DNA of 64,000 nt from assembly GCA_016786495.1 (NCBI GenBank), contig JAEUUJ010000050.1, positions 94,937-158,936 of the forward strand, written 5' to 3'. Positions 1 through 64,000 of the stretch are shown here, piece by piece (position 1 is the stretch's first letter; the number at the start of each line of letters is the position of its first letter). A model generated the notes under the pieces. It was not told where the DNA came from and did not search any database. It worked only from the letters and a program-made list of their open reading frames with translations. The DNA is from Cyclobacteriaceae bacterium (lineage in GTDB: Bacteria; Bacteroidota; Bacteroidia; Cytophagales; Cyclobacteriaceae). Both the position numbers and the translations under genes were made by a program.

Positions 1-2470
1 TGCTGCGACCGGCATTGTCACGAACGTATACACCTTTTCCATCCGGTGTGAAGTGAACGTTTTCAATGGAATTCGTGAAACCGTACACTTTCTTCGGAGT
101 TGATACATTTTTCAGGTCGTACACATTGATGAAGTTATTTTGTTCATCCGGTGTGTATAATCCGGCAGCAACCAAAACCGTTTCTGACGGATTTACGTCC
201 ATGGAATACACCTGGTAGTTCGGATTGCCGAGTTTATCCACCAGCACTTCAGCCGGCCATTGACCATTAACGTGTTTCCACTTAATGATTTTGCCATCGC
301 TGCCACCGGAGTAGATGTTATCATCCTTCGCAAGGGTGATCAACGCGCGTGCTGCGCCCAGCTCATGACCGATGAGACTCTTCGTAAGCCCATGGTCGCG
401 CGTTCGCAGTGCGGCCAGCAGCCCGTTGTAGATATCATCATCATACTCTTCACCTTCATACTTGGTGTTGAACTGATAAGCCTGTTGTGCCAGCAGCGAT
501 TGTAACTCAGGTTCACTGCTTAACTCTTTCGACTTAAGCGCCATCGCCTTTGCCTGTGACAGGTAGCTTCTTCGTGTAGCGTCCGCCCGAGCGATGTTAG
601 CCTGCCTTTCGTTTTCCTTGGCCTGCAACTCATTCGATTTTGCAATTTTCGCGTTTTGTTCAGCAAAACCTTTTTGCTTAAGCGCTTCAGCCTCCTGCTT
701 CTTGGCTTCTGCCTCACTCAAAATCGCCAATTGCTTCTGGCGGTCAGCCTCTTCCTTTGCTGCCACGGCAGCAATTCTTTGTCTGTCGGCTTCCTCTTTA
801 GCTGCAACGGCAGCAATTCTTTGCTTATCAGCTTCTACGCGCAGCTTATCAGATTCAACTCGCCTTTCTTCAGCAAGCTTAAAGTTCCTGTCCGCTTCGA
901 GTTTCTGCACGAACGCGTAAATCAGAAAGAGAATGGAAATGATTGTTGCGGTAGCAAGTACGAGCGCAGTTCTTCTCGCGCGCTGAAGCTTGCGCTTCTG
1001 CTCGAGTTCCTTGATGCGCTGCTCGGTTTCGAATTCTTTCTTCGAATATTCGAGGAACACCAGCGTACGTTCGAATGCAGGATGGTATCGTTGACCCCAA
1101 ACCAACGTGGGCTTGTGTTTCGCCTGCCAGTTCAATGCCAATTGCAGATCCGGTGGCCTCCAAAGTCCGGCCTTGCCTACCTGATACATGGAGGCGGCTT
1201 CCGCCAGGCGGATATACATCTGCACGGCTTCTGCTTCATCGTCAACCCAGTTCTTCAAGCGTACCCAGATACGCATCAAACTTTCGTGCGAGATATCGAC
1301 CATTGATTTCGATGAAATCGGAGTACCGAACGCTGGAGTCAACAACGATCTGCCCGGCTCCCGGAACTTTTCAATAACCTCTGTTACCTCTTCTTCTGAG
1401 CAATCGGCAATCGCTGCAATCTCGTTCAAACGTGTCGGACGTCTGATACCGAAGTTCTCACCGCGCTTCTCGGTAATGGCTTTAAACAGAATTTCGCAAA
1501 TGCGTTTCTGATCATCGGTCAGTTCATCGAAGGCTTCGTTCGCGTGCATCGACAACGCTTCCGCCATCGTACCGATCGCTTCGTAGTGCTTTAAGTCAAC
1601 CTGCTCTTCTTCATAATCGCGGTATAACGACCAGTAGCTCCAGGTACGCATCAATGCGTGCTGCAGAATTGGAAGCTGATCCGGGTTGTCACCCAGGTCG
1701 TTTAACAACTGCTGCACAAGACGCGGGGTAATTTTAGCTCCACCTACGGCCACCGGTCCTTCAATGGCTCTGCGTTTTTGTTCGCGCGTCAACTGCGGGA
1801 TCAGGTAGTGGCTATCGTTAATCTTTCGGGTTAGTTCGGGGAACTGTGCGCAATCTCCGATAAAATCGGAACGCATGGTGATTGCTACATAAATCGGAGA
1901 GTCAGGATAATTGATTGCTTCGATCAGCAGGTTAACGAAGGCCAGCGTCTCGTTAACGGAGTTTGGATCGGTGCTGTCTTTAAAGCGGAACAATTCCTCA
2001 AACTGGTCGACCAGGATCAGGTAGTTTACATCGCCTGATCTGCGTGATTGCTCCACAGCTTCCACCAGCCCTAAGGAACTGCTTCGCAACAAAGTCGAGA
2101 AGATGGTGCGTTTGATTTTTTTCTCTTCCGGATCGGCATCCAGGTATTCTTTGTTGTTTTTCAACAACGACTCCGCCAGGTTGTCGATCGGCCCTGCACC
2201 GGGGCGGGTTACTACAACCTCCCAGTTAGGACTCGCATCGGTGAGGAAGCCACCGTACAGAATCGGCAGTACGCCGCAATAAATGAATGAAGATTTACCG
2301 CTACCGCTGGGTCCGATAACACCTACGAACCGGCTTTTCGAAAGCTTGAGAAGAACCTCATCGCTTTGTCCTTCGCGCCCGAAGAACAAGTGGCTCTCTT
2401 CAATTTTAAACGGACGTAACCCGGGGAAGGGGTTTAAGGTCGATACCTTTTCGTCAACTTGCTGTGCCAT
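1..2470 (-). CDS. STAND-type NTPase with membrane helix, coiled coil and WD40 repeats (3' end outside window)
   Basis: This gene is open from an ATG at 2470 to the left edge, so about 823 residues are visible and the C-terminus is missing. Residues 13-31 carry the NPFPGLRPF...LFFGRE signature typical of bacterial novel-STAND (nSTAND1) NTPases. A P-loop GPSGSGKS lies at 53-60 and a Walker B segment LILVDQFEEL at 151-160. After the NTPase and winged-helix-like part there is one membrane helix near 495-515, then a charged Ala/Glu/Lys/Gln coiled coil that contains a 14-residue tandem repeat (ADRQRIAAVAAKEE). The visible C-terminal part resembles WD40 blades (GSDGKIIKWK; VYVRD). Family knowledge: STAND proteins act as ligand-triggered molecular switches, with WD40 as sensor and the NTPase as oligomerising module. 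It starts 4 nt after the triple-TIR gene and is surely co-transcribed with it. The ligand and output are unknown. Confidence 0.9.
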   Translation of the reverse strand, partial: MAQQVDEKVSTLNPFPGLRPFKIEESHLFFGREGQSDEVLLKLSKSRFVGVIGPSGSGKSSFIYCGVLPILYGGFLTDASPNWEVVVTRPGAGPIDNLAESLLKNNKEYLDADPEEKKIKRTIFSTLLRSSSLGLVEAVEQSRRSGDVNYLILVDQFEELFRFKDSTDPNSVNETLAFVNLLIEAINYPDSPIYVAITMRSDFIGDCAQFPELTRKINDSHYLIPQLTREQKRRAIEGPVAVGGAKITPRLVQQLLNDLGDNPDQLPILQHALMRTWSYWSLYRDYEEEQVDLKHYEAIGTMAEALSMHANEAFDELTDDQKRICEILFKAITEKRGENFGIRRPTRLNEIAAIADCSEEEVTEVIEKFREPGRSLLTPAFGTPISSKSMVDISHESLMRIWVRLKNWVDDEAEAVQMYIRLAEAASMYQVGKAGLWRPPDLQLALNWQAKHKPTLVWGQRYHPAFERTLVFLEYSKKEFETEQRIKELEQKRKLQRARRTALVLATATIISILFLIYAFVQKLEADRNFKLAEERRVESDKLRVEADKQRIAAVAAKEEADRQRIAAVAAKEEADRQKQLAILSEAEAKKQEAEALKQKGFAEQNAKIAKSNELQAKENERQANIARADATRRSYLSQAKAMALKSKELSSEPELQSLLAQQAYQFNTKYEGEEYDDDIYNGLLAALRTRDHGLTKSLIGHELGAARALITLAKDDNIYSGGSDGKIIKWKHVNGQWPAEVLVDKLGNPNYQVYSMDVNPSETVLVAAGLYTPDEQNNFINVYDLKNVSTPKKVYGFTNSIENVHFTPDGKGVYVRDNAGRS
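740..840 (-). repeat. Short in-gene tandem repeat in the coiled coil of the STAND protein
   Basis: Two near-identical copies of a unit of about 42 bp encode the repeated ADRQRIAAVAAKEE heptad-like segment. The core ACGGCAGCAATTCTTTG (plus strand) occurs twice, near 767 and 809. The repeat preserves the frame and probably varies the length of the coiled coil between the membrane helix and the WD40 part. Confidence 0.6.
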
Positions 2471-2474
2471 AATG

Positions 2475-3917
2475 TTACGCGTTAAATTCTGCTAATAAAG
2501 ACTTAATCGATTTTTCTGAATCGCGGAGATCGCTTTCCACGATCCGTACGTTCTGATTTTTAAATGCATCGAGGTTAATGGCTGCACCGGGTGTGGTGAA
2601 TACCGCCTTTCCTTTGATTGGTTTTTTTCTTCCAAAGCCGGGAGCTTTCAACAGGTCGAGCACTTTCATGCGTACCCACTGATCGTTCACTTTGCCTTTG
2701 TAGATGATCGCTGCATCGAAGTTTCTGAGGTTCTCAATATGCTTCTGACGCAAGTCGAGCAGTTCACCTTCAAATTCAGGAATCAATACGTTGTAACCTG
2801 CTTTTTGAATCGCTTCAATCAGTGGTTTCACATCGTTGTGATCCACGCGGTCGTGTACCAGGTAAATCGATTTGCCACCGGTGTCTTCCAATACACGTTT
2901 TTCGTGCGTATCGAGAAGTTCTTCCCGAACAATATTCTTGAAATCTTCCAGTGGTGTCTGTAAAATTTCAGCGCCTTCCTGGGCATCGGTATCGCGCTTG
3001 ATGTTATCGATGAATGCCTTCTGACGTTCGCTTGCGTTGTTGAGGGTGGGAGAGATCCAAATGAGGCGTGAGAACTGATCTTTTCCAACCTTCTGACTTT
3101 TCTCTGCGGCAAACTTGTTTTGCAGATCAACAATCGAGCGATCCGCACCATCCGGAATTTCACCGTATGCACTTCCGATCAGGTGAATGGAGAGACTTGC
3201 ATCTTCAATGTCTCTGCGTACAATTTTTTCGAGATCGCTCGCAAAGCCAGGCAGCGTTTGATTCGGCAGTACGATGTATCCATGCCGCTGAAGCTCGCGC
3301 TTGATAATGTTCCGCTGAACAGAAAGATCATGTCCTGTTTCCGCGAGGTAAATCGTTTTACGCTTGTAAATGTTCTTAACCTCGGATTTCGATGCGCCAT
3401 CCCGGAGCAGCACCAGCGTGTCGAAAATATCGTATGCCAGATCGACCATCTTCATCCAGTACTGGCGTTCCGCTTCGTTGCTGAAGTAGTCGGCATATTC
3501 GCGTACCTCGCCCGATTCAGTATCGAGTTGGTACATCTCGTACCCAATCAGTTCGCGCAGGCGCGGAGGTTGTTCCATGACTGACAGCGGAGCTTTGAAA
3601 ACCTTGAACACGCGATTGCGCGTTTTACCGGAAGCTTCCGTGGCTTTGAAAAATGCTTCGAGGTTATCAAGCGATTGTCCTGACTTGATGAAATCCTGCG
3701 ACAGCAACGTCACCGCCACTGCAGCATTGTCGAGTTTGGGCGAAGCCATGTTATCGAACTCACTCTTGAGCAGGATTCTTGGTTTCTCGCCCAGAACCTG
3801 CGTGAGCATAAGCTCCAGAAAACGCTTGAACTGAGTTACCCAACCGGCTTGTCCGCCCGGGGCTTTTTCATTGTCGCGGTCAGCAAATAATACAAGTACG
3901 TCTACTTCAAAATTCAT
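2475..3917 (-). CDS. Protein with three consecutive TIR-like domains
   Basis: This 480-residue soluble protein has no signal peptide. I see three alpha/beta units that each begin with a hydrophobic strand followed by an acidic or polar loop. Unit 1 (about 5-150) starts VDVLVLFADRD and contains a W...F...L pattern like effector TIR domains. Unit 2 (about 190-330) starts KTIYLAETGHD. Unit 3 (about 345-475) starts KSIYLVHDRVDHND and contains NLRNFDAAIIYKGK and a W-R-K-L spacing. That pattern is typical of the TIR/DUF4062-like domain that accompanies STAND ATPases. TIR domains in bacteria are often NAD+-consuming enzymes or homotypic adaptors. I cannot assign a catalytic glutamate with certainty, so activity is not claimed. 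The gene lies 11 nt downstream of the transporter-HEAT gene and 4 nt upstream of the STAND gene. The operon arrangement suggests that it transmits the STAND signal. Confidence 0.75.
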   Translation of the reverse strand: MNFEVDVLVLFADRDNEKAPGGQAGWVTQFKRFLELMLTQVLGEKPRILLKSEFDNMASPKLDNAAVAVTLLSQDFIKSGQSLDNLEAFFKATEASGKTRNRVFKVFKAPLSVMEQPPRLRELIGYEMYQLDTESGEVREYADYFSNEAERQYWMKMVDLAYDIFDTLVLLRDGASKSEVKNIYKRKTIYLAETGHDLSVQRNIIKRELQRHGYIVLPNQTLPGFASDLEKIVRRDIEDASLSIHLIGSAYGEIPDGADRSIVDLQNKFAAEKSQKVGKDQFSRLIWISPTLNNASERQKAFIDNIKRDTDAQEGAEILQTPLEDFKNIVREELLDTHEKRVLEDTGGKSIYLVHDRVDHNDVKPLIEAIQKAGYNVLIPEFEGELLDLRQKHIENLRNFDAAIIYKGKVNDQWVRMKVLDLLKAPGFGRKKPIKGKAVFTTPGAAINLDAFKNQNVRIVESDLRDSEKSIKSLLAEFNA

Positions 3918-3928
3918 TCTTTCTAGGG

Positions 3929-6900
3929 TTATAGTTCAGTGGTCAGCACGTTTGCTTTCGCCTGGGTGCTGGTAATATTCTTAATAAGTCCTTCAACAAG
4001 TTCGTGATGGTTGGCCATCACGAAATAGAAATCGGCCAGATTGATTTTAAATACAATCGACCGTTGGGTAGCCTCAATGCTCTTGGCCGGTACGGCCAGA
4101 CCATTCTGGAAAATGTCGCCATATACACTGCCGGCCTTAAGCGATTTGATTACGGTAGCATCATCTTTCAGGATAATTTCTCCGAGTGCTACGATAATGA
4201 TTGGCATACCTTGTTCTTTTGCATCGAAGGTTAGTTTTTGACCTTCATTCAGATCGATCGGTGAAATCTTGTCGAACAAGTCGGCCAGCAACACACCGTT
4301 GATGTTTTTGAACTCGGGAAGCTGCTTGAGGAACAGCACCATTTCAATACCGAGGAAGAAACCATCATCCAGGCCGTCCAGCAGTTGGTTATTCTCGATG
4401 GATGAATCGAGGAATTTTTTGTCGCGCACCGGCAGACGTTCGGAGATAACTTTATAGAAGTTTTTGTCTTTGTTATAGATCACCCATGCGGCAGTTTCCT
4501 GAAGCATTTTGTCCTGGTTGAACATCTGTGCGATCAAACCACGGCTCACGCGGAAATCTTTCAGGTAAGCCGATACGTACACCGCACATACTTTCGTCCA
4601 GCGGTTGTTCATGTTGAAGTCACGGTTCAGGATATAGTTGATTACCTGAATCGGATTGTAGCTTTCGCGCGGGAAATAAATCTGCAGCTGCTCAAGCTTC
4701 TGTTCTACCGGAATGTCATCGAAGAGCGGGAACAACTTCGGCTTAAGATCTTTCTCTACGAACAAATCCATCAATTCAAGCGCGTAGGCCACACCGTTCG
4801 GATCTCCCGATTCAATGTTCTCCCGCACCAGCTGCACGGCTTCCGGATCGTACAAAATCGAAAGCAACATGGTGATGTGATCGAAGTTCGAACGAATCTC
4901 TTCCCGGATCGCATCGCGCAGCAATGCATATTCCGCTTCGTCCGGCAACTCGCTGAGGGCAGCTAGGTTCCAGATGGTTTTGCCAAGTTCGGTTTCCAGG
5001 AGTTCTGTCACTTCCTGTGCCTGACGACCGGTTGCCCGGTAGTTGATGTATCGCAAGGAATACAGAATCTGCTTTACGATACGTTTATCCGGATAATCGG
5101 CTTTCTTCCAGAGAAGCGCGAGGGCGTCATCGCCACCGATACGGCCCATGATCTGAACAATGCGAAGCATGACCAGATCGGTTTGACCCGATTTGTGAAA
5201 GGATGCCTCCAATACAGGCAATGCAGCGGGACCGGCTTCAATCAGCGCAGCTGCTGCATCGTGACCATACGTAGGCGAGGAGAGAAGTTCCACTAATACC
5301 GACCAGGTTTCCGGCCGTTTTACTTTACGCGCGGTAATCAGCGCTTCGTGACGAACGTGTACGCTTACGTCACGCAATAATTCCAGCAGAATAAAGATGG
5401 TACGCTGGCTGATGAGTTTACGCAAAAGTTTTGCGGCAAGAATACGATCGGCCGGTTTTACAGACTTGCTGAGTTTCATCAGCTTGTCGGGCGAAATCGA
5501 CAGCAAGTCACTGTCTTCGGCTTCACCTTGTGCGCTTTTCGCCAGATTACGGATCTCCGGATTTTTGATGGTTTCTTTGTCGATTCCCAGCTCCTGAATC
5601 TTCTCAACGGCAAACGATTTTACTTTTGTGTACTCGCTTTCGGTAAGACGGATCACCGCGTTTTCAAAAAGTGTTGGTTCCAGTTTCTCCATCAGCTTCA
5701 GGCCGTAGATCACCTTATCTTCGGCTGTGCTGTTGATTTCTTTTTCAAGCACTTTGTCGACTGTGTATTCGCGGTCGATTTTGTGATCGACTTTGGCTTT
5801 ATTCTTAATGAGTGTTGTTTGCAGTGTTTCGCGGTAGATTCCGTACAGCTTGCCTGCAACAAAGTACCAGGCCACAATCAACGGGATGGCAAACACGGTC
5901 ATGTAGATCAAATCGACCAGATTAAATTTTTGGATCCCCAGGATTAATGCACCCGCTACGAGCGTGGCAAAACCCGTAACCACACCTTCCAGCTTGGTTT
6001 GCACATCAATCTTGATATTGGTTTCAATCGGGAGCAGGTAGAGCTTGAACGAAGGTTCGTCAAGTGATTCTTTTACCGACAACACAAACAGCTTGCTCAT
6101 CGCGATCATGATAAAGAATATGATAAACGATGAACTGGCGGTGGTGTAACCGAATGAAAGACCGATGGTAAGGGCAACTATGGTAAAAATGCCAATCAGG
6201 ATGGGGTTAACCAGTACTGAAGTTTTCAAACCGTAGTCAGCAATCACGCGGTCGGCTGCGAATGTTTGGAACAAAAAGCTGAAGATCACAACCGTTGCCT
6301 CAAAGTATGAAAGGAACTTGGGCAGGGCACCCGGCTTGTCGCGGAAGAATTCGGTTGACGCATTCAGAAACGAATAATCCACGAATGTCAGCGCCACCAT
6401 CGAAGCGATGATGAAGAGCGACAAAAACAATACGTATTTGTTTTTAAAGAATGAAACGGTGGAAAGTTTTTGGTTGAACTGCTTTTCGCTTTTCAGCGAC
6501 CAGCTCTCATCCGCAAAACGGCTGGAGAGAACAATAAACAGGATCGTAAAAATGATGATACCGAACAGACTGATTGTGAACAGATCTTTTACCCCGATAT
6601 AGTCAAGCAAGATCGGAATGGTGAAGAAGGAGATCAACGAGGCAAGCAACGCACCCTGGTCAACACTTCCCAACAAGCGTTTCGACTGCTTTACGTTAAA
6701 GAGACGGTTAAACGTTCCCCAGAAAACCAGCAAAACAACAAGCGTAAAGGGCGCGATCTGGGCGTAAGAGAAGAACCGGAGATAGAGGTCATCCATCGCT
6801 ACATATTCATGGCCAAACTCAATGAAGGCGGCAATAATCGTGATGGTGATTAAGCTCAGGATGGCCAGCAGGCGAAACGGGATGCGGTTTTGAAGGAAAT

Positions 6901-7120
6901 TGTACGTGAGGGTCGCAAAGAGGCCGAAAATTCCCGATAATACGAAAGCTTCCGGTAACCTTTGGCTTCCATTGTGAATGCCCAGAAACTGGGTTTGTGC
7001 GGCTACGCTAAACGTTGCCAGAAAGGCTCCCATGAAGAAGCTCATAATCAGCAACAACCCTACGCGACCGGTCTCGCCCTCCTCAACAGAGAAGACCTTT
7101 TTGAGTAGACTTTCTTTCAT
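3929..7120 (-). CDS. Nucleotide-transporter-like (Npt/Tlc-type) membrane protein fused to HEAT repeats and a cyclic-nucleotide-binding-like domain
   Basis: This protein has 1063 residues. Residues 1 to about 430 are a polytopic membrane domain with roughly ten to twelve helices, starting MKESLLKKVFSVEEGETGRV. It resembles the ATP/ADP-translocase-like (Npt1/Npt2, Tlc) branch of the major facilitator fold found in many Bacteroidota. Residues of about 480-850 are rich in HEAT-like helical pairs (for example VHVRHEALITARKVKRPETW). Residues of about 940-1050 look like a cNMP-binding beta-roll (LFDKISPIDLNEGQKL, then LGEIILKD, then AGSVYGDIF), but the phosphate-binding cassette is not canonical. 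It is the first gene of an operon with the triple-TIR protein and the STAND NTPase. Family assignment rests on architecture and pattern. Whether it transports nucleotides is unknown. Confidence 0.75.
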   Translation of the reverse strand: MKESLLKKVFSVEEGETGRVGLLLIMSFFMGAFLATFSVAAQTQFLGIHNGSQRLPEAFVLSGIFGLFATLTYNFLQNRIPFRLLAILSLITITIIAAFIEFGHEYVAMDDLYLRFFSYAQIAPFTLVVLLVFWGTFNRLFNVKQSKRLLGSVDQGALLASLISFFTIPILLDYIGVKDLFTISLFGIIIFTILFIVLSSRFADESWSLKSEKQFNQKLSTVSFFKNKYVLFLSLFIIASMVALTFVDYSFLNASTEFFRDKPGALPKFLSYFEATVVIFSFLFQTFAADRVIADYGLKTSVLVNPILIGIFTIVALTIGLSFGYTTASSSFIIFFIMIAMSKLFVLSVKESLDEPSFKLYLLPIETNIKIDVQTKLEGVVTGFATLVAGALILGIQKFNLVDLIYMTVFAIPLIVAWYFVAGKLYGIYRETLQTTLIKNKAKVDHKIDREYTVDKVLEKEINSTAEDKVIYGLKLMEKLEPTLFENAVIRLTESEYTKVKSFAVEKIQELGIDKETIKNPEIRNLAKSAQGEAEDSDLLSISPDKLMKLSKSVKPADRILAAKLLRKLISQRTIFILLELLRDVSVHVRHEALITARKVKRPETWSVLVELLSSPTYGHDAAAALIEAGPAALPVLEASFHKSGQTDLVMLRIVQIMGRIGGDDALALLWKKADYPDKRIVKQILYSLRYINYRATGRQAQEVTELLETELGKTIWNLAALSELPDEAEYALLRDAIREEIRSNFDHITMLLSILYDPEAVQLVRENIESGDPNGVAYALELMDLFVEKDLKPKLFPLFDDIPVEQKLEQLQIYFPRESYNPIQVINYILNRDFNMNNRWTKVCAVYVSAYLKDFRVSRGLIAQMFNQDKMLQETAAWVIYNKDKNFYKVISERLPVRDKKFLDSSIENNQLLDGLDDGFFLGIEMVLFLKQLPEFKNINGVLLADLFDKISPIDLNEGQKLTFDAKEQGMPIIIVALGEIILKDDATVIKSLKAGSVYGDIFQNGLAVPAKSIEATQRSIVFKINLADFYFVMANHHELVEGLIKNITSTQAKANVLTTEL

Positions 7121-7395
7121 AGATTTTCGACAAATGCTTATAAAAATCGATATAATTAAAATTATTTCCTACAGACGACAAAAAATTCACAATTAGCCAT
7201 TTTATGACATCCTAATTAAAGTGTTACTTTAATGTTAAACCGGTAAACTTCTAATTGATTTTTGATTGCTCTTTGTCCGGCGTACCGACTACCGAAAATT
7301 TTTCAGCGCTATTTATTCCAATTCCGGTCAGGGTATAATTCCTGAGCAGGATTCACCAGAATTTGATACGTTTTTACCGGGTTAAAATAATGGAG
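7121..7395. other. Intergenic region between queA and the NTT-HEAT/TIR/STAND operon
   Basis: This 275-base stretch has no supportable gene. Its right part lies downstream of queA and its left part, which is AT-rich from 7140 to 7260, must hold the promoter of the minus-strand three-gene operon. I do not find a clean TAnnTTTG box close to the start codon at 7120. Confidence 0.5.
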
Positions 7396-8583
7396 TTAAG
7401 GCAGTAAAAGGGAGCTGTCGCCATAGCTCAGGAAGCGGTATCCCCGGCTCAGCGCCTCGGCATACACCTCCCGCCAGCTTTCGCCAATGAAGGCGGCCAC
7501 CAGCAGGATGAGGGTAGACCCTGGCTGGTGAAAATTGGTGATCAATCCGCGGCACAGCCGGAACCGGTAGCCCGGGTAAATGAAGATCGAAGTCGTACCT
7601 GTAATGGAAGTCAGTTGCCGGGCGTCCATGTGGCGCAGCACGGCACGTAACGAATCGGCCGGGTTAACGGTCTCCGGGAGTTGGTAGGGATCCTGTTGTG
7701 AAACCGAAAAATCAGCATCCGGTTTCAATGTGAGCTTAACACCATACCAGTACAGGCTTTCCAGCGTACGCATGGAAGTAGTGCCTACCGGGATAATTTT
7801 CTGCTCGTGGCGGAGGAGGTTTTCAATGGTCTGACGCGTGATGGTTATTTGCTCATGATGCATCACGTGATCAAGTGCGTTTTCAGCTTTTACCGGTTGA
7901 AAGGTTCCTGCACTCACATGCAACGTGAGAAAGTCGCGGGTGATGCCTTTTTTATCCAACGCATCAAAAACGCGGTCGGTAAAGTGCAGGCCTGCGGTAG
8001 GCGCTGCAACCGCGCCCTCGTGATTGGAGTAAATGGTTTGATACCGAACGGCATCCTCTTTTTCTACCGAGCGCTTTATATAAGGAGGCAGGGGCGTGCT
8101 GCCGGCAGCAGTGATGATTTCAGAGAATGTCAGGTTTCCCGGCCAGGAAAACGATACGATCCCCTCCAACCGGTTTGATAGTGAAGCGGTTAACACAACT
8201 CCGTCAATATTCTTCGTTAACGTCTGGGTAGCTTTCCAGCGTTTTAGGTTTCCGATCGCGCACCGCCACGCACACTTATTTTTGGCGAGCATAGCCGAGG
8301 CGAGCAGCGTATCGGGTGCAACCGGATTCAATAAAAACACTTCGATATCCGCCCCGGATTCTTTTTGAAAATGAAGTCGTGCGGGAATGACTTTTGTGTC
8401 GTTAAACACGAGCAGCGAATGGTCCGGAATAAAGTCGGCAAGACTTTTAAATTGACTGTGTTCAATCGCTTTGCTTTTGTAAACGAGCAGTTTTGACTCA
8501 TCGCGAATGGCCAGCGGCTGGTACGCAATTCGGTCGTCGGGCAGGTTGTATGTGTATTCCTGAATATTGATAAATGACTGCAT
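7396..8583 (-). CDS. queA: S-adenosylmethionine:tRNA ribosyltransferase-isomerase
   Basis: QueA makes epoxyqueuosine in the tRNA wobble position by transferring and isomerising the ribosyl part of S-adenosylmethionine onto 7-aminomethyl-7-deazaguanine. The 395-residue protein shows family blocks in order: YNLPDDRIAYQPLAIRDESKLLV at the N-terminus, LLVFNDTKVIPARL, TPLPPYIKR, YQTIYSNHEGAVAAPTAGLHF, HVSAGTFQPV, GTTSMRTLES, and LITNFHQPGSTLILLVAAF near the C-terminus. It is longer than the roughly 350 residues of E. coli QueA, with extra sequence after the NDTKVIPARL block and before the C-terminus, as is common in Bacteroidota. The gene is divergent from menC, and a TAATTTTG promoter element lies 22 bases upstream of the ATG. 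Confidence 0.95.
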   Translation of the reverse strand: MQSFINIQEYTYNLPDDRIAYQPLAIRDESKLLVYKSKAIEHSQFKSLADFIPDHSLLVFNDTKVIPARLHFQKESGADIEVFLLNPVAPDTLLASAMLAKNKCAWRCAIGNLKRWKATQTLTKNIDGVVLTASLSNRLEGIVSFSWPGNLTFSEIITAAGSTPLPPYIKRSVEKEDAVRYQTIYSNHEGAVAAPTAGLHFTDRVFDALDKKGITRDFLTLHVSAGTFQPVKAENALDHVMHHEQITITRQTIENLLRHEQKIIPVGTTSMRTLESLYWYGVKLTLKPDADFSVSQQDPYQLPETVNPADSLRAVLRHMDARQLTSITGTTSIFIYPGYRFRLCRGLITNFHQPGSTLILLVAAFIGESWREVYAEALSRGYRFLSYGDSSLLLP

Positions 8584-8604
8584 CGGTTATCCTCAAAAGG
8601 CAGG

Positions 8605-8612
8605 CAAAATTA
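8605..8612 (-). promoter_or_regulatory. Probable -7 box of the queA promoter
   Basis: The minus strand reads TAATTTTG, an exact match to the Bacteroidota -7 consensus TAnnTTTG, 22 nt upstream of the queA start. A convincing -33 TTTG at the usual 19-20 nt spacing is not visible. Confidence 0.45.
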
Positions 8613-8655
8613 ACCCGGAAAATTATTATTTAATTTGGCGCTAGTTTACTGCTGT

Positions 8656-9735
8656 ATGGCATTACGCGCGTCCATTTCTAAAAAGGTATTTGACTTCAAT
8701 TTTACCGCCCGCACCTCCCGTGGCAGGATGAAAAACCGTGTAAGCTGGTTTATCAAGCTTTGGGATGATCGTGATCCGGCTGTTTTCGGGCTGGGAGAGT
8801 GCGCTCCGTTACCGGGATTGAGTATTGACGATAAGCCTGATTATGAGGAAGTTCTGAACGGAGTGGCAGCAAAGGCAGATATGCTCAAGTTGACGTCTTC
8901 CGCTCTTTTGCAGGACTCCGCCAGCCTCGTTCCCGAAGGCTACCCCTCAATCATTTTTGGATTGGAAACTGCGTTGCTGGACCTCAAAAACGGGGGCAGG
9001 CGGGTGATTTTTGATAACGGCTTTCTTGCCTCGACTCCAATTCCCATCAATGGTCTGGTGTGGATGGGCGACCTGGACGAAATGCTTCAGCAGGCGTCTA
9101 TTAAAATCGAGGAGGGGTTTCGGTGCATTAAAATTAAAGTAGGCGGATTGAACTTTGAGAAAGAGTGCGACATCCTGAATTACATTCGAAAGAAATACTT
9201 CCGGGAAGACATCACGCTGCGCCTGGATGCCAACGGAGCGTTTAAAACGGAGGAAGCGTTGTATAAACTCTACGATCTTTCTCGGTACAAGATTCATTCC
9301 ATTGAACAACCGATTAAGCCTCGGCAATCCGAGCTTGAAGAACTCTGTCGCAAATCTCCGATTCCGATTGCCCTTGACGAAGAACTGATTGGTATTCACT
9401 CCGCGGAAGCGAAGAAAGAATTATTGATGCGAACAAAGCCGCAGTACATTATCATCAAGCCGAGCTTACATGGCGGCATCCTTGGCACGCAGGAGTGGAT
9501 TTCAATTGCCGAATCCATGAACATCGGTTGGTGGATAACATCCGCACTGGAGTCGAACATCGGATTGAATGCGATTTGTCAGTTAACCGCAAATTATCCC
9601 GTTTCTATTCCGCAAGGATTGGGCACAGGAAAGTTGTACGACAACAACATCGAGTCACCGCTGGAAGTGAAGAAAGGGCAAATCTTTTATAATCCGAAAC
9701 TCTCGTGGAACCTGGACGAATTCGCTGACGCCTGA
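8656..9735 (+). CDS. menC: o-Succinylbenzoate synthase (enolase superfamily)
   Basis: MenC dehydrates SHCHC to o-succinylbenzoate in menaquinone synthesis. The protein has 359 residues from the ATG at 8656. An in-frame TTG seven codons upstream is less likely. The enolase-superfamily active site is complete: K-x-K at 159-161 (CIKIKVGG), metal ligands D191 (RLDANGAF), E217 (SIEQP) and D241 (ALDEEL), and the opposite-face Lys268 (IIIKPSLHGG). The N-terminal capping domain carries GLGECAPLPGLS, which is typical of MenC. A dipeptide epimerase is the main alternative within the superfamily, but the 'GEC(A/S)PLPG' cap and the C-terminal GLGTGKLYDNN point to MenC. No other men genes are adjacent, and the neighbour queA is divergent. 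Confidence 0.88.
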   Translation: MALRASISKKVFDFNFTARTSRGRMKNRVSWFIKLWDDRDPAVFGLGECAPLPGLSIDDKPDYEEVLNGVAAKADMLKLTSSALLQDSASLVPEGYPSIIFGLETALLDLKNGGRRVIFDNGFLASTPIPINGLVWMGDLDEMLQQASIKIEEGFRCIKIKVGGLNFEKECDILNYIRKKYFREDITLRLDANGAFKTEEALYKLYDLSRYKIHSIEQPIKPRQSELEELCRKSPIPIALDEELIGIHSAEAKKELLMRTKPQYIIIKPSLHGGILGTQEWISIAESMNIGWWITSALESNIGLNAICQLTANYPVSIPQGLGTGKLYDNNIESPLEVKKGQIFYNPKLSWNLDEFADA

Positions 9736-10230
9736 TCACTGCTTCCGTTTCACATATCCACCCTCAAACGCGCAGTTACTTTCGTGTAGCCGGCAAAGGT
9801 TAACTTCTTTAACATCAATTTTATTTTCGCTCAGCATGAGTGTAAACTGAAGCGGACATTCGTCTGCTTCATAAAAGCCTACATAATACGTTGGCTCGTG
9901 ACTGATCATCAGAATATTTCCCTTCGCTTCTCCTTTGCAACCTGCCTGTGCTACCGAAAGAGTGAAGGCAAGGTCGTTGCCGTTTTCGGTGATCACAAGA
10001 ATAGCCGAGAATCCTTTGGTTGTACTTTCATGATCATAGATGCCGGCAAACCGGTGATAGTCATATACCGCGTTATCGTCAGCCTGTTCATAAAAATCTG
10101 CTGAATCAAGTTCGACAGCCGAATCATCAGGTTTTTCGCTATTCTTTTTTTCAGAACACGCGAAAAATAAAACTGATGCAAACACCGCGTAAACAGGGAA
10201 AGAACTGTACAATTTTTTGATTATCAGCAT
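9736..10230 (-). CDS. Small lipoprotein of unknown function
   Basis: The 164-residue product starts with a short basic N-terminus, a hydrophobic stretch (VYAVFASVLFFAC) and a cysteine at about residue 25, which fits a signal peptidase II lipobox. It is followed by an acidic, disordered linker (EKKNSEKPDDSAVELDSADF). The remainder looks like a small beta-rich domain with four more cysteines (AGCKGE, DECPLQ, LCRLHESNCAF). These could form disulfides in the periplasm or on the surface. I do not recognise the family. The gene is convergent with menC, touching its end (the stop codons abut at 9735/9736). Confidence 0.75.
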   Translation of the reverse strand: MLIIKKLYSSFPVYAVFASVLFFACSEKKNSEKPDDSAVELDSADFYEQADDNAVYDYHRFAGIYDHESTTKGFSAILVITENGNDLAFTLSVAQAGCKGEAKGNILMISHEPTYYVGFYEADECPLQFTLMLSENKIDVKEVNLCRLHESNCAFEGGYVKRKQ

Positions 10231-10304
10231 CTTGCAAGGTCGTTAATAGGGAAAAATACTAAATCTCTGTCGCTAAAACGACATTTTAACGACACCTGAT
10301 TTGC

Positions 10305-10312
10305 TACTTTTG
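10305..10312 (+). promoter_or_regulatory. TAnnTTTG box immediately before the DoxX-like gene
   Basis: TACTTTTG matches the Bacteroidota -7 consensus exactly but sits only 4 nt before the ATG at 10317. If used, transcription would start at or inside the start codon, giving a leaderless message. A chance match is equally possible because no -33 TTTG is seen at the right distance. Confidence 0.3.
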
Positions 10313-10316
10313 TTTC

Positions 10317-10727
10317 ATGGATAAAGTTAAACCGATTGTCTACTGGGCCGCACGGATTGCAGCGGCAGTAATCATGCTTCAGACATTGTATTTTAAATTC
10401 TCAGGTGCCGAGGAATCTATTTACATCTTCTCAACAGTCGGGATGGAGCCGTGGGGTAGACTTGGCACAGGCGTGCTTGAACTTGTTGCTTCGGTGTTGA
10501 TTCTGATCAATGCGACTGCATGGCTCGGTGCCCTGCTCGGACTGGGTTTAATGGCCGGAGCCCTCTTTTTTCATCTCACCATTTTAGGGATTGACGTAAA
10601 AGGCGATGGAGGCTACTTGTTTTTGCTGGCGTTGCTCGTTGCTGTTTTCTGTTCGATCGTGCTGGCGTTTAACCGGCAACGAATCACGACTGTTGTCACA
10701 ACGTTGATCGGAAAAAAGAAAGCTTAG
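10317..10727 (+). CDS. DoxX-like four-helix membrane protein
   Basis: This 136-residue protein has four predicted membrane helices: about 8-27 (YWAARIAAAVIMLQTLYFKF), 47-66, 70-92 and 99-118. The first helix followed by LYFKFSGAEE, then GMEPWGRLGTGVLELVASVLIL, matches the DoxX/DoxD-like superfamily of small inner-membrane proteins. Functions in the family are diverse and often linked to redox or thiol stress. None can be assigned here. Its 3' end overlaps by 4 bases the end of the convergent gene at 10724. Confidence 0.8.
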   Translation: MDKVKPIVYWAARIAAAVIMLQTLYFKFSGAEESIYIFSTVGMEPWGRLGTGVLELVASVLILINATAWLGALLGLGLMAGALFFHLTILGIDVKGDGGYLFLLALLVAVFCSIVLAFNRQRITTVVTTLIGKKKA

Positions 10728-11512
10728 TTGCTGCTGACGTTTGTCAGTGCCGTGTTGAGTATTTCCTGAACCGAAGCCTGATCTTTCAGCGCGTCTTTTA
10801 TCCCGCTGATCAGAAACGATGGAACGTTTTCGTTTTTGCTGATCTTGTTACGAACTTCCTGAATCATATCTAGCGTGTCCTTTTTCTTGTCGAACTCCGA
10901 TAAGTTCTTTACTGCTGTTTCAAGGTTTGACCATGCAACCTGCGCAGGTGACTTTTCTATTTTCGGGAATGTTTTAAAATGCACGCAGGCATTGTATTCG
11001 TCTATGAGTTCTTTTAGGTTCGAACGGCTTAAGTCACCCGCTTCAATCTTCTTAACCACATCCGGACAATCCGCCAGGTATTGACCTACCCGTTTTTTGA
11101 ATCCCAGGTTAGGAACGTCCAGCAGCGTACCATCCCGTTTAACAAAATAACGACCGTCCCAGGTTGTTTGACTTTCAAGCTGATAGGCGTACAGCGACAG
11201 GTATCCTGCTTGGATCACTTTCATGAAGCTATACCCATCCTGAAATTTGATCGTATGATAAACCTCATCATTCATTTTGAACGCGATGGCATCCAACACC
11301 TGAAAGGTTCGTTTTTTTCCTTCGTGTGGAATAAGCTGGATGTATTTCGAGTTGGCGCCGGCATACCGCACACCTGTTCCATTGAAATACTTAACCTTCC
11401 CCTGCAGGGTATCGCCTTTTATCGTAACCACATAATCCTGCGCGGAGGCCACCATGTACCCGGCTACGAAAAGTAGGATCATGAAAATCTGCAGCATCGA
11501 ATTTTTTCTCAT
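10724..11512 (-). CDS. Secreted protein of unknown function
   Basis: From the ATG at 11512 the product has 262 residues and a clear signal peptide (MRKNSMLQIFMILLFVAGYM...ASAQ, cleaved about residue 25). A longer reading frame begins at 11569, but its extra 19 residues would precede the signal peptide, so I prefer 11512. The mature part starts DYVVTIKGDTLQGKVKYFN, the 'G-D-T-x-x-G-K-(V/I)' pattern common in exported Bacteroidota proteins of unknown role. It ends in a helical region rich in Lys, Asp and Leu. I do not recognise a catalytic motif. It is convergent with the DoxX-like gene. Confidence 0.75.
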   Translation of the reverse strand: MRKNSMLQIFMILLFVAGYMVASAQDYVVTIKGDTLQGKVKYFNGTGVRYAGANSKYIQLIPHEGKKRTFQVLDAIAFKMNDEVYHTIKFQDGYSFMKVIQAGYLSLYAYQLESQTTWDGRYFVKRDGTLLDVPNLGFKKRVGQYLADCPDVVKKIEAGDLSRSNLKELIDEYNACVHFKTFPKIEKSPAQVAWSNLETAVKNLSEFDKKKDTLDMIQEVRNKISKNENVPSFLISGIKDALKDQASVQEILNTALTNVSSN

Positions 11513-11581
11513 AAAAAGCAGTATGTTTTGGGGACCGAAATTTAAATAACTCCGGACATAACGCCACAAGCCGCTCGTGTA

Positions 11582-11743
11582 TTATGTTTTATTGTTTTTC
11601 AGACGGCCGGCATCCTTTAGTGCCTTGGAGATAATCCATTCCAGTTGGCCGTTTGTGCTTCGGAATTCATCGGCCGCCCACTTCTCGACCGCTTTTAACA
11701 AGTCGGCATCAAGACGAAGGGCAAATGGTTTCTTTTCCGCCAT
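11582..11743 (-). CDS. Arc-type ribbon-helix-helix DNA-binding protein (53 residues)
   Basis: This short gene encodes MAEKKPFALRLDADLLKAVE..., then WAADEFRSTNGQLEWIISKA and a basic tail RLKNNKT. The beginning KPFALRLD is the beta-strand of a ribbon-helix-helix fold, DADLLKAVEKWAADE is helix A, and STNGQLEWIISKAL is helix B with the conserved polar turn. This is the Arc/CopG-like pattern, and such proteins dimerise and bind operators through the strand. It starts 2 nt after the stop of the membrane PH-like gene and completes a three-gene operon (SPFH, membrane protein, RHH). An obvious role would be autoregulation of that operon, but this is inference. The same RHH companion follows SPFH genes in other bacteria. 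Confidence 0.8.
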   Translation of the reverse strand: MAEKKPFALRLDADLLKAVEKWAADEFRSTNGQLEWIISKALKDAGRLKNNKT

Positions 11744-11745
11744 TT

Positions 11746-12285
11746 TTAAACGTTTTCGCTGTTCGACATAAGTCTGCGCATGGCGCGTTCCAATTCTTCT
11801 TTGTTTCCGGTACTCATCATGATGGTTTTACCGTCTGTGAGTGTTAAGGTGAGGATGTGATCCGGTTTGATCACCATGCGCACCGTCTTCCGCAACACAT
11901 CATTCCGATAGCCAAGTCCGCGGCCATTCCACAGTGAGTATTTTTCGATCGTGTAATTCACAATATCATGCCGGGTTAGTGTTTTCCCATTCGCAAAATA
12001 TTTGAAAAACCGGTACCGGAATTCGTCTGTGGTGATTTCGATCGACACGCACAGCGATGAGATAACCCATATGGTTAGGCCTTCTATCACAATCACGCCA
12101 ACCGTGAAGCCCGTGAGCAGTGTGTTGCTCATGGGCTTGTTGCCCCAGGGTTCACCCAGCACGATCTGCTGATAAAATCCATACATCATGAGCAGCGAAG
12201 TTCCCATGGCAACCGGTAGCACGATCCACCAGATCCATACCGTTTGCCGGAAACTTTGCTGTTCGGAAAAAATAACGCGGCTCAT
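11746..12285 (-). CDS. Two-helix membrane protein with a PH-like cytoplasmic domain
   Basis: The preferred start is the ATG at 12285, which overlaps by one base the stop codon of the upstream SPFH gene (TAATG), a classic translational-coupling arrangement. A longer frame starts at 12339 inside the SPFH gene. The 179-residue product has hydrophobic helices at about 15-38 and 58-85 and then a beta-rich domain (VSIEITTDEFRYRF, RHDIVNYTIEKYS, DHILTLTLTDGKTIMMSTGN) ending in an amphipathic helix (KEELERAMRRLM). That order resembles a bacterial PH-like domain. No enzyme motif is seen. It is probably a membrane partner of the SPFH protein. Confidence 0.75.
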   Translation of the reverse strand: MSRVIFSEQQSFRQTVWIWWIVLPVAMGTSLLMMYGFYQQIVLGEPWGNKPMSNTLLTGFTVGVIVIEGLTIWVISSLCVSIEITTDEFRYRFFKYFANGKTLTRHDIVNYTIEKYSLWNGRGLGYRNDVLRKTVRMVIKPDHILTLTLTDGKTIMMSTGNKEELERAMRRLMSNSENV

Positions 12286-13136
12286 TAGTGATTCAGGGTT
12301 CCGGTGTTCACCACAGGGCTTACATCTTTGTCGGAGCACAGCACAACCATCAGGTTGCTCACCATCGCGGCTTTACGTTCTCCATCCAACTCGATGATGT
12401 TTTGTTTTGACAAATGGTCGAGCGCCATCTGCACCATGCTCACAGCACCTTCCACAATCTTAAAGCGGGCTGAAACAACCGCTGCGGCCTGCTGCCTTCT
12501 CAACATCGCGCTGGCAATCTCCGGAGCGTAGGCCAGGTATCCAATACGGGCTTCGATCACCTGAATACCGGCAATTTCCAGCCTCTTGCGCAGATTTTCT
12601 TCGAGGGCCTGGTTTACTTCTTCGTGGCCGGAGCGAAGCGTAACTTCTGAATCTTCTTCAAAATTGTCGTATGCATATTCACCCGCCAGTTTACGCACGG
12701 CTGAATCACTTTGCACTTTTACGAAGTTCTCATAGTTGTCGACATCAAACGCTGCCTTGAATGTATCCTGTACCTGCCAAACCAGAATTACTCCGATTTG
12801 AATCGGGTTACCGACTTTGTCGTTCACTTTAATTTTTTCACTGTCGAAGTTTCGTGCGCGAAGCGAGATAGGCTTCTTCACAAAAAAAGGATTAACCCAA
12901 TAGAAGCCATTTTTTTTAACCGTTCCCTGGTACGCTCCGAAAAGCACCAATACAACCGAAGAGTTCGGATTAAGGAAGAAGAAACCCGGCATCAGCACAA
13001 AGCCAATCACCAGCGGCCATATAAAAATCGGACTTCGGCCCACAATCAGACCTAATGTGCCTAAGAGGAGCATTGATAACACAACGGTTAACATCAGATA
13101 ACCGGACATGGGACTGGAGGTTTTTTCCTGTTTCAT
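12285..13136 (-). CDS. SPFH/band-7 domain membrane protein
   Basis: This 283-residue protein has two hydrophobic N-terminal helices (about 10-32 and 36-55), then an SPFH domain: LNPNSSVVLVLFGAYQGTVKKNGFYWVNPF, RARNFDSEKIKVNDKVGNPI and VIEARIGYLAYAPEIASAML. The C-terminal part is a helical coiled coil (RRQQAAAVVSARFKIVEGAVSMVQMALD). SPFH proteins oligomerise in cholesterol- or isoprenoid-rich membrane patches and often regulate proteases or membrane stress. This short form with no protease partner is widespread. It is first in an operon with a PH-like membrane protein and an Arc-type RHH protein. A well-formed promoter lies upstream (13161-13191). Confidence 0.9.
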   Translation of the reverse strand: MKQEKTSSPMSGYLMLTVVLSMLLLGTLGLIVGRSPIFIWPLVIGFVLMPGFFFLNPNSSVVLVLFGAYQGTVKKNGFYWVNPFFVKKPISLRARNFDSEKIKVNDKVGNPIQIGVILVWQVQDTFKAAFDVDNYENFVKVQSDSAVRKLAGEYAYDNFEEDSEVTLRSGHEEVNQALEENLRKRLEIAGIQVIEARIGYLAYAPEIASAMLRRQQAAAVVSARFKIVEGAVSMVQMALDHLSKQNIIELDGERKAAMVSNLMVVLCSDKDVSPVVNTGTLNH

Positions 13137-13160
13137 ACAGTTGATATTAAAATGATATTA

Positions 13161-13191
13161 CAAATATATTATTTTGAATAGATAACGCAAA
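13161..13191 (-). promoter_or_regulatory. Promoter of the SPFH/PH/RHH operon
   Basis: On the minus strand, TTTG (13191-13188) is separated by exactly 19 bases from TATATTTG (13168-13161). This matches the Bacteroidota -33/-7 consensus TTTG-N19-TAnnTTTG perfectly. The -7 box is 25 nt upstream of the SPFH start codon. Confidence 0.8.
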
Positions 13192-13261
13192 ACCGGCCGG
13201 CCGGGTTACAAACTTGGAAATCGCCCTTCGATCCTTATTTTTGGGGCCTCTAAATCTGCTT

Positions 13262-14140
13262 ATGATTCAATACAACCCCAAAACCTGGCTTTCAATCATT
13301 TTCCATTCCTACAGCAGGTTTGTGGTTAAAACCATGATGCCCGCCCTGATCTTCATGGGCATTTTTACCACGCTTGTTTGCGTGGTTATGCTGGATGTAT
13401 TTGGATTCAACAAAACACATTTTCAGAATACCACCGCCCTTCACTCACTGCTGGGTATTGTGCTGGGTTTGTTTTTGGTATTTCGAACCAACTCTGCGTA
13501 CGATCGCTGGTGGGAGGGAAGGAAACTCTGGGGCAGCATGGTCAACAGCACGCGCAACTATGCGTTAAAGCTGAGTGCTTATCTGCCGAAAGGCGACCTG
13601 GAAACCCGCACATGGTTCTCACAAATGATCCCCAACTTTGTGGTGGCGTCAAAAGAGCACCTTCGCCAGGGTGTACAGCTTTCGGAACTTGAGGCGGCCG
13701 AGCCCGGTTTCCCGGAATCAATGAAAGAAATCGCGCATAAACCAAACCGCATAGCCGGGATGTTGTACAACAAGGTTAACAGCCTGTACGTTTCCGGGAA
13801 GCTCACGGGCGATCAGTTCCGGGTACTCGACAAAGAGATGAAAGATTTCATCGACATCATCGGGGCTTGTGAGCGAATCAAGAATACCCCCATTCCGTAT
13901 TCGTACGCGATGTTCATCAAGAAATTTATTTTCATTTACGTCATTACGCTGCCGTTCGGTTTTGTCACAAGCTTCGAATACATCACAATTCCCACCACGT
14001 TGCTGATTACGTTTGTGTTGCTGAGTGTTGAGCTCATTGCCGAAGAAATTGAAGATCCGTTTGGTCGCGATATCAATGACCTTCCTACCGACCACCTGGC
14101 GAGCCGGATCAAGGAGAACATTCGGGAGATTTTGTTGTAG
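13262..14140 (+). CDS. Bestrophin-family chloride channel-like membrane protein
   Basis: The start is taken as ATG 13262 (MIQYNPKTW). The frame is open further upstream to a TTG at 13214, but the conserved N-terminus begins here. The 292-residue product matches the bacterial bestrophin/YneE family: FHSYSRFVVKTMMP, then LGLFLVFRTNSAYDRWWEGRKLWGSMVNSTRNYALKL, and the C-terminal EEIEDPFGRDINDLP motif. The family forms pentameric anion or cation channels in the inner membrane. Four hydrophobic segments are visible (about 28-48, 56-74, 219-240 and 245-262). It is a single gene, divergent from the SPFH operon. Confidence 0.92.
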   Translation: MIQYNPKTWLSIIFHSYSRFVVKTMMPALIFMGIFTTLVCVVMLDVFGFNKTHFQNTTALHSLLGIVLGLFLVFRTNSAYDRWWEGRKLWGSMVNSTRNYALKLSAYLPKGDLETRTWFSQMIPNFVVASKEHLRQGVQLSELEAAEPGFPESMKEIAHKPNRIAGMLYNKVNSLYVSGKLTGDQFRVLDKEMKDFIDIIGACERIKNTPIPYSYAMFIKKFIFIYVITLPFGFVTSFEYITIPTTLLITFVLLSVELIAEEIEDPFGRDINDLPTDHLASRIKENIREILL

Positions 14141-14145
14141 TACGT

Positions 14146-14271
14146 TCAGCCGATAATGGCTGAAACAATAAAATAGACGATGATGGCCAGGATCAATACC
14201 CCGTACATGATCAGGTCAACCCGAACATAAGGTTTATACTCCTGGTATAATTCGCGCAGCTTTCTGAACAT
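14146..14271 (-). CDS. Small single-pass membrane protein (41 residues)
   Basis: A short frame from an ATG at 14271 encodes a basic, aromatic N-terminus (MFRKLRELYQEYKPYVRVD) followed by one hydrophobic helix (LIMYGVLILAIIVYFIVSAI) and a stop. Codon usage and the well-formed amphipathic-then-hydrophobic layout look real, and it fills an otherwise empty gap between two plus-strand genes. Positive residues before the helix predict the N-terminus inside. Function unknown. Confidence 0.55.
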   Translation of the reverse strand: MFRKLRELYQEYKPYVRVDLIMYGVLILAIIVYFIVSAIIG

Positions 14272-14338
14272 TGGCGGTAATCCTGCACAATATTACATTC
14301 AAAAATTTAGGTCAGCTATTGTTTTACCGGAAACAGAA

Positions 14339-17305
14339 TTGAATATTTCATCTTTACTTCCTTTGAAATATACTTTTTCGATACTGATATTCTGCCTGGT
14401 GGTGGGTTTGCGGGCTTACGGGCAGGAGGTTCTGGAGAATAATCCGCCTTCCGTAAGGTTTTATAAAATCAATACCCCCCATTTTAAGGTACTGTATCCG
14501 AAGAATTTTGAACAAGAGGCCCAGCGCGTAGCCGCTACCCTGGAGCACGCGTATCAGCCCGAGTCGCGAACCATGCAAACGCAGCCTCGCAAAATCTCGG
14601 TTGTTCTTCAAAATCAGTCTTCTATCTCCAACGGCTTCGTTACGCTCACCCCGAGGCGGTCAGAATTTTATACGATGCCTGCGCAGGATTATAACTTTCT
14701 CGGAACAAATGATTGGCTTGATCAACTTGTTTCGCACGAGTTCAGGCACGTTGTACAATACCAGCGCGCGAACACCGGTTTCAACCGGCTGTTGTATTAC
14801 GCATTTGGTCCGGCAACATTGGCCGCGATGGCAACCACGTCGGTACCGCAATGGGTTTGGGAGGGCGATGCCGTAGCCACGGAAACAGCGTTCACGCACA
14901 GCGGCAGGGGCCGCATTCCGAATTTCGGTTTGCTGATGCGAACCAACCTGCTGGAGGGAAGAGTTTTCAACTACAACAAACAATACCTGCGTTCATACAA
15001 ACACAACATTCCCGACCATTACGTGCTCGGTTACCATATGGTAGGCTATCTGCGCAAGCGTACGGGCGATCCGGATGTTTGGGGAAAGGTGATGAAGCGC
15101 ACGGCAAATGCATCGTTTCTTCCTTTCCGGTTCTCCGGATCGGTTAAAAAAATTGCAGGGCTAACCTTGCCGGAACTCTATCGTGCAACGGCAGAAGATT
15201 TAAACAAAATGTATGATGAGCAACTCCGGAATGTTCAGCTCACTGCGTTTGACATCGTGTCGAAGCGAAAATCAACTGCCTATACCAGCTACATGTATCC
15301 GCAGGCGCTGTCGGACGGAAGCGTCATCGCCATGAAAAATGGAATCGGAGATTTTACGCAGTTTGTCGTACTCCGGAACGGAAAAGAAGAGGCGTCATTT
15401 ATTCCGGGCGTCATAAACGATGCCGGGATGCTGTCGGCAGCCGGCAGCAAAGTTGTTTGGAGCGAATTCGGGTTTGACCCGCGCTGGCGCGTAAAGAATT
15501 ACTCGCTGATTAAATCGTATGACATCAATACCAAACAGTACAAGATACTGACGCACAATACCCGATACTCCGGTGCCGCGCTCGCGCCCGATGGATCAAA
15601 GATTGTAACGATTGAGACTACCGCCGACTACAAAATTTCTGTTGTCGTGATCGACAGTGAGCAAGGCAACGTGCTCAAAAAGTTTGAAAACCCGCGCAAC
15701 GATTTTTATTCGATGGCCCGCTGGTCACAGGACGGTAAGAAAATTGTGGTGCTGAAAACGCACAATAACATGCGAAGCGTTGTTGCGATTGATTACGAAA
15801 CCAGACAAGAGACAACCATCATCACCGGGTCGGAAGAAAACATCGGTCACCCCGTTCTTGCCGGGAAATACCTGCTCTTTAATTCACCCGTGTCGGGCAT
15901 CGATAACATCTATGCATATGACATCGAAAGCGATGTACGGTTCGAAGTCACTTCGGCAAAATACGGAGCGTATAACCCTGCTGTATCACCCGATGGTAAA
16001 ACGATCTATTACGACAATCAATCGCGCGATGGGTTGGATGTTGTTTCTGTTCCGTTTGAACCTTCCGCGTGGAAGCAGGTTGCGGCATATAATCTTCCGA
16101 AAGAATACTACAGTTACCTGAGTGAGCAGGAGGGAAGACCAGGATTGTTCGATAGCATTCCGGAAAAAACGTTTTCATCCAGCCGGTATTCAAAGATTTC
16201 AGGAATCCTGAATCCATACAGTTGGGGAGCATATTTCAATTCGTCCTTCACGCGGGCCGATATTGGCATTTCATCACAAGATGTACTCAGCACAACGGCA
16301 ATCAAGGCCGGCTACTTGTTTGATATCAACGAGCGCACAGGTGCATGGCATGTTGGCGCAAGTTATCAGGGCTTGTATCCGATAATCGATGTTGATTTTA
16401 AGTATGCTAACCGTTCGGCCCATGAAGGGTTGATAACTTACCGTACGGAAACCGACACGCTCACGGAAAAACTTGATCTGACCTGGAAGGAGGCAACCGT
16501 TGAAGCGGGGCTGCGTGTGCCCTTGATCGGAACCCGTTCGCGGTATTATACAGCACTTACGGTTGGTAATTATTTCGGATACACCCGTGTTTCCGAATTT
16601 GAGAACAGTATTGACGGAGGTGGCAGGCTCTTTCCTTCATCGCTTCCGCAGTTCTTTCTTCGAGATTATCTCGACAACGGAACATTGTTGTACAACAGGT
16701 TTTCGTTTTCCGCATCACGTCTTTTAAAACAGAGTAGACGCGACATTAACAGCCGGTGGGGTCAGCTTATTGTGCTGGACTGGTATAGCACGCCGTATGG
16801 CGGAGACTTTTCTGCAGATCAATTCTCTGCTTACGGTCAGATGTTTTTTCCAGGGCTGTTCAAACATCATTCACTTTGGGGTTACGGAGGATTTCAAAAA
16901 ACTGAGCTGGCGGCTGTGAGTGTTTCCACTGGCGAAGGCCTTAATAACTATGTGTTCAACAACCGTGTTCCGTTGCCACGTGGTCATAGCGTGAGCTTAT
17001 TCCGGAATTTTTATACAGCTTCAGTGAACTATACTTTACCGCTCTGGTATCCTGATGCCGCCATTGGGGCTGTGTTAAACATTCAGCGCTTTCGCGGAAA
17101 CGTTTTTTACGACTACGGATTTGGTAGAGGAACTTCATTCAAGTCCAACCTTACACAAAGCTATGCTTCCGTGGGCGGAGAGGTGAGAATGGATTTCAAT
17201 GTGATGCGTTTTCTGCCGCAGCTAAACGTTGGTTTACGCTATGCTTACGGGCTTAAACCGGCTGTTACCAAGTTCGAAATCCTGATCGGACTGGTGAATT
17301 TTTAA
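14339..17305 (+). CDS. Exported peptidase-MA-like / beta-propeller / outer-membrane barrel protein
   Basis: This protein has 988 residues. The only usable start before the signal peptide (LKYTFSILIFCLVVGLRAYG) is a TTG at 14339, as the next ATG is beyond residue 75. Residues of about 40-250 resemble peptidase MA-like gluzincins, with HEFRH at 133-137 and a downstream WVWEGDAVATE containing the expected third zinc ligand (about residue 175). Residues of about 300-600 hold WD40/TolB-like PD40 propeller blades (YSGAALAPDGSKIVTIE; YNPAVSPDGKTIYYDN). Residues of about 630-988 alternate aromatic and polar residues and end in F (KFEILIGLVNF), which is typical of an outer-membrane beta-barrel. It would be a surface-facing or periplasmic peptidase anchored in the outer membrane. 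The substrate is unknown. Confidence 0.8.
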   Translation: MNISSLLPLKYTFSILIFCLVVGLRAYGQEVLENNPPSVRFYKINTPHFKVLYPKNFEQEAQRVAATLEHAYQPESRTMQTQPRKISVVLQNQSSISNGFVTLTPRRSEFYTMPAQDYNFLGTNDWLDQLVSHEFRHVVQYQRANTGFNRLLYYAFGPATLAAMATTSVPQWVWEGDAVATETAFTHSGRGRIPNFGLLMRTNLLEGRVFNYNKQYLRSYKHNIPDHYVLGYHMVGYLRKRTGDPDVWGKVMKRTANASFLPFRFSGSVKKIAGLTLPELYRATAEDLNKMYDEQLRNVQLTAFDIVSKRKSTAYTSYMYPQALSDGSVIAMKNGIGDFTQFVVLRNGKEEASFIPGVINDAGMLSAAGSKVVWSEFGFDPRWRVKNYSLIKSYDINTKQYKILTHNTRYSGAALAPDGSKIVTIETTADYKISVVVIDSEQGNVLKKFENPRNDFYSMARWSQDGKKIVVLKTHNNMRSVVAIDYETRQETTIITGSEENIGHPVLAGKYLLFNSPVSGIDNIYAYDIESDVRFEVTSAKYGAYNPAVSPDGKTIYYDNQSRDGLDVVSVPFEPSAWKQVAAYNLPKEYYSYLSEQEGRPGLFDSIPEKTFSSSRYSKISGILNPYSWGAYFNSSFTRADIGISSQDVLSTTAIKAGYLFDINERTGAWHVGASYQGLYPIIDVDFKYANRSAHEGLITYRTETDTLTEKLDLTWKEATVEAGLRVPLIGTRSRYYTALTVGNYFGYTRVSEFENSIDGGGRLFPSSLPQFFLRDYLDNGTLLYNRFSFSASRLLKQSRRDINSRWGQLIVLDWYSTPYGGDFSADQFSAYGQMFFPGLFKHHSLWGYGGFQKTELAAVSVSTGEGLNNYVFNNRVPLPRGHSVSLFRNFYTASVNYTLPLWYPDAAIGAVLNIQRFRGNVFYDYGFGRGTSFKSNLTQSYASVGGEVRMDFNVMRFLPQLNVGLRYAYGLKPAVTKFEILIGLVNF

Positions 17306-17314
17306 AACTTTTTG

Positions 17315-17338
17315 AAGCCTTGAATTTCGGGCTTTTTA
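17315..17338 (+). terminator. Rho-independent terminator after the peptidase/barrel gene
   Basis: AAGCC (17315-17319) pairs with GGCTT (17330-17334) around a small loop and runs into a T tract. It overlaps the -33 region of the next promoter. Confidence 0.5.
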
Positions 17339-17350
17339 ACCCTATTTTTG
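17320..17350 (+). promoter_or_regulatory. Promoter of the E2 gene
   Basis: TATTTTTG at 17343-17350 is an exact TAnnTTTG match, 32 nt before the start codon. TTG at 17320-17322 with a 20-nt spacer can serve as the -33 element. Confidence 0.6.
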
Positions 17351-17382
17351 ACCCCTACATTTACAAAAACAGCTAAAACAGC

Positions 17383-19014
17383 ATGGCGGAAATAGTCAGA
17401 ATGCCCAAGATGAGCGATACGATGACGGAAGGTGTGATCGCAAAATGGCATAAGAAGGTGGGTGATACCGTGAAGGCAGGCGAACTGATGGCGGAGATTG
17501 AAACTGACAAAGCTACCATGGACTACGAATCCTTCAACGAAGGTGTTGTTCTTCATCTCGGTGCAACCGAGGGTCAGGCTGTAAAAGTTAATGATGTATT
17601 GGCCGTTGTCGGAAAGAAAGGCGAAGATTTCAAAGCGCTGCTCGACGGAGCCGGATCTGCGACTGCATCAACGGAAGCTAAGAAGGAAGAACCGAAGAAG
17701 GAATCAAACGGAGCGGCCAAGGCGCAGGAGTCAATCGACACCTCGGGCATAAAAGCTAAAATCGTTCAGATGCCGAAGATGAGCGACACCATGACCGAAG
17801 GTGTTATCGCTGCGTGGCACAAGAAAATTGGCGATACGGTTAAATCAGGCGACCTCATGGCGGAGATCGAAACCGATAAGGCTACGATGGAGTATGAATC
17901 GTACGATAACGGTACACTGCTTTACATCGGTGCTGAAAAAGGCCAGTCGGTTGCGGTTAACGGAGTACTTGCCATCGTAGGTGATAAAGATGCCGACTGG
18001 AAAACGTTGCTGAAAGCAGCGCAGTCGGGTGGATCTGCTACCGCTGCTGCACCAGCCGCGGAACAAAAAGCCGAGCAGAAAACTGAATCAGCAGCTCCAG
18101 CAAAAGAAGAGGAAGCCGATCACTCCGCGAATGGAAGAGTGAAAGCGTCACCGCTGGCTAAGAAAATTGCCCGCGATAAAGGATACGATATCTCCAAGAT
18201 CACCGGAACAGGCGATAACGGCCGCGTGACCAAAAATGATGTGGAAAATTATAAACCATCCGCGGAAGCGAAACCTGCATCGAAAGACGGTAAAGGCGCA
18301 GCACCCGTTGTTCTTCCACAGGTCGTAGGTAAAGAGAGCTTCGAAGAAGTAGCCGTATCGCAAATGCGCAAGGTTATTGCGAAGCGCCTTTCTGAAAGTA
18401 TGTTCACCGCTCCGCACTTCTATGTGACCATGGAAATCAACATGGACAAGGCTGTGGAAGCGCGCAAGAGCATCAATGAAATCTCACCGGTTAAAGTATC
18501 GTTTAACGACATCGTGCTGAAAGCAGTGGCTGCTGCACTTCGTCAGCATCCGGATATCAACTCAAGCTGGCAGGGCGACAAGATTCGGAAGAATCACCAC
18601 ATTCACATCGGTGTTGCCGTAGCCGTGAAAGATGGTTTGCTGGTTCCGGTTGTTCGTTTTGCAGATAACAAATCACTGTCGCACATTTCGGCAGAGGTGA
18701 AAGACCTGGCACAAAAAGCACAGGATAAAAAGCTTCAGCCAGCCGATTGGGAAGGAAGCACGTTTACCATTTCAAACCTGGGAATGTTTGGCGTGGAAGA
18801 ATTCACCGCTATCATCAATACTCCGGATGCCTGTATCCTCGCAGTAGGCGGCATCAAGGAAACTGCGATTGTGAAGAATGGTCAGCTGGCCGTTGGTAAT
18901 GTCATGAAAGTTACGTTATCGTGCGACCACCGCGTAGTGGATGGCGCCACAGGTGCAGCCTTTCTCAAAACGCTGAAAGGCTTACTGGAAGATCCTGTAA
19001 GAATTTTGATTTAA
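17383..19014 (+). CDS. pdhC: Pyruvate dehydrogenase E2, dihydrolipoamide acetyltransferase
   Basis: The E2 core transfers acetyl groups from lipoamide to CoA in the pyruvate dehydrogenase complex. The 543-residue protein has two lipoyl domains in tandem with lipoylated lysines in ETDKATM at about K43 and K166. They are joined by Ala/Glu/Lys-rich linkers. A peripheral E1/E3-binding domain follows at about 248-290 ([15 protein letters not shown]... [13 protein letters not shown]). The catalytic domain is about 310-543 and carries the active-site [11 protein letters not shown] near 515-525. The two lipoyl domains are nearly identical in sequence (both start [16 protein letters not shown]), indicating a recent duplication or gene conversion. 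E1 and E3 genes are not adjacent. A terminator follows, before hslV. Confidence 0.95.
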
Positions 19015-19024
19015 CGAATTTAAT

Positions 19025-19050
19025 GCCGGACAAGCTCCGGCTTCTTTTTT
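19025..19050 (+). terminator. Rho-independent terminator between pdhC and hslV
   Basis: GCCGGA (19025-19030) pairs perfectly with TCCGGC (19036-19041) around a 5-base loop, followed by a T-rich run. The hslV start codon lies directly after it, so hslV transcription either reads through or starts inside the hairpin. Confidence 0.7.
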
Positions 19051-19051
19051 T

Positions 19052-19585
19052 ATGAAGATACGTTCAACAACCGTTCTGGCTGTCAAACATAACGGGCAGG
19101 TGGCCATCGGTGCCGATGGTCAGGCCACCATGGGCAACTATATCGCCAAAAGCAACGTCAAAAAAATCCGCAAGCTTCAGGATGGAAAAGTAGTAACGGG
19201 CTTTGCAGGCTCGACAGCCGATGCCTTTACGCTCCTCGATCGCTTTGAAGAAAAGCTGAACAGCTATGGCGGAAATATGAAACGTGCGGCCATCGAACTG
19301 GCGAAAGACTGGCGCATGGATCGATACCTGAGAAGACTGGAAGCAATGCTGATTGCCGCGAACAAAGAGGAGGTGCTGATCTTGTCCGGAACGGGCGATG
19401 TACTCGAACCCGATAACGAAGTAGCAGCCATTGGCTCCGGAGCAATGTATGCGCAATCGGCAGCGATTGCCTTAAAAAAACATGCCCCGCATTTGTCAGC
19501 GGAAGAAATCGTTCGCGAGAGTCTCAACATCGCGGCAGACATTTGTATTTACACCAACCACAACCTGGTGGTTGAAAAACTTTAA
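19052..19585 (+). CDS. hslV: ATP-dependent protease proteolytic subunit HslV
   Basis: HslV is the threonine peptidase of the HslUV (ClpYQ) protease. The 177-residue product begins [21 protein letters not shown]. Removal of the first five residues exposes the catalytic Thr6 (first T of TTVLAV). Other family blocks are [56 protein letters not shown], and [27 protein letters not shown]. The unfoldase partner hslU is not next to it here, unlike the hslVU operon of proteobacteria. It lies 37 nt after pdhC and 20 nt before an M1 peptidase gene. Confidence 0.97.
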
Positions 19586-19605
19586 TACCTTAACCTAAGC
19601 CATCC

Positions 19606-22062
19606 ATGAGAAAAATTGTTTCACTGGCAATATGCCTTGCTGTATTAACTGCGTTTAACGGATATTCCCAAACCGAAGCGCAGACTCCCGTAGTGTATCA
19701 GGGTTCCGCTGAAAAAGTACACGATCTGGTTCATACAAAACTTGAAGCGCGTTTCGATTATGCGAAATCGCAAATGCTCGGCAAAGTGTGGATCACCCTA
19801 AAACCACATTTTTATACCACTGACTCTCTGGTGCTTGACGCAAAAGGTATGGACCTCCGTGCTGTTCAGCTTGTGGCAGGCACGAATGTTCCGTTGAAGT
19901 ATTCGTATGACGGCTGGGTAATCAAAATTAAACTCGACAAGCAATACACACGAAACGATACGTACACGATTTATATCGACTACACCGCGAAACCCAACGA
20001 ACTGAAAGTAAAGGGCAGTGCCGCAATCAACGATGCCAAAGGGCTGTACTTCATCAATCCGACCGGAGCCGAAAAAAACAAGCCTACGCAAATCTGGACA
20101 CAGGGCGAAACGGAAGCCACGTCTGCGTGGTGCCCTACCATCGATAAACCGAATCAGAAAACAACCAGCGAAATTCTGATGATCGTTCCGGATAAGTACG
20201 TTACGTTGAGTAACGGAAAACTGGTTAGTCAGAAAAAAAATGCTGACGGAACCCGCACCGACCACTGGAAAATGGAATTGCCACACGCACCCTATTTGTT
20301 TTTTATGGGCGTGGGTGATTATGCAATCGTAAAAGATACCTACAACGGCATGGAAGTGAATTACTATGTCGAGAAAGAATATGCATCGTTAGCGAAGAAG
20401 ATTTTCGGAGATACCCCTGCCATGATTGCGTACTTCGAAAAAATAACCGGTGTAAAATACCCATGGGTGAAGTACGCACAAATGACGGCCCGTGATTATG
20501 TAAGCGGTGCGATGGAAAACACAACAGCTACCCTGCATCAGGAAGGCGCGCAACAGGATGCGCGTGAACTCGTAGACGAGAACTCATGGGAAGGAACCAT
20601 CGCTCACGAGTTGTTCCATCAGTGGTTTGGTGATTATGTAACGGCTGAGAGTTGGAGTAACCTCACGGTAAACGAGTCATTTGCCGACTATAGCGAATAC
20701 CTGTGGTACGAACATAAATATGGCGTTGACGAGGCGGGTGCCGAAAACTTCACGCAAATGCAATCGTACCTGGGCCAGCCGGAAGAAAGCGAAAAAGATT
20801 TGGTTCGTTTCTATTATGACGATAAAGAGGAGATGTTCGACCTGGTAAGCTACCAGAAAGGCGGTCGCATCCTCCACATGTTACGGCAAGCCGTAGGCGA
20901 CAGTGCGTTCTTTAAAGGAATTAATAAATACCTGACCGACAATAAGTTTGGTACAGGTGAAGCACATCAGCTCAGACTGGCCATGGAGGCAGTTACCGGC
21001 CGTGACCTGAACTGGTTTTTCAATCAATGGTATTTCGGATATGGCCATCCGGTGGTAGACATTACCTATGCCTATGATGACGCGGCTAAGAAAGTAAGCG
21101 TGACGATCAACCAGATGCAGGGCGAAGACAACCTCTTCGAACTTCCGCTGGATATTGATGTGTATACCGGTGACCAAAAAATCCGGTATTCGGTTTGGCT
21201 GAACGAAAAGTCCGAAACTTTTACGTTCCCGTATACAACACGGCCCGATCTGGTCAATGTTGATGCGAACAAGTTTACGCTTTGGCAGAAAACGGATAAT
21301 AAAACATTGGATAACTACATCCACCAATACAAATATGCCGGTAATTATGTCGACCGGAGAGAAGCCTTTATTGCTGCAATGAAGCAGGCGAATAATCCGA
21401 AAGCGATCGAATTGCTAAAACTCGCACTGAACGATAAGTCGAACCGCATGCGGAGAGGAAACCTTTCCAGAATTAATCCGGCCGATCAAAATCTGATGGC
21501 TGCACTGGAACCCGGTATCGTAAACCTTGCGCGTAACGACAAGGCAAAACTGGTAAGGGCACAGGCGATCAGCCTGCTGGCCAATTTGAAGAAGCCTGAA
21601 TACCTCGACTTGTTTAAAGCAGGATTGACCGATTCATCGTACAGTGTTGCCGGAGCATCGCTGTATGGGTTATCGCAACTGGATAAAAACCTTGGCGTGG
21701 CAGAAGCAAAAAAGCTGGCGGCAAAGCCCAATAAAGGTTCGTTGACGGAGGCAATCGCCAAAGTGTACATGCTTTCCGGATCGGAAGAGTTGTTCGCACG
21801 TGTTTCTGAAGATTTTAAGAAGATGCAGTGGTGGGAACAACTCGGTCAGGTGGAAGACTTCGCTACCTACCTGTCGGAACTGAAGAGTGCCGATAAAATT
21901 AAAAAAGGTGTTGACCTGATTGTGACCGGTAGCAAATCAATTCCGGAACAATACCACAGCCAGACCAATGTGATGATCAACAAGGCAATTCAGATTGTGA
22001 TCGACAAAAAGTCGGGCGACAAAAAACTTAAAACTGAACTGGAAAAGAAACTTCTCAAGTAG
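19606..22062 (+). CDS. Exported M1-family aminopeptidase with C-terminal HEAT repeats
   Basis: This 818-residue protein has a signal peptide (MRKIVSLAICLAVLTAFNGYSQ). The M1 gluzincin domain follows: the GAMEN exopeptidase loop at about 302 (GAMENTTATLH), HELFH at 334-338 and the third zinc ligand in NESFADYSEY (about Glu357). The upstream beta-sandwich (about 30-240) matches the M1 N-terminal domain. Residues of about 590-818 are helical repeats (PKAIELLKLALNDKSNRMRRG; AKLVRAQAISLLANLKKPEY), the HEAT-like C-terminal domain of the family. It would remove N-terminal residues from peptides in the periplasm. Its tail overlaps the convergent exporter gene by 8 bases. Confidence 0.93.
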   Translation: MRKIVSLAICLAVLTAFNGYSQTEAQTPVVYQGSAEKVHDLVHTKLEARFDYAKSQMLGKVWITLKPHFYTTDSLVLDAKGMDLRAVQLVAGTNVPLKYSYDGWVIKIKLDKQYTRNDTYTIYIDYTAKPNELKVKGSAAINDAKGLYFINPTGAEKNKPTQIWTQGETEATSAWCPTIDKPNQKTTSEILMIVPDKYVTLSNGKLVSQKKNADGTRTDHWKMELPHAPYLFFMGVGDYAIVKDTYNGMEVNYYVEKEYASLAKKIFGDTPAMIAYFEKITGVKYPWVKYAQMTARDYVSGAMENTTATLHQEGAQQDARELVDENSWEGTIAHELFHQWFGDYVTAESWSNLTVNESFADYSEYLWYEHKYGVDEAGAENFTQMQSYLGQPEESEKDLVRFYYDDKEEMFDLVSYQKGGRILHMLRQAVGDSAFFKGINKYLTDNKFGTGEAHQLRLAMEAVTGRDLNWFFNQWYFGYGHPVVDITYAYDDAAKKVSVTINQMQGEDNLFELPLDIDVYTGDQKIRYSVWLNEKSETFTFPYTTRPDLVNVDANKFTLWQKTDNKTLDNYIHQYKYAGNYVDRREAFIAAMKQANNPKAIELLKLALNDKSNRMRRGNLSRINPADQNLMAALEPGIVNLARNDKAKLVRAQAISLLANLKKPEYLDLFKAGLTDSSYSVAGASLYGLSQLDKNLGVAEAKKLAAKPNKGSLTEAIAKVYMLSGSEELFARVSEDFKKMQWWEQLGQVEDFATYLSELKSADKIKKGVDLIVTGSKSIPEQYHSQTNVMINKAIQIVIDKKSGDKKLKTELEKKLLK

Positions 22063-23140
22063 TTTCGTCCGCATCTGCCGGAACAGGCGTCTCGATAACA
22101 GGCGCTTGTTCCAGCGGTGTATCTTCCAGCAAAATCACAAACGGTTTCAGGTGCCTTGAATAGGCCAGCAACACGCGGATCACTCCGGTTATCGGTACAG
22201 CCAAAATCATCCCCGCGATTCCTAAAATTTTGCCGCCAATCAGCAACGCAATAATCGCAGCCAGCGCGTTGATGCTGACTTTCGACCCGGTAATCCGGGG
22301 CGTGATAAAATTGCCTTCCAAAAACTGAACGGTTGAGAAAATGGCTACCACACCCACGGCATACCACGCGCTATCTTTCGTGAGCAATGCAAACACTGCG
22401 GGCAGAAGGGCCGCGATGAAAATACCCACGTAGGGGATGATAATCAGAATGCCGGAAAGGGCTCCGAAGAAGAATGCGTGATCGATCCCGAGGATGAGCA
22501 GGCCAATGGTGTTGGCGGTTCCCACAATCAACGTCACGATCAGCAACCCTGAAATGTATCCTTTCAGAACGGTGTCAATTTCCTTTTTCCATTTTAATTC
22601 TTCCTGCTGCGGCAAAAGCGCCAGGAAAAACTTTTTGAACCTGTCGCGATAGATCAGGAACAGGAAGATGTAAATGGGAATCTGCACGATCAGCGACAGC
22701 GTGTTCGTGGTCGACACGAGAAAATTAGTGACATACCCGGTAACACTTTTCAGTGAATCTTTAATCATCCCGGTTTGATCATCCTCGGTGAAGCCCAGCG
22801 TAGTTTGTATTTGCATGCTCACGTTGTCTACCAGCGTGCGATAACGACTTTCCAGGTTTGGTAAGTCGCCGATGAGGGATGTCAGCTGATTGCCGATAAT
22901 CCACATAATGCCGACAAAGGCAATCAGCGAAATGCTGAGCACGACTACCACAGCAAGTGTCGGGGAAAGCTTTTTTTCGAACCATTGTACCACCGGCAAA
23001 AACACAATCGACAGGAATGCAGCGATCAGTAATGGGATTACAATATCGGCAGCAAACACGGTTGCCAGGATAGATAACGCAATGATCATGAACAACTTGT
23101 AGATGTAGTCAAGTCGGTCGAACGGTTTTGAAACTTCCAT
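22055..23140 (-). CDS. AI-2E/PerM-family transporter
   Basis: This 361-residue inner-membrane protein has about seven or eight helices. The order matches the AI-2E (TqsA/PerM) exporter family: two N-terminal helices (DYIYKLFMIIALSILATVFAAD and PLLIAAFLSIVFLPVVQWFE), a cytosolic helical region with LPNLESRY, then YIFLFLIYRDRFKKFF, GYISGLLIVTLIVGTANTIGL, GALSGILIIIPYVGIFIAALLPA, and LEGNFITPRITGSKVSINALAAIIALLIGGKILGI. The last of these is the family signature near the C-terminus. Substrates of the family range from AI-2 to Na+/H+ and are not predictable here. It is divergent from the next M1 peptidase. Confidence 0.92.
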   Translation of the reverse strand: MEVSKPFDRLDYIYKLFMIIALSILATVFAADIVIPLLIAAFLSIVFLPVVQWFEKKLSPTLAVVVVLSISLIAFVGIMWIIGNQLTSLIGDLPNLESRYRTLVDNVSMQIQTTLGFTEDDQTGMIKDSLKSVTGYVTNFLVSTTNTLSLIVQIPIYIFLFLIYRDRFKKFFLALLPQQEELKWKKEIDTVLKGYISGLLIVTLIVGTANTIGLLILGIDHAFFFGALSGILIIIPYVGIFIAALLPAVFALLTKDSAWYAVGVVAIFSTVQFLEGNFITPRITGSKVSINALAAIIALLIGGKILGIAGMILAVPITGVIRVLLAYSRHLKPFVILLEDTPLEQAPVIETPVPADADETT

Positions 23141-23182
23141 GCTTAAACCTACTTTAGGGGCTCCTATAAAAGTACAATTAAT

Positions 23183-24835
23183 ATGAAAAATTACGGCATT
23201 GTTTTCCTCCTTATGCTGATGATAGGCTCGGTTCAGGCCCAGGGTTTATTCTCGAATAAAAAGTACACGCGGCAGGATACGCTGCGCGGTTCCATTACGA
23301 AAGAACGCGCCTGGTGGGACTTGCAGAAATATGAACTCTCGGTTTCAGTTAACCCGGCAGCCAAATCCATCAAAGGAAGCAATGTGGTTCACTACAAAGT
23401 ACTCGAAGAAAATACCGTGATGCAGATCGACCTTCAGGCTCCGATGAACATCGACAAGATAACACAGGATGGTCAGGTGCTGAACGTGAAGCATGATGGT
23501 AACGCGCATTTCATAACACTTACCAAAAAGCAGGTTCCCGGAACACTCGCCACCCTTACCATTGAATTCTCCGGTAACCCAACGGTCGCCAAAAATGCTC
23601 CGTGGGATGGTGGCTTTTCATGGGGGAAAGATTCAAACGGGAAAGATTTTATCGCAACCTCGTGCCAGGGAATCGGTGCAAGCTTGTGGTGGCCGTGCAA
23701 AGACCACATGTATGACGAGCCGGATGCCGGCATGACAATCAACCTGAATGTTCCGGGCGATTTGATCGGTGTTTCTAACGGCCGTCTGAAAAAACAGAAA
23801 GTTGAAAAAGACAAAACCAAAACCTTTACGTGGGTGGTGGTGAACCCGATCAACAACTACGGAGTGAACGTGAACATTGGCGACTATGTCAACTTCACTG
23901 AAAAATACGAAGGCGAGGGAGGCTTGCTCGACATGGACTTCTGGGTGCTGAAAAACGACCTCGAGAAGGCAAAAGTACACTTCAAGGATGCTGCCCGTAC
24001 AATGGAAGCCTTTGAATACTGGTTCGGCCCGTATCCGTTTTACAAAGACAGCTACAAGCTCGTACAGGTACCATACCTGGGAATGGAGCACCAAAGTTCC
24101 GTAACGTATGGCAACCAGTTCAGAAAAGGTTATCTGGGCATGGACCTCAGCGGAACCGGCTGGGGATTAAAGTGGGACTACATCATCGTGCACGAATCAG
24201 GCCACGAGTGGTTCGCCAACAACATCACGTACAAAGACATTGCCGACATGTGGATTCACGAAGGCTTTACCATGTATTCGGAGTGCTTGTTCGTGGAGAA
24301 GTTTTATGGCAAAGAGGCAGGGGCGGAGTATAGCCGCGGGGTGCGCTTTGGCATTGCCAACCAGGCACCGATCATCGGGAACTATGGCGTGAACTCGGAA
24401 GGGTCGGGCGACATGTACAACAAAGGTAACGCGATGCTGCACACGCTCCGTCAGTGGGTAAACAACGATGAGTACTGGCGCGCCATGCTTCGCGGACTAA
24501 ACAAGGAATTCTATCACCAGGTGGTAACTACCAAGCAGGTGGAAGATTACATGGCCAAAAGCCTGAACCTGAACCTGTCTAAATTCTTCGACCAGTATCT
24601 TCGCGATACCCGCATTCCAACATTTGAATACGAGGTGAAAGACGGAACATTAAGCTACCGCTGGGCGAATTGTGTGCGCGGCTTTGATATGGCGGTTAAG
24701 GTCTGGATTGACGGAAAAGAAAAAGTACTGAAAGCAACTACACGTCCGCAGGAACTGAAGCTGGAAACGAAAACGGCCACCCTGAAAGTGGATCCGAACT
24801 ATTACGTGTATTCGTTTAATGCGGCAGGCAACTAA
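23183..24835 (+). CDS. Exported M1-family metallopeptidase (GMEH variant)
   Basis: This 550-residue protein has a signal peptide (MKNYGIVFLLMLMIGSVQAQ). The M1 catalytic domain has HESGH at 337-341 and the third zinc ligand in IHEGFTMYSE (about Glu360). The exopeptidase loop reads LGMEHQSSVTYG, so GAMEN is replaced by GMEHQ, as in a known subgroup of bacterial M1 enzymes. There is no C-terminal HEAT domain, which makes it much shorter than the other M1 gene 1.1 kb upstream. It probably acts in the periplasm, and the altered loop suggests a different N-terminal residue preference. A long hairpin follows the stop codon. Confidence 0.9.
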   Translation: MKNYGIVFLLMLMIGSVQAQGLFSNKKYTRQDTLRGSITKERAWWDLQKYELSVSVNPAAKSIKGSNVVHYKVLEENTVMQIDLQAPMNIDKITQDGQVLNVKHDGNAHFITLTKKQVPGTLATLTIEFSGNPTVAKNAPWDGGFSWGKDSNGKDFIATSCQGIGASLWWPCKDHMYDEPDAGMTINLNVPGDLIGVSNGRLKKQKVEKDKTKTFTWVVVNPINNYGVNVNIGDYVNFTEKYEGEGGLLDMDFWVLKNDLEKAKVHFKDAARTMEAFEYWFGPYPFYKDSYKLVQVPYLGMEHQSSVTYGNQFRKGYLGMDLSGTGWGLKWDYIIVHESGHEWFANNITYKDIADMWIHEGFTMYSECLFVEKFYGKEAGAEYSRGVRFGIANQAPIIGNYGVNSEGSGDMYNKGNAMLHTLRQWVNNDEYWRAMLRGLNKEFYHQVVTTKQVEDYMAKSLNLNLSKFFDQYLRDTRIPTFEYEVKDGTLSYRWANCVRGFDMAVKVWIDGKEKVLKATTRPQELKLETKTATLKVDPNYYVYSFNAAGN

Positions 24836-24839
24836 TTTC

Positions 24840-24885
24840 AACGTTCAGGGTTTCAGATCGATCCCGGTCTGAGACCCTGAATGTT
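24840..24885 (+). terminator. Long perfect hairpin between convergent genes
   Basis: Two 20-base arms (24840-24859 and 24866-24885) pair along their whole length with three G-U wobbles and a 6-base loop. All three wobbles favour RNA made from the plus strand, so it probably serves as the 3' end of the M1 peptidase message. There is no T tract, so it may stabilise the mRNA end or block convergent read-through instead of acting as a standard terminator. Confidence 0.6.
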
Positions 24886-24891
24886 AAACGA

Positions 24892-26076
24892 CTAACTGCG
24901 GTCGATTGCTTCCAGGATAACCGCGCACGATTCGCGAATCTCATCTTCCGAGATGGTAAGCGGAGGGGCAATGCGAAAACTGTATGGATGCGATAGAAAC
25001 CAGTAGCAGATCACGCCCTTCTGCTTCGCGTATTCCACAATCCGGTTAACGCGCTCCGCAGAATCAAAATCAACTGCGAACATCAACCCGAATCTTCTTA
25101 CCTCGCGAATATGCTGGTGTTGAAGCAGTGTTTCAAAAAGTTTGCCTTTTTGTTCGACTGTCGAAAGCAGGTTTTCATTCTCGATCACTTCCAACGTGGC
25201 GAGTGCTGATGCACAGCAAACCGGGTTTCCGCCAAACGTGGTGATGTGACCTAACATCGGGTCATGCGTAAGCATGCGCATAATTTTCTTGTCGGCAATA
25301 AATGCTCCGATGGGCAATCCGCCTCCAAACGCTTTTGCGGTAGTCAGGATGTCCGGAACAATATCGAACTGCTCAAAGGCGAACAACGTGCCCGTACGCC
25401 CCATGCCGCATTGAATTTCGTCCAGAATCAGAAGCGTTCCGGTTTCATCGCAGCGTTTCCGCAAAGCCTTCATGTACTGCTTCGAAGGAATCCGGACTCC
25501 GGCATCACCCTGAATGGTTTCGATGATAACGCAGGCCGTGGCGTTTGTGATCTGCTCCAAATCTTTTTCAACCCCGAAGTCTATAAACTTCACGTCCGGC
25601 AGCAACGGTCTGAAGGCTTGCTTCTTCACCTCGTTACCGGAAACACTGAGCGACCCATGCGTGCTTCCGTGATACGACTTCCGGCAGGAGATGATTTCCG
25701 TTCGGCCGGTCACGCGCTTGGCCAGCTTTAATGCGCCTTCATTGGCTTCAGTGCCGGAGTTTACAAAGTACACGCAGTTCAGCGAAGGGGGCAGCAGGCT
25801 GGTGAGCTTTTCAGCTAATCGGTTTGAACTGGATTGAATGTACTCGCCAAACACCATCACGTGAAGGTGCTTGTCGAGCTGATTTTTAATGGCGTTGATA
25901 ACGTGCGGATGACGATGGCCGATGTTGCTCACCCCGATACCCGAGATAAGGTCGGTATAGCGCTTCCCTTCCGGGGAATAGAGGTAAATGCCTTCGGCCC
26001 GTTCGATGGAGATCAGAAAAGGCGCATCGTTGGTCTGCGCAAGTTTGTTCAGAAAAATCTCCGGACTGAATTCCAT
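24892..26076 (-). CDS. Class III PLP-dependent aminotransferase (acetylornithine/ornithine type)
   Basis: The start chosen is ATG 26076 (MEFSPEIFLNKLAQ). The frame stays open upstream to 26151, but that part crosses a terminator hairpin. The 394-residue protein has the class III blocks YTDLISGIGVSNIGHRHP, YFVNSGTEANEGALKLAKR, SYHGSTHGS, LLILDEIQCGMGRTG, and the PLP lysine K248 in ILTTAKAFGGGLPIGA. Substrate choice between ornithine, acetylornithine, 4-aminobutyrate and others cannot be settled from sequence by eye. No arginine or lysine biosynthesis genes are adjacent. Confidence 0.9.
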   Translation of the reverse strand: MEFSPEIFLNKLAQTNDAPFLISIERAEGIYLYSPEGKRYTDLISGIGVSNIGHRHPHVINAIKNQLDKHLHVMVFGEYIQSSSNRLAEKLTSLLPPSLNCVYFVNSGTEANEGALKLAKRVTGRTEIISCRKSYHGSTHGSLSVSGNEVKKQAFRPLLPDVKFIDFGVEKDLEQITNATACVIIETIQGDAGVRIPSKQYMKALRKRCDETGTLLILDEIQCGMGRTGTLFAFEQFDIVPDILTTAKAFGGGLPIGAFIADKKIMRMLTHDPMLGHITTFGGNPVCCASALATLEVIENENLLSTVEQKGKLFETLLQHQHIREVRRFGLMFAVDFDSAERVNRIVEYAKQKGVICYWFLSHPYSFRIAPPLTISEDEIRESCAVILEAIDRS

Positions 26077-26111
26077 GGCCGCAAAACTATAAAGAGTTCG
26101 GCACAGCCGGA

Positions 26112-26146
26112 AATAAAAACGGCCCCGGGGAACCGGGACCGTTTTA
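26112..26146 (-). terminator. Strong hairpin terminator
   Basis: AAAACGGCCCCGG and CCGGGACCGTTTT (plus strand) form a long GC-rich stem with a 4-base loop, flanked by A and T runs on both sides. On the minus strand it ends transcripts coming from the small gene at 26191-26331, which supports that gene being transcribed on its own. Confidence 0.8.
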
Positions 26147-26190
26147 AACAACCAATTTTAAATTATAAAAAAATACAACCCCTTGTATTT

Positions 26191-26331
26191 TCAATTGTTG
26201 AGTACGGACGCCTTGGTGGAAAGGCTGTCTTGCTTGCTCTCGGTCGCCATGGAAATGAGGATGCATGCGGCAATGATTACGACCAGGATGATTACCTGCT
26301 TGAAGCGTGATGCCATTCCCATATTTCCCAT
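26191..26331 (-). CDS. Small membrane protein (46 residues)
   Basis: The product reads MGNMGMASRFKQ, one hydrophobic helix (VIILVVIIAACILISMA) and a polar tail TESKQDSLSTKASVLNN. The frame stays open to a GTG at 26373, but I prefer ATG 26331, as the preceding residues would lie very near a possible -7 box (CATCTTTG on the minus strand, 26380-26373). A terminator hairpin follows 45 nt downstream. Positive charges before the helix predict the N-terminus inside. Function unknown. Confidence 0.5.
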   Translation of the reverse strand: MGNMGMASRFKQVIILVVIIAACILISMATESKQDSLSTKASVLNN

Positions 26332-26468
26332 TTCTCTGTGCATACCGTAAATGATAAGCGTATCGTACAGCACAAAGATGCGGTATGGAAATAGCGGATT
26401 CTACCCAAATGTGCCTCAAATCCTACATCCGTGAGGTTGTCGCCCGGATTGGCGACTATGCCGGGGCG

Positions 26469-26942
26469 CTATTTCTTGCCTTTTTCAAAATTGGCGACCA
26501 ACGTGATGAAATCGTTGATGAGATCGTTTGGAACGGTTACCGACAGGTGATATTGCTGAATTTTCCATCCTTTCGGTGTTTTCTCTAGAATACCACTTCC
26601 CCGGCAAACTCCCATCCACGTGGTTAAAAGTTCTGAAAACCATACAAACCTGCCGCCATTACTTACATGAACCGATCGGTTGTATGCCTTGAAATCCCAG
26701 GCTTTTCCGCGGTCGAAGTAAGGTTTCGCGAACGCCAGAAACTGCTGCTTCGTCCACCGCTCGGTAGCATCGGTGCCAATAAAGATGCCCTCATCCGCAA
26801 TCATCCCAAAGTAAGTGTTGCCATCGGCTTTGGTTGCCGCCAGATGCCAGTTGTCGATAAACGTATGGATGGCCGTGGTGTCGGTTTGTGAAAACGCTGG
26901 CGTGGCAGCGAGCAGGAGCAGGGCAAACAGGATTCTTTTCAT
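26469..26942 (-). CDS. Exported SnoaL/NTF2-like protein
   Basis: This 157-residue protein has a signal peptide (MKRILFALLLLAATPAFSQ). The mature part has the NTF2-like order: a first helix AIHTFIDNWHLAATKADGNTYF, then EGIFIGTDATERWTKQQFLAFA, then beta-strands SVHVSNGGRFVWFSELLT and GVCRGSGILEKTPKGWKIQQYHLS. This is the 'SnoaL-3' type. It may bind or hydrolyse a small ligand, but no catalytic residue can be named. It starts 3 nt after the DnaJ-TPR gene and is in one operon with it. Confidence 0.85.
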   Translation of the reverse strand: MKRILFALLLLAATPAFSQTDTTAIHTFIDNWHLAATKADGNTYFGMIADEGIFIGTDATERWTKQQFLAFAKPYFDRGKAWDFKAYNRSVHVSNGGRFVWFSELLTTWMGVCRGSGILEKTPKGWKIQQYHLSVTVPNDLINDFITLVANFEKGKK

Positions 26943-26945
26943 AGT

Positions 26946-28145
26946 CTATTGACAGTATTTAGCTTGTAATTCTTCAATTCCGGTGGCACCCAGGTCTTTT
27001 GCTTTCCGCAGATCGGCACATGCGCTGCGATACTTTCGCTGCAAACCGTTGAGCACTGCGCGCGACCGATAACCCTCACCCCGGTTGGGCCGGAGGTAAA
27101 TCGCCAGTTCCAGATCGGGCGCTGCTTCCGTAAAGTCGTTCAGCGAAATTTCGGTATCCGCTTTCAGAAGAAAAATTTCATAATACCGGTCGGGAATATC
27201 TTTTGGATCAAGCATCACCATAAAAGCCTCTCCGTAAATATCGGTCATGTTGTTGCGAAAGGCTTTCTCGCCCAGATCAAGATAAAACATGGCCTCCTGC
27301 TTGTTGTTGAGATGATTGAGGTTGAGCGTAGCGATCCGATAAATCAACTCGAGGCTCCAGGGGTTTTCGCTGTGCAGTTGCTTGAGCGATTGCAAGGCAT
27401 CCGTGTACTGCCCAAGGTTATACTGGCAGACGTAGATTCGCTCGAGCGTCTCCGATTGTCCGCGCTCCTGGTATTTTTTGTAATACTGAAAGTAGTAAAG
27501 CGCGCGTTCATAATCCCGCTTCGAAAAATTCAGTTCGCCCATACGGCCGGTTTCTTCGATCAGGCTGTCGCGCGTGTCGCGGAAAACAAATTCCATCGGA
27601 GCGTTCTTCGTAAGCAGTCCGATTTTGCCGATCGCTTCGTCAATCTTGCCGGCCCCGAATAATGCGGTCACTTCCCGCGCCTTCAGCACATTCTCATGAT
27701 GAATGCGGGCTTCATACCGGTCGAAGAAAAAGCTCGCCAGGTGTACAATGCCAAAGGAGATTCCGGAGAGCACGATAAAAACCAGAAACGCGAGCCCTTG
27801 CACTTTGAAGTAACTGCCGGTGATGGTATACGTTTTTTCGGTTTTGGGTGCATACTGCCTGCGGGCGTGGTACTGCCTGCGTCTCATTTCACGGGCGTAT
27901 TCTTCCGCTGCGTGCGTGGCCGACTGCGTTTCGTAGGTATAAAAACGTGAGTCGTAACGTGATTTCTTCACCGGATCGGAGAGCACGTGATAGGCTTCGT
28001 TCACCTGTTTGAAGACCTCTTCCGCGATGGGGTTGTTCGGATTCCTGTCCGGGTGGTACTGCATGGCCAGCCGCTTAAAGGCCGCACGGATTTGTGCGGA
28101 GGTCGCAGTTTGGGGCAAGCCAAGGATGTGGTAGTAGTCCTGCAC
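26946..28145 (-). CDS. DnaJ-domain membrane protein with TPR-like repeats
   Basis: This 399-residue protein has a J-domain at 1-66 with the HPD triad at 31-33 ([11 protein letters not shown]). That is followed by a basic linker, one membrane helix at about 115-137 ([23 protein letters not shown]) and helical TPR-like repeats from about 150 onward ([35 protein letters not shown]). The start is GTG at 28145, since no ATG lies between the previous in-frame stop and the J-domain. The J-domain faces the cytosol and would recruit DnaK, while the TPR part would sit in the periplasm. It is followed by the SnoaL-like gene in the same operon. Confidence 0.88.
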
Positions 28146-28440
28146 GGGGTCGTATTCTTCCTCAAACGAAGTTACGGGATTTTAGTATACGCCAGTCAAC
28201 TCTTCATCACCCGTCATGCTGAGGGTCTTCATGACCCGAAGCATCCCCCGTTCGAAGATCGCTTTTGTGTGCCAACCCGCGCAGCGGGGCGCGAAGAATC
28301 CCCTGTTCGAAAATGTTCTGCGTAGTTCTCACACCTTAGTCAACGTCATGCTGAGGGTCTTCGACCCGAAGCATCCCCCATTCGAAGCATCCCCCATTCG
28401 AAGCATCCCCCATTCGAAGAATGCACCGCGTCACTAGCCC
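28146..28440. repeat. Intergenic repeat cluster
   Basis: This stretch of about 300 bases has no gene. It holds two copies of a unit with GTCATGCTGAGGGTCTTC (28213-28230 and 28345-28362), each followed by CCGAAGCATCCCCC(G/A)TTCGAAG. After the second copy, a 16-bp unit GAAGCATCCCCCATTC is repeated 3.25 times head to tail (28368-28419). An intermediate block (GAAGAATCCCCTGTTCGAA) is a diverged copy. Similar 'GTCATGCTGA...GAAGCATC' phrases are familiar between Bacteroidota genes and behave as dispersed repeats. Confidence 0.8.
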
Positions 28441-28443
28441 CTA

Positions 28444-28475
28444 TAAAAAACAAAACCCCGCGAGAACTCGCAGGG
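28444..28475 (-). terminator. Terminator of the gap gene
   Basis: On the minus strand, CCCTGCGAG and CTCGCGGGG form a 9-bp stem (loop tight, so probably 8 bp in practice) followed by TTTTGTTTTTT. It lies about 33 nt after the GAPDH stop codon. Confidence 0.85.
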
Positions 28476-28507
28476 CTTCGTTTACAATAAACAATTTAAA
28501 CTAGTTC

Positions 28508-29605
<1,098 letters not shown>

Positions 29606-29610
29606 CTACG

Positions 29611-29641
29611 TTTGCAAATCCCCTTTGAGGATTTATCTTTG
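29611..29641 (+). promoter_or_regulatory. Promoter of tRNA-Glu
   Basis: TTTG (29611-29614), a 19-base spacer and TATCTTTG (29634-29641) match the Bacteroidota promoter consensus perfectly. The predicted start is about 45 nt before the tRNA. Confidence 0.85.
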
Positions 29642-29692
29642 CGACTCAATTTTCCGACCACCTCGCAAAAAGGCACCGGAAAGGCGAAAGAC

Positions 29693-29764
29693 GGTCTGTT
29701 CGTCTAGGGGTTAGGACACCAGATTTTCATTCTGGTAACACGGGTTCGATTCCCGTACAGACTA
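29693..29764 (+). tRNA. tRNA-Glu (anticodon TTC)
   Basis: A complete cloverleaf can be drawn. The acceptor GGTCTGT pairs with ACAGACT (first pair G-U), and the D arm is GTCTAGGGGTTAGGAC. The anticodon arm is CCAGA-TTTTCAT-TCTGG with anticodon TTC, and the T arm is ACGGG-TTCGATT-CCCGT. The discriminator is A. CCA is not encoded. It has its own promoter and a downstream terminator. Confidence 0.95.
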
Positions 29765-29770
29765 CAGATT

Positions 29771-29803
29771 AAGGGACGCAAGCGATTGTGATCCCTTTTT
29801 TTA
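29771..29803 (+). terminator. Terminator of tRNA-Glu
   Basis: AAGGGA (29771-29776) pairs with TCCCTT (29792-29797), followed by a run of T. The loop is 15 bases, so the hairpin is modest. Confidence 0.6.
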
Positions 29804-29902
29804 TTTGGTTTTGATTACCAATGGCATCCACCGCAATCCGCACCGGATTTTAGTGTAACAATTTCTACCTTTAACCAGGTATTAAATATTTCTTTCCCCA
29901 GA

Positions 29903-31090
29903 ATGGAGATATCCATGAACATGCTGATGTTCATCTCGGCTCTCGGCATACTTCAGGCCGCGGTGCTGTCGGGTGTTGTCTATTTTCATCCCCGAAGCGA
30001 TCACTCCGTCAGCAGATTTTTGGCGCTGCATATCTTCTTTTTTTGTATTCCAATGTGTACACCGCTTGTTCAGCAATTTGTTTCCTGGCAGGCCATGTTT
30101 TTTATGGACCCGTTTCCTATGCTCAACGGCCCTATGCTATACCTGTATGTAAGAAGCTTTAAGGAAGATATCACGTGGCGGAAAGCCTGGCCACATTTAA
30201 TCCTGTTCTTTATTTACGGAGTTATTGATACGCAATTGTTTTTTCATTTTACAGAAGTGTATCCACCCGGACATGCGGTGCCGGAAGAGGTTGTGCATAA
30301 TCCAATGTCAATCTTGCGTGTATGTATCAGGCTTGTGCAGCTTGTGGTTTACTATTTTTTAGCGTTGAATGCGTTGAATACATACCAGCGCTCTATCCAG
30401 CAGTTATTTTCAGAAACCAGTAAGATCAGTCTGGCATGGGTACGGTGGCATATCAAGGGATATTTAATTCTTGTATTCGCCATGGTTGGATTATATTTTA
30501 TAATACTCCAAATGCCGGAATATTTTGCGATGATTCTCCTGATCAATACTTCTTTGGTTACTCCTTACATATATATCATAACATTTAGGGGAGTGACACA
30601 ATCAACGTTATGGCAATTTCAGGGCTTGAAAAAGGAAGAGGTGGAGGAAAAGCTTCATCAGGCAGAAGAACTTGAAAGACTGGTGCATGAACCTAAAAGC
30701 CAAAAGATTCCATCACTCGGAACGGAACGTACAAATGATATTGTTGCGCGTACCACAGCCTTAATGGAAGAAGGCCGGATATACCTGCGAACTGATCTCA
30801 CGTTGCAAAATCTGGCTGATCAATTACATACTCCTGCGTACCAGGTGTCGCAGGCTATCAATGAGGGAATGGGCAAGACTTTTTACGACCTGGTGAATGG
30901 TTATCGCATCGAAGAAGCTAAGCGCTTGTTGCTTGATCCTAAAACAAAGAACACAAAAATTATTGCAGTCGGTCTTGACTCAGGCTTTAATTCCAAAACA
31001 ACATTTAATACCGTGTTTAAAAAGTTTACGGGTTATACACCAACCGATTTTCGCGAGCTGCATGATAAAGAATTGGTGCACGTTCAGTAA
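29903..31090 (+). CDS. AraC-family transcription regulator with membrane-spanning N-terminus
   Basis: This 395-residue protein has about seven membrane helices in the first 240 residues (MNMLMFISALGILQAAVLSG through LINTSLVTPYIYIITF). A linker coiled coil follows, then a C-terminal AraC double helix-turn-helix at about 290-390: LTLQNLADQLHTPAYQVSQAINEG, then GYRIEEAKRLLLD, IAVGLDSGFNSKTTFNTVFKKFTGYTPTDFR. This 7TM-AraC architecture is common in Bacteroidota. It senses an unknown signal in or at the membrane and acts while tethered there, or after release. It sits just upstream of, and in the same direction as, the efflux operon and is a natural candidate to control it through the inverted-repeat array at 31155-31194. 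Confidence 0.92.
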   Translation: MEISMNMLMFISALGILQAAVLSGVVYFHPRSDHSVSRFLALHIFFFCIPMCTPLVQQFVSWQAMFFMDPFPMLNGPMLYLYVRSFKEDITWRKAWPHLILFFIYGVIDTQLFFHFTEVYPPGHAVPEEVVHNPMSILRVCIRLVQLVVYYFLALNALNTYQRSIQQLFSETSKISLAWVRWHIKGYLILVFAMVGLYFIILQMPEYFAMILLINTSLVTPYIYIITFRGVTQSTLWQFQGLKKEEVEEKLHQAEELERLVHEPKSQKIPSLGTERTNDIVARTTALMEEGRIYLRTDLTLQNLADQLHTPAYQVSQAINEGMGKTFYDLVNGYRIEEAKRLLLDPKTKNTKIIAVGLDSGFNSKTTFNTVFKKFTGYTPTDFRELHDKELVHVQ

Positions 31091-31154
31091 GCCCAAATAA
31101 CGTTCTGTTCATTTTCCTTTCTATTTACTAACACTCGTTTGTGCCGTCTTGGAA

Positions 31155-31194
31155 ATCCGAACCTGTAACACGTTCGGATTAGCCAAACCGAACG
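31155..31194. promoter_or_regulatory. Operator-like array of three alternating half-sites
   Basis: ATCCGAAC (31155-31162), GTTCGGAT (31172-31179) and CCGAACG (31188-31194) are the same 6-base core CCGAAC in alternating orientation, with centre spacings of about 15 and 16 bp. The first two form an 8-bp perfect inverted repeat, and the last two form a 7-bp one. They lie between the AraC-type gene and the tolC-like gene, 70-110 nt before the latter's start. Such spacing puts half-sites about 1.5 helical turns apart. The binding protein is inferred, not known. The second inverted repeat could also form an RNA hairpin. Confidence 0.55.
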
Positions 31195-31263
31195 CTTTTG
31201 CCACATCCTGCACGGATTTGCCCCGTAACTATGCACAAAAGTTATAACCCAAAGCAAAAGAAC

Positions 31264-32619
31264 ATGAAACATTTCATTACCAAAACAATTCGGGCAGGAG
31301 TTTTAATGATGGGCATGGTGCTCTGCGCTCCCGCGCACGCACAAACCTATTCATTGGATGAGTGTATCCGGGTGGCGCTGGAGAACAACCAAAATTTAAA
31401 GAACAGCAAGCTCAACATTCAGGCTGCAGCCTACAATGTGAAAGAAGTAAAAAGCGCCTTGCTTCCCACGATCAATGTAACCGGGCAAACCGTGTATTAT
31501 CAGAACATCCCTTCACAATATGCTCCGGCAAGCGCGTTCGGTGGGTCGGAAGGTGAGTATCAAAAGCTGACGCTGGGCGTGGCACAAACAACTTCCGCGA
31601 ATATCCAGATGACGCAGAACCTGTATAATCATGCAGCAATCACCGGATTGAAAGCTGCGAGGGTTTATCAGGAAGCATCTGTTTTGAAAGCTGATCTGAC
31701 GCGTGAAGATCTTGTTTATTCAGTAATGGCCACTTACTACAGCATTCAGGTGCTGAGTGAGAACCTCGGAAGAATATGGGAGAACATTTTAAATCTTGAA
31801 AAGACAACAGAACTGAACAAGGCTTTAATGGACAACGATCTTGTTTCCGCGAACACCCATAGCCGGATGCAAATCAACCTCGAAAACCTGCGTAACCAAT
31901 ATGAGAATCAAAAGCTGATGCAGGAGCAGAATATCACATTGCTGAAACTGCTCATGAACGTAGACATCCAGTCTGGTATAACCGTTGAGCCTTTCGAGTA
32001 TTCAACAACACTTGCAACCGCTGAAGCGGGCGATATTGGTCAGCGCACGGATATCAAACTCCAGCATGTCAATATCAGGCTGGCCCAGTTTGATAAGAAG
32101 GTAATTTCGGCTGGCTACTATCCTGTGCTCACGAACACATTTTCATATGGCTACACAAGCTATTACGATTCATTTGCACCGTTTAAGCAAATTAACAACG
32201 ACTGGATCAAGAGCAGTTACATGGCGCTGACATTGAGGATTCCGGTTTTCGATGGATTTCAGAAAAAGAATCAACTCCACCAGAAGGAATTGGCTATCCA
32301 GCAAAACCTGAATTCTTTGGAGGCAATGAAACGCAATGCGGATAAGGAAGTGGAAGATGCCTTACAGAATTATTTCATCAATAGGAATCTTCTAACCAAC
32401 ACAAAAAGAAGCCTCGACCTCGCGGAGAAATTGTTTGCGAGTTCGCGCAGCGAGTACGAGAGCGGAATAACTTCTGTAACGGAGTTATTGAATGCGCAGA
32501 ATGATTTATCCAATGCGCGGACTAACTATAGCACCGCCTTACTCAACGTGAAGCTGGCTGAACTTGCTCTGAAAAAAGCAAACGGAAAGTTGCTCACGCA
32601 ATCTGAATCGAAAATTTAA
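31264..32619 (+). CDS. TolC-family outer-membrane efflux protein
   Basis: The start is taken as ATG 31264 (MKHFITKTIRAGVLMMGMVLCAPAHAQ), which gives a proper signal peptide. The open frame extends back to a TTG at 31198 and an ATG at 31231. The 451-residue product has the two-fold TolC repeat: TYSLDECIRVALENNQNLKNSKLNI at the start of the mature protein and AGDIGQRTDIKLQHVNIRLAQFDKKV at its midpoint. The second half ends with the helices SEYESGITSVTELLNAQNDLSNARTNY. It would form the outer-membrane channel for the adjacent MFP and RND subunits (31 and 26 nt spacings). Confidence 0.93.
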   Translation: MKHFITKTIRAGVLMMGMVLCAPAHAQTYSLDECIRVALENNQNLKNSKLNIQAAAYNVKEVKSALLPTINVTGQTVYYQNIPSQYAPASAFGGSEGEYQKLTLGVAQTTSANIQMTQNLYNHAAITGLKAARVYQEASVLKADLTREDLVYSVMATYYSIQVLSENLGRIWENILNLEKTTELNKALMDNDLVSANTHSRMQINLENLRNQYENQKLMQEQNITLLKLLMNVDIQSGITVEPFEYSTTLATAEAGDIGQRTDIKLQHVNIRLAQFDKKVISAGYYPVLTNTFSYGYTSYYDSFAPFKQINNDWIKSSYMALTLRIPVFDGFQKKNQLHQKELAIQQNLNSLEAMKRNADKEVEDALQNYFINRNLLTNTKRSLDLAEKLFASSRSEYESGITSVTELLNAQNDLSNARTNYSTALLNVKLAELALKKANGKLLTQSESKI

Positions 32620-32650
32620 AATCAATTTAATACCCAACAAAATACCAGAA

Positions 32651-33700
32651 ATGAAAACTAAAGTAATTATTATCGGAGTTGTTATAGCGGTACTTATAAC
32701 TGTAACCTTTACATTAAAAAGCAACAAGCGTACGGTTGAGGCAAATGTCTATCGTCCGGATGTAAACAAGAGAGTGCTCGTGCAGGCGCAGACAGCGCAA
32801 CTGAGAAAGCTGATCCCTGAATTTTCCTACACCGGATCCTTTGCACCGTTCCGGGAAGTTATACTGATCCCGCAGGTAAACGGTGAAGTTGAATCCGTTT
32901 ACTTCAACGAAGGCGATCAGGTGAAGGAAGGAAGCACACTACTCCAGATCGATGACGATTTGCTTCAAGCACAGTACGTATCTGCAGAAGCGAACTATTT
33001 TAATGCCAAGCAAAGCCTTGCGCGTCATGAAAGTGCATCTGCAAGCGGAGCTGTGAGCAATATGCAGTTGGATAACCTTAAACTTAATGTCACTACAGCT
33101 GCTTCTTACCTTGAGCAACTTGCCAAGCAGATTCGACTCAATAAGATCGTTGCCCCTTTCAGTGGCACAATGACACTCAAATCAGTAGAACCTGGTTCTG
33201 TAGTTGGAGGCTCAGCCGTGGCTCGAATCACCGATCTCACGCAGCTAAAGCTTGAACTTTCTGTTCCGGAAAAGGAGATTGTGATGTTTCATGAAAATGA
33301 AACCGCGATGATTAGTTCCGATATCTATCCAGGTAAAACGTTTACCGGCAAGATTGAATACGTTTCTGATCGGGCCGATGAAGCACATAACTACGTTGTT
33401 CGCGTTTTGATTAAGAACAATAGTTCAACGCTGCTGAAAGCCGGAATGTATGGAACAGCATCTCTCAAAGGCACCGAAAAGCAGGCCTTAATGATCCCAA
33501 GGGCTGCGTTGCTGGGATCAGCGAAGAATCCGCAAGTGTTTGCGATAGAGAATGGAACTGCCGTATTGAAGAACATCCGTACCGGCTTTGCTGAAAATGA
33601 ATCTGTCGAAATCCTGGAAGGGTTGAAGGCTGGAGAAGTTGTTGTGCTTACAGGTCACATTAATTTATCATCCGGCTCGAAAGTAGAGATTGTAAAATAA
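32651..33700 (+). CDS. RND efflux periplasmic adaptor (membrane fusion protein)
   Basis: This 349-residue protein has an N-terminal membrane anchor (VIIIGVVIAVLITVTFTL). A first lipoyl half follows (REVILIPQVNGEVESVYFNEGDQVKEGSTLLQIDD), then a short helical hairpin (AQYVSAEANYFNAKQSLARHESASASGAVSNMQLDN) and the second lipoyl half (IRLNKIVAPFSGTMTLKSVEPGSVVGG). The beta-barrel domain is ELSVPEKEIVMFHENE... and the membrane-proximal part is GEVVVLTGHINLSSGSKVEI. It bridges the RND pump and TolC-like channel of the same operon. Confidence 0.94.
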   Translation: MKTKVIIIGVVIAVLITVTFTLKSNKRTVEANVYRPDVNKRVLVQAQTAQLRKLIPEFSYTGSFAPFREVILIPQVNGEVESVYFNEGDQVKEGSTLLQIDDDLLQAQYVSAEANYFNAKQSLARHESASASGAVSNMQLDNLKLNVTTAASYLEQLAKQIRLNKIVAPFSGTMTLKSVEPGSVVGGSAVARITDLTQLKLELSVPEKEIVMFHENETAMISSDIYPGKTFTGKIEYVSDRADEAHNYVVRVLIKNNSSTLLKAGMYGTASLKGTEKQALMIPRAALLGSAKNPQVFAIENGTAVLKNIRTGFAENESVEILEGLKAGEVVVLTGHINLSSGSKVEIVK

Positions 33701-33726
33701 ATTCTTAACCGGGTAAAAATATAATT

Positions 33727-36700
33727 ATGAACTTAACAGAAATATCCATCAAGCGGCCATCCATCATCATTGTGATCTTCACGATTCTGATGCTGGGAGG
33801 AGCATATTGCTACACCACCCTGCGGTATGAATTGCTTCCGCCCATGGAGGTGCCAACGCTTGTAATCAATACACCGTACCCCGGGGCAGCACCAAGTGAA
33901 GTTGAACAATCGGTAACAAAAAAAATTGAAGATGTTGTTTCAGGTCTCGACCGTGTGAAGAGCGTACTCTCACAATCGTATGAAGGCGTCTCGGTTATTG
34001 TTGTTGAATTCAGTATCGGAACCGACACGGAGTCAAAACAACAGGAGGCACAGCGATTGATTAACAACATTCTGAACACATTGCCGGAAGATGTTGAATC
34101 TCCTGCGATCTCAAAAGTATCGCCAAGCGATCAGCCAATTCTTGATCTGATGGTCGTATCCACAGCCGGAGCATTGGAGACATATGATCTTGTTGAAAAT
34201 GAAATTCTTCCCCAGATCCAGCAAGTTGAAGGGATCGGGGAGACCCGATTGATCGGTGGCCAGAAACGTGAGATTCGCGTGAACGTGGATAAAGACCGGC
34301 TTGCTTTCTACAATCTTTCATTGTTGCAGGTAACACAAGCGATCAACCTGGCCAACCTCGATTTCCCAACCGGGAAAGTGAAAGACCGCGAAGCGCAGAT
34401 TACTGTTCGTCTTGCAGGCAAGTTTACTTCAATTGAACAAATTGAAAACCTGATTGTAACCTCCAACAACGAAAGTCCGGTGCGTGTGCGGGATGTAGCC
34501 AGTGTAATCGATGGTGCCGGTGAGCAGCAATCCATCAGCCGCTTTAACGGCCAGGAGGGGATCGGGATCAGCATCAAGAAGCAGAGCGAAGCTAACGCAG
34601 TAAAAATAAGTGAAGAGCTCCGTACAAAGATTGCGGCTATTGAAAAGCACTATGAAAGCAAAGGCATGAAGATCATTATAGCTGACGACACTTCTGAATT
34701 TACACTGGAGGCAGCGAATGCAGTAACGCATGACCTGGTGATTGCTGTAATCCTTGTGGCTGCAGTAATGTTGTTGTTTTTGCATAGCATTCGTGATTCA
34801 TTGATCGTGCTTGTAGCAATTCCAGCTTCCTTATTGTCAACGTTCATTGCCATGTACATTTTCGGTTATTCCCTGAACCTCATGACCTTGTTAGCGATGT
34901 CATTGGTGATTGGAATTCTCGTGGATGACTCTATCGTGGTGTTGGAGAACATTCACCGTCATCTGCACATGGGCAAAGACCGGATTAAAGCAACCATCGA
35001 TGGCCGCAAGGAAATCGGGTTCTCTGCCATGGCCATTACAATGGTTGACCTTGTGGTATTCCTTCCCATCGCCTTGATCAATACGGTAGTAGGTGATGTG
35101 TTGCGTCAGTATTCCGTAACGATTGTTGTTTCTACGTTAATGAGCTTGTTCGTTTGCTATACCATTACACCCTGGTTGGCTTCACGCTTTGGAAAGGTAA
35201 CGCACTTAAATCCTGCTAATCCATTTCACAGATTCTTACTGTATTTCGAATCGCTGGTTGAAGGCATTATAAACTGGTATACCCGCCAGCTCACCTGGAC
35301 GCTTAAGCATAAACTGGTTACCGGTGTTGCTGTAATCGGAGTGTTCATCGTAACCGGAATAATAATGAGCATGGGAATTCTAGGACAAGAAATGGTTGCT
35401 TCCGGTGATCGTGGTAAGCTGTTGTTAAAGTTGCAATACGACAAGAGCACTTCGTTAACAGAGAATAACATCAGGACTCTGGAGATCGAAAACTATTTGC
35501 GCTCGCTGCCGGAAGTGAAGACCGTTTTCTCAAATGTTGGGGGCTCCAGTACATCGGGTGTTACAGCTTCCATCGGTAGCGAGAACAACACCGAGCTTTC
35601 GGTAGGCCTAGTGACCACCGGTGAACGTTCGTTAACCTCTTCAGAACTGATGTTGAAGATTCGGCAGGAGCTTGAAACAAGCTATGCCGGGTTGGAGGTA
35701 AACTCTGTGGTTGTCGGGATTACAAAATCGGAAGAACCGATTCAGCTTGTACTCAACAGCGAGAACAACGAAGACCTGATGTTGGCTAAAATAAAATTGG
35801 AGACAATGATCAAAAGCATACCAGGCGCCAATGATGTGTCGGTTAGCGTGGAAGACGGAAATCCGGAGCTTACGATCTCACTCGATCGTGAAAAGATGGC
35901 GCGTTTGGGTCTTAGTGTGTCCGATGTTGGAAGCGTTTTACAAAATGCCTATGCCGGAAATACAGATGCCAAGTACCGTACGGGAAATTACGAATACGAT
36001 ATCAATGTGAAACTTGATGAGTTTGACCGCAATAACCCCGATGATGTTGAAAATATCAGCTTTATGAATAACAAGGGTGACCAGATCATGCTCACACAGT
36101 TCGCAACAATTGCGCAAAGCAGCGGACCGTCTATGCTTGAACGTAAGAATCGGAGAACATCAGTAACAATCAAGAGCAATGTGCTGGGAATTACTTCCGG
36201 AACGCTTGCCGAAAGCATCAATAAAGCAGTAGCTGTAGACCCATTACCCGCTTCGGTTGAAATGAAGTGGACGGGGGATATCGAACGCCAGGATGATTCC
36301 TTCAGGGCGTTGGCACTGGCACTCGCAACTGCAATCGTGCTTGTGTATCTGGTTATGGTAGTACTGTATGACAGTTTCATCTATCCGTTCGTGGTGCTCT
36401 TCTCCGTTCCCGTTGCATTAATCGGTGCGTTGATCGCTCTGAACCTCGCGATGAGTACACTCAGCATTTTTACGATGCTTGGGATTATCATGCTGATCGG
36501 GTTGGTGTTGAAAAATGGAATTTTGCTGGTTGATTTTACCAATCAGCGCAAACTGGAAGGCAGGACAACATTCGAAGCTTTGATTGATGCTGGCCAGTCA
36601 CGCCTTCGTCCAATCCTGATGACCACCATCGCCATGGTGATTGGAATGCTTCCAATTGCACTGGCTCAGGGTGCCGGTTCGGAATGGAAAAACGGCCTGG

Positions 36701-36870
36701 CCATCGTTATGATTGGAGGACTCTTGTCTTCGCTTATGCTAACCATCTTTGTGGTACCGATGGTGTATTATATGGTGGATCGTGTGAAAGAGAAGTTCGG
36801 TAAAGCGGAGAAGGTGCTTGAAAAATCGTTACCTGTTCATACCGAAGAACATACGGTAACAATTTTATAA
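33727..36870 (+). CDS. RND-family efflux permease (HAE-type)
   Basis: This 1047-residue pump has 12 helices and two periplasmic loops. It starts LTEISIKRPSIIIVIFTILML. The porter-domain GATE is TPYPGAAPSEVEQSVTKKIEDVV, the proton-relay aspartates are D400-D401 in LVIGILVDDSIVVLENIHRH, and the TM10 region has GLVLKNGILLVDFTNQR (Lys near 928). The size and blocks fit the AcrB/HAE family and not heavy-metal pumps, because the HME motif is absent. Drugs or toxic organics are likely substrates. It is the third gene of the efflux operon and is followed after 31 nt by a cyclase. Confidence 0.95.
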   Translation: MNLTEISIKRPSIIIVIFTILMLGGAYCYTTLRYELLPPMEVPTLVINTPYPGAAPSEVEQSVTKKIEDVVSGLDRVKSVLSQSYEGVSVIVVEFSIGTDTESKQQEAQRLINNILNTLPEDVESPAISKVSPSDQPILDLMVVSTAGALETYDLVENEILPQIQQVEGIGETRLIGGQKREIRVNVDKDRLAFYNLSLLQVTQAINLANLDFPTGKVKDREAQITVRLAGKFTSIEQIENLIVTSNNESPVRVRDVASVIDGAGEQQSISRFNGQEGIGISIKKQSEANAVKISEELRTKIAAIEKHYESKGMKIIIADDTSEFTLEAANAVTHDLVIAVILVAAVMLLFLHSIRDSLIVLVAIPASLLSTFIAMYIFGYSLNLMTLLAMSLVIGILVDDSIVVLENIHRHLHMGKDRIKATIDGRKEIGFSAMAITMVDLVVFLPIALINTVVGDVLRQYSVTIVVSTLMSLFVCYTITPWLASRFGKVTHLNPANPFHRFLLYFESLVEGIINWYTRQLTWTLKHKLVTGVAVIGVFIVTGIIMSMGILGQEMVASGDRGKLLLKLQYDKSTSLTENNIRTLEIENYLRSLPEVKTVFSNVGGSSTSGVTASIGSENNTELSVGLVTTGERSLTSSELMLKIRQELETSYAGLEVNSVVVGITKSEEPIQLVLNSENNEDLMLAKIKLETMIKSIPGANDVSVSVEDGNPELTISLDREKMARLGLSVSDVGSVLQNAYAGNTDAKYRTGNYEYDINVKLDEFDRNNPDDVENISFMNNKGDQIMLTQFATIAQSSGPSMLERKNRRTSVTIKSNVLGITSGTLAESINKAVAVDPLPASVEMKWTGDIERQDDSFRALALALATAIVLVYLVMVVLYDSFIYPFVVLFSVPVALIGALIALNLAMSTLSIFTMLGIIMLIGLVLKNGILLVDFTNQRKLEGRTTFEALIDAGQSRLRPILMTTIAMVIGMLPIALAQGAGSEWKNGLAIVMIGGLLSSLMLTIFVVPMVYYMVDRVKEKFGKAEKVLEKSLPVHTEEHTVTIL

Positions 36871-36901
36871 CCAAATCTTAAGCGACTTTGAAGTTCGTGT
36901 T

Positions 36902-38017
36902 ATGCGCAGCTACAACAAAAAAGATATTAAGTGGATAAGCGTCAATGCAATTACGTGGAGCTTATCAAAGCAGCTTTTTCTGGCCATTCAATTGTGGGGA
37001 GTTGGGCGGGCAAACACCGCCCAGCTTCCGGCCAGTCTGCTCTTCACGGTAATTGCATTAACTGGTTTGCTTGAGGGTACTGTATTCGGTTGTCTGGATG
37101 TTATACTGGACCGAGTGTTTAAAAAAATCCGGTTTACCGGGCGCGTCATTATTAATGTGTGTATAAATCTTGGTGTGGGCTTATTGTTGACGACACTCTT
37201 GTTGCCTCCTATGGTTGGCTCTGTGGTTATTAACGAGGTTGCAGCTTTGTCAACGTTACTTGTCACATCCAATGTACTGATTATTGCCATTTACATGTTG
37301 CTGGTAACGTTTCTGCTTCAGTTCTCAAAAGTGGCTGCAATGTGGATCCAAACCCATGATATCAGGCAATTGTTCTCAAGCGATGAACAGGTTGAAGAGG
37401 ATCGCATATTCATGTTCCTGGATATGAAGTCTTCAACTTCTCATGCAGAAAGTCTTGGCCCGGCCCGGTACAGTATGCTCATCCGGGATTGCTTCAGTGA
37501 TATGAGTGAAGCTGCAGGCCGTAACAAGGCTGAACTTTATCAGTATGTCGGAGATGAGGTGGTTTTTACTTGGAAGACTTCAGATGAAAACATTGAGCGA
37601 TCAATTCAGTTATATTTTGAGTTCAAAGAAGCATTGAACAACAGATCAATGTACTACATGAAGCATTATGGAATTATTCCTGAATTCAAAGCGGGCATTC
37701 ATCAGGGTAAGGTAATTCGTGCATGTGTAAGTTCCATCCGAAAGGCAACTGCCTATCACGGAGATGCAATTAATACTGCTTCACGCATTCAGGATAAGTG
37801 TAATGCGCTAAGTTGCGGATTGTTGATCTCCTCAGGATTGAGAAAGGCATTGCCTGAGTACTATAAAACGTTCAGAAAGGGACATTTTCAGCTTCGAGGC
37901 AAACATGAAGTAATTGAACTTTTCACAGTGAAAAGAACAGAACCTGAATCGATAATACCACTACAGTCGATTATGGCTGGTAACAGAACCTTCAGAGTTT
38001 GGCTGAATATGTTTTAG
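36902..38017 (+). CDS. Membrane-bound class III adenylate/guanylate cyclase
   Basis: This 371-residue protein has about four to five membrane helices in the first 160 residues and then a class III cyclase domain at about 170-345. Both metal-binding aspartates are present: D174 in FLDMKSSTS and D218 in YVGDEVVF. The transition-state pair is N291 and R295 in INTASRIQ. The substrate-specifying positions are K263 (EFKAGIHQG) and D288 (YHGDAIN), the Lys/Asp combination of adenylyl cyclases. The catalytic set is therefore complete, and cAMP is the predicted product. It is co-directional with the RND pump, 31 nt downstream, and appears to end the efflux operon. A strong terminator follows. Confidence 0.9.
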   Translation: MRSYNKKDIKWISVNAITWSLSKQLFLAIQLWGVGRANTAQLPASLLFTVIALTGLLEGTVFGCLDVILDRVFKKIRFTGRVIINVCINLGVGLLLTTLLLPPMVGSVVINEVAALSTLLVTSNVLIIAIYMLLVTFLLQFSKVAAMWIQTHDIRQLFSSDEQVEEDRIFMFLDMKSSTSHAESLGPARYSMLIRDCFSDMSEAAGRNKAELYQYVGDEVVFTWKTSDENIERSIQLYFEFKEALNNRSMYYMKHYGIIPEFKAGIHQGKVIRACVSSIRKATAYHGDAINTASRIQDKCNALSCGLLISSGLRKALPEYYKTFRKGHFQLRGKHEVIELFTVKRTEPESIIPLQSIMAGNRTFRVWLNMF

Positions 38018-38099
38018 AGTGTAGTCCGTCTACAAAAAACGGAATCTTAGCAAATCTTCCATAAAATGGTTCGATATTCGACCCTCTAACCCTACACTC
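38017..38099. repeat. Distant 8-bp inverted repeat after the cyclase gene
   Basis: GAGTGTAG (38017-38024) and CTACACTC (38092-38099) are perfect inverted repeats enclosing 67 bases. The first overlaps the stop of the cyclase gene. A nested GTAG...CTAC hairpin is also present. It could fold as a closed RNA domain ahead of the terminator or be chance. Confidence 0.3.
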
Positions 38100-38103
38100 A
38101 AGA

Positions 38104-38150
38104 GCCTTGTAATTATCAGTATATCAGATAGTTGCAAGGCCTTTTTATTT
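38104..38150 (+). terminator. Rho-independent terminator of the efflux/cyclase operon
   Basis: GCCTTGTAATTATC (38104-38117) pairs with the stretch ending CAAGGC at 38140 over 14 bp with two wobbles and a 9-base loop, followed by CTTTTTATTTT. Confidence 0.85.
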
Positions 38151-38230
38151 TCGACATCCGCACGCAAGCAACGCATCATTTTTTATTGTGAAGAAGAGAT
38201 TCGTATACTTGAGCACCTTTTCATTAATAG

Positions 38231-38327
38231 GGCGGGGAAGGGGATTCGAACCCCTATCTTCAGGTGTTCCGGGCTGCTAACCAAGAAAAGCACCGTACGA
38301 TACTCTATCCATTGAGCTACCCCCGCC
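38231..38327 (-). tRNA. tRNA-like sequence with an abnormal anticodon/variable region (possible tRNA pseudogene)
   Basis: Read on the minus strand, this has an acceptor GCGGGGG paired with TCCCCGC, TA, a D arm GCTC-AATGGATA-GAGT and a perfect T arm AGGGG-TTCGAAT-CCCCT. Between the D arm and T arm are 46 bases, about twice the 22-23 of a class I tRNA and longer than usual for class II. I cannot find a clean 5-bp anticodon stem with a 7-base loop. The ends resemble bacterial tRNA-Arg genes. It may be a disrupted tRNA, an unusual isoacceptor, or the scar of an integration into a tRNA gene. Confidence 0.55.
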
Positions 38328-38329
38328 TG

Positions 38330-38491
38330 TTAATCACTTATAAAATGTGCTCTCATCCGCTTGGTGACACTCTTTACCTTTCTCATGTTCCACCTTCGTA
38401 CAGAGTTGTGTTGAGTTAATTGGTAGTTTTCCATAGCTTCAATGGGTGTTAATTCGTTTTCGATTACTTCACAAATGTATGTACTAATACA
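38330..38491 (-). pseudogene. Possible helix-turn-helix (transposase OrfA-like) fragment
   Basis: An open stretch on the minus strand between stop codons reads CISTYICEVIENELTPIEAM and ENYQLTQHNSVRRWNMRKVK and ends at 38330. The 'TPIEAMENYQLTQHNSVRRW' part looks like a helix-turn-helix of the kind seen at the start of IS3-type OrfA proteins. No start codon or complete gene is present. It directly abuts the tRNA-like sequence. Confidence 0.3.
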
Positions 38492-38499
38492 TCACAAAA

Positions 38500-38943
38500 A
38501 TTAATGGTAGAACTACGTAGGATTATATTCCCTAAAGATCCCGGTCTTTATTAAAAAAGTTGACTGAAATGGACTTTAGTGCTATTTAGTGCTACCGTAT
38601 GCAGTCCCGTAAATCCATTCAGAACCTCGATTGTTAACGGCTTATGAAGTGTTCGAAATTTCCGTTTTCTATAGAATCTTCGGTGTAAATGTCGAACTCT
38701 TAAGCTCTTTTTTCAGCGCAGCAGCGGGAGCTTCATTATAGTATTGTTTTGCATTTTGGAAAATTGAAACCACGGACTTCACATAGCTAATTTTATTGCA
38801 ATCAACATCTTTCTGATTTTCCAGTACGGCCTTTAGTTTTCTATGGCTAGCTCAAATGCTTCCGCAATCAGTGGAGTTTCCTCATTCTTCACCCGTATTG
38901 GTTTATTTTCGTTGTCGCACGCCCGCCAGCTGGGCGGATGGGC
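38500..38943. other. Gene-poor stretch with decayed coding remnants
   Basis: No intact gene is seen. The part at 38669-38925 is described separately as a pseudogene. The part at 38500-38660 is AT-rich and carries the direct repeat TTTAGTGCTA (38576-38585 and 38586-38595, with small differences). The palindromic GC-rich element CCCGCCAGCTGGGCGG (about 38923-38938) resembles small dispersed palindromes common in Bacteroidota. Confidence 0.5.
38669..38925 (-). pseudogene. Frameshifted gene remnant
   Basis: Two adjacent minus-strand frames read like one helical protein. The upstream one is DNENKPIRVKNEETPLIAEA...LAIEN, ending in TAA at about 38845. The downstream one starts HRKLKAVLENQKDVDCN and continues ISYVKSVVSIFQNAKQYYNE...LKSSTFTPKIL to a TAG at 38669. 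The switch occurs near 38840. No start codon or family can be named. The remnant lies between the tRNA-like sequence and the orphan membrane protein. Confidence 0.35.
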
Positions 38944-39540
38944 TTATTTTCTTTGAAACAACGGAAGCTTTCCGATCAGTTTGGTCAGGCCGAAACCTAT
39001 AGCCACGAGAATAGCATACACAAATAAGTCGCTCACCAAACCGCTGGCAAAGGCACCGATTATTTCACCTCTCATACCATAGTCGCGATGAAAACTTGTG
39101 ACAATAATCAACACTCGTTCGATAAGCCCGATGAAAAGAAATACACAAGCAAAGCAGGCTCGTATCCATCTGTTCCTGCGAATCGCTGATAGCCATAGCA
39201 ATTGAGGAACAATGGTAAAAACTATAAAACGAAAATATTCAAAAGGAGTTTGTAAGCCCTCGTTGTATGTTGGCATCGCTAAACCTCCAACCACGATTTC
39301 AGATAAACCAAGCAGAATAATCAGGCCGCAACTTGTTTGGTCAATCGCTTGAGCTACAGGACTCGGTGTAGCGCGAATAGGATCCAACCCTGAATTAGAA
39401 GTATCCAGATCGTCCAATAACGTTTTGGTTGTTGTCCGCCTGGAGTGAGAAAAAATCCAGACAAACGTCCACAACGAAAATCCAATGAAAATCGATTTAA
39501 GTAATAAAGTTAGTAGAGCGAAGTTTGACCATTCATTCAC
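38944..39540 (-). CDS. Orphan membrane protein of unknown function
   Basis: This 198-residue product starts from a GTG at 39540 and has five hydrophobic segments: about 7-30, 68-88, 104-122, 128-150 and 166-186. A polar loop (SRRTTTKTLLDDLDTSNSGLDP) separates the first two. No family motif is recognised. It is surrounded by coding remnants and has no operon partner, which suggests an accessory or recently acquired gene. Confidence 0.65.
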   Translation of the reverse strand: MNEWSNFALLTLLLKSIFIGFSLWTFVWIFSHSRRTTTKTLLDDLDTSNSGLDPIRATPSPVAQAIDQTSCGLIILLGLSEIVVGGLAMPTYNEGLQTPFEYFRFIVFTIVPQLLWLSAIRRNRWIRACFACVFLFIGLIERVLIIVTSFHRDYGMRGEIIGAFASGLVSDLFVYAILVAIGFGLTKLIGKLPLFQRK

Positions 39541-39941
39541 GCTGTTAAGATAATTGAAAAATGTGGGTCAATGAATCACAGAGCTGCGCATCTTTTGTTT
39601 GACGTTAAAATATAGATAACTGAATTGATGATAAGCTGTGGGTTAGTTACCATTGATATTCTTGCAGATCACACGCGGAAGGCGGACTCAGGGCTGGCGA
39701 TACCGTGAAGGACGTCAAAGAAAGCAACACGGGAATCTACCTAGTTGCCATTTTGAAATCCATTACTAAACAAAATCGTGTAAAAAAGCATCAGAACTGA
39801 TTTGACACTGCCAATGTAATTCTAGCGTGCATTACAGCACCAAGTTCTCAAGTGTAGCCTGAGTGGGTTAGATGATGCACAGGTAAAAAATTAACAGTAC
39901 ACGCAGAAACAATTTTATCAGTCGTGTGTTATAGCTAATTT
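39541..39941. other. Intergenic region, no intact gene
   Basis: About 400 bases without a complete gene. A plus-strand open piece at 39657-39800 ends LRAGDTVKDVKESNTGIYLV, then AILKSITKQNRVKKHQN and a stop. It reads like the C-terminus of a real protein but has no start and is probably another remnant. Confidence 0.5.
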
Positions 39942-40988
39942 ATGCGTATGACGTTTACATTGTCTGACATATTAGCCTGGGAGCAGAAGTACAGAATCCG
40001 GCTTATCAATTCAATTTCCGGGTATAAAGCGGCTCACCTTATCGGTACGCAAAATGGTGCCGGGCAGCAAAACCTCGCGATTTTCAATTCCATCGTTCAT
40101 GTAGGCGCATCACCACCCCTGATCGGATTTATCATGCGTCCTGTTACGGTAGAACGGCATACGTATTCCAACATTCTGGAAACCGGATGCTACACCATCA
40201 ATCACGTGCACAAGTCGTTTGTGAAAAATGCACATTATACATCGGCTGCTTTTTCACGCGGAGAGTCTGAATTTGAGAAGTGTAACCTCACGCCCCAGCA
40301 TGCACATGATTTTCCCGCGCCCTTTGTGCAGGAAAGTAAAATCAAGTTCGGCTTAACATTGAAAGAAGACATCCTGATTAAAGAGAACGGTGCCCGGCTA
40401 ATCGTTGGGCAAATCGAACATATTTTAATTGATGATGCGGTTGTTGAAGCGGATGGGCAGTTGGACCTTGAAGTGGCGCATGATGTGTGCGTGACCGGCC
40501 TGAACCAGTATTCGTCTGTTTCGAAGTTGAAAAAATTCGATGCGGCATACGTGGAAAGCGTGCCGGATTTTAACGTAAAAGAGCGGTCGGACAGTGTGGT
40601 GTTTGACAAAGAATCGCAGTCATACCCGGCAAGCCTTCTGCCGTACGGAACAAACATCGGGGCTCCCAAAATTACCGAGACCGGGGTGGTGGCCTGGAAG
40701 AATACAAGCATTGCCAACTTCAATCACACGTTCAGCAATAAGATTGAATCGCTGAAGAAGAATTATCAGCAATTGATCAACGAGTATCAGTTGAATGAAA
40801 TGATTTATCACGCGAAAATTAATTTTGAACCCATCGTGGGGCACGTGTACCACCTGTATGTGGATAAAAATCAGGACGAACGATTTTTGTCCCTGATTCC
40901 ACCCTCCAGTTGGAAGGCGGAGCATCTCGGTTCGTTCCGCTTAAATCATGAAAAGATTTGGGAACTGGTAGCGGAGGGCAATGGGTAG
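39942..40988 (+). CDS. Flavin reductase-like FMN-binding domain fused to DUF2452
   Basis: This 348-residue protein has two parts. Residues of about 15-200 match the flavin reductase-like split-barrel: RLINSISGYKAAHLIGTQN, NLAIFNSIVHVGASPPLIGFIMRP, HTYSNILETGCYTINHV. These are FMN-binding features. Residues of about 230-345 match DUF2452: PASLLPYGTNIGAPKITETG, then NFNHTFSNKIESLKKNYQQL and FEPIVGHVYHLYVDKNQDER, ending SLIPPSSWK. DUF2452 is usually a separate small protein. The reading frame is continuous through the joint, with no stop or start between. A two-step flavin-dependent role is possible but unproven. It is convergent with the sugar transporter gene. Confidence 0.85.
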   Translation: MRMTFTLSDILAWEQKYRIRLINSISGYKAAHLIGTQNGAGQQNLAIFNSIVHVGASPPLIGFIMRPVTVERHTYSNILETGCYTINHVHKSFVKNAHYTSAAFSRGESEFEKCNLTPQHAHDFPAPFVQESKIKFGLTLKEDILIKENGARLIVGQIEHILIDDAVVEADGQLDLEVAHDVCVTGLNQYSSVSKLKKFDAAYVESVPDFNVKERSDSVVFDKESQSYPASLLPYGTNIGAPKITETGVVAWKNTSIANFNHTFSNKIESLKKNYQQLINEYQLNEMIYHAKINFEPIVGHVYHLYVDKNQDERFLSLIPPSSWKAEHLGSFRLNHEKIWELVAEGNG

Positions 40989-41028
40989 CATGTTAACGTT
41001 TCGTCAACCACGAATTCAACCTGTTTTT

Positions 41029-42408
41029 TTATTCCCCCGAAAGTTCCCGCTCCAATGTCTCCAGCGGTTTGCCTTTGGTTTCTGGTAAACGGAAAAAGAT
41101 GAACAGAAAATAAATCAGGCATAAGCCGCCATAGATCAGGAACGTGCCCGATTCGCCAGCAGCTTTGGCCAGCACGGGAAAGGTAAAGGATGTTACAAAG
41201 CACGCAATCCACAGCGAGAGCGTGGCAACAGAGATTCCCAATGCCCGGATCTTGTTGGGGAAAATCTCGGCAATGTACGTCCACGTTACCGGGCCGATGG
41301 TAGCAGCATAAACAGCACAGAAAATCAGAATGATGCTGAGCAGTAAATAGCCGTCAGCGTTGGGATTAAAGGTGAAGGCGATCAATGCCCAGCACACCGT
41401 CATCAAAAAGCTTCCGCTCAGTAAGAGTAAACGCCTTCCGACCTTGTCGATGGTAACAATGGCTACGAACGTAAATACACAGTTGATGATTCCGATCGCG
41501 AGGGTTTGAAACAAGGCGTCTCCGGTTTCCAGTCCGGCATTTTTAAAAATCAGCGGAGCGTAGTATAACAACGAGTTGTAGCCGGTTACTTGCGAGAATA
41601 CAGCCACCAGTACACCCAGCGTAACCGGAAGAAAGTATCGTTTTTCCAGCAATACAGAAAGCTTCACCTGTTCCTGGTGTGTGTTAAAACTTTGCCGGAT
41701 GGACGCAAGTTCTTTTTCGCCATACACCTGCCCGCCGATCTTTGTCAGCACATGCCGCGCATCTTCTATCCGGTTTTTCGAGATCAGCCACCTCGGACTC
41801 TCCGGCACCACAAACAGCGCCACGAAAAACAGCATCGCGGGTATCGCCTGAACGCTGAACATCCATCGCCACGCATCTGCACCGCTGTCGGCCAGCAGGA
41901 AGTTGCTCATGAAGGCGAGTAGAATCCCCAGGGTAATGGCAAGTTGATACAACGATACGAGGCGGCCTCGTACGTGTGCCGGTGAAATCTCTGAAATGTA
42001 CATGGGTGAAATCACGGCAGCCATGCCCACCGCCACGCCACCGAGTATGCGAAAGGCAACAAACAAATCGAAACGGTATGAAAATCCGGTTGCTACGGCC
42101 GTTACAGAAAACAGCAGCGCACAAAAGATAAGGGTTACTTTTCGTCCGTAGTGCTCACTCAGGCGTCCGGAGATCACCGCCCCGATAGCACACCCAAGCA
42201 GGATAGAGCTCACAGCCCATCCGAGCGTTACATCGGTTAAGTTGAAATACGGTTCAATGAACGGGATCGTTCCGGAGATTACTGCGGTATCAAAACCAAA
42301 CAGCAATCCGCCCAGCGCAGCAACCACGTTTGCCGTCAGAAGATACCGTTTGTTGAGTTCGATGCTGTCGGCCGATGAAGGCTCGGGCGCAGAATAAGCA
42401 ATTGCCAT
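41029..42408 (-). CDS. Sugar porter of the major facilitator superfamily
   Basis: This 459-residue protein has 12 membrane helices. Sugar-porter signatures are present: GGLLFGFDTAVISGTIPFIE in TM1, GRLSEHYGRKVTLIFCALLF, PMYISEISPAHVRGRLVSLYQL, FVVPESPRWLISKNR, then DKVGRRLLLL and the C-terminal LPETKGKPLETLE. It is a proton- or sodium-driven importer of a hexose, pentose or polyol. The upstream partner in the same direction, 20 nt away, is a phytanoyl-CoA dioxygenase-like gene, suggesting a shared catabolic role. Confidence 0.93.
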   Translation of the reverse strand: MAIAYSAPEPSSADSIELNKRYLLTANVVAALGGLLFGFDTAVISGTIPFIEPYFNLTDVTLGWAVSSILLGCAIGAVISGRLSEHYGRKVTLIFCALLFSVTAVATGFSYRFDLFVAFRILGGVAVGMAAVISPMYISEISPAHVRGRLVSLYQLAITLGILLAFMSNFLLADSGADAWRWMFSVQAIPAMLFFVALFVVPESPRWLISKNRIEDARHVLTKIGGQVYGEKELASIRQSFNTHQEQVKLSVLLEKRYFLPVTLGVLVAVFSQVTGYNSLLYYAPLIFKNAGLETGDALFQTLAIGIINCVFTFVAIVTIDKVGRRLLLLSGSFLMTVCWALIAFTFNPNADGYLLLSIILIFCAVYAATIGPVTWTYIAEIFPNKIRALGISVATLSLWIACFVTSFTFPVLAKAAGESGTFLIYGGLCLIYFLFIFFRLPETKGKPLETLERELSGE

Positions 42409-42428
42409 AGTAAGTTAATAATGCACGG

Positions 42429-43253
42429 TTACTTCAGCGCAACGTCATTCTGCTTTTGCAGAAAGTCTGACTTCGCAGAAAGCTTGCTTCCTTTTCCGGC
42501 CAGAATCGAAGAATCATCCACCATGGTGATCGGAGTGATGCTGGATACATTCTCATCAAACGCAGGCTTGTTAAAAGAAAGATTATAGGCTGAGATCATC
42601 GACCATCGGGCGCGGTCAGAGTTATTCGCTTCCGACCGATGCAGAATGTTACTATGGAAAAACAGCACATCGCCCGGCTTGAGCTCTACGTAAACCAGAT
42701 CCATTCGTTCCAGGCAGGCATTTACATACTCTATTTTCGCGCCCACCTGTTCTCCGGCGAATCCGTGTTCTACGCGCCCAAGTTTGTGTGAACCTTTAAT
42801 CACCTGTAAGCATCCGTTTTCAATCGTAGCCTCCGACAGGGCGACCATCACGCTGATCATCGCATCCGGAAAAAGAAATCCGCTCTTATACCAATAGCCA
42901 TAATCCTGATGCCATTCCCAGGCTCCGCCCACGCGCGGCTCTTTCTGCATCAGCTTCGAATGGTAATGACATACATCTTTTCCGCCCAGCAGGGTTTGTA
43001 CCCCTTGTACCACGCGCTTGCTCCGCGCAAGCAAACCGTAAATGTCATCGCCCGGGTTATACCAAAGCGTGAGCTTGGTTTTCTTGCCGGTCTGGTCGTT
43101 CAGGTCAAACGCATTTTTGCTGACGAGTTCATCTTCCAGTGCAGTTTTATACAGCAGATCGGTTTCGGGTTGCGTAAACATTCCGCGAACGATCGTATAA
43201 CCGTTTTGATTATAGTCCTCGAGGTGCTTGTTTGTAAGGGTTTGATGGCTCAT
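42429..43253 (-). CDS. Phytanoyl-CoA dioxygenase (PhyH) family non-heme iron oxygenase
   Basis: This 274-residue protein has the 2-oxoglutarate-dependent facial triad H115-x-D117 (EWHQDYGYWY) and distal His205 (SNILHRSEANNS). Arg216 (DRARWSM) is the probable 2-oxoglutarate ligand. The jelly-roll order matches PhyH: YNQNGYTIVRGMF at the start and GCLQVIKGSHKLG between the triad residues. The substrate is unknown. PhyH-family members hydroxylate many small molecules besides phytanoyl-CoA. It is first in a two-gene operon with the sugar porter. Confidence 0.9.
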   Translation of the reverse strand: MSHQTLTNKHLEDYNQNGYTIVRGMFTQPETDLLYKTALEDELVSKNAFDLNDQTGKKTKLTLWYNPGDDIYGLLARSKRVVQGVQTLLGGKDVCHYHSKLMQKEPRVGGAWEWHQDYGYWYKSGFLFPDAMISVMVALSEATIENGCLQVIKGSHKLGRVEHGFAGEQVGAKIEYVNACLERMDLVYVELKPGDVLFFHSNILHRSEANNSDRARWSMISAYNLSFNKPAFDENVSSITPITMVDDSSILAGKGSKLSAKSDFLQKQNDVALK

Positions 43254-43569
43254 GGCAACGGATTTTAGATCTAAAAAAGTCAGACACGTTGGATAAAGTT
43301 AAGATTTTAACCGAAAAGGTAAAGTGGTTTTTAACGCGTTTGTGATTTCCTCACAACGACCGGTAATCTTTGTTTGTATGGGAATTTTGAGCGCGCGAAT
43401 CAAAAGATATTGAGATACTAAACCTCCACGTCATAGCCTAACTCACTGGTTTACAATATTTACCGAATTGTCGGTTATTGTATTGAACCTATTTTCTTCT
43501 ATTTTTGATTTCCCGAGCCTTCGATCGAGTTCTAACCTTTGCCAGAGTAACATCTATGAGCATATTGCT
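43254..43569. other. Divergent promoter region between phyH-like gene and histidine kinase
   Basis: A 316-base region with no supportable gene. On the minus strand TAACTTTA near 43295-43305 is one mismatch from the -7 consensus for the PhyH gene. The right part is AT-rich and must contain the promoter of the lipoprotein kinase. Confidence 0.4.
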
Positions 43570-45849
43570 TTGAAAAAGCTCCTCCCATATCTGGTCGTGG
43601 CAGCCCTTGTTCTGGTTGCAATTTCCTGCAATAAAAAAGGTGGCGGAAATAGCGAAGCGGATTTGAAAAGTCCCGAAATCACATCCCTGAAAGTATCACT
43701 CGATTCCATCGACATCCTGTGCCAGGACCCGGCATCGATAAAAATTGCCAGCCGCGTGTATGAAAAAGTGAAGGCCAATGAAGGAAGTCCGCTGCGCATT
43801 CGTACACTTCGGGCGGTATCAACCGCGTTACTGTCAAGATCGTTTCCCACCCGGGCGCAACTGGATTCTGCAGTCTCGTTTGCACACGAAAGTGCTGATC
43901 TGGCATTGGCGGAAAATGATTCCATCGAGTGGGCACTCAACCAGATTCAAATCGGCCGCTACCATTATCTCCGAAGTTATTGGCTTTCAGAATATGACGG
44001 ATCTGCCAGGGCATCAGACGCTTTCTTGCCGGCAATTCACTTTTTGGAAAAAAGAAATGTAAATGAAGGGGTTTCATTTGCCTATTACTGGCTCGCAAGT
44101 TCCATGCGGAAGGGAAAAGATTACTTAATAAAGGTACTTGACTATAAATTGCGCGCACTCCACTATAACGACTCTGCAAAATTTCCGGTACTCAGAGCTA
44201 AAATCTGTAATTCATTGGCGGTAACCTACAACGACTATACGAATGATTTGAACAAAGGAAAGCCCTACCTGCTGCGCGCGAAAACAATACTTGAAAAGTC
44301 GACCGACAGGTTTACGCTATCCATTGTATTGGGAAATCTGGGTAACGTCTTTGAACGGCAGGGTAACATCGACCAAAGCTTGTACTATTATCGGGCGGCA
44401 GCTAACGTGGCACACGCGGCAGAACTCTGGCAGCGCGAAGCCGACGCGCATCACCAAATTACCAAGCTGTACCAATACCTGGGTAAGTACGACTCAGCAA
44501 TGGTTTATCATCAAAAGACTATTGAAACCATCAAAAAGAAGGACACATATTCACCTGACGTAGTGAACAGATGGAAGATCGAGGTGGCTAAAAGTTATAT
44601 TGAAACGGGTCATCGTGATATTGCGCTGCAGTTGGTGAAAGCACTGGAGGAATCGCTGGCTCACAAAACTGCCGAAGCTGCCGAGTTAAATGATATCTCC
44701 GAATCACTGGAACATCTTATTGCGATGTATCAGGTTCTGGGCGATTATAAAAACCTGTCAATAGCGCAAGGTCGGATGATCCAATTTCGCGACACGCTAT
44801 ACGCCCGGGATCAAATGGTTGAGGTGGGCCGGGTTGAGAGTGCATACGAAATAAAATTAAAGGATAGGGAATTGAAGGTGCTTCAGTTATCCGTTGAGCT
44901 TCAGGCGGAAGAAGCAAAAGTGGCACGCTACATTCTTGCCTTATTGGGTGTAGTTGTCTTGATTACAACAATCGGCCTCATACTCGTACTTCGGTTGTTG
45001 AAACAAAAAAACAGGCTCTACAAAGCACTTGGCGAGCGAAACGAAACAATTGAAAAACAACGACAGGAATTGGAACGTAGTCTGAATGACCTTCAACGTG
45101 CCCAGGCGCATATGTTAACAACCGAGAAAATGGTTATGCTCGGCCAGTTCACCGCGGGCGTAGCGCATGAATTGAATAATCCGTTGAATTTTGTATCCGG
45201 TGGAGTCTCTGTTTTGGATGATGTCATTCGGAATTCTTTTTTGAAGGAGGGCACTACGAAAGAGGAAATGGAGGAAGTTTCAGCAGACTTGCATTCGGTA
45301 TTGAGAAATATTAACAATGGCGTAGACCGCATGACCTCCATTGTAGAGAGTCTTCAGATCTTTTCCAATCCACGGGAAGAACTTACCGATAATTCAGAGT
45401 CAGACCTGGCGGACTGCCTGGATGCATCGCTGCTGTTGATAAAGTCCAAGCTTCAGGTCGATAAAATCCGGGTTACTAAGTCGTATGCACCTATTAAAGT
45501 CCGGGGTCATTCGGGGCGAATAAGTCAGGTGTTTATCAATTTGATCGACAATGCGATCCATGCACTGCTAAGCACAGGAGAAAAAGAACGGCATTTAACG
45601 ATCAGCACCACAACCACCGACGACTACGTACATGTGAATTTTGAAGATAATGGTGTCGGTATTCCGGATGAGATCAAGAGTGATATTTTCAACGCTTTCT
45701 TTACCACGAAAGAAACAGGGCAGGGTACCGGGCTTGGATTATTTATCTGCTATAACATCATAAAAGAATTGAGCGGTAAAATCACATTCACGAGCGAAGT
45801 GGGTCGGGGTACAACATTTACCGTGACCCTGCTGCGCTCAAAATTCTGA
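43570..45849 (+). CDS. Lipoprotein TPR-containing sensor histidine kinase
   Basis: The start chosen is TTG 43570, as it gives KKLLPYLVVAALVLVAISC, a textbook lipoprotein signal with Cys20. The open frame reaches back to another TTG at 43468 but adds residues ahead of the signal. The product (759 residues) has TPR-like helices at about 90-430 (YYYRAAANVAHAAELWQREA), one membrane helix at about 455-477 (YILALLGVVVLITTIGLILV), a coiled coil, a DHp domain with phospho-acceptor His533 (GQFTAGVAHELNNPLNF) and an ATPase domain with N box FINLIDNAIHALL and FEDNGVGIPDEI, GTGLGLFICYNII. The sensor is thus tethered to the inner membrane by lipid and by the helix. It is a paralogue of the kinase at 59425. 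Confidence 0.92.
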   Translation: MKKLLPYLVVAALVLVAISCNKKGGGNSEADLKSPEITSLKVSLDSIDILCQDPASIKIASRVYEKVKANEGSPLRIRTLRAVSTALLSRSFPTRAQLDSAVSFAHESADLALAENDSIEWALNQIQIGRYHYLRSYWLSEYDGSARASDAFLPAIHFLEKRNVNEGVSFAYYWLASSMRKGKDYLIKVLDYKLRALHYNDSAKFPVLRAKICNSLAVTYNDYTNDLNKGKPYLLRAKTILEKSTDRFTLSIVLGNLGNVFERQGNIDQSLYYYRAAANVAHAAELWQREADAHHQITKLYQYLGKYDSAMVYHQKTIETIKKKDTYSPDVVNRWKIEVAKSYIETGHRDIALQLVKALEESLAHKTAEAAELNDISESLEHLIAMYQVLGDYKNLSIAQGRMIQFRDTLYARDQMVEVGRVESAYEIKLKDRELKVLQLSVELQAEEAKVARYILALLGVVVLITTIGLILVLRLLKQKNRLYKALGERNETIEKQRQELERSLNDLQRAQAHMLTTEKMVMLGQFTAGVAHELNNPLNFVSGGVSVLDDVIRNSFLKEGTTKEEMEEVSADLHSVLRNINNGVDRMTSIVESLQIFSNPREELTDNSESDLADCLDASLLLIKSKLQVDKIRVTKSYAPIKVRGHSGRISQVFINLIDNAIHALLSTGEKERHLTISTTTTDDYVHVNFEDNGVGIPDEIKSDIFNAFFTTKETGQGTGLGLFICYNIIKELSGKITFTSEVGRGTTFTVTLLRSKF

Positions 45850-45872
45850 TGTCGCTCGTGTAATCTGTTCCA

Positions 45873-46955
45873 TTAGCGGTGTTTAGCTTTGCTGTACTTT
45901 TTGGGCAGCTTCCTGCTTTTTGTTCGATACTGTTTACTCTTCGGCCGGTAGGGGTTATACCATTGATGTATTTTGGAAGAAGATCCACGACCATTCCCGG
46001 AGCGATAGCGTGGATTGTAAGACGCACTGGGGATCAGGTTGTAAGACAGGAATATTTCGTGGCTGCCTGAGTTGTATTGTCCAAGCGTGGTGGTTCCAAC
46101 CGTATACGCGTATCCAAATTGAAGTTTGTAAGTGACCTGAATTTGCGTCAGTAACTTAATGCCGTCTTTTGCCCGATACGAAAGGCCTGCGTGGTATTTA
46201 CTGTAAATCGATGTCCAGACGTTAAGATCCAGGAATACATCATTTCCCCTTACTTGCTTGAGAACAAAGGACGGCGTCAGAGAAATATTATCATTTAAAT
46301 CGAACGAATACCCTGCATAGGCAAAGTAATGAAGGTACTGGTTTGCATTGAATCCGCGGGAAGACGGAGGTATCGATCCGATATCGGTGTAGTCGTTTGC
46401 ATTAAAGATTGATGGGACGCTCATGCCGACATTAAATTTCCCGAAGGTGTAATTAATTCCGAAGCCAAGGTTGGGAAGGGTACGGGTTTCGGTGGAAGAG
46501 AAAGAAGGATCGCGATCAATCGTATTCACAGACGCATAATCCGCTTTGTATGTATTCAGTGAAGGCGAGAAGCCAACCGAGAGAATACTGGAATTGCGCC
46601 CTCGGGGTGCAAAATGGAAGTGCCTTGCAATGACGGCTCCAACGTGTGTGTTATTCATTACCCCAAACTTCTCCGTAATCAGGACCAAACCGATTCCATT
46701 TTTTTCGCTACCCAGCGGTGCATCAATCGTTAAACTTCCGGTTAATGGGGATCCCTGGATTCCTTCCCATTGTTTCCGGCTAACGACTTTGAAATTGATG
46801 CCATCGTTCGTTCCGGCTACAGCCGGATTAATCAGCAACTTGTTAAAGTTGTACATGGATGACAGCGCTTCATTCTGGGCCATACTTGCATGCGTTGACA
46901 GTGCAAGGACGAATGATAACAGGATGTAATTGAGCGGGGCGTATATTGTTTTCAT
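45873..46955 (-). CDS. PorP/SprF-family type IX secretion outer-membrane protein
   Basis: The start is ATG 46955 (MKTIYAPLNYILLSFVLALS), with a signal peptide ending near SMAQ. The 360-residue mature barrel starts with the family phrase ALSSMYNFNKLLINPAVAGTNDGINF, followed by RKQWEGIQGSPLTGSLTIDAPL, SVGFSPSLNTYKADY, LGFGINYTFGKFNVGMSVPS, and SGSHEIFLSYNLIPS. An unusual basic tail follows (SGNGRGSSSKIHQWYNPYRP and beyond) and ends KKYSKAKHR. Family knowledge: SprF and relatives are needed to display gliding-type adhesins with 'type B' C-terminal domains on the surface. The 3794-residue adhesin 1 kb away carries such a domain. Confidence 0.93.
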   Translation of the reverse strand: MKTIYAPLNYILLSFVLALSTHASMAQNEALSSMYNFNKLLINPAVAGTNDGINFKVVSRKQWEGIQGSPLTGSLTIDAPLGSEKNGIGLVLITEKFGVMNNTHVGAVIARHFHFAPRGRNSSILSVGFSPSLNTYKADYASVNTIDRDPSFSSTETRTLPNLGFGINYTFGKFNVGMSVPSIFNANDYTDIGSIPPSSRGFNANQYLHYFAYAGYSFDLNDNISLTPSFVLKQVRGNDVFLDLNVWTSIYSKYHAGLSYRAKDGIKLLTQIQVTYKLQFGYAYTVGTTTLGQYNSGSHEIFLSYNLIPSASYNPRYRSGNGRGSSSKIHQWYNPYRPKSKQYRTKSRKLPKKYSKAKHR

Positions 46956-47068
46956 AGTGCCCACCTATTTGCAATTAGTAATCCAGCAACAAACACCGCT
47001 CAACAGGTACAAATCGAGCGATTTTGTAAACTGTTGACAGGATTTTCATGATATGAAGTGAAAACGAC

Positions 47069-47488
47069 TCACGGTATATCGTGTATTTCGCGACAACAGG
47101 TTACGAGTTTACGCAAACTGTCCTGGCCGAAAGGTTTGATAACAATTTCATCGACCAGGTTCTCGCTAAGGATAGCATGATACAGGTTTTTTGAAAAATA
47201 TTCTGTGGTAATGATAAGCTTCAGGCTTGGGGCATGCGTCCGGACGAAGCGAAGTACATCCATTAATGTAGGCCGCTCTTCCCAAATGTACTTGGTGTCA
47301 ATTATCACCCAGTGCAGGTTTTCCAGTATGTTTCGGCCTGATGATGATGTCAGATCATCGTGAAAATCGGTTAAACGTGCCACCACGTTAATGGTAAATC
47401 GCTGCTCGGGGACCAGGAGCTCAAGCGACCTTTGTAGAATAAAAGCGGATATCGAATCACTGTCAACGATCACAATATTTCTGTCCAT
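47069..47488 (-). CDS. Single-domain response regulator
   Basis: This 139-residue protein is one receiver domain: IVIVDSDSIS with acidic residues D9/D11, phospho-acceptor D64 in WVIIDTKY, T94/T95 in LIITTEYF and K118 in EIVIKPFG. No output domain is present. It lies between the PorP/SprF gene and the adhesin, divergent from the latter, and near two histidine kinases. It may pass a phosphate from one of them to a partner. Confidence 0.88.
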   Translation of the reverse strand: MDRNIVIVDSDSISAFILQRSLELLVPEQRFTINVVARLTDFHDDLTSSSGRNILENLHWVIIDTKYIWEERPTLMDVLRFVRTHAPSLKLIITTEYFSKNLYHAILSENLVDEIVIKPFGQDSLRKLVTCCREIHDIP

Positions 47489-48011
47489 AGCGAATTTTTA
47501 CCAACCCCCTTATTGTAGGATGTCAACGTTACTTTAGAACGGCAATCCAAAGTCCGGGCCACCGGTAAATGTCGCTTTACGCCGGATTTGGCGGGAAGGG
47601 CAGCGTGGAAATACGATATGCGGAAGGCGTTGTTCACGAGATTTCATAACTGGCCACCTATCCCGGAGTTAAACGTATCATAAGTAGTAAAGCCCGGCAG
47701 ATCTGGACAGTTGCATGCTAATTGATTGTACGTGGAGCCTGATTGCGCGCAACTTCCATGATTTCAAAATCGCTTCGCATTAAAACTCAGACGACTCAAA
47801 AATCCCAGGGCTCGTCAGCGCGGTGCACTGACTGGAGAAGGAAGCGAAAATCCCGACAGGTAGGTAATTATTACGAAATATCGTGAGGGCATTTGGCTAA
47901 AATCTGTGCTTTTTTTTACAGCACGTTATTCGAAACCCCTAATCCGCCCTAAAGACGAGGTTAATCTTTTGGATTGAACTTTGAAAACCAACGTGGCAAA
48001 ATCAACACGTT
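47489..48011. other. Long divergent control region before the adhesin gene
   Basis: A 523-base gap with no convincing gene on either strand. It must hold promoters for the response regulator and the adhesin. A TTTTGGATTGAACTTTG stretch near 47968-47984 resembles a degenerate -7 region but has G in place of the conserved A. No inverted repeat stands out. A small terminator-like CTGTGCTTTTTTTTACAGCA lies near 47906-47925. Confidence 0.4.
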
Positions 48012-51000
48012 ATGGCGATCAAGCGCATCCTGTTTTTGCTTTTTCTGAGTTATGTTATTTCAACGAGCGTCTTTGCTCAACGGTACTGGGTGGCGTCATC
48101 TTCCGGTAACTGGAATAACTCATCCAACTGGTCGACTTCGTCCGGAGGCAGCGGTGGTGCATCCGTTCCAGGCGCATCGGATGTGGTAATCTTTAACGGA
48201 GCATCCGGAAAAAACGGTACCTGCAACATCACTACCGATATAACGGTTGCCGGGTTGTCCCTGATCGGCTACACCGGTCAGATCAATGTATCGTCTTCCG
48301 ATGTGACGATCGCGGGTGCAGCTACTTTTAACACGGGACAGATCACCGCGGTTGGTGTCGGCTCCACTCTTACCGTCAACACCTCGGCAGCAACAAATTT
48401 TGCCGGTACAATTTTTTCAATCCCGACAACAGTCACTACGGGCGGACTCAATCTGAACGGCAGTACCTTCAACAACACCCTTACTATTACGCGAACAGGT
48501 TTAGTTTCAACCTCACTTTCGCAAGGGGGCAACACATTCAACGGAGCAACGTCTTTCACGAACACAGGAGCGGCGATGCAGCTTGCCGTGGTGAATCCTG
48601 ACAGATATAACGGCAATGCCACGTTTTCGAATACCGGCTCGAGCTTTATCACCGTAGGCGTCAACTCCACGGGCAATCAGTTCAACGGGAATATCATTGT
48701 GAATAGTACCGCCGGATCCGGGATACAGTTTAACAACGCATCGGGAAGCAGTACGTTAGCATCTGGAAAAACTATTACAGTCGGCCCGCTTGGATTCTCC
48801 ACCGGTACTTTATCACTCAAAGGCTTCACCCAGACAGGTTCTACACCAACCACGTTGACGTTGACGGGATCTGCAGTTGTCTCAATTGGCGGGGGCTCTG
48901 TTTTTAATGGTAACGTTTCAATTTTAGCGCCTGCCGTGTTGTTAAATGGCGCGCAATACAACGGTACACTGTCCATTGAAAAAACTGGGACAATAGGCAC
49001 GGCAGGAAATGGAGGAAACACATTTAACGGTGCAGTAACAATAAAAAATTCTAGTGCTCTGGTCTTCGCAACTGGAAATGGTTCTCCTGACATTTTCAAT
49101 GCAGATGTTTCTCTTATCAGCGCTGCTCCGGGCGGTACGATTAATTTGGCCTTCAACAGCACGGGAACCCAGTTTAAGGGAAACATTATTGTCGAGTCTA
49201 CCTCGGGAGCCGGAATTGTGATAGGTGCGGGTTCATCAACACTAGCTGCAGGTAAAGCCATTCAGGTAGGACCTGCGGGATTTTCTTCAGGTGCCCTCAC
49301 CCTAAGTAATTTTACACAATTGGGAACAACTCCCTTCAATCTAACATTGACAGGAACCACGAGCCTATTTTTTCAGAATGGATGTGTTTTTGGCGGGAGC
49401 GTTTCATTTATTTCACCTGCAATCTTTCTCAATGGAGCGACATTTAACAGCACGGCTTATTTTGAAAGAACCGGTAGCGTTTATAGTGCAGGTGCCGGCG
49501 GAAATATATTCAATGGCCTCACGACCATCAAAAACTCGGGTGATCAGAATTTTGCGCTGGGCAATGCAACCGCCGATATTTTCAACAAGGACGTGAGGTT
49601 GATCAACAGCGGAACATCTTCTCTCTTTGTAGCACTGGGTGGTACAGGCCATCAGTTCAACGGCAACATTAGTATCGAATCATCTTCAACCGGTAGCATT
49701 CAGGTTGGACCCGGCGCGTCTGTTCTTGCTTCAGGAAAAATGATACAAGTAGGGCCGGGAGGGTTTTCGACAGGAGGTTTTTATTTGTACAACTTTACTC
49801 AAACGGGCACTACACCTGTAAATCTAACACTTCCGGGAAGCGCTGTGCTCGTTCCCGGCACGGGCACAGTTTTTAATGGACCCGTCTCATTTGTAGTGCC
49901 AAGTATTCATCTCAATGGAGCAACGTATAACAACTCGGCTTATATCGAGAGCACGGAATCGCAATTCAGCAGCGGATCTGGCGGTGACACATTTAACGGT
50001 GCAACTATTATCAAAAATTCCGGGACTAATGTTCTGTCGCTCGGCCAAACAACTCCTGAAATTTTTAATGGCGATGTTACGCTGGTTAGTGCTGCGTCAA
50101 ATGCTTCCGGGGTAGTTGTAGGAAAGGCGAATGGAACCCAGTTCAATGGCGACATTATCCTTGAATCAATAACGGGATCCGGAATTCAGATTGGCGGCGG
50201 ATCTTCAACCTTGGCTTCGGGTAAAACGATAAAAGTCGGGCCTGCAGGATTTTCGGTCGGGACGTTTTCTGTCGCCGGGCTTACGCAACTCGGCACGGTG
50301 CCCGTAAACCTCACACTTACCGGAACAGCCGCTATTACCCCGGGAACAGGATCAGTTTTCAACGCACCTGTTTCATTTGTAGCGCCAAATGTTCACCTTA
50401 ATGGCGCGACTTATAATAATTCAGCCTACATCGAGAGTACAGTTTCACAATTTAGCGGTGGTACAGGTGGCGACACATTTAATGCAGCGACAACACTCAA
50501 AAATACGGGAGCAAGCAACTTTACCCTGGGACAAACTTCACCGGAAATTTTTAACGGGAATGTCACACTCGTCAGTGCCGGGTCAACGGGTGCTGCCTTA
50601 GCCGTGGGTAACAAGAGCGGGACGCAATTCAATGGCAACATAATCGTTGAATCCACATCGGGCGATGGTGTAATCATTGGCGGTGGATCATCAACGTTAG
50701 CGTCAGGAAAAACGATATCAGCCGGAGCAGCCGGATTTTCTGTTGGAGTGCTGTATCTGTATAATTTCACACAATTGGGGGCCACTCCGGTTAATCTGAC
50801 GCTTACCGGAACAACCCGCATAAGTGTGGAACCAGGTTGTGTTTTCAATGCAGATGTTGTATTTACAGCTCCTGCCATTACCCTGTATAGCTCAACATTT
50901 AACGGCAATGCCTACTTCGAGAAGACCGGAGCATCGACCGAATACAGTCCGGGCGGAAATTCGTTTAAAGGTGTTACAACGGTTAAAAATTCCGGAGCGG

Positions 51001-54000
51001 GTTCATTCATATTGGGTCTCCTTAACGGTGATCGGTTTTATCAAAATGCAATCTTTAATAATGCAGGCGCGGGTTCGATCTTCCCAGCCTATAACACAGG
51101 GGATAATATTTTCGATGGCGATATTGAAGTGCAGTCAACGGCTGGCGGTGGAATTCGGTTTTGCGGCTCTTCCAGCGCAACGGCCGTATTAAATTCCGGA
51201 AAAATTTTCGTGGGTCCGGGCGGATTCACAGCGGGTAGTTTAGTACTGCAACGGTTTACTCAGCTTGGTAGTCAAAGCATCACCTTGACCTTAACCAATA
51301 ACGCCAACTTGACAGTCGGGCCAACAACAAGCTTTGCAGCTGATGTGACAATTACTTCACCGGGCGTATTCCTGAATGGTGCAACGTTTAAAGCGAACAC
51401 GATAATCAATAAAAACGGATCACAAGTAACGCGTGGAACGGGAAATAACATTTTTGACGGAACACTGGCGATCAATAACAGTGGAATGGGCTCTATTCAA
51501 ACGAATGGTTCAAACACCTTTAATGATGCGGTAACGCTTACTAATTCATCAGCCGGGAACATTGCTTTGGAACTCGTAACCGGCAGTACGTACAATAAAA
51601 CGCTTGTATTGATCAATCAGCTTGGCCTCATACACGTGGCTTATGCCGGTTCAACCGTCCTCAATGACGATATTACAGTTAATTCAACAGGCGGGTCAGG
51701 AATTTACTTTGGTTTTTCTGCCGGTTCGTCTTCGGTATTGACGTCGGGAAAAACGATTAACATTGGTCCATCGGGATTCACCACGGGTGAGTTGCTGCTG
51801 GCACGCTTCACACAAGTCGGTAATACGAATCAAGCGTTAACGCTCGGAAATAATGCAGGTCTTAGAACAGGGCCGTCAACAAACTGGAACGGTAACGTCA
51901 ACTTCTCTGCGGGAAGGTTATACCTGGACGGCACTACTTTTTTTGGAACAGCGGTTCTTTCAAAAACAGGTCCGGGATCAGATCCATCTGTCGGCAGCAA
52001 TACTTTTTCAGGTGACGCTACATTTAATGTGACCTCGGCTATGCTGTTGCTGGCCAACTCCACAGGAGACACGTTTCAGGGAAATGTTATTTTCAATATT
52101 TCTAATTCTGCTAAAATTTACCCGGCTTACAATGGGAACTCGACATTTTCGGGAAATATTACTGCACAGAATGTTGATGGTTCAGCGGTCGATTTGAATT
52201 TTGGATCCAGTGCGATAGGAAGTACAGGCACCACAACGTTGAATGGCTCTTCGGATCAAGCAATAACGTCCAATTTTACGCCCACCTTCTCGCGCTTGAT
52301 TTTGGATAAGACCTCTGGAGTGGTAAATCTGAACACGCCTGTTAACATTAGCGTTTATGCGACCTTTACTTCGGGTATCGTTAATTCGTCCAGTGTTAAC
52401 TACGTGAACTTTGCCAATGGTTCCATTGCCAATGGAGGGTCGGATGTCAGTTTTGTAAATGGGCCCGTTCGCAAAACAGGCAACAGTACATTTACATTTC
52501 CTATCGGAAGCTCATCAGGCGGTTCAAGTGTGTTTAGGTCAGTAGCAATGTCAGCACCGAGTGCTGCTACCGAAGTCTTTATTGCTCAATATTTCAGATT
52601 GCCACAGACGTTTGGAGGAGTGAGTACCTACCAGTCCCCGATCGTGGCTGTAAGTGGCTGTGAGTACTTTTCATTTACGAGATCAAGTGGATCGTCCAGC
52701 CCAAAACTTACAATCAGTTGGCGCAGGAGCGACTGTGCCTCTGACTTATTCACCAGTGATCAAACGAAGCACGTGGTTTCGCGATGGACGGGTTCAAACT
52801 GGATAAGCGAGGGCAATTCTGGCACTACCGGAAATGCGACAGCTGGTACGGTAACTTCTAACGCAGTTACCGGGTTCGGGAACTTTGTAATTGGCTATAC
52901 CGGAATATTATCGAATAGTCTGACATTTACAGCCTGCTCAGGGGCGTCAGTAGGATTTTTTCCTGCAAGTGATGTGCTCAACGCCACCTATACCTGGAGT
53001 CGTAATGCGGTAGCGGGCGTGGCGCCCGGTGCAACAAGCGGTACAGGACACATCAGTGAAGTACTGACGAATTCAACATCCAGTCCAATCATTGTCACGT
53101 ATCAGGTTGTTACATCGTCAGCTACGGCGAGCTCGGCACCTGAAACTTTAACCGTTACGCTTAATCCGTCACCCGTACTCACCTCTGCGCTCACCGGGCC
53201 GCCCATTTGCAGTGCTTCATCCTTTGTTTATAATCCAACAAGTTCATTGCCGGGCACCACGTTTACATGGAACCGCCCGGTAGTAAGTGGCATTAGTCAA
53301 TCGGCCAACAGCGGAACAAATTCTGTAAATGAACAACTTAGCAATACCACGACCGATCCGGTATCCGTGAGTTACAACTATACCTTGTCTGCCAATGGCT
53401 GCGATGTTCCGCAGGCAGTTACTGTGGTGGTTAAGCCCTCACCGCAACTCAATACATCATTAACTCCACCTGGTATTTGCAGCGCCACGGCGTTTGCCTA
53501 CACGTTATCAAGCGCCACAGCGGGTGCCACGTTTACCTGGACGAGGTCTTCTGTAACAGGAATTATACAAACTGCCAGCAGCGGAACGACTTCGATTAAC
53601 GAACCGTTAACAAACTCGACAGCGTTTCCAATTACTGTTCCGTATGTTGTTGTTACCAGCGCGAATGGTTGCAATAATGGTCCGGTAGGTCAAACGGTAT
53701 CGGTTGTGGTTAATCCAACTCCTCAGTTAACAAGCGCGTTAAATCCTGCCGCAGTTTGCAGCAACAACGTTTTTGCCTATACGCCCACCAGTTTAACGTC
53801 AGGAACAACGTATGCGTGGAGCCGTTCTTCGATTGCGGGTATTAGCCAATCGTCATCCAGTGGAACAGGCTCTGTGAGCGAACCCTTAACCAACACAACG
53901 ACTAATGCGGTAAGTGTTTCCTACGATTTCACCCTTTCGGCTAACGGATGTACAAACGATCAGGTTGTTACCGTTTCTATCAATCCTACGCCTGTGTTGA

Positions 54001-57000
54001 CCAGCGTTGTCACTCCGGCAGCGATTTGTAGTTCGACAACCTTTTCATACACACCGGCAAGTTCTCTTTCCGGAACAACCTATTCCTGGAGTCGGGCGGC
54101 TGTGACCGGTATCAGCCAATCGGCCGGAACGGGTACAGGACCGATTAATGAGCAGATTACGAATACTACTGCCGCTCCGGTTTCAGTGGTTTATAGTTAT
54201 AATCTCACCGCGAACGGGTGTAGTGCCCCTGGCTCAGTAACAGTTCTCGTTAATCCGACACCGCAGCTGAATACTTCATTATCGCCTGCTGCGATTTGCA
54301 GCGGTTCATCCTTTGGCTATAGTTTTTCTAGCGCCACAGCAGGAGCTGCCTTCACCTGGAGTCGTGCCACGATCAGTGGTATAAATGAAGGACCAAGCAA
54401 CGGAACGTCATCCATTAATGAACTTTTGACAAACTCAACTGCATCACCCGTTACGGTTCCCTATTTGGTTGTCACCAGTGCGAACGGTTGTAATAACGCT
54501 CCGGCTGGCCAAACGGTGTCCGTTGTGGTTAACCCAACGCCACAATTGAGCAGTTCGCTTAACGCTTCACCGACTTGCAGTAATAATACGTTCACGTATG
54601 CGCCAACAAGTTTAACTTCAGGAACAACATATTCCTGGAGCCGTGCTTCTGTGTTGGGCATCAGTCAAACCGGTTCAGCGGGAACAGGGTCAGTTAGTGA
54701 ACAGTTAACAAATACGACAACCAGCCCGGTTAGTGTGGCGTACAATTTTACCCTGGGAGCTAACGGTTGTAGTAATGTGCAGAACGTAACGACAATCGTA
54801 AACCCAACCCCCATATTATCAAGTGTTATTAGTCCTGCGGCAATTTGCAGCACCACAACATTTACCTATTCACCTACCAGCGCAGTTTCGGGAACTGCGT
54901 TTTCGTGGAACCGATCTGCTATTACAGGAATAAATGAATCGGCCGGATCGGGAACTGGCTCTGTGAGTGAGCAGCTCACGAATACCACAACCAGCCCGGT
55001 ATCGGTAATTTATAACTATACACTTACAGCGAACAGTTGCAGTAATCCTCAGTCTGTTACCGTGGTTGTCAATCCGATACCTCAGCTTAATACTTCATTG
55101 ACGCCTCCGGCAATATGCAGTACGGCATCATTTGTCTATTCTCTTTCAAGCGCTACCGCGGGATCAACATTTGCGTGGAGCAGACCGTCGGTAACCGGCA
55201 TCAGTGAATCGGCTAGCAACGGCATCTCAAGTATAAATGAGCAGCTAACCAATTCCACTGCTGGTGCTGTTACGGTACCGTATGTCGTGATCACAAGTGC
55301 GAATGGTTGTAATAATGGCCCTTCAGGTCAAACAGTATCAGTTGTTGTTAATCCAACTCCACAATTAAGCAGTACGTCAACACCGTCTCCGGTGTGCAGT
55401 AACAGCTCCTTTACGTATGCACCGGCAAGTCTGACGTCCGGAACAACTTTTTCATGGGTCCGTCCTGCAGTTTCGGGGGTTAGTCAGTCAGCGGGAACAG
55501 GCATCGGCTCGATCAACGAGCAACTTAATAACACTACTTCCGACCCGGTATTGGTAGTATATAACTTTACACTTTCTGCCAACAGTTGCTCCGCTCCTGA
55601 GAGCGTTACCGTAGTTGTAAATCCCACGCCACAATTAAGTAGTTCGCTCACGCCCGCAGCAATTTGCAGCAGCGCTTCGTTTGCATACAATTTTTCCAGT
55701 TCAACGATTGGTGCATCGTATTCCTGGATGCGTGCTTCTGTGACGGGGATAAATGAAGCAGCCGCTGCCGGTTCGGGGTCCATCAATGAACAGTTGACTA
55801 ATTCAACTCCCGCTCCGGTTACTGCGCGGTACACTGTTATTACTGCTGCAAATGGTTGTAGTAATGGACCTTCCGGTCAAACGGTTTCCGTTGTTGTTAA
55901 CCCGACACCGCAGTTGAGCGGTGGTTTGAATGCAGGGGCGATATGCAGCACAAACACATTCGGATATACGCCCACGAGCGCAACATCGGGAACAAGCTTT
56001 TCGTGGAGTCGCGCCTCATTGACTGGAATCAGTCAACCGTCCTCCAATGGACCTGGTGCAATCAGCGAGTCATTGACGAACACGACCAACACCCCTATAG
56101 TTGTATCGTACGACTTTGCATTGCTCGCGAATGGATGTACGAATGACCAAATTGTAACCGTAACGGTGAATCCTACACCCGTATTGACGAGTTTGACTTC
56201 CGCGGCAGCAATTTGCAGTTCGACTACGTTCGCATATTCACCGGCCAGTTCGTTATCGGGTACTACATATTCCTGGAGCAGACCGTCTGTGGCGGGTATC
56301 AGCGAGTCGGCCGCTTCAGGTACCGGTTCGGTCAACGAACAACTCAGCAATGTAACGCCTGAGCCTGTGTCTGTTACGTATAATTATAACATGAGTGCGA
56401 ACGGCTGCGGTGCCTCTCAGTCTGTAACTGTGGTTGTTAACCCCACGCCACAAATAAGCACATCATTAACGCCTCCTGCTATTTGTAGCGGATCAATATT
56501 CGGATATACCTTTTCAAGCGAGACAACGGGTGCATCATATTCGTGGAGCAGAGGTTCGTTGCCGGGAATAAACGAAGGTCCAAGCAATGGTACGGCATCC
56601 GTAGGTGAGTTATTGACTAACGCGACATCAAATCCCATAACTGTTCCGTACACAGTTATCACGAGCGCAAATGGTTGTAACAATGGCCCGTTGGGCCAGA
56701 CGGTTTCGGTCACTGTCAATCCAACGCCCCAACTGATTAGCGCGTTAACGACTGCCGCGATTTGCAGCAACAACACGTTTACTTACACGCCTTCGAGCGC
56801 AACATCGGGCACAACCTATTTCTGGAGCCGGGCCAGCGTAACAGGAATCAGTCAATCTGCTTCGTCCGGAACAGGTTCGGTAGGGGAACAATTGACCAAT
56901 ACAACAAGCAGCGCTGTTAACGTGACCTACAGTTTTACATTAGGAGCAAATGGATGCACCAATCAGCAAAATGTTACGACAACCGTAAACCCGACTCCGG

Positions 57001-59396
57001 TGTTATCAAGTCTGCTTAATCCGACTGCGATTTGCGGCAATACAACGTTTGCTTATACACCCACAACATCTGTTTCTGGGACCACATTTGCCTGGACAAG
57101 ACCAGCGGTTATTGGTATTGGCGAAGCTAGCGGAAGTGGTACAGGCCCTGTGAATGAACAACTCACTAACACAACGCCTAATCCGGTATCGGTAATCTAT
57201 AACTACACGTTGACAGCAAACGGTTGTAGTAATCCTCAAACGGTTACTGTTTTAGTAAATCCGATACCACAACTCAGCTCATCCCTGACTGCCCAGCCAA
57301 TTTGTAGCGGATCGCCAGTGATGTATACTTTCGGCAGCGCAACGCCGGGTGCTACGTATGCCTGGAGCAGGGCATCTGTTGCGGGAATAAGTGAAGCAGC
57401 CAGCAACGGTACAACCTCTATCAACGAACAATTAACCAATTCAACAGCGGCAGCAATTACGGTCTCATACGTGGTGATCAGCAGTGCCAACGGTTGTAAC
57501 AATGGTCCGGCAGGCGAGGTTGTGTCTGTTGTTGTTAACCCAACGCCTCAATTGAGCAGTGCGCTGAATCCCGCTCCCATTTGTAGCGCGACCACGTTTA
57601 ACTATACACCGTCTGCGTTACCGCCGGGTACTACCTATTCCTGGATTCGTCCGAATACCCCTGGAATAAAGGAAGGGTTATCAAGCAGTTCAGGGCCCAT
57701 CAGCGAGGTTCTTACTAACCAGACGACTCACACGTTGGATGTTACCTACAATTTTGTGTTGTTGGCAAACGGATGTTCCAAGAATCAATCGATTATCGTA
57801 ACGGTAAACCCTAATCCGGTTCTCAATTCAGCGCTGACACAAGCAATATGCTCCGGAGACCTTCTCCAAAGTTCATTAACGAGTGAGACAACGGGTTCTT
57901 CGTTTAATTGGTCAAGGAGCATTGTAGCAGGCATTTCACAAGCTGCAAACAGCGGAGCAGGCTCGCAGATAGCCGAAGTGTTGACAAATTCAACACCTCA
58001 ATCTGTGAATGTTCCGTACATCGTGACCACCTCGGTAAACGGGTGCTCGAACGCGGGTGAGTTGCTCGTGGTAACGGTTAAACCACGGCCTACAGTTTCA
58101 TCCGTCCTTTCAGATGTTATTTGTAGTGGAGGAACCTTCAACTACACACCAACAAGTCTAACCGGGAATACCACATTTGCATGGAGTCGTGGAGCAAAAT
58201 CCGGTATTACCCCGTTGACCTCAAGTGGCCAGGGCGATATTTCAGAGACACTCACTAACGCTACCGGCAGCGCGATACTCGTAAACTACAGCATCGTACC
58301 AACCTATAGCGGATGTGAAGGGACAACTGCTTCGTTTGATCTGAGGGTAGGGGCGATTCCAAAAGTGACAATCACAGCTCCGCCTACGGTGTGTCCGGAT
58401 CAAAAAGGCGACTTAACTCAGCCATCGATAACCGCTGGTTCTGACCCTGGTCTTCAATTCTCATACTTTAGGGATTTCAATTTGAGTACACCCGTCCCTG
58501 ATCCAACTGCCGTTACGGATGAGGGTACGTATTACATCGTTGGCACGAATAGCGATGGTTGCGTAAAATCTGAAGCTGTTACCGTAACGTTTAAAGTTGT
58601 TGGCGAGCTTACATCAAGCCGCTTATTACCGGAAACCTGCAGCCCAGCGACACTCGATTACACGCTGACTGCATCAGTTCCCGGCTCAACCTTTTCTTGG
58701 ACAAGACTTGAAAACAATCTAATTCTGGAAAGTCCAACCACCGGGTCCGATAATATCCATGAGGAAACGCTGACCAACACCGGCCAGTCAACCGCAGTAG
58801 TAGAGTATAGGGTTGTGATTACCAACGGCCAGTGCAGTAATCTGGGCGATATTGTCAGGTTGCCAATTTTGCCAATCCCGGTTCTGAGCAGTTCACTGGA
58901 TGCCGGAAGCGTATCCAATGGTGATCAATTTATATACGAACCCGAGAGTTTGGTTTCCGGTTCTGACTTTGATTGGTCCCGTGCGTTGGTGCCAGGGATT
59001 CTGGAAGCCGGCAACAGCGGACAGGGAACGATTCGTGAGTTCCTGCATAACACAACAGCATCTCCGATAGAAGTACTGTACAGTATCACTACACGAGCTA
59101 ATGGTTGCGTGGGGCCGGAAGAATTTGTGCGATTGATTGTTGGACCTTATGAAACTGTGAAAATACCGGAAGGTTTTTCGCCGAACGGTGACGGAGTCAA
59201 CGATACATTTGAAATTATAAACACTTCCGGCCTTTCTTCTGAAGTCAAGATTTTCGACCGATGGGGCAAGTTGTTGTACTCGAATGACAATTATCAAAAC
59301 GATTGGGCTGCGGCCACTCTTCCTGACGGAACCTACTACAGCGTAGTGAAGGTTGGGAAGATTCTGAAAAAGCAGGCCCTGACGATTCATCGTTAA
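48012..59396 (+). CDS. Giant T9SS-exported repeat adhesin with gliding-type C-terminal domain
   Basis: This 3794-residue protein has a signal peptide (MAIKRILFLLFLSYVISTSVFAQ). Residues of about 24-70 (RYWVASSSGNWNNSSNWSTS) resemble the entry of beta-helix adhesins. About 80-1450 is a beta-solenoid-like region of about seven 162-residue repeats. About 1640-3470 holds twenty 90-residue PKD/Ig-like units (consensus AICSxxxFxYxPTSxxSGTTxxWSR...GISxSxxSGTGSxNEQLTN...ANGC...VNPTP). Three more diverged units follow. The last 85 residues (GFSPNGDGVNDTFEI, IFDRWGKLLY, DGTYYSVVKV) are the CHU_C/type B T9SS sorting domain. It is likely a surface filament for adhesion or motility. A histidine kinase starts 28 nt after its stop. 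Confidence 0.95.
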   Translation: MAIKRILFLLFLSYVISTSVFAQRYWVASSSGNWNNSSNWSTSSGGSGGASVPGASDVVIFNGASGKNGTCNITTDITVAGLSLIGYTGQINVSSSDVTIAGAATFNTGQITAVGVGSTLTVNTSAATNFAGTIFSIPTTVTTGGLNLNGSTFNNTLTITRTGLVSTSLSQGGNTFNGATSFTNTGAAMQLAVVNPDRYNGNATFSNTGSSFITVGVNSTGNQFNGNIIVNSTAGSGIQFNNASGSSTLASGKTITVGPLGFSTGTLSLKGFTQTGSTPTTLTLTGSAVVSIGGGSVFNGNVSILAPAVLLNGAQYNGTLSIEKTGTIGTAGNGGNTFNGAVTIKNSSALVFATGNGSPDIFNADVSLISAAPGGTINLAFNSTGTQFKGNIIVESTSGAGIVIGAGSSTLAAGKAIQVGPAGFSSGALTLSNFTQLGTTPFNLTLTGTTSLFFQNGCVFGGSVSFISPAIFLNGATFNSTAYFERTGSVYSAGAGGNIFNGLTTIKNSGDQNFALGNATADIFNKDVRLINSGTSSLFVALGGTGHQFNGNISIESSSTGSIQVGPGASVLASGKMIQVGPGGFSTGGFYLYNFTQTGTTPVNLTLPGSAVLVPGTGTVFNGPVSFVVPSIHLNGATYNNSAYIESTESQFSSGSGGDTFNGATIIKNSGTNVLSLGQTTPEIFNGDVTLVSAASNASGVVVGKANGTQFNGDIILESITGSGIQIGGGSSTLASGKTIKVGPAGFSVGTFSVAGLTQLGTVPVNLTLTGTAAITPGTGSVFNAPVSFVAPNVHLNGATYNNSAYIESTVSQFSGGTGGDTFNAATTLKNTGASNFTLGQTSPEIFNGNVTLVSAGSTGAALAVGNKSGTQFNGNIIVESTSGDGVIIGGGSSTLASGKTISAGAAGFSVGVLYLYNFTQLGATPVNLTLTGTTRISVEPGCVFNADVVFTAPAITLYSSTFNGNAYFEKTGASTEYSPGGNSFKGVTTVKNSGAGSFILGLLNGDRFYQNAIFNNAGAGSIFPAYNTGDNIFDGDIEVQSTAGGGIRFCGSSSATAVLNSGKIFVGPGGFTAGSLVLQRFTQLGSQSITLTLTNNANLTVGPTTSFAADVTITSPGVFLNGATFKANTIINKNGSQVTRGTGNNIFDGTLAINNSGMGSIQTNGSNTFNDAVTLTNSSAGNIALELVTGSTYNKTLVLINQLGLIHVAYAGSTVLNDDITVNSTGGSGIYFGFSAGSSSVLTSGKTINIGPSGFTTGELLLARFTQVGNTNQALTLGNNAGLRTGPSTNWNGNVNFSAGRLYLDGTTFFGTAVLSKTGPGSDPSVGSNTFSGDATFNVTSAMLLLANSTGDTFQGNVIFNISNSAKIYPAYNGNSTFSGNITAQNVDGSAVDLNFGSSAIGSTGTTTLNGSSDQAITSNFTPTFSRLILDKTSGVVNLNTPVNISVYATFTSGIVNSSSVNYVNFANGSIANGGSDVSFVNGPVRKTGNSTFTFPIGSSSGGSSVFRSVAMSAPSAATEVFIAQYFRLPQTFGGVSTYQSPIVAVSGCEYFSFTRSSGSSSPKLTISWRRSDCASDLFTSDQTKHVVSRWTGSNWISEGNSGTTGNATAGTVTSNAVTGFGNFVIGYTGILSNSLTFTACSGASVGFFPASDVLNATYTWSRNAVAGVAPGATSGTGHISEVLTNSTSSPIIVTYQVVTSSATASSAPETLTVTLNPSPVLTSALTGPPICSASSFVYNPTSSLPGTTFTWNRPVVSGISQSANSGTNSVNEQLSNTTTDPVSVSYNYTLSANGCDVPQAVTVVVKPSPQLNTSLTPPGICSATAFAYTLSSATAGATFTWTRSSVTGIIQTASSGTTSINEPLTNSTAFPITVPYVVVTSANGCNNGPVGQTVSVVVNPTPQLTSALNPAAVCSNNVFAYTPTSLTSGTTYAWSRSSIAGISQSSSSGTGSVSEPLTNTTTNAVSVSYDFTLSANGCTNDQVVTVSINPTPVLTSVVTPAAICSSTTFSYTPASSLSGTTYSWSRAAVTGISQSAGTGTGPINEQITNTTAAPVSVVYSYNLTANGCSAPGSVTVLVNPTPQLNTSLSPAAICSGSSFGYSFSSATAGAAFTWSRATISGINEGPSNGTSSINELLTNSTASPVTVPYLVVTSANGCNNAPAGQTVSVVVNPTPQLSSSLNASPTCSNNTFTYAPTSLTSGTTYSWSRASVLGISQTGSAGTGSVSEQLTNTTTSPVSVAYNFTLGANGCSNVQNVTTIVNPTPILSSVISPAAICSTTTFTYSPTSAVSGTAFSWNRSAITGINESAGSGTGSVSEQLTNTTTSPVSVIYNYTLTANSCSNPQSVTVVVNPIPQLNTSLTPPAICSTASFVYSLSSATAGSTFAWSRPSVTGISESASNGISSINEQLTNSTAGAVTVPYVVITSANGCNNGPSGQTVSVVVNPTPQLSSTSTPSPVCSNSSFTYAPASLTSGTTFSWVRPAVSGVSQSAGTGIGSINEQLNNTTSDPVLVVYNFTLSANSCSAPESVTVVVNPTPQLSSSLTPAAICSSASFAYNFSSSTIGASYSWMRASVTGINEAAAAGSGSINEQLTNSTPAPVTARYTVITAANGCSNGPSGQTVSVVVNPTPQLSGGLNAGAICSTNTFGYTPTSATSGTSFSWSRASLTGISQPSSNGPGAISESLTNTTNTPIVVSYDFALLANGCTNDQIVTVTVNPTPVLTSLTSAAAICSSTTFAYSPASSLSGTTYSWSRPSVAGISESAASGTGSVNEQLSNVTPEPVSVTYNYNMSANGCGASQSVTVVVNPTPQISTSLTPPAICSGSIFGYTFSSETTGASYSWSRGSLPGINEGPSNGTASVGELLTNATSNPITVPYTVITSANGCNNGPLGQTVSVTVNPTPQLISALTTAAICSNNTFTYTPSSATSGTTYFWSRASVTGISQSASSGTGSVGEQLTNTTSSAVNVTYSFTLGANGCTNQQNVTTTVNPTPVLSSLLNPTAICGNTTFAYTPTTSVSGTTFAWTRPAVIGIGEASGSGTGPVNEQLTNTTPNPVSVIYNYTLTANGCSNPQTVTVLVNPIPQLSSSLTAQPICSGSPVMYTFGSATPGATYAWSRASVAGISEAASNGTTSINEQLTNSTAAAITVSYVVISSANGCNNGPAGEVVSVVVNPTPQLSSALNPAPICSATTFNYTPSALPPGTTYSWIRPNTPGIKEGLSSSSGPISEVLTNQTTHTLDVTYNFVLLANGCSKNQSIIVTVNPNPVLNSALTQAICSGDLLQSSLTSETTGSSFNWSRSIVAGISQAANSGAGSQIAEVLTNSTPQSVNVPYIVTTSVNGCSNAGELLVVTVKPRPTVSSVLSDVICSGGTFNYTPTSLTGNTTFAWSRGAKSGITPLTSSGQGDISETLTNATGSAILVNYSIVPTYSGCEGTTASFDLRVGAIPKVTITAPPTVCPDQKGDLTQPSITAGSDPGLQFSYFRDFNLSTPVPDPTAVTDEGTYYIVGTNSDGCVKSEAVTVTFKVVGELTSSRLLPETCSPATLDYTLTASVPGSTFSWTRLENNLILESPTTGSDNIHEETLTNTGQSTAVVEYRVVITNGQCSNLGDIVRLPILPIPVLSSSLDAGSVSNGDQFIYEPESLVSGSDFDWSRALVPGILEAGNSGQGTIREFLHNTTASPIEVLYSITTRANGCVGPEEFVRLIVGPYETVKIPEGFSPNGDGVNDTFEIINTSGLSSEVKIFDRWGKLLYSNDNYQNDWAAATLPDGTYYSVVKVGKILKKQALTIHR
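48760..52250 (+). repeat. About seven in-gene repeats of about 485 bp (162 residues)
   Basis: The marker phrase (S)GK-x-I-x-V-GP-x-GF(S/T) recurs with starts near 48768, 49254, 49737, 50221, 50707, 51196 and 51749. The first five intervals are 483-489 bp and the last is about 550 bp. Within each unit the order is the marker, FTQ(L/T)G, NLTLTG, VFNG, LNGATYN, GGxTFNGAT, IFNGDVTL and GTQFNGNI(I/V)ESTSG. Copies 1, 6 and 7 are more diverged than 2-5, as expected for arrays that expand from the middle. Confidence 0.85.
53446..57830 (+). repeat. In-gene 273-residue super-repeat of three domain types (A-B-C)
   Basis: The 90-residue units are not equal but cycle through three types. Type A ends ANGCNNGPxGQTVSVVVNPTPQL, with one extra stretch. 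Type B has CSNxxFxYxPTSLTSGTT and ends NPTPVL. Type C ends SxPQSVTVVVNPTPQLNTSL. Type A units start near 53446, 54264, 55083, 55632, 56451 and 57267. Spacings are 818, 819, 549, 819 and 816 bp. The 549-bp step has only two units, and its second unit starts like B and ends like C, so one unit was probably deleted by recombination. Confidence 0.8.
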
Positions 59397-59424
59397 GAAA
59401 TAATCACGTTCAATTGTCGCATCC

Positions 59425-61644
59425 ATGGTACATAAACTGCCGCTAAAAATTCTGATTGCAGCTTGCATTTTGCTGGTGGCTATGGCGACATGCAACCGTA
59501 GCGATTCAGAAGATCAAAAGGGACACGGAAAAAAAACTTCGCTGGAGATTTCGCTGGACTCAGCTGAGATCATGTTCCTTTCTCCAAAGGCTGAGAAAAT
59601 TGTAAGCCGTATTCGTGATAACGTTCTTTTCGAAAAAGACCTCCGAGTAAGAGCAAGAGCCTTGCGAATTTTTTCCATGGTGCTTTTGTCTAAGGTCGAT
59701 AATAGCGCAAAAGATCTGGACTCTGCTGCATTGTATGCAATAAAGTCTCGAGAATTGGCCTTAGCCAATAACGATTCAGTTGAGTGGGCTTTAAGCACAG
59801 TTCAGTTGGAAAGGCATTACACCCTGAGTCGACAGCGTTTTGGGAATGACAGGAGAATTGGCGTTAGTGCAGAGCTCGAGGCAGCCTTGCAACAGCTTGA
59901 AAAACATGAGGTAAATGACGGTCTAAGCCTTGCGTATCGGACTTTGGCAATTAAACTGGACCTTGACAGTGCTGCGCCCTTAAAAGTATTGAGATATGAA
60001 CTTCTGTCGTTGCAATTTAATGACTCAATGAAATATCCTGTTTTAAGAGCAAGAATATGTAATGATATCGCGGTTACATATGTTGCCTATTTCAGACAGC
60101 CTAAATTGGCAGAGAGATTTTTTTTGCGGGCTATTGAAATTTTAAAGAATTCAGATGACTACGATACGTATTCAATCGCTCTCAACAACTTAGCAGTAAA
60201 TAATACAGCTGGTGATCAGCGCTCGCTTTACTATAGTCGACTCGCTGCCCGGGTAGCCGCAAAGGGAAACCTGCCCCAAAGGGTATCAAGCGCTTACTTC
60301 ATGATGGCGTTAAAATTTCAGTCCATGGGGCTTTACGATTCTGCACTTTTCTATCAACATAAGAGTTCTGAAACATTGCCCAAGGATATGATACGGTACG
60401 ATTATGAGATCACGTATCGTGATGCGGCTATGGCCAAGAGCTACCTGGGTATTGGTAAAGTTGATAAGGCTGCACGCCTTACCGACCTGTATGCTAAAAT
60501 AATTGGAGAGGAAAATGCACCCGGTGGAGCCGACTTGAATTCGGAACTGGCAACACTGGCGGGTCTGTATCAGGCGCTGGGTGATTACGAGAAGTTAGCC
60601 CGAACGCAAACCAGGCTTTTAGCATTGCGTGATTCGATTTTCTCGAAAGACCGGCTGATCGCGGTTGGTCGGGTCGAGGGCCAATATGATTTGGAGCTAA
60701 AAAATAAAGAGTTGAAGGTTTTGCAGATGTCGAATGAACTGAATGCAGCACAAGCTGACCGGGAAATGTGGGTTCGTTTTTTATTGATCACAACAGCGAT
60801 CATTACCACGTTTGGACTGCTGATCGTTGTAAAGCTGCTTACACAGCAAAGCCGTTTAAATGATTCGTTGGCCAAGCAAAATGCAACGATTGAGCGGCAG
60901 AAGCTCGAACTCGAGAATAGCATTCAGGATCTCCACCGGGCACAGGCGCACGTTTTAAATTCCGAAAAGATGGCGATGCTGGGGCAGTTCACCGCAGGGG
61001 TTGCTCATGAGCTAAACAATCCATTGAATTTTATTTCAGGTGGTGTTTCTGTGCTGGAAGAAGCTGCTGGAAGCGCGTCAACGGAAGAAGTTCAGATATT
61101 AAAAAACATACGAAATGGTGTTGATCGTGCGATAGCGATCGTGAACAGCCTGAGGGTTTTTTCTAACCCCCGATCCGAGATAGGTTCCGATTCGCAGTCT
61201 GATCTAACGGAGTGTATCAACGCTTCTTTGTTGGTACTGCAGTCAAAGATTAAACGTGAAGGAGTTAAGGTGGTGACTGACTTTACTGAATGCATCGTTA
61301 CAGGTCACTCGGGTCAGTTGTGTCAGGTGTTTATCAATCTGATCGACAATGCTATCCACGCGGTGAGGGATTTGCCGAAAGGAAGAAAGACAATTGAAAT
61401 CAGGTCGAGAACGAATCGGTCAAATGCATTCGTGGAATTCCACGACTCGGGGGTAGGAATTCCGGATTCAATCCAGGCGAATCTTTTCCAGGCGTTTTTC
61501 ACAACAAAACCTGCCGGGCAGGGAATAGGACTTGGTTTATTCATTTGTGACACAATTTTGCGGGGGATTGGAGGGACAATTACGGTAAGCAGTCAGGTTG
61601 ATCAGGGTTCAACTTTTACAGTCCAGTTTATATGCCCAAAATGA
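59425..61644 (+). CDS. Lipoprotein TPR-containing sensor histidine kinase (paralogue)
   Basis: This 739-residue protein begins MVHKLPLKILIAACILLVAMATC, a lipoprotein signal with Cys at about 23. TPR-like helices lie at about 80-420, a membrane helix at about 450-470 (FLLITTAIITTFGLLIVVKL), a coiled coil (RQKLELENSIQDLHRAQAHV), then the DHp domain with His528 (GQFTAGVAHELNNPLNF) and the ATPase domain (VFINLIDNAIHAV; FHDSGVGIPDSI; GIGLGLFICDTI). It shares sequence and layout over its whole length with the kinase at 43570, including the phrases DLHRAQAH and NNGVDR. It is 28 nt after the adhesin stop and may be co-transcribed with it. Confidence 0.93.
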   Translation: MVHKLPLKILIAACILLVAMATCNRSDSEDQKGHGKKTSLEISLDSAEIMFLSPKAEKIVSRIRDNVLFEKDLRVRARALRIFSMVLLSKVDNSAKDLDSAALYAIKSRELALANNDSVEWALSTVQLERHYTLSRQRFGNDRRIGVSAELEAALQQLEKHEVNDGLSLAYRTLAIKLDLDSAAPLKVLRYELLSLQFNDSMKYPVLRARICNDIAVTYVAYFRQPKLAERFFLRAIEILKNSDDYDTYSIALNNLAVNNTAGDQRSLYYSRLAARVAAKGNLPQRVSSAYFMMALKFQSMGLYDSALFYQHKSSETLPKDMIRYDYEITYRDAAMAKSYLGIGKVDKAARLTDLYAKIIGEENAPGGADLNSELATLAGLYQALGDYEKLARTQTRLLALRDSIFSKDRLIAVGRVEGQYDLELKNKELKVLQMSNELNAAQADREMWVRFLLITTAIITTFGLLIVVKLLTQQSRLNDSLAKQNATIERQKLELENSIQDLHRAQAHVLNSEKMAMLGQFTAGVAHELNNPLNFISGGVSVLEEAAGSASTEEVQILKNIRNGVDRAIAIVNSLRVFSNPRSEIGSDSQSDLTECINASLLVLQSKIKREGVKVVTDFTECIVTGHSGQLCQVFINLIDNAIHAVRDLPKGRKTIEIRSRTNRSNAFVEFHDSGVGIPDSIQANLFQAFFTTKPAGQGIGLGLFICDTILRGIGGTITVSSQVDQGSTFTVQFICPK

Positions 61645-61854
61645 CAGGTTTTCTTACTAACTTGTACACTGCTATTAGACTGTACAACTCCACTCAAAAT
61701 CCCCGAGGAAGGTATAGTCAAACTCATTACGTACATACGCAAGTAGTTACCGGTAGAGTTTTAACATTAAGAGTATGAAATCTCGAGAATATTGGCTCCG
61801 TTCCCGAACGTGAGTTAAAAGCAACCCCGCCAAAAATATAGCCCCCAACAACCA
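61645..61854. other. Intergenic region before the receiver-kinase gene
   Basis: A 210-base gap with no gene. No clear terminator or consensus promoter is seen, although the region must hold one for the next two genes. Confidence 0.4.
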
Positions 61855-62955
61855 ATGGAAAATCGATTTAAATTACTGTATGTCGATGACGAGGTCGACA
61901 ATTTATCGGTCTTTAAGGCCGCCTTTAGTAAAGAGTTTGATGTCGTAACAATGGAGTCGCCTCTCGAGGCGAAAGAACTTTGTGATAAAGTCAAATTCGA
62001 AATCATCGTTGTAGATCAACGCATGCCTGAATTGACAGGTATTGAATTTCTGAATCAAATTAGAGATTCTCAAAAAGAATCTGTTAAGATTTTGTTGACC
62101 GGCTATTCCGAGTATCAGGTCGCTATTGACGCGATAAATAAGTGTAAAGTTTTTTACTATTGCACAAAGCCCTGGAAGAAGAATGATCTTAAAATTGTTC
62201 TCCTTAAGGCAATGGATTTTTTTGAACTCAACCGGAATAATCAATATCTGGTTGAAAAGCTTACGGTTACGCTCAAGGAACTGGAAGTATTTCTTTACCG
62301 GGCATCGCACGATCTTCGCTCTCCCATCACGACACAGATTGGTCTGTTGAAACTATTGCAGGAGGAAGTGGTCGGGAACGCGCGTAATTACCTTGACAAG
62401 ATTGAAGAAACGATCTTCAAGCTGGAGCAAACTGCAGAGAAAATCTCTGAGTTAAGTCGCATGGGTTACGACTTCCTTAGTGGTAATCTCTCCGTGAATG
62501 TTTCAGATATTGTGAAAGATGTGCTTACGGAATACGATGATCAACTAAGAAGTCAGCGTATAGAAGTTGCTCTAAACGATCAGACCAAGCTTGAATTTTT
62601 AGTGCAACGCGAGCCGATGATGACCGTGCTTCGTCAGATCATCGACAATGCCGTACAATTTGTTCGTCCACAAGAGCTCAATAAACGAATTGAAATTGAT
62701 CTTACTCCCAATTCAGAGAACACGCAAATAAACATTAGAATTTCAGACAATGGTTCCGGTATTGAACAACGGCACATGGATCGGATTTTTGATCCTTTCT
62801 TTCGGGGCACAGCACTGTCAAAGGGAAATGGGTTAGGTTTGTACATTGTTAAGAAGGTTTGTGATCTGCTCAAGTGGGACATTTCGTTTTACAGTAACGG
62901 CGAAGACCGTACGGTAGTCAATATCCTGGCGACAAATTCAACTGTTTTGTTATGA
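61855..62955 (+). CDS. Receiver-histidine kinase (N-terminal REC domain)
   Basis: This 366-residue cytosolic protein has a receiver domain at 1-120 with phospho-acceptor D54 (IIVVDQRMPELTG), T82/G83 (ILLTGYSEYQ) and K102-P (YCTKPWKKND). A short coiled coil leads to a DHp domain with His152 (YRASHDLRSPITTQIGLLKLL) and an ATPase domain (RQIIDNAVQFV; ISDNGSGIEQRHMDRIF; GNGLGLYIVKKV). There is no membrane segment. The receiver would control the kinase in response to another kinase. The 3' end overlaps the start of the next gene (ATGA), so the two are translationally coupled. Confidence 0.94.
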   Translation: MENRFKLLYVDDEVDNLSVFKAAFSKEFDVVTMESPLEAKELCDKVKFEIIVVDQRMPELTGIEFLNQIRDSQKESVKILLTGYSEYQVAIDAINKCKVFYYCTKPWKKNDLKIVLLKAMDFFELNRNNQYLVEKLTVTLKELEVFLYRASHDLRSPITTQIGLLKLLQEEVVGNARNYLDKIEETIFKLEQTAEKISELSRMGYDFLSGNLSVNVSDIVKDVLTEYDDQLRSQRIEVALNDQTKLEFLVQREPMMTVLRQIIDNAVQFVRPQELNKRIEIDLTPNSENTQINIRISDNGSGIEQRHMDRIFDPFFRGTALSKGNGLGLYIVKKVCDLLKWDISFYSNGEDRTVVNILATNSTVLL

Positions 62956-64000
62956 TAGAGAAGAAGGCAACCATCTTGTTTATTGATGATGAGCCCGAGA
63001 ATCTGTCAACTTTTCAAGCTCAATTCCGTCATCATTTCAATATTATAGTAGCGGACTCGACCAAACTCGGGTTGTATTATTTGCGTCAGACTGACGTTAC
63101 AGCGATTATCTGTGACCATAAAATGCCGGAACAAACCGGTTTGGACTTCTTTTCGAATATTTTGGAAGAATTTCCGGATGTAGCACGGATCATGCTCACG
63201 GGTTATGCGGATAAAGACTTGTTGATGAAATCCATCAACGTAGCGAAGATTGAGTTCTTTCTGACAAAGCCCTGGAATAAAGACGAACTGCTTAGAACCA
63301 TCAATCTCGCGATTCTGGCTGCAGAACTGAAGCGTAGAAATCAGCAATTAATCGCAGACCTGGAAGAGAAAAACAACGAGCTCACTAAGGCTAATGAGAA
63401 GATATTAACCCTGAAGGCTAAACTTCAGGATGAGAATGAGTACTTAAAACGAGAGATTGCTGACGAATTTAATTCAAATATCATAGGGTCAAGTGATGTT
63501 GTATCTGCGCTGAAAGACAAGATTAGTCGCGTGGGGCCAACAGATTCTACCGTATTGATTTTGGGTGAAACGGGTGTGGGTAAGGAACTGGTTGCCCGGT
63601 CGATTCACCGAATAAGCAGACGTAGCGGTAAAACGTTTGTTAAAATTAACTGCGCTGCCATGCAACCCTCGCTGATTGAGAGCGAATTGTTTGGATATGA
63701 AAAAGGATCGTTCACCGGTGCACAAACGAGTAAACTCGGATTGTTTCAGGTGGCGAATGAAGGGACGATATTTTTAGATGAGATTGGGGAGACTCCCATT
63801 GAGTTTCAGTCAAAATTACTACGAGTTCTTCAGGACGGAGAGTTCTATCGGGTAGGAGGGGTAACCCCTATTAAAGTCGATGTTCGGGTAATAGCCGCGA
63901 CCAACCGAAATCTGGAGGCAGAAGTTGAGCGAGGGAAGTTTCGCAGAGATTTGTTTTATCGGTTGAACATATTCCCAATCATGGTGCCGCCCTTGCGCGA
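62952..64000 (+). CDS. NtrC-family sigma-54-dependent response regulator (3' end outside window)
   Basis: The ATG at 62952 overlaps the upstream stop codon by 3 bases. About 350 residues are visible. The receiver domain is at 1-120 with D55 (AIICDHKMPEQTG) and the LTGYA and FLTKPWNKDEL motifs. Next comes a coiled-coil linker of about 30 residues, then the AAA+ sigma-54 activator domain with Walker A GETGVGKE at 205-212, the sigma-54-contacting loop GSFTGA at 252-257 (usual form GAFTGA) and Walker B TIFLDEIGET. The DNA-binding domain is beyond the edge. The REC parts of this and the preceding protein are similar, so they are probably related by duplication. Confidence 0.93.
   Translation, partial: MIEKKATILFIDDEPENLSTFQAQFRHHFNIIVADSTKLGLYYLRQTDVTAIICDHKMPEQTGLDFFSNILEEFPDVARIMLTGYADKDLLMKSINVAKIEFFLTKPWNKDELLRTINLAILAAELKRRNQQLIADLEEKNNELTKANEKILTLKAKLQDENEYLKREIADEFNSNIIGSSDVVSALKDKISRVGPTDSTVLILGETGVGKELVARSIHRISRRSGKTFVKINCAAMQPSLIESELFGYEKGSFTGAQTSKLGLFQVANEGTIFLDEIGETPIEFQSKLLRVLQDGEFYRVGGVTPIKVDVRVIAATNRNLEAEVERGKFRRDLFYRLNIFPIMVPPLR

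Follow-up and report, generated by a model that had tools for sequence, protein, structure and literature searches.

The window, a 64,000-nucleotide stretch of Cyclobacteriaceae bacterium DNA, opens with three minus-strand open reading frames at 7120-3929 (1063 aa), 3917-2475 (480 aa) and from 2470 past the window start. A preliminary description had read them as an operon of three adjacent genes with gaps of 11 and 4 nt, and the ORF coordinates agree. The genes and their adjacency are real, but they make up just one half, the first, of a six-gene cluster: the window edge cuts gene 3, and three further genes follow it on the same strand, at gaps of -4, -4 and 32 nt. The cluster runs in the order NTT-HEAT-cNBD transporter, triple TIR/NDT-fold protein, nSTAND1 NTPase, outer-membrane barrel (OMP), propeller lipoprotein and type IX-secreted surface protein (the giant), with the following features:

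3929..7120, minus strand: gene 1, NTT-HEAT-cNBD-like protein, 1063 aa
5831..7120, minus strand: NTT (Tlc/Npt-type) membrane domain, about residues 1-430, 12 hydrophobic segments (family profile and hydropathy)
4361..5800, minus strand: HEAT-repeat region, about residues 441-920 (PF13646 at residues 545-625)
3929..4360, minus strand: cyclic-nucleotide-binding-like roll, about residues 921-1063 (family profile against cNBD structures)
2475..3917, minus strand: gene 2, triple TIR/NDT-fold protein, 480 aa, without a membrane helix
3402..3914, minus strand: TIR unit 1, residues 2-172, with Asn85 at the catalytic-Glu column
2916..3359, minus strand: TIR-like unit 2, residues 187-334, DUF4062-type, with Gln266 at the Glu column
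2478..2876, minus strand: TIR-like unit 3, residues 348-480, with an invariant Lys418 at the Glu column
1..2470, minus strand: gene 3, nSTAND1-TM-coiled coil-WD40 protein, 823 of 1060 aa in the window, continuing to G000:C62:94224 (L003:9225)
1181..2431, minus strand: nSTAND1 NTPase domain, residues 14-430, predicted cytoplasmic (PF20703, E 9.8e-96)
908..964, minus strand: single transmembrane helix, residues 503-521, positive side N-terminal (hydropathy and charge)
401..898, minus strand: A/E/K/R/Q-rich coiled-coil-like segment, residues 525-690, predicted periplasmic (composition)
1..400, minus strand: start of the WD40 propeller, residues 691-1060, remainder past the window, predicted periplasmic
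L003:9228-8134, same strand as gene 3, past the window: outer-membrane barrel, OMP_b-brl_2 (PF13568)
L003:8137-6797, same strand as gene 3, past the window: propeller lipoprotein
L077:16764-9628, same strand as gene 3, past the window: T9SS giant, 2,378 residues (TIGR04183, PF18962)

Gene order is nearly invariant across 80 related loci, with TIR-STAND in 76 of 77 cases and OMP-lipoprotein in 66 of 66. These neighbor counts exclude genes too close to contig ends and accept as the giant any following gene of at least 800 aa or cut by a contig end; in L054 the gene counted in this way is a histidine kinase, and L115 was dropped from the data set at ORF calling. The expectation that homologues of the three genes would be adjacent in other genomes is confirmed across the related loci, and this adjacency is real and ancient. 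Many Cytophagales carry the six-gene cluster, which appears to link a fast-changing surface protein via both membranes to a conserved immune-type switch. Its distribution is patchy: the TIR protein was found in 42 of the 194 genomes of the order and in 6 of the 16 of the window's family, so the locus is not the ubiquitous one that the preliminary description had named as evidence against its reading. A phylum-wide search, in a sample containing few genomes of the window's order, found the TIR protein in 12 of 296 genomes; the full-length matches came from that order and from a single genome (G288) of a different class. A second cluster copy in the same genome has no TIR gene, and one genus has the NTT gene elsewhere, so the outer genes do not strictly need either of the two.

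The combination proposed for gene 1, a Tlc/Npt-like domain with HEAT repeats and a cNMP-like roll, is supported in part by its own sequence and in part by its family. HEAT_2 (PF13646) occurs in all 41 family members, the window copy included. The NTT domain is recognized through the family profile, which matches solved NTT carriers within positions 11-428 (9j3j, E 5.1e-22, and 9j3n, E 8.7e-22, both hits spanning profile positions 110-427); Pfam TLC is found in 4 of the 41 members and does not match the window copy. The same profile matches cNMP-binding domains at about 920-1060, and cNMP_binding (PF00027) is present in 28 of the 41 members; a PF00027 search of the window copy alone gave no match, which places the cNBD assignment at the family level. 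A hydropathy scan of the whole protein marks 14 segments, two of them in the C-terminal part. NTT-HEAT-cNBD fusions are widely distributed, and the interplay of their domains was described as unknown (Major et al. 2017, PMC5381601). Gene 1 has the same domain order, but it clusters with STAND, TIR, outer-membrane and T9SS genes, to which the available text of that paper draws no link.

Gene 3 was correctly anticipated as a membrane-attached STAND NTPase with WD40 repeats. It combines the PF20703 domain and a WD40 match with an intact Walker A motif, GPSGSGKS, at residues 53-60, read directly from the sequence, and is therefore a member of nSTAND1. Its first 480 residues are well conserved, with a mean pairwise identity of 77% over 79 loci and 76% over the 74 non-duplicate ones. 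Exactly one transmembrane segment lies at positions 440-560 in 108 of 110 STAND homologues, with a mean net charge of +3.9 before it and -0.1 after it; 8 of the 110 have a further hydrophobic segment elsewhere. From hydropathy and charge, we predict a cytosolic nSTAND1 domain with the coiled coil and WD40 propeller in the periplasm. Residues 474-685 also resemble TolA weakly (20.7 bits against a cut-off of 213).

For gene 2, the AlphaFold model (mean pLDDT 80.6, pTM 0.58) shows three TIR/NDT-type units, in line with the three consecutive TIR-like units noted earlier. The fold of NADase TIR effectors is thus present; among the matches listed by VIA and Foldseek, DNPH1/NDT-type folds come nearest to units 2 and 3. 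None of 116 homologues has a transmembrane segment by hydropathy. The preliminary description also had the TIR part consuming NAD+, which the sequence does not support, with N85, Q266 and K418 in place of the catalytic Glu at the assigned columns of the window's protein. The column of unit 1 was assigned by profile alignment to SNC1/TLR6, that of unit 2 by a single weak DUF4062 alignment (5.1 bits), and that of unit 3 from what we take to be the corresponding WxxxE pattern. Among 27 homologues, Glu occupies these columns in 7, 2 and 0 cases, respectively, and the unit 2 column, placed by that one 5.1-bit alignment, is Gln in 25. Acidic residues lie nearby at E87, D/E264 and E272, and since E87 is present in 15 of the 27, unit 1 may have another register. 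The protein, probably non-catalytic, may serve as a scaffold or a nucleotide-binding adaptor. DUF4062 TIR-like NADases (Swarozyc) defend against phage according to the available part of a preprint (PMC13174449). Unit 2 resembles them in passing the DUF4062 model, narrowly (25.2 bits, cut-off 24.7), but it differs in having Gln where Swarozyc conserves the catalytic Glu.

The outer genes encode envelope and surface proteins. The propeller fold of the lipoprotein was predicted from a homologue in L105 that is 80% identical to the window-locus protein. The window-locus giant ends in a T9SS type A sorting domain (TIGR04183, E 1.6e-10; PF18962, E 2.6e-12), which is found in 12 of 14 complete giants; the giant of L144 is complete and has no sorting tail. 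Domains of adhesin type (PKD, fn3 or Ig) occur in all four giants scanned. The placement of an outer-membrane barrel gene beside a giant cargo gene recalls PorP/SprF-type anchoring of T9SS cargo, as outlined in the accessible text of PMC9143113 and PMC12618676. Here, by contrast, the tail is of type A, the OMP_b-brl_2 barrel is likened to PorP/SprF by gene context, and the STAND half is additional.

To compare the histories of the two halves, trees were built from 79 loci with five complete genes, less five duplicate or near-duplicate rows (74), and 17 distant rows were further removed for the conflict table (57). Of the 42 strong NTT splits, none is contradicted by TIR, against 25 by the OMP and 26 by the lipoprotein; for periplasmic STAND the figure falls in between, at 15. 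Several sister pairs can be aligned at the DNA level only to a point just past the STAND membrane helix, at the start of the coiled coil, and their outer parts fall with other lineages (FastTree local support 99-100). The end of alignable DNA coincides with a conserved/variable boundary and is by itself no proof of a junction. AU tests (26 and 24 rows, LG+G4, with groups defined once the first trees had been inspected) reject sister clades; the inner four-row group L138/L139 plus L037/L111 has a support of 90 and is nested in a five-row group of 99. The OMP and lipoprotein are exchanged together; in L138, the case examined, the body of the giant is exchanged with them. In one surface protein, a donor-like body is joined to the secretion tail of the resident. 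In some cases the periplasmic STAND part is exchanged as well: among 11 close pairs with a replaced OMP, the WD40 part is replaced in 5 (47-52% identity) and kept in 6 (72-98%). The module border is not sharp, since the coil-WD40 tree conflicts about equally with the OMP (13 of its 40 splits) and with NTT (14 of 40), and WD40 identities correlate alike with the inner parts (0.83-0.88) and the OMP (0.85).

These comparisons, made between species only, indicate that the inner and outer parts of the cluster have different histories and that much of the outer half has passed between related species, as expected of a recognition system. Rapid divergence of surface genes without exchange is made less likely by the AU tests and by the outer parts joining other lineages; divergence without tree conflict is also present (L123/L184). 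Several exchange examples are MAGs, and assembly chimeras are made less likely as their cause by the sister pair L113/L119, which has no MAG label.

Immunity in animals, plants, fungi and bacteria builds on STAND NTPases and TIR domains, and the bacterial proteins are usually discussed as intracellular sensors. The preliminary description likewise proposed a stress or phage sensor with an NAD+ read-out. Its adjacency, TIR/NDT folds and non-ubiquity stand, while NAD+ consumption is not supported and the defense-system search gave no credible match. The genes for the barrel, the lipoprotein and the type IX-secreted protein, which lay outside its view, make the cell surface the likely place of the sensor, though the cluster may still have a phage-related role. 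We consider it somewhat probable that the cluster is a trans-envelope recognition and signaling system with an exchangeable ectodomain. The T9SS surface protein, the barrel with its periplasmic N-terminal segment and the propeller lipoprotein would form the outer, ligand-facing half, bridged to the cytoplasm by the single-pass STAND protein; nSTAND1, the triple TIR/NDT protein and the NTT-HEAT-cNBD carrier would form one conserved output module, in a putative complex with them. Surface contact or a ligand would change the WD40-coil part and switch the NTPase, which through TIR and HEAT/cNBD contacts would alter nucleotide transport or another cytoplasmic response, while the outer parts diversify fast and swap between lineages as in self/non-self or arms-race receptors. 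A more specific version is a tentative possibility: an NLR-type bacterial allorecognition receptor, in which a STAND/TIR switch reaches through both membranes to an exchangeable ectodomain cassette and lets Cytophagales distinguish kin from non-kin, or sense contact with predators or phages at the surface, with a nucleotide-based answer. If true, this would add a new architecture to bacterial recognition, with a variable sensor outside the cell re-specified by swapping outer parts, and would give the widespread, uncharacterized NTT-HEAT-cNBD proteins their first functional context. The exchange boundary offers a ready design for chimeras showing which parts carry specificity.

The same anatomy fits inside-out control of a surface adhesin, in which NTT-HEAT-cNBD reads the nucleotide state, STAND/TIR acts as an NTP-driven gate for the giant's display or activity, and outer parts are swapped as phages, predators and new surfaces select new adhesins. 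The adhesin-typical domains agree with it, as do the pairs that keep WD40 beside a replaced OMP, and a HAMP-SpoIIE phosphatase gene between NTT and TIR in L056 and L063 suggests a regulatory input. Against this, in other pairs periplasmic STAND, OMP and lipoprotein are swapped as a set, suggesting that contacts along the path are matched, and in eukaryotic STAND systems the C-terminal repeats receive the signal (PMC7159879, available text); we judge such control rather unlikely. Conserved order and T9SS cargo could also mark a housekeeping accessory with no part in recognition, serving the envelope or type IX secretion in anchoring, gliding or surface-layer assembly. The barrel's weak similarity to PorT/SprT (22.1 bits, cut-off 125) points the same way, as do a divergent TPR-PD40-OmpA neighbor in both loci scanned and a divergent neighbor of 700-850 aa in 39 of 67 loci, but patchiness within the family, duplication in the same genome and exchange of the outer parts make this improbable.

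About equally improbable is abortive infection, with a cytoplasmic STAND sensor of phage or stress activating a TIR NADase and NTT/cNBD sensing nucleotides. Both nSTAND1 and TIR are found in bacterial conflict systems (PMC7159879, PMC10907252, available text), unit 2 is DUF4062-like as in the anti-phage NADases, and some homologues keep the unit 1 Glu. This reading is lowered by the residues at the Glu columns and by the database searches, and the locus is conserved with outer-membrane and secreted genes. PADLOC-DB 2.0.0 gave no credible match in the cluster, returning only P-loop fragments of two STAND copies (24 and 27 residues, mad3), and nothing for the other cluster proteins or nine flanking proteins. 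A search of a plasmid collection gave no full-length relative, only two Caballeronia matches covering 48% of the query, and one of a phage collection gave no match.

Comparison with known recognition systems, as far as the available text of the cited papers describes them, reveals partial likenesses. Conflict systems with nSTAND1 share the nSTAND1 switch, a variable C-terminal sensor and co-occurring TIR (PMC7159879, PMC10907252); their sensors are CLec/FGE domains diversified by retroelements (PMC10907252), whereas here the variable side, with a predicted location in the periplasm and outside the cell, changes through multi-gene exchange. The HNWD NLRs of Podospora (HET-D, HET-E) likewise join a TIR-related effector, a STAND NTPase and a polymorphic WD40 sensor, with a role in allorecognition, but in a single NACHT polypeptide without envelope parts, with near-identical WD40 repeats as the source of diversity (PMC12222747); in the present cluster the TIR units lie on a separate gene and the NTPase is nSTAND1. 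TraA, the kin-recognition receptor of myxobacteria, is, by description, a similarly polymorphic surface protein, whose alleles the authors infer to have been shuffled between variable domain and remainder, although TraA/B act in outer-membrane exchange, unlike the role proposed here (PMC6372800). A search of open-access titles and abstract beginnings, with subscription papers outside its scope, found no description of the cluster. NTT genes also occur with no other cluster genes nearby (L049, L065, L068, L069, L072 and L075), and the flanking proteins that Pfam names (eight of nine) include queuosine synthesis, TerC and GcpE.

The preliminary description of three adjacent genes, encoding an NTT carrier with HEAT repeats and a cNBD (NTT), a triple TIR protein (TIR) and a STAND protein with WD40 repeats, was borne out; they lie on the minus strand, with spacings of 11 and 4 nt. 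The STAND gene extends past the window edge and encodes 1060 aa once neighbouring sequence is added; three more genes follow it on the same strand, with gaps of -4, -4 and 32 nt:

Window: G000:C62:94937-158936, source genome of 4.0 Mb
Outer-membrane barrel (OMP): 364 aa, same strand, after STAND, PF13568
Lipoprotein: 446 aa, same strand, after OMP, without a Pfam family
Giant protein: 2378 aa, same strand, after lipoprotein, PKD domains and a type IX type A sorting tail

The tail of this giant matches TIGR04183 (E 1.6e-10) and PF18962 (E 2.6e-12). Pfam names were assigned to eight of the nine flanking proteins (e.g., Queuosine_synth, TerC, SRAP, GcpE), and none of the nine has a PADLOC match. 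The same genome holds a second, diverged copy (L004:1-10784, on G000:C21) that lacks the TIR gene and comprises NTT, STAND, OMP, lipoprotein and another long gene truncated at the contig end; five other TIR-less copies of this type occur in relatives (L057, L058, L059, L062, L064). All components belong to known families. The whole cluster was not found in the open-access literature searched by title and abstract start, and none of the known systems compared describes it in full.

When 11 TIR homologues were used to scan the genome collection, 166 relatives emerged, the best 80 of which were kept. These are mostly named Cyclobacteriaceae, Flammeovirgaceae, Fulvivirga, Chryseolinea and similar (Chryseolinea and Fulvivirga being Cytophagales), with some named only Bacteroidetes bacterium, one uncultured Bacteroides and one Chitinophaga. 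Among these best 80 of 166 loci, same-strand adjacency was 74/76 for NTT-TIR, 76/77 for TIR-STAND, 69/70 for STAND-OMP, 66/66 for OMP-lipoprotein and 62/63 for lipoprotein-giant, where denominators omit genes too close to a contig end and giants were called by length. At least four of the 80 (L108, L147, L161, L163) are contigs also obtained from the genome search. In an NTT-centred set of 42 loci (two of the window genome and 40 others), the corresponding values were 25/42, 28/29, 35/35, 32/35 and 28/31, the last including a "giant" at L054 that is actually a histidine kinase. The type A tail is present in 12 of 14 complete giants, the exceptions being L054 and L144. A search of 194 genomes from the order detected the TIR profile in 42, an NTT match, strong or weak, in 76 and a strong OMP match in 54; both partners accompany TIR in all 42, and OMP is present in 44 of 45 strong-NTT genomes. 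The TIR gene is carried by 6 of the 16 genomes that belong to the same family as the window.

Conservation differs along the cluster. In the 79 loci where five genes are complete, pairwise identities average 77% for nSTAND1 (residues 1-480), 55% for HEAT, 54% for TIR, 46% for the NTT membrane part and 39% for cNBD, but 42% for the coil, 43% for WD40, 36% for OMP and 27% for the lipoprotein; removing five duplicate rows lowers these means by at most ~1 point. In the same 79 loci, identities correlate at 0.89-0.99 among inner parts and at 0.49-0.73 between inner parts and OMP or lipoprotein, with WD40 in between (inner parts 0.83-0.88, OMP 0.85, lipoprotein 0.73). For 57 taxa, the 42 strong NTT splits meet conflicting strong splits 0 times in TIR, 4 in nSTAND1, 15 in coil+WD40, 25 in OMP and 26 in the lipoprotein; only 4 of 33 OMP splits conflict with the lipoprotein, and among 40 coil+WD40 splits, 14 conflict with NTT and 13 with OMP. 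Thus, the inner parts travel as one, as do OMP and lipoprotein, while the periplasmic part of STAND sides sometimes with one set and sometimes with the other. Of the 29 pairs with TIR identity >85%, 11 have OMP identity <65%, with WD40 also replaced in five (47-52%) and retained in six (72-98%).

Individual pairs of loci illustrate the exchange. DNA of L164/L165 shows 92% identity up to STAND residue ~535, past which the two can no longer be aligned; the outer data reject this pair (AU test, p 8.4e-5), which the inner data support at 100. The pairs L132/L138 and L137/L138 align as far as residues ~521 and ~529, respectively; a block of ~9.7 kb then cannot be aligned, apart from a single 413-bp match (71%) in L132/L138, and alignment resumes in the final ~270 bp of the giant's gene and continues past it. 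From OMP through lipoprotein to the giant start, the L138 block instead matches L037, from the window's genus, and its close relative L111 at 71-77%. Over its first 400 residues, the giant of L138 shares 75% identity with that of L111 and 25% with that of the sister L132, while its secretion tail shares 88% with L132 and 44% with L037. The outer data reject {L132,L137,L138,L139} (p 1.35e-4), and the inner data reject {L037,L111,L138,L139} (p 7.6e-36). The same discordance recurs between two genomes without a MAG label, L113 (Chryseosolibacter histidini PWU4) and L119 (Fulvivirgaceae JP3-4), alignable to residue ~523: their union is rejected by outer data (p 5.6e-10) and supported at 100 by inner data, and the L113 outer part groups with Chryseotalea (support 100), a grouping rejected by the inner data (p 5.8e-50). 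In L149/L155, the boundary falls within OMP. Exact junctions are unproven because the end of alignable DNA is also the conserved/variable boundary.

Judging from this anatomy, a signal would pass from the surface protein, barrel and lipoprotein to the periplasmic WD40 and coil, and from there reach nSTAND1, TIR and the HEAT/cNBD carrier. Joint exchange suggests that OMP, lipoprotein and, in L138, the giant body are in mutual contact, and agreement of their trees suggests the same for nSTAND1, TIR and NTT on the inner side. In eukaryotic STAND systems, the signal is taken up by C-terminal repeats and the protein then assembles (PMC7159879). The main rival reading is inside-out control of an adhesin; joint exchange, inner tree agreement and the eukaryotic precedent lead us to prefer outside-in recognition, with specificity set by allele exchange as the favoured interpretation. 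There are two published parallels: for TraA of myxobacteria, allele exchange was likewise inferred to set specificity (PMC6372800), and something similar, though achieved differently, applies to the HNWD receptors of fungi, in which a TIR-related effector is combined with NACHT and WD40 (PMC12222747).

Further observations concern individual loci and neighbouring genes. A gene of 650-677 aa lies between NTT and TIR in L056:13167-15185, L063:4836-6788 and L071:4696-6729; in L056 and L063, the two scanned, it encodes a HAMP-SpoIIE phosphatase, which suggests an input of the partner-switch type. L144 has a split OMP and a giant without a tail, and the TIR ORF of L056 is just 251 aa; both are possibly decayed or mis-assembled copies. 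In L185, L188 and L189, from one genus, TIR, STAND, OMP, lipoprotein and giant stand together, with NTT at a separate site of the genome (L069, L065, L068). L171 has no recognised cluster genes beside its TIR gene. A congener locus, L190 (G078:C1:2178000-2197900), has a TIR gene of a different kind (532 aa) and, after it, two STAND genes of ~1350 aa. After the TIR-STAND pair of L195 (G288:C49), a locus from outside the class, come two genes encoding TPR-S domains, combined in one case with an alpha/beta hydrolase and in the other with MAP3K_TRAF_bd; this may be a relative of the pair that belongs to a conflict system. Of the 67 loci whose upstream neighbour is visible, 39 have a divergent 700-850 aa gene adjoining NTT; in L108:4123-6570 and L112:4255-6597, the divergent neighbour is a TPR-PD40-OmpA gene, which recalls PorE.
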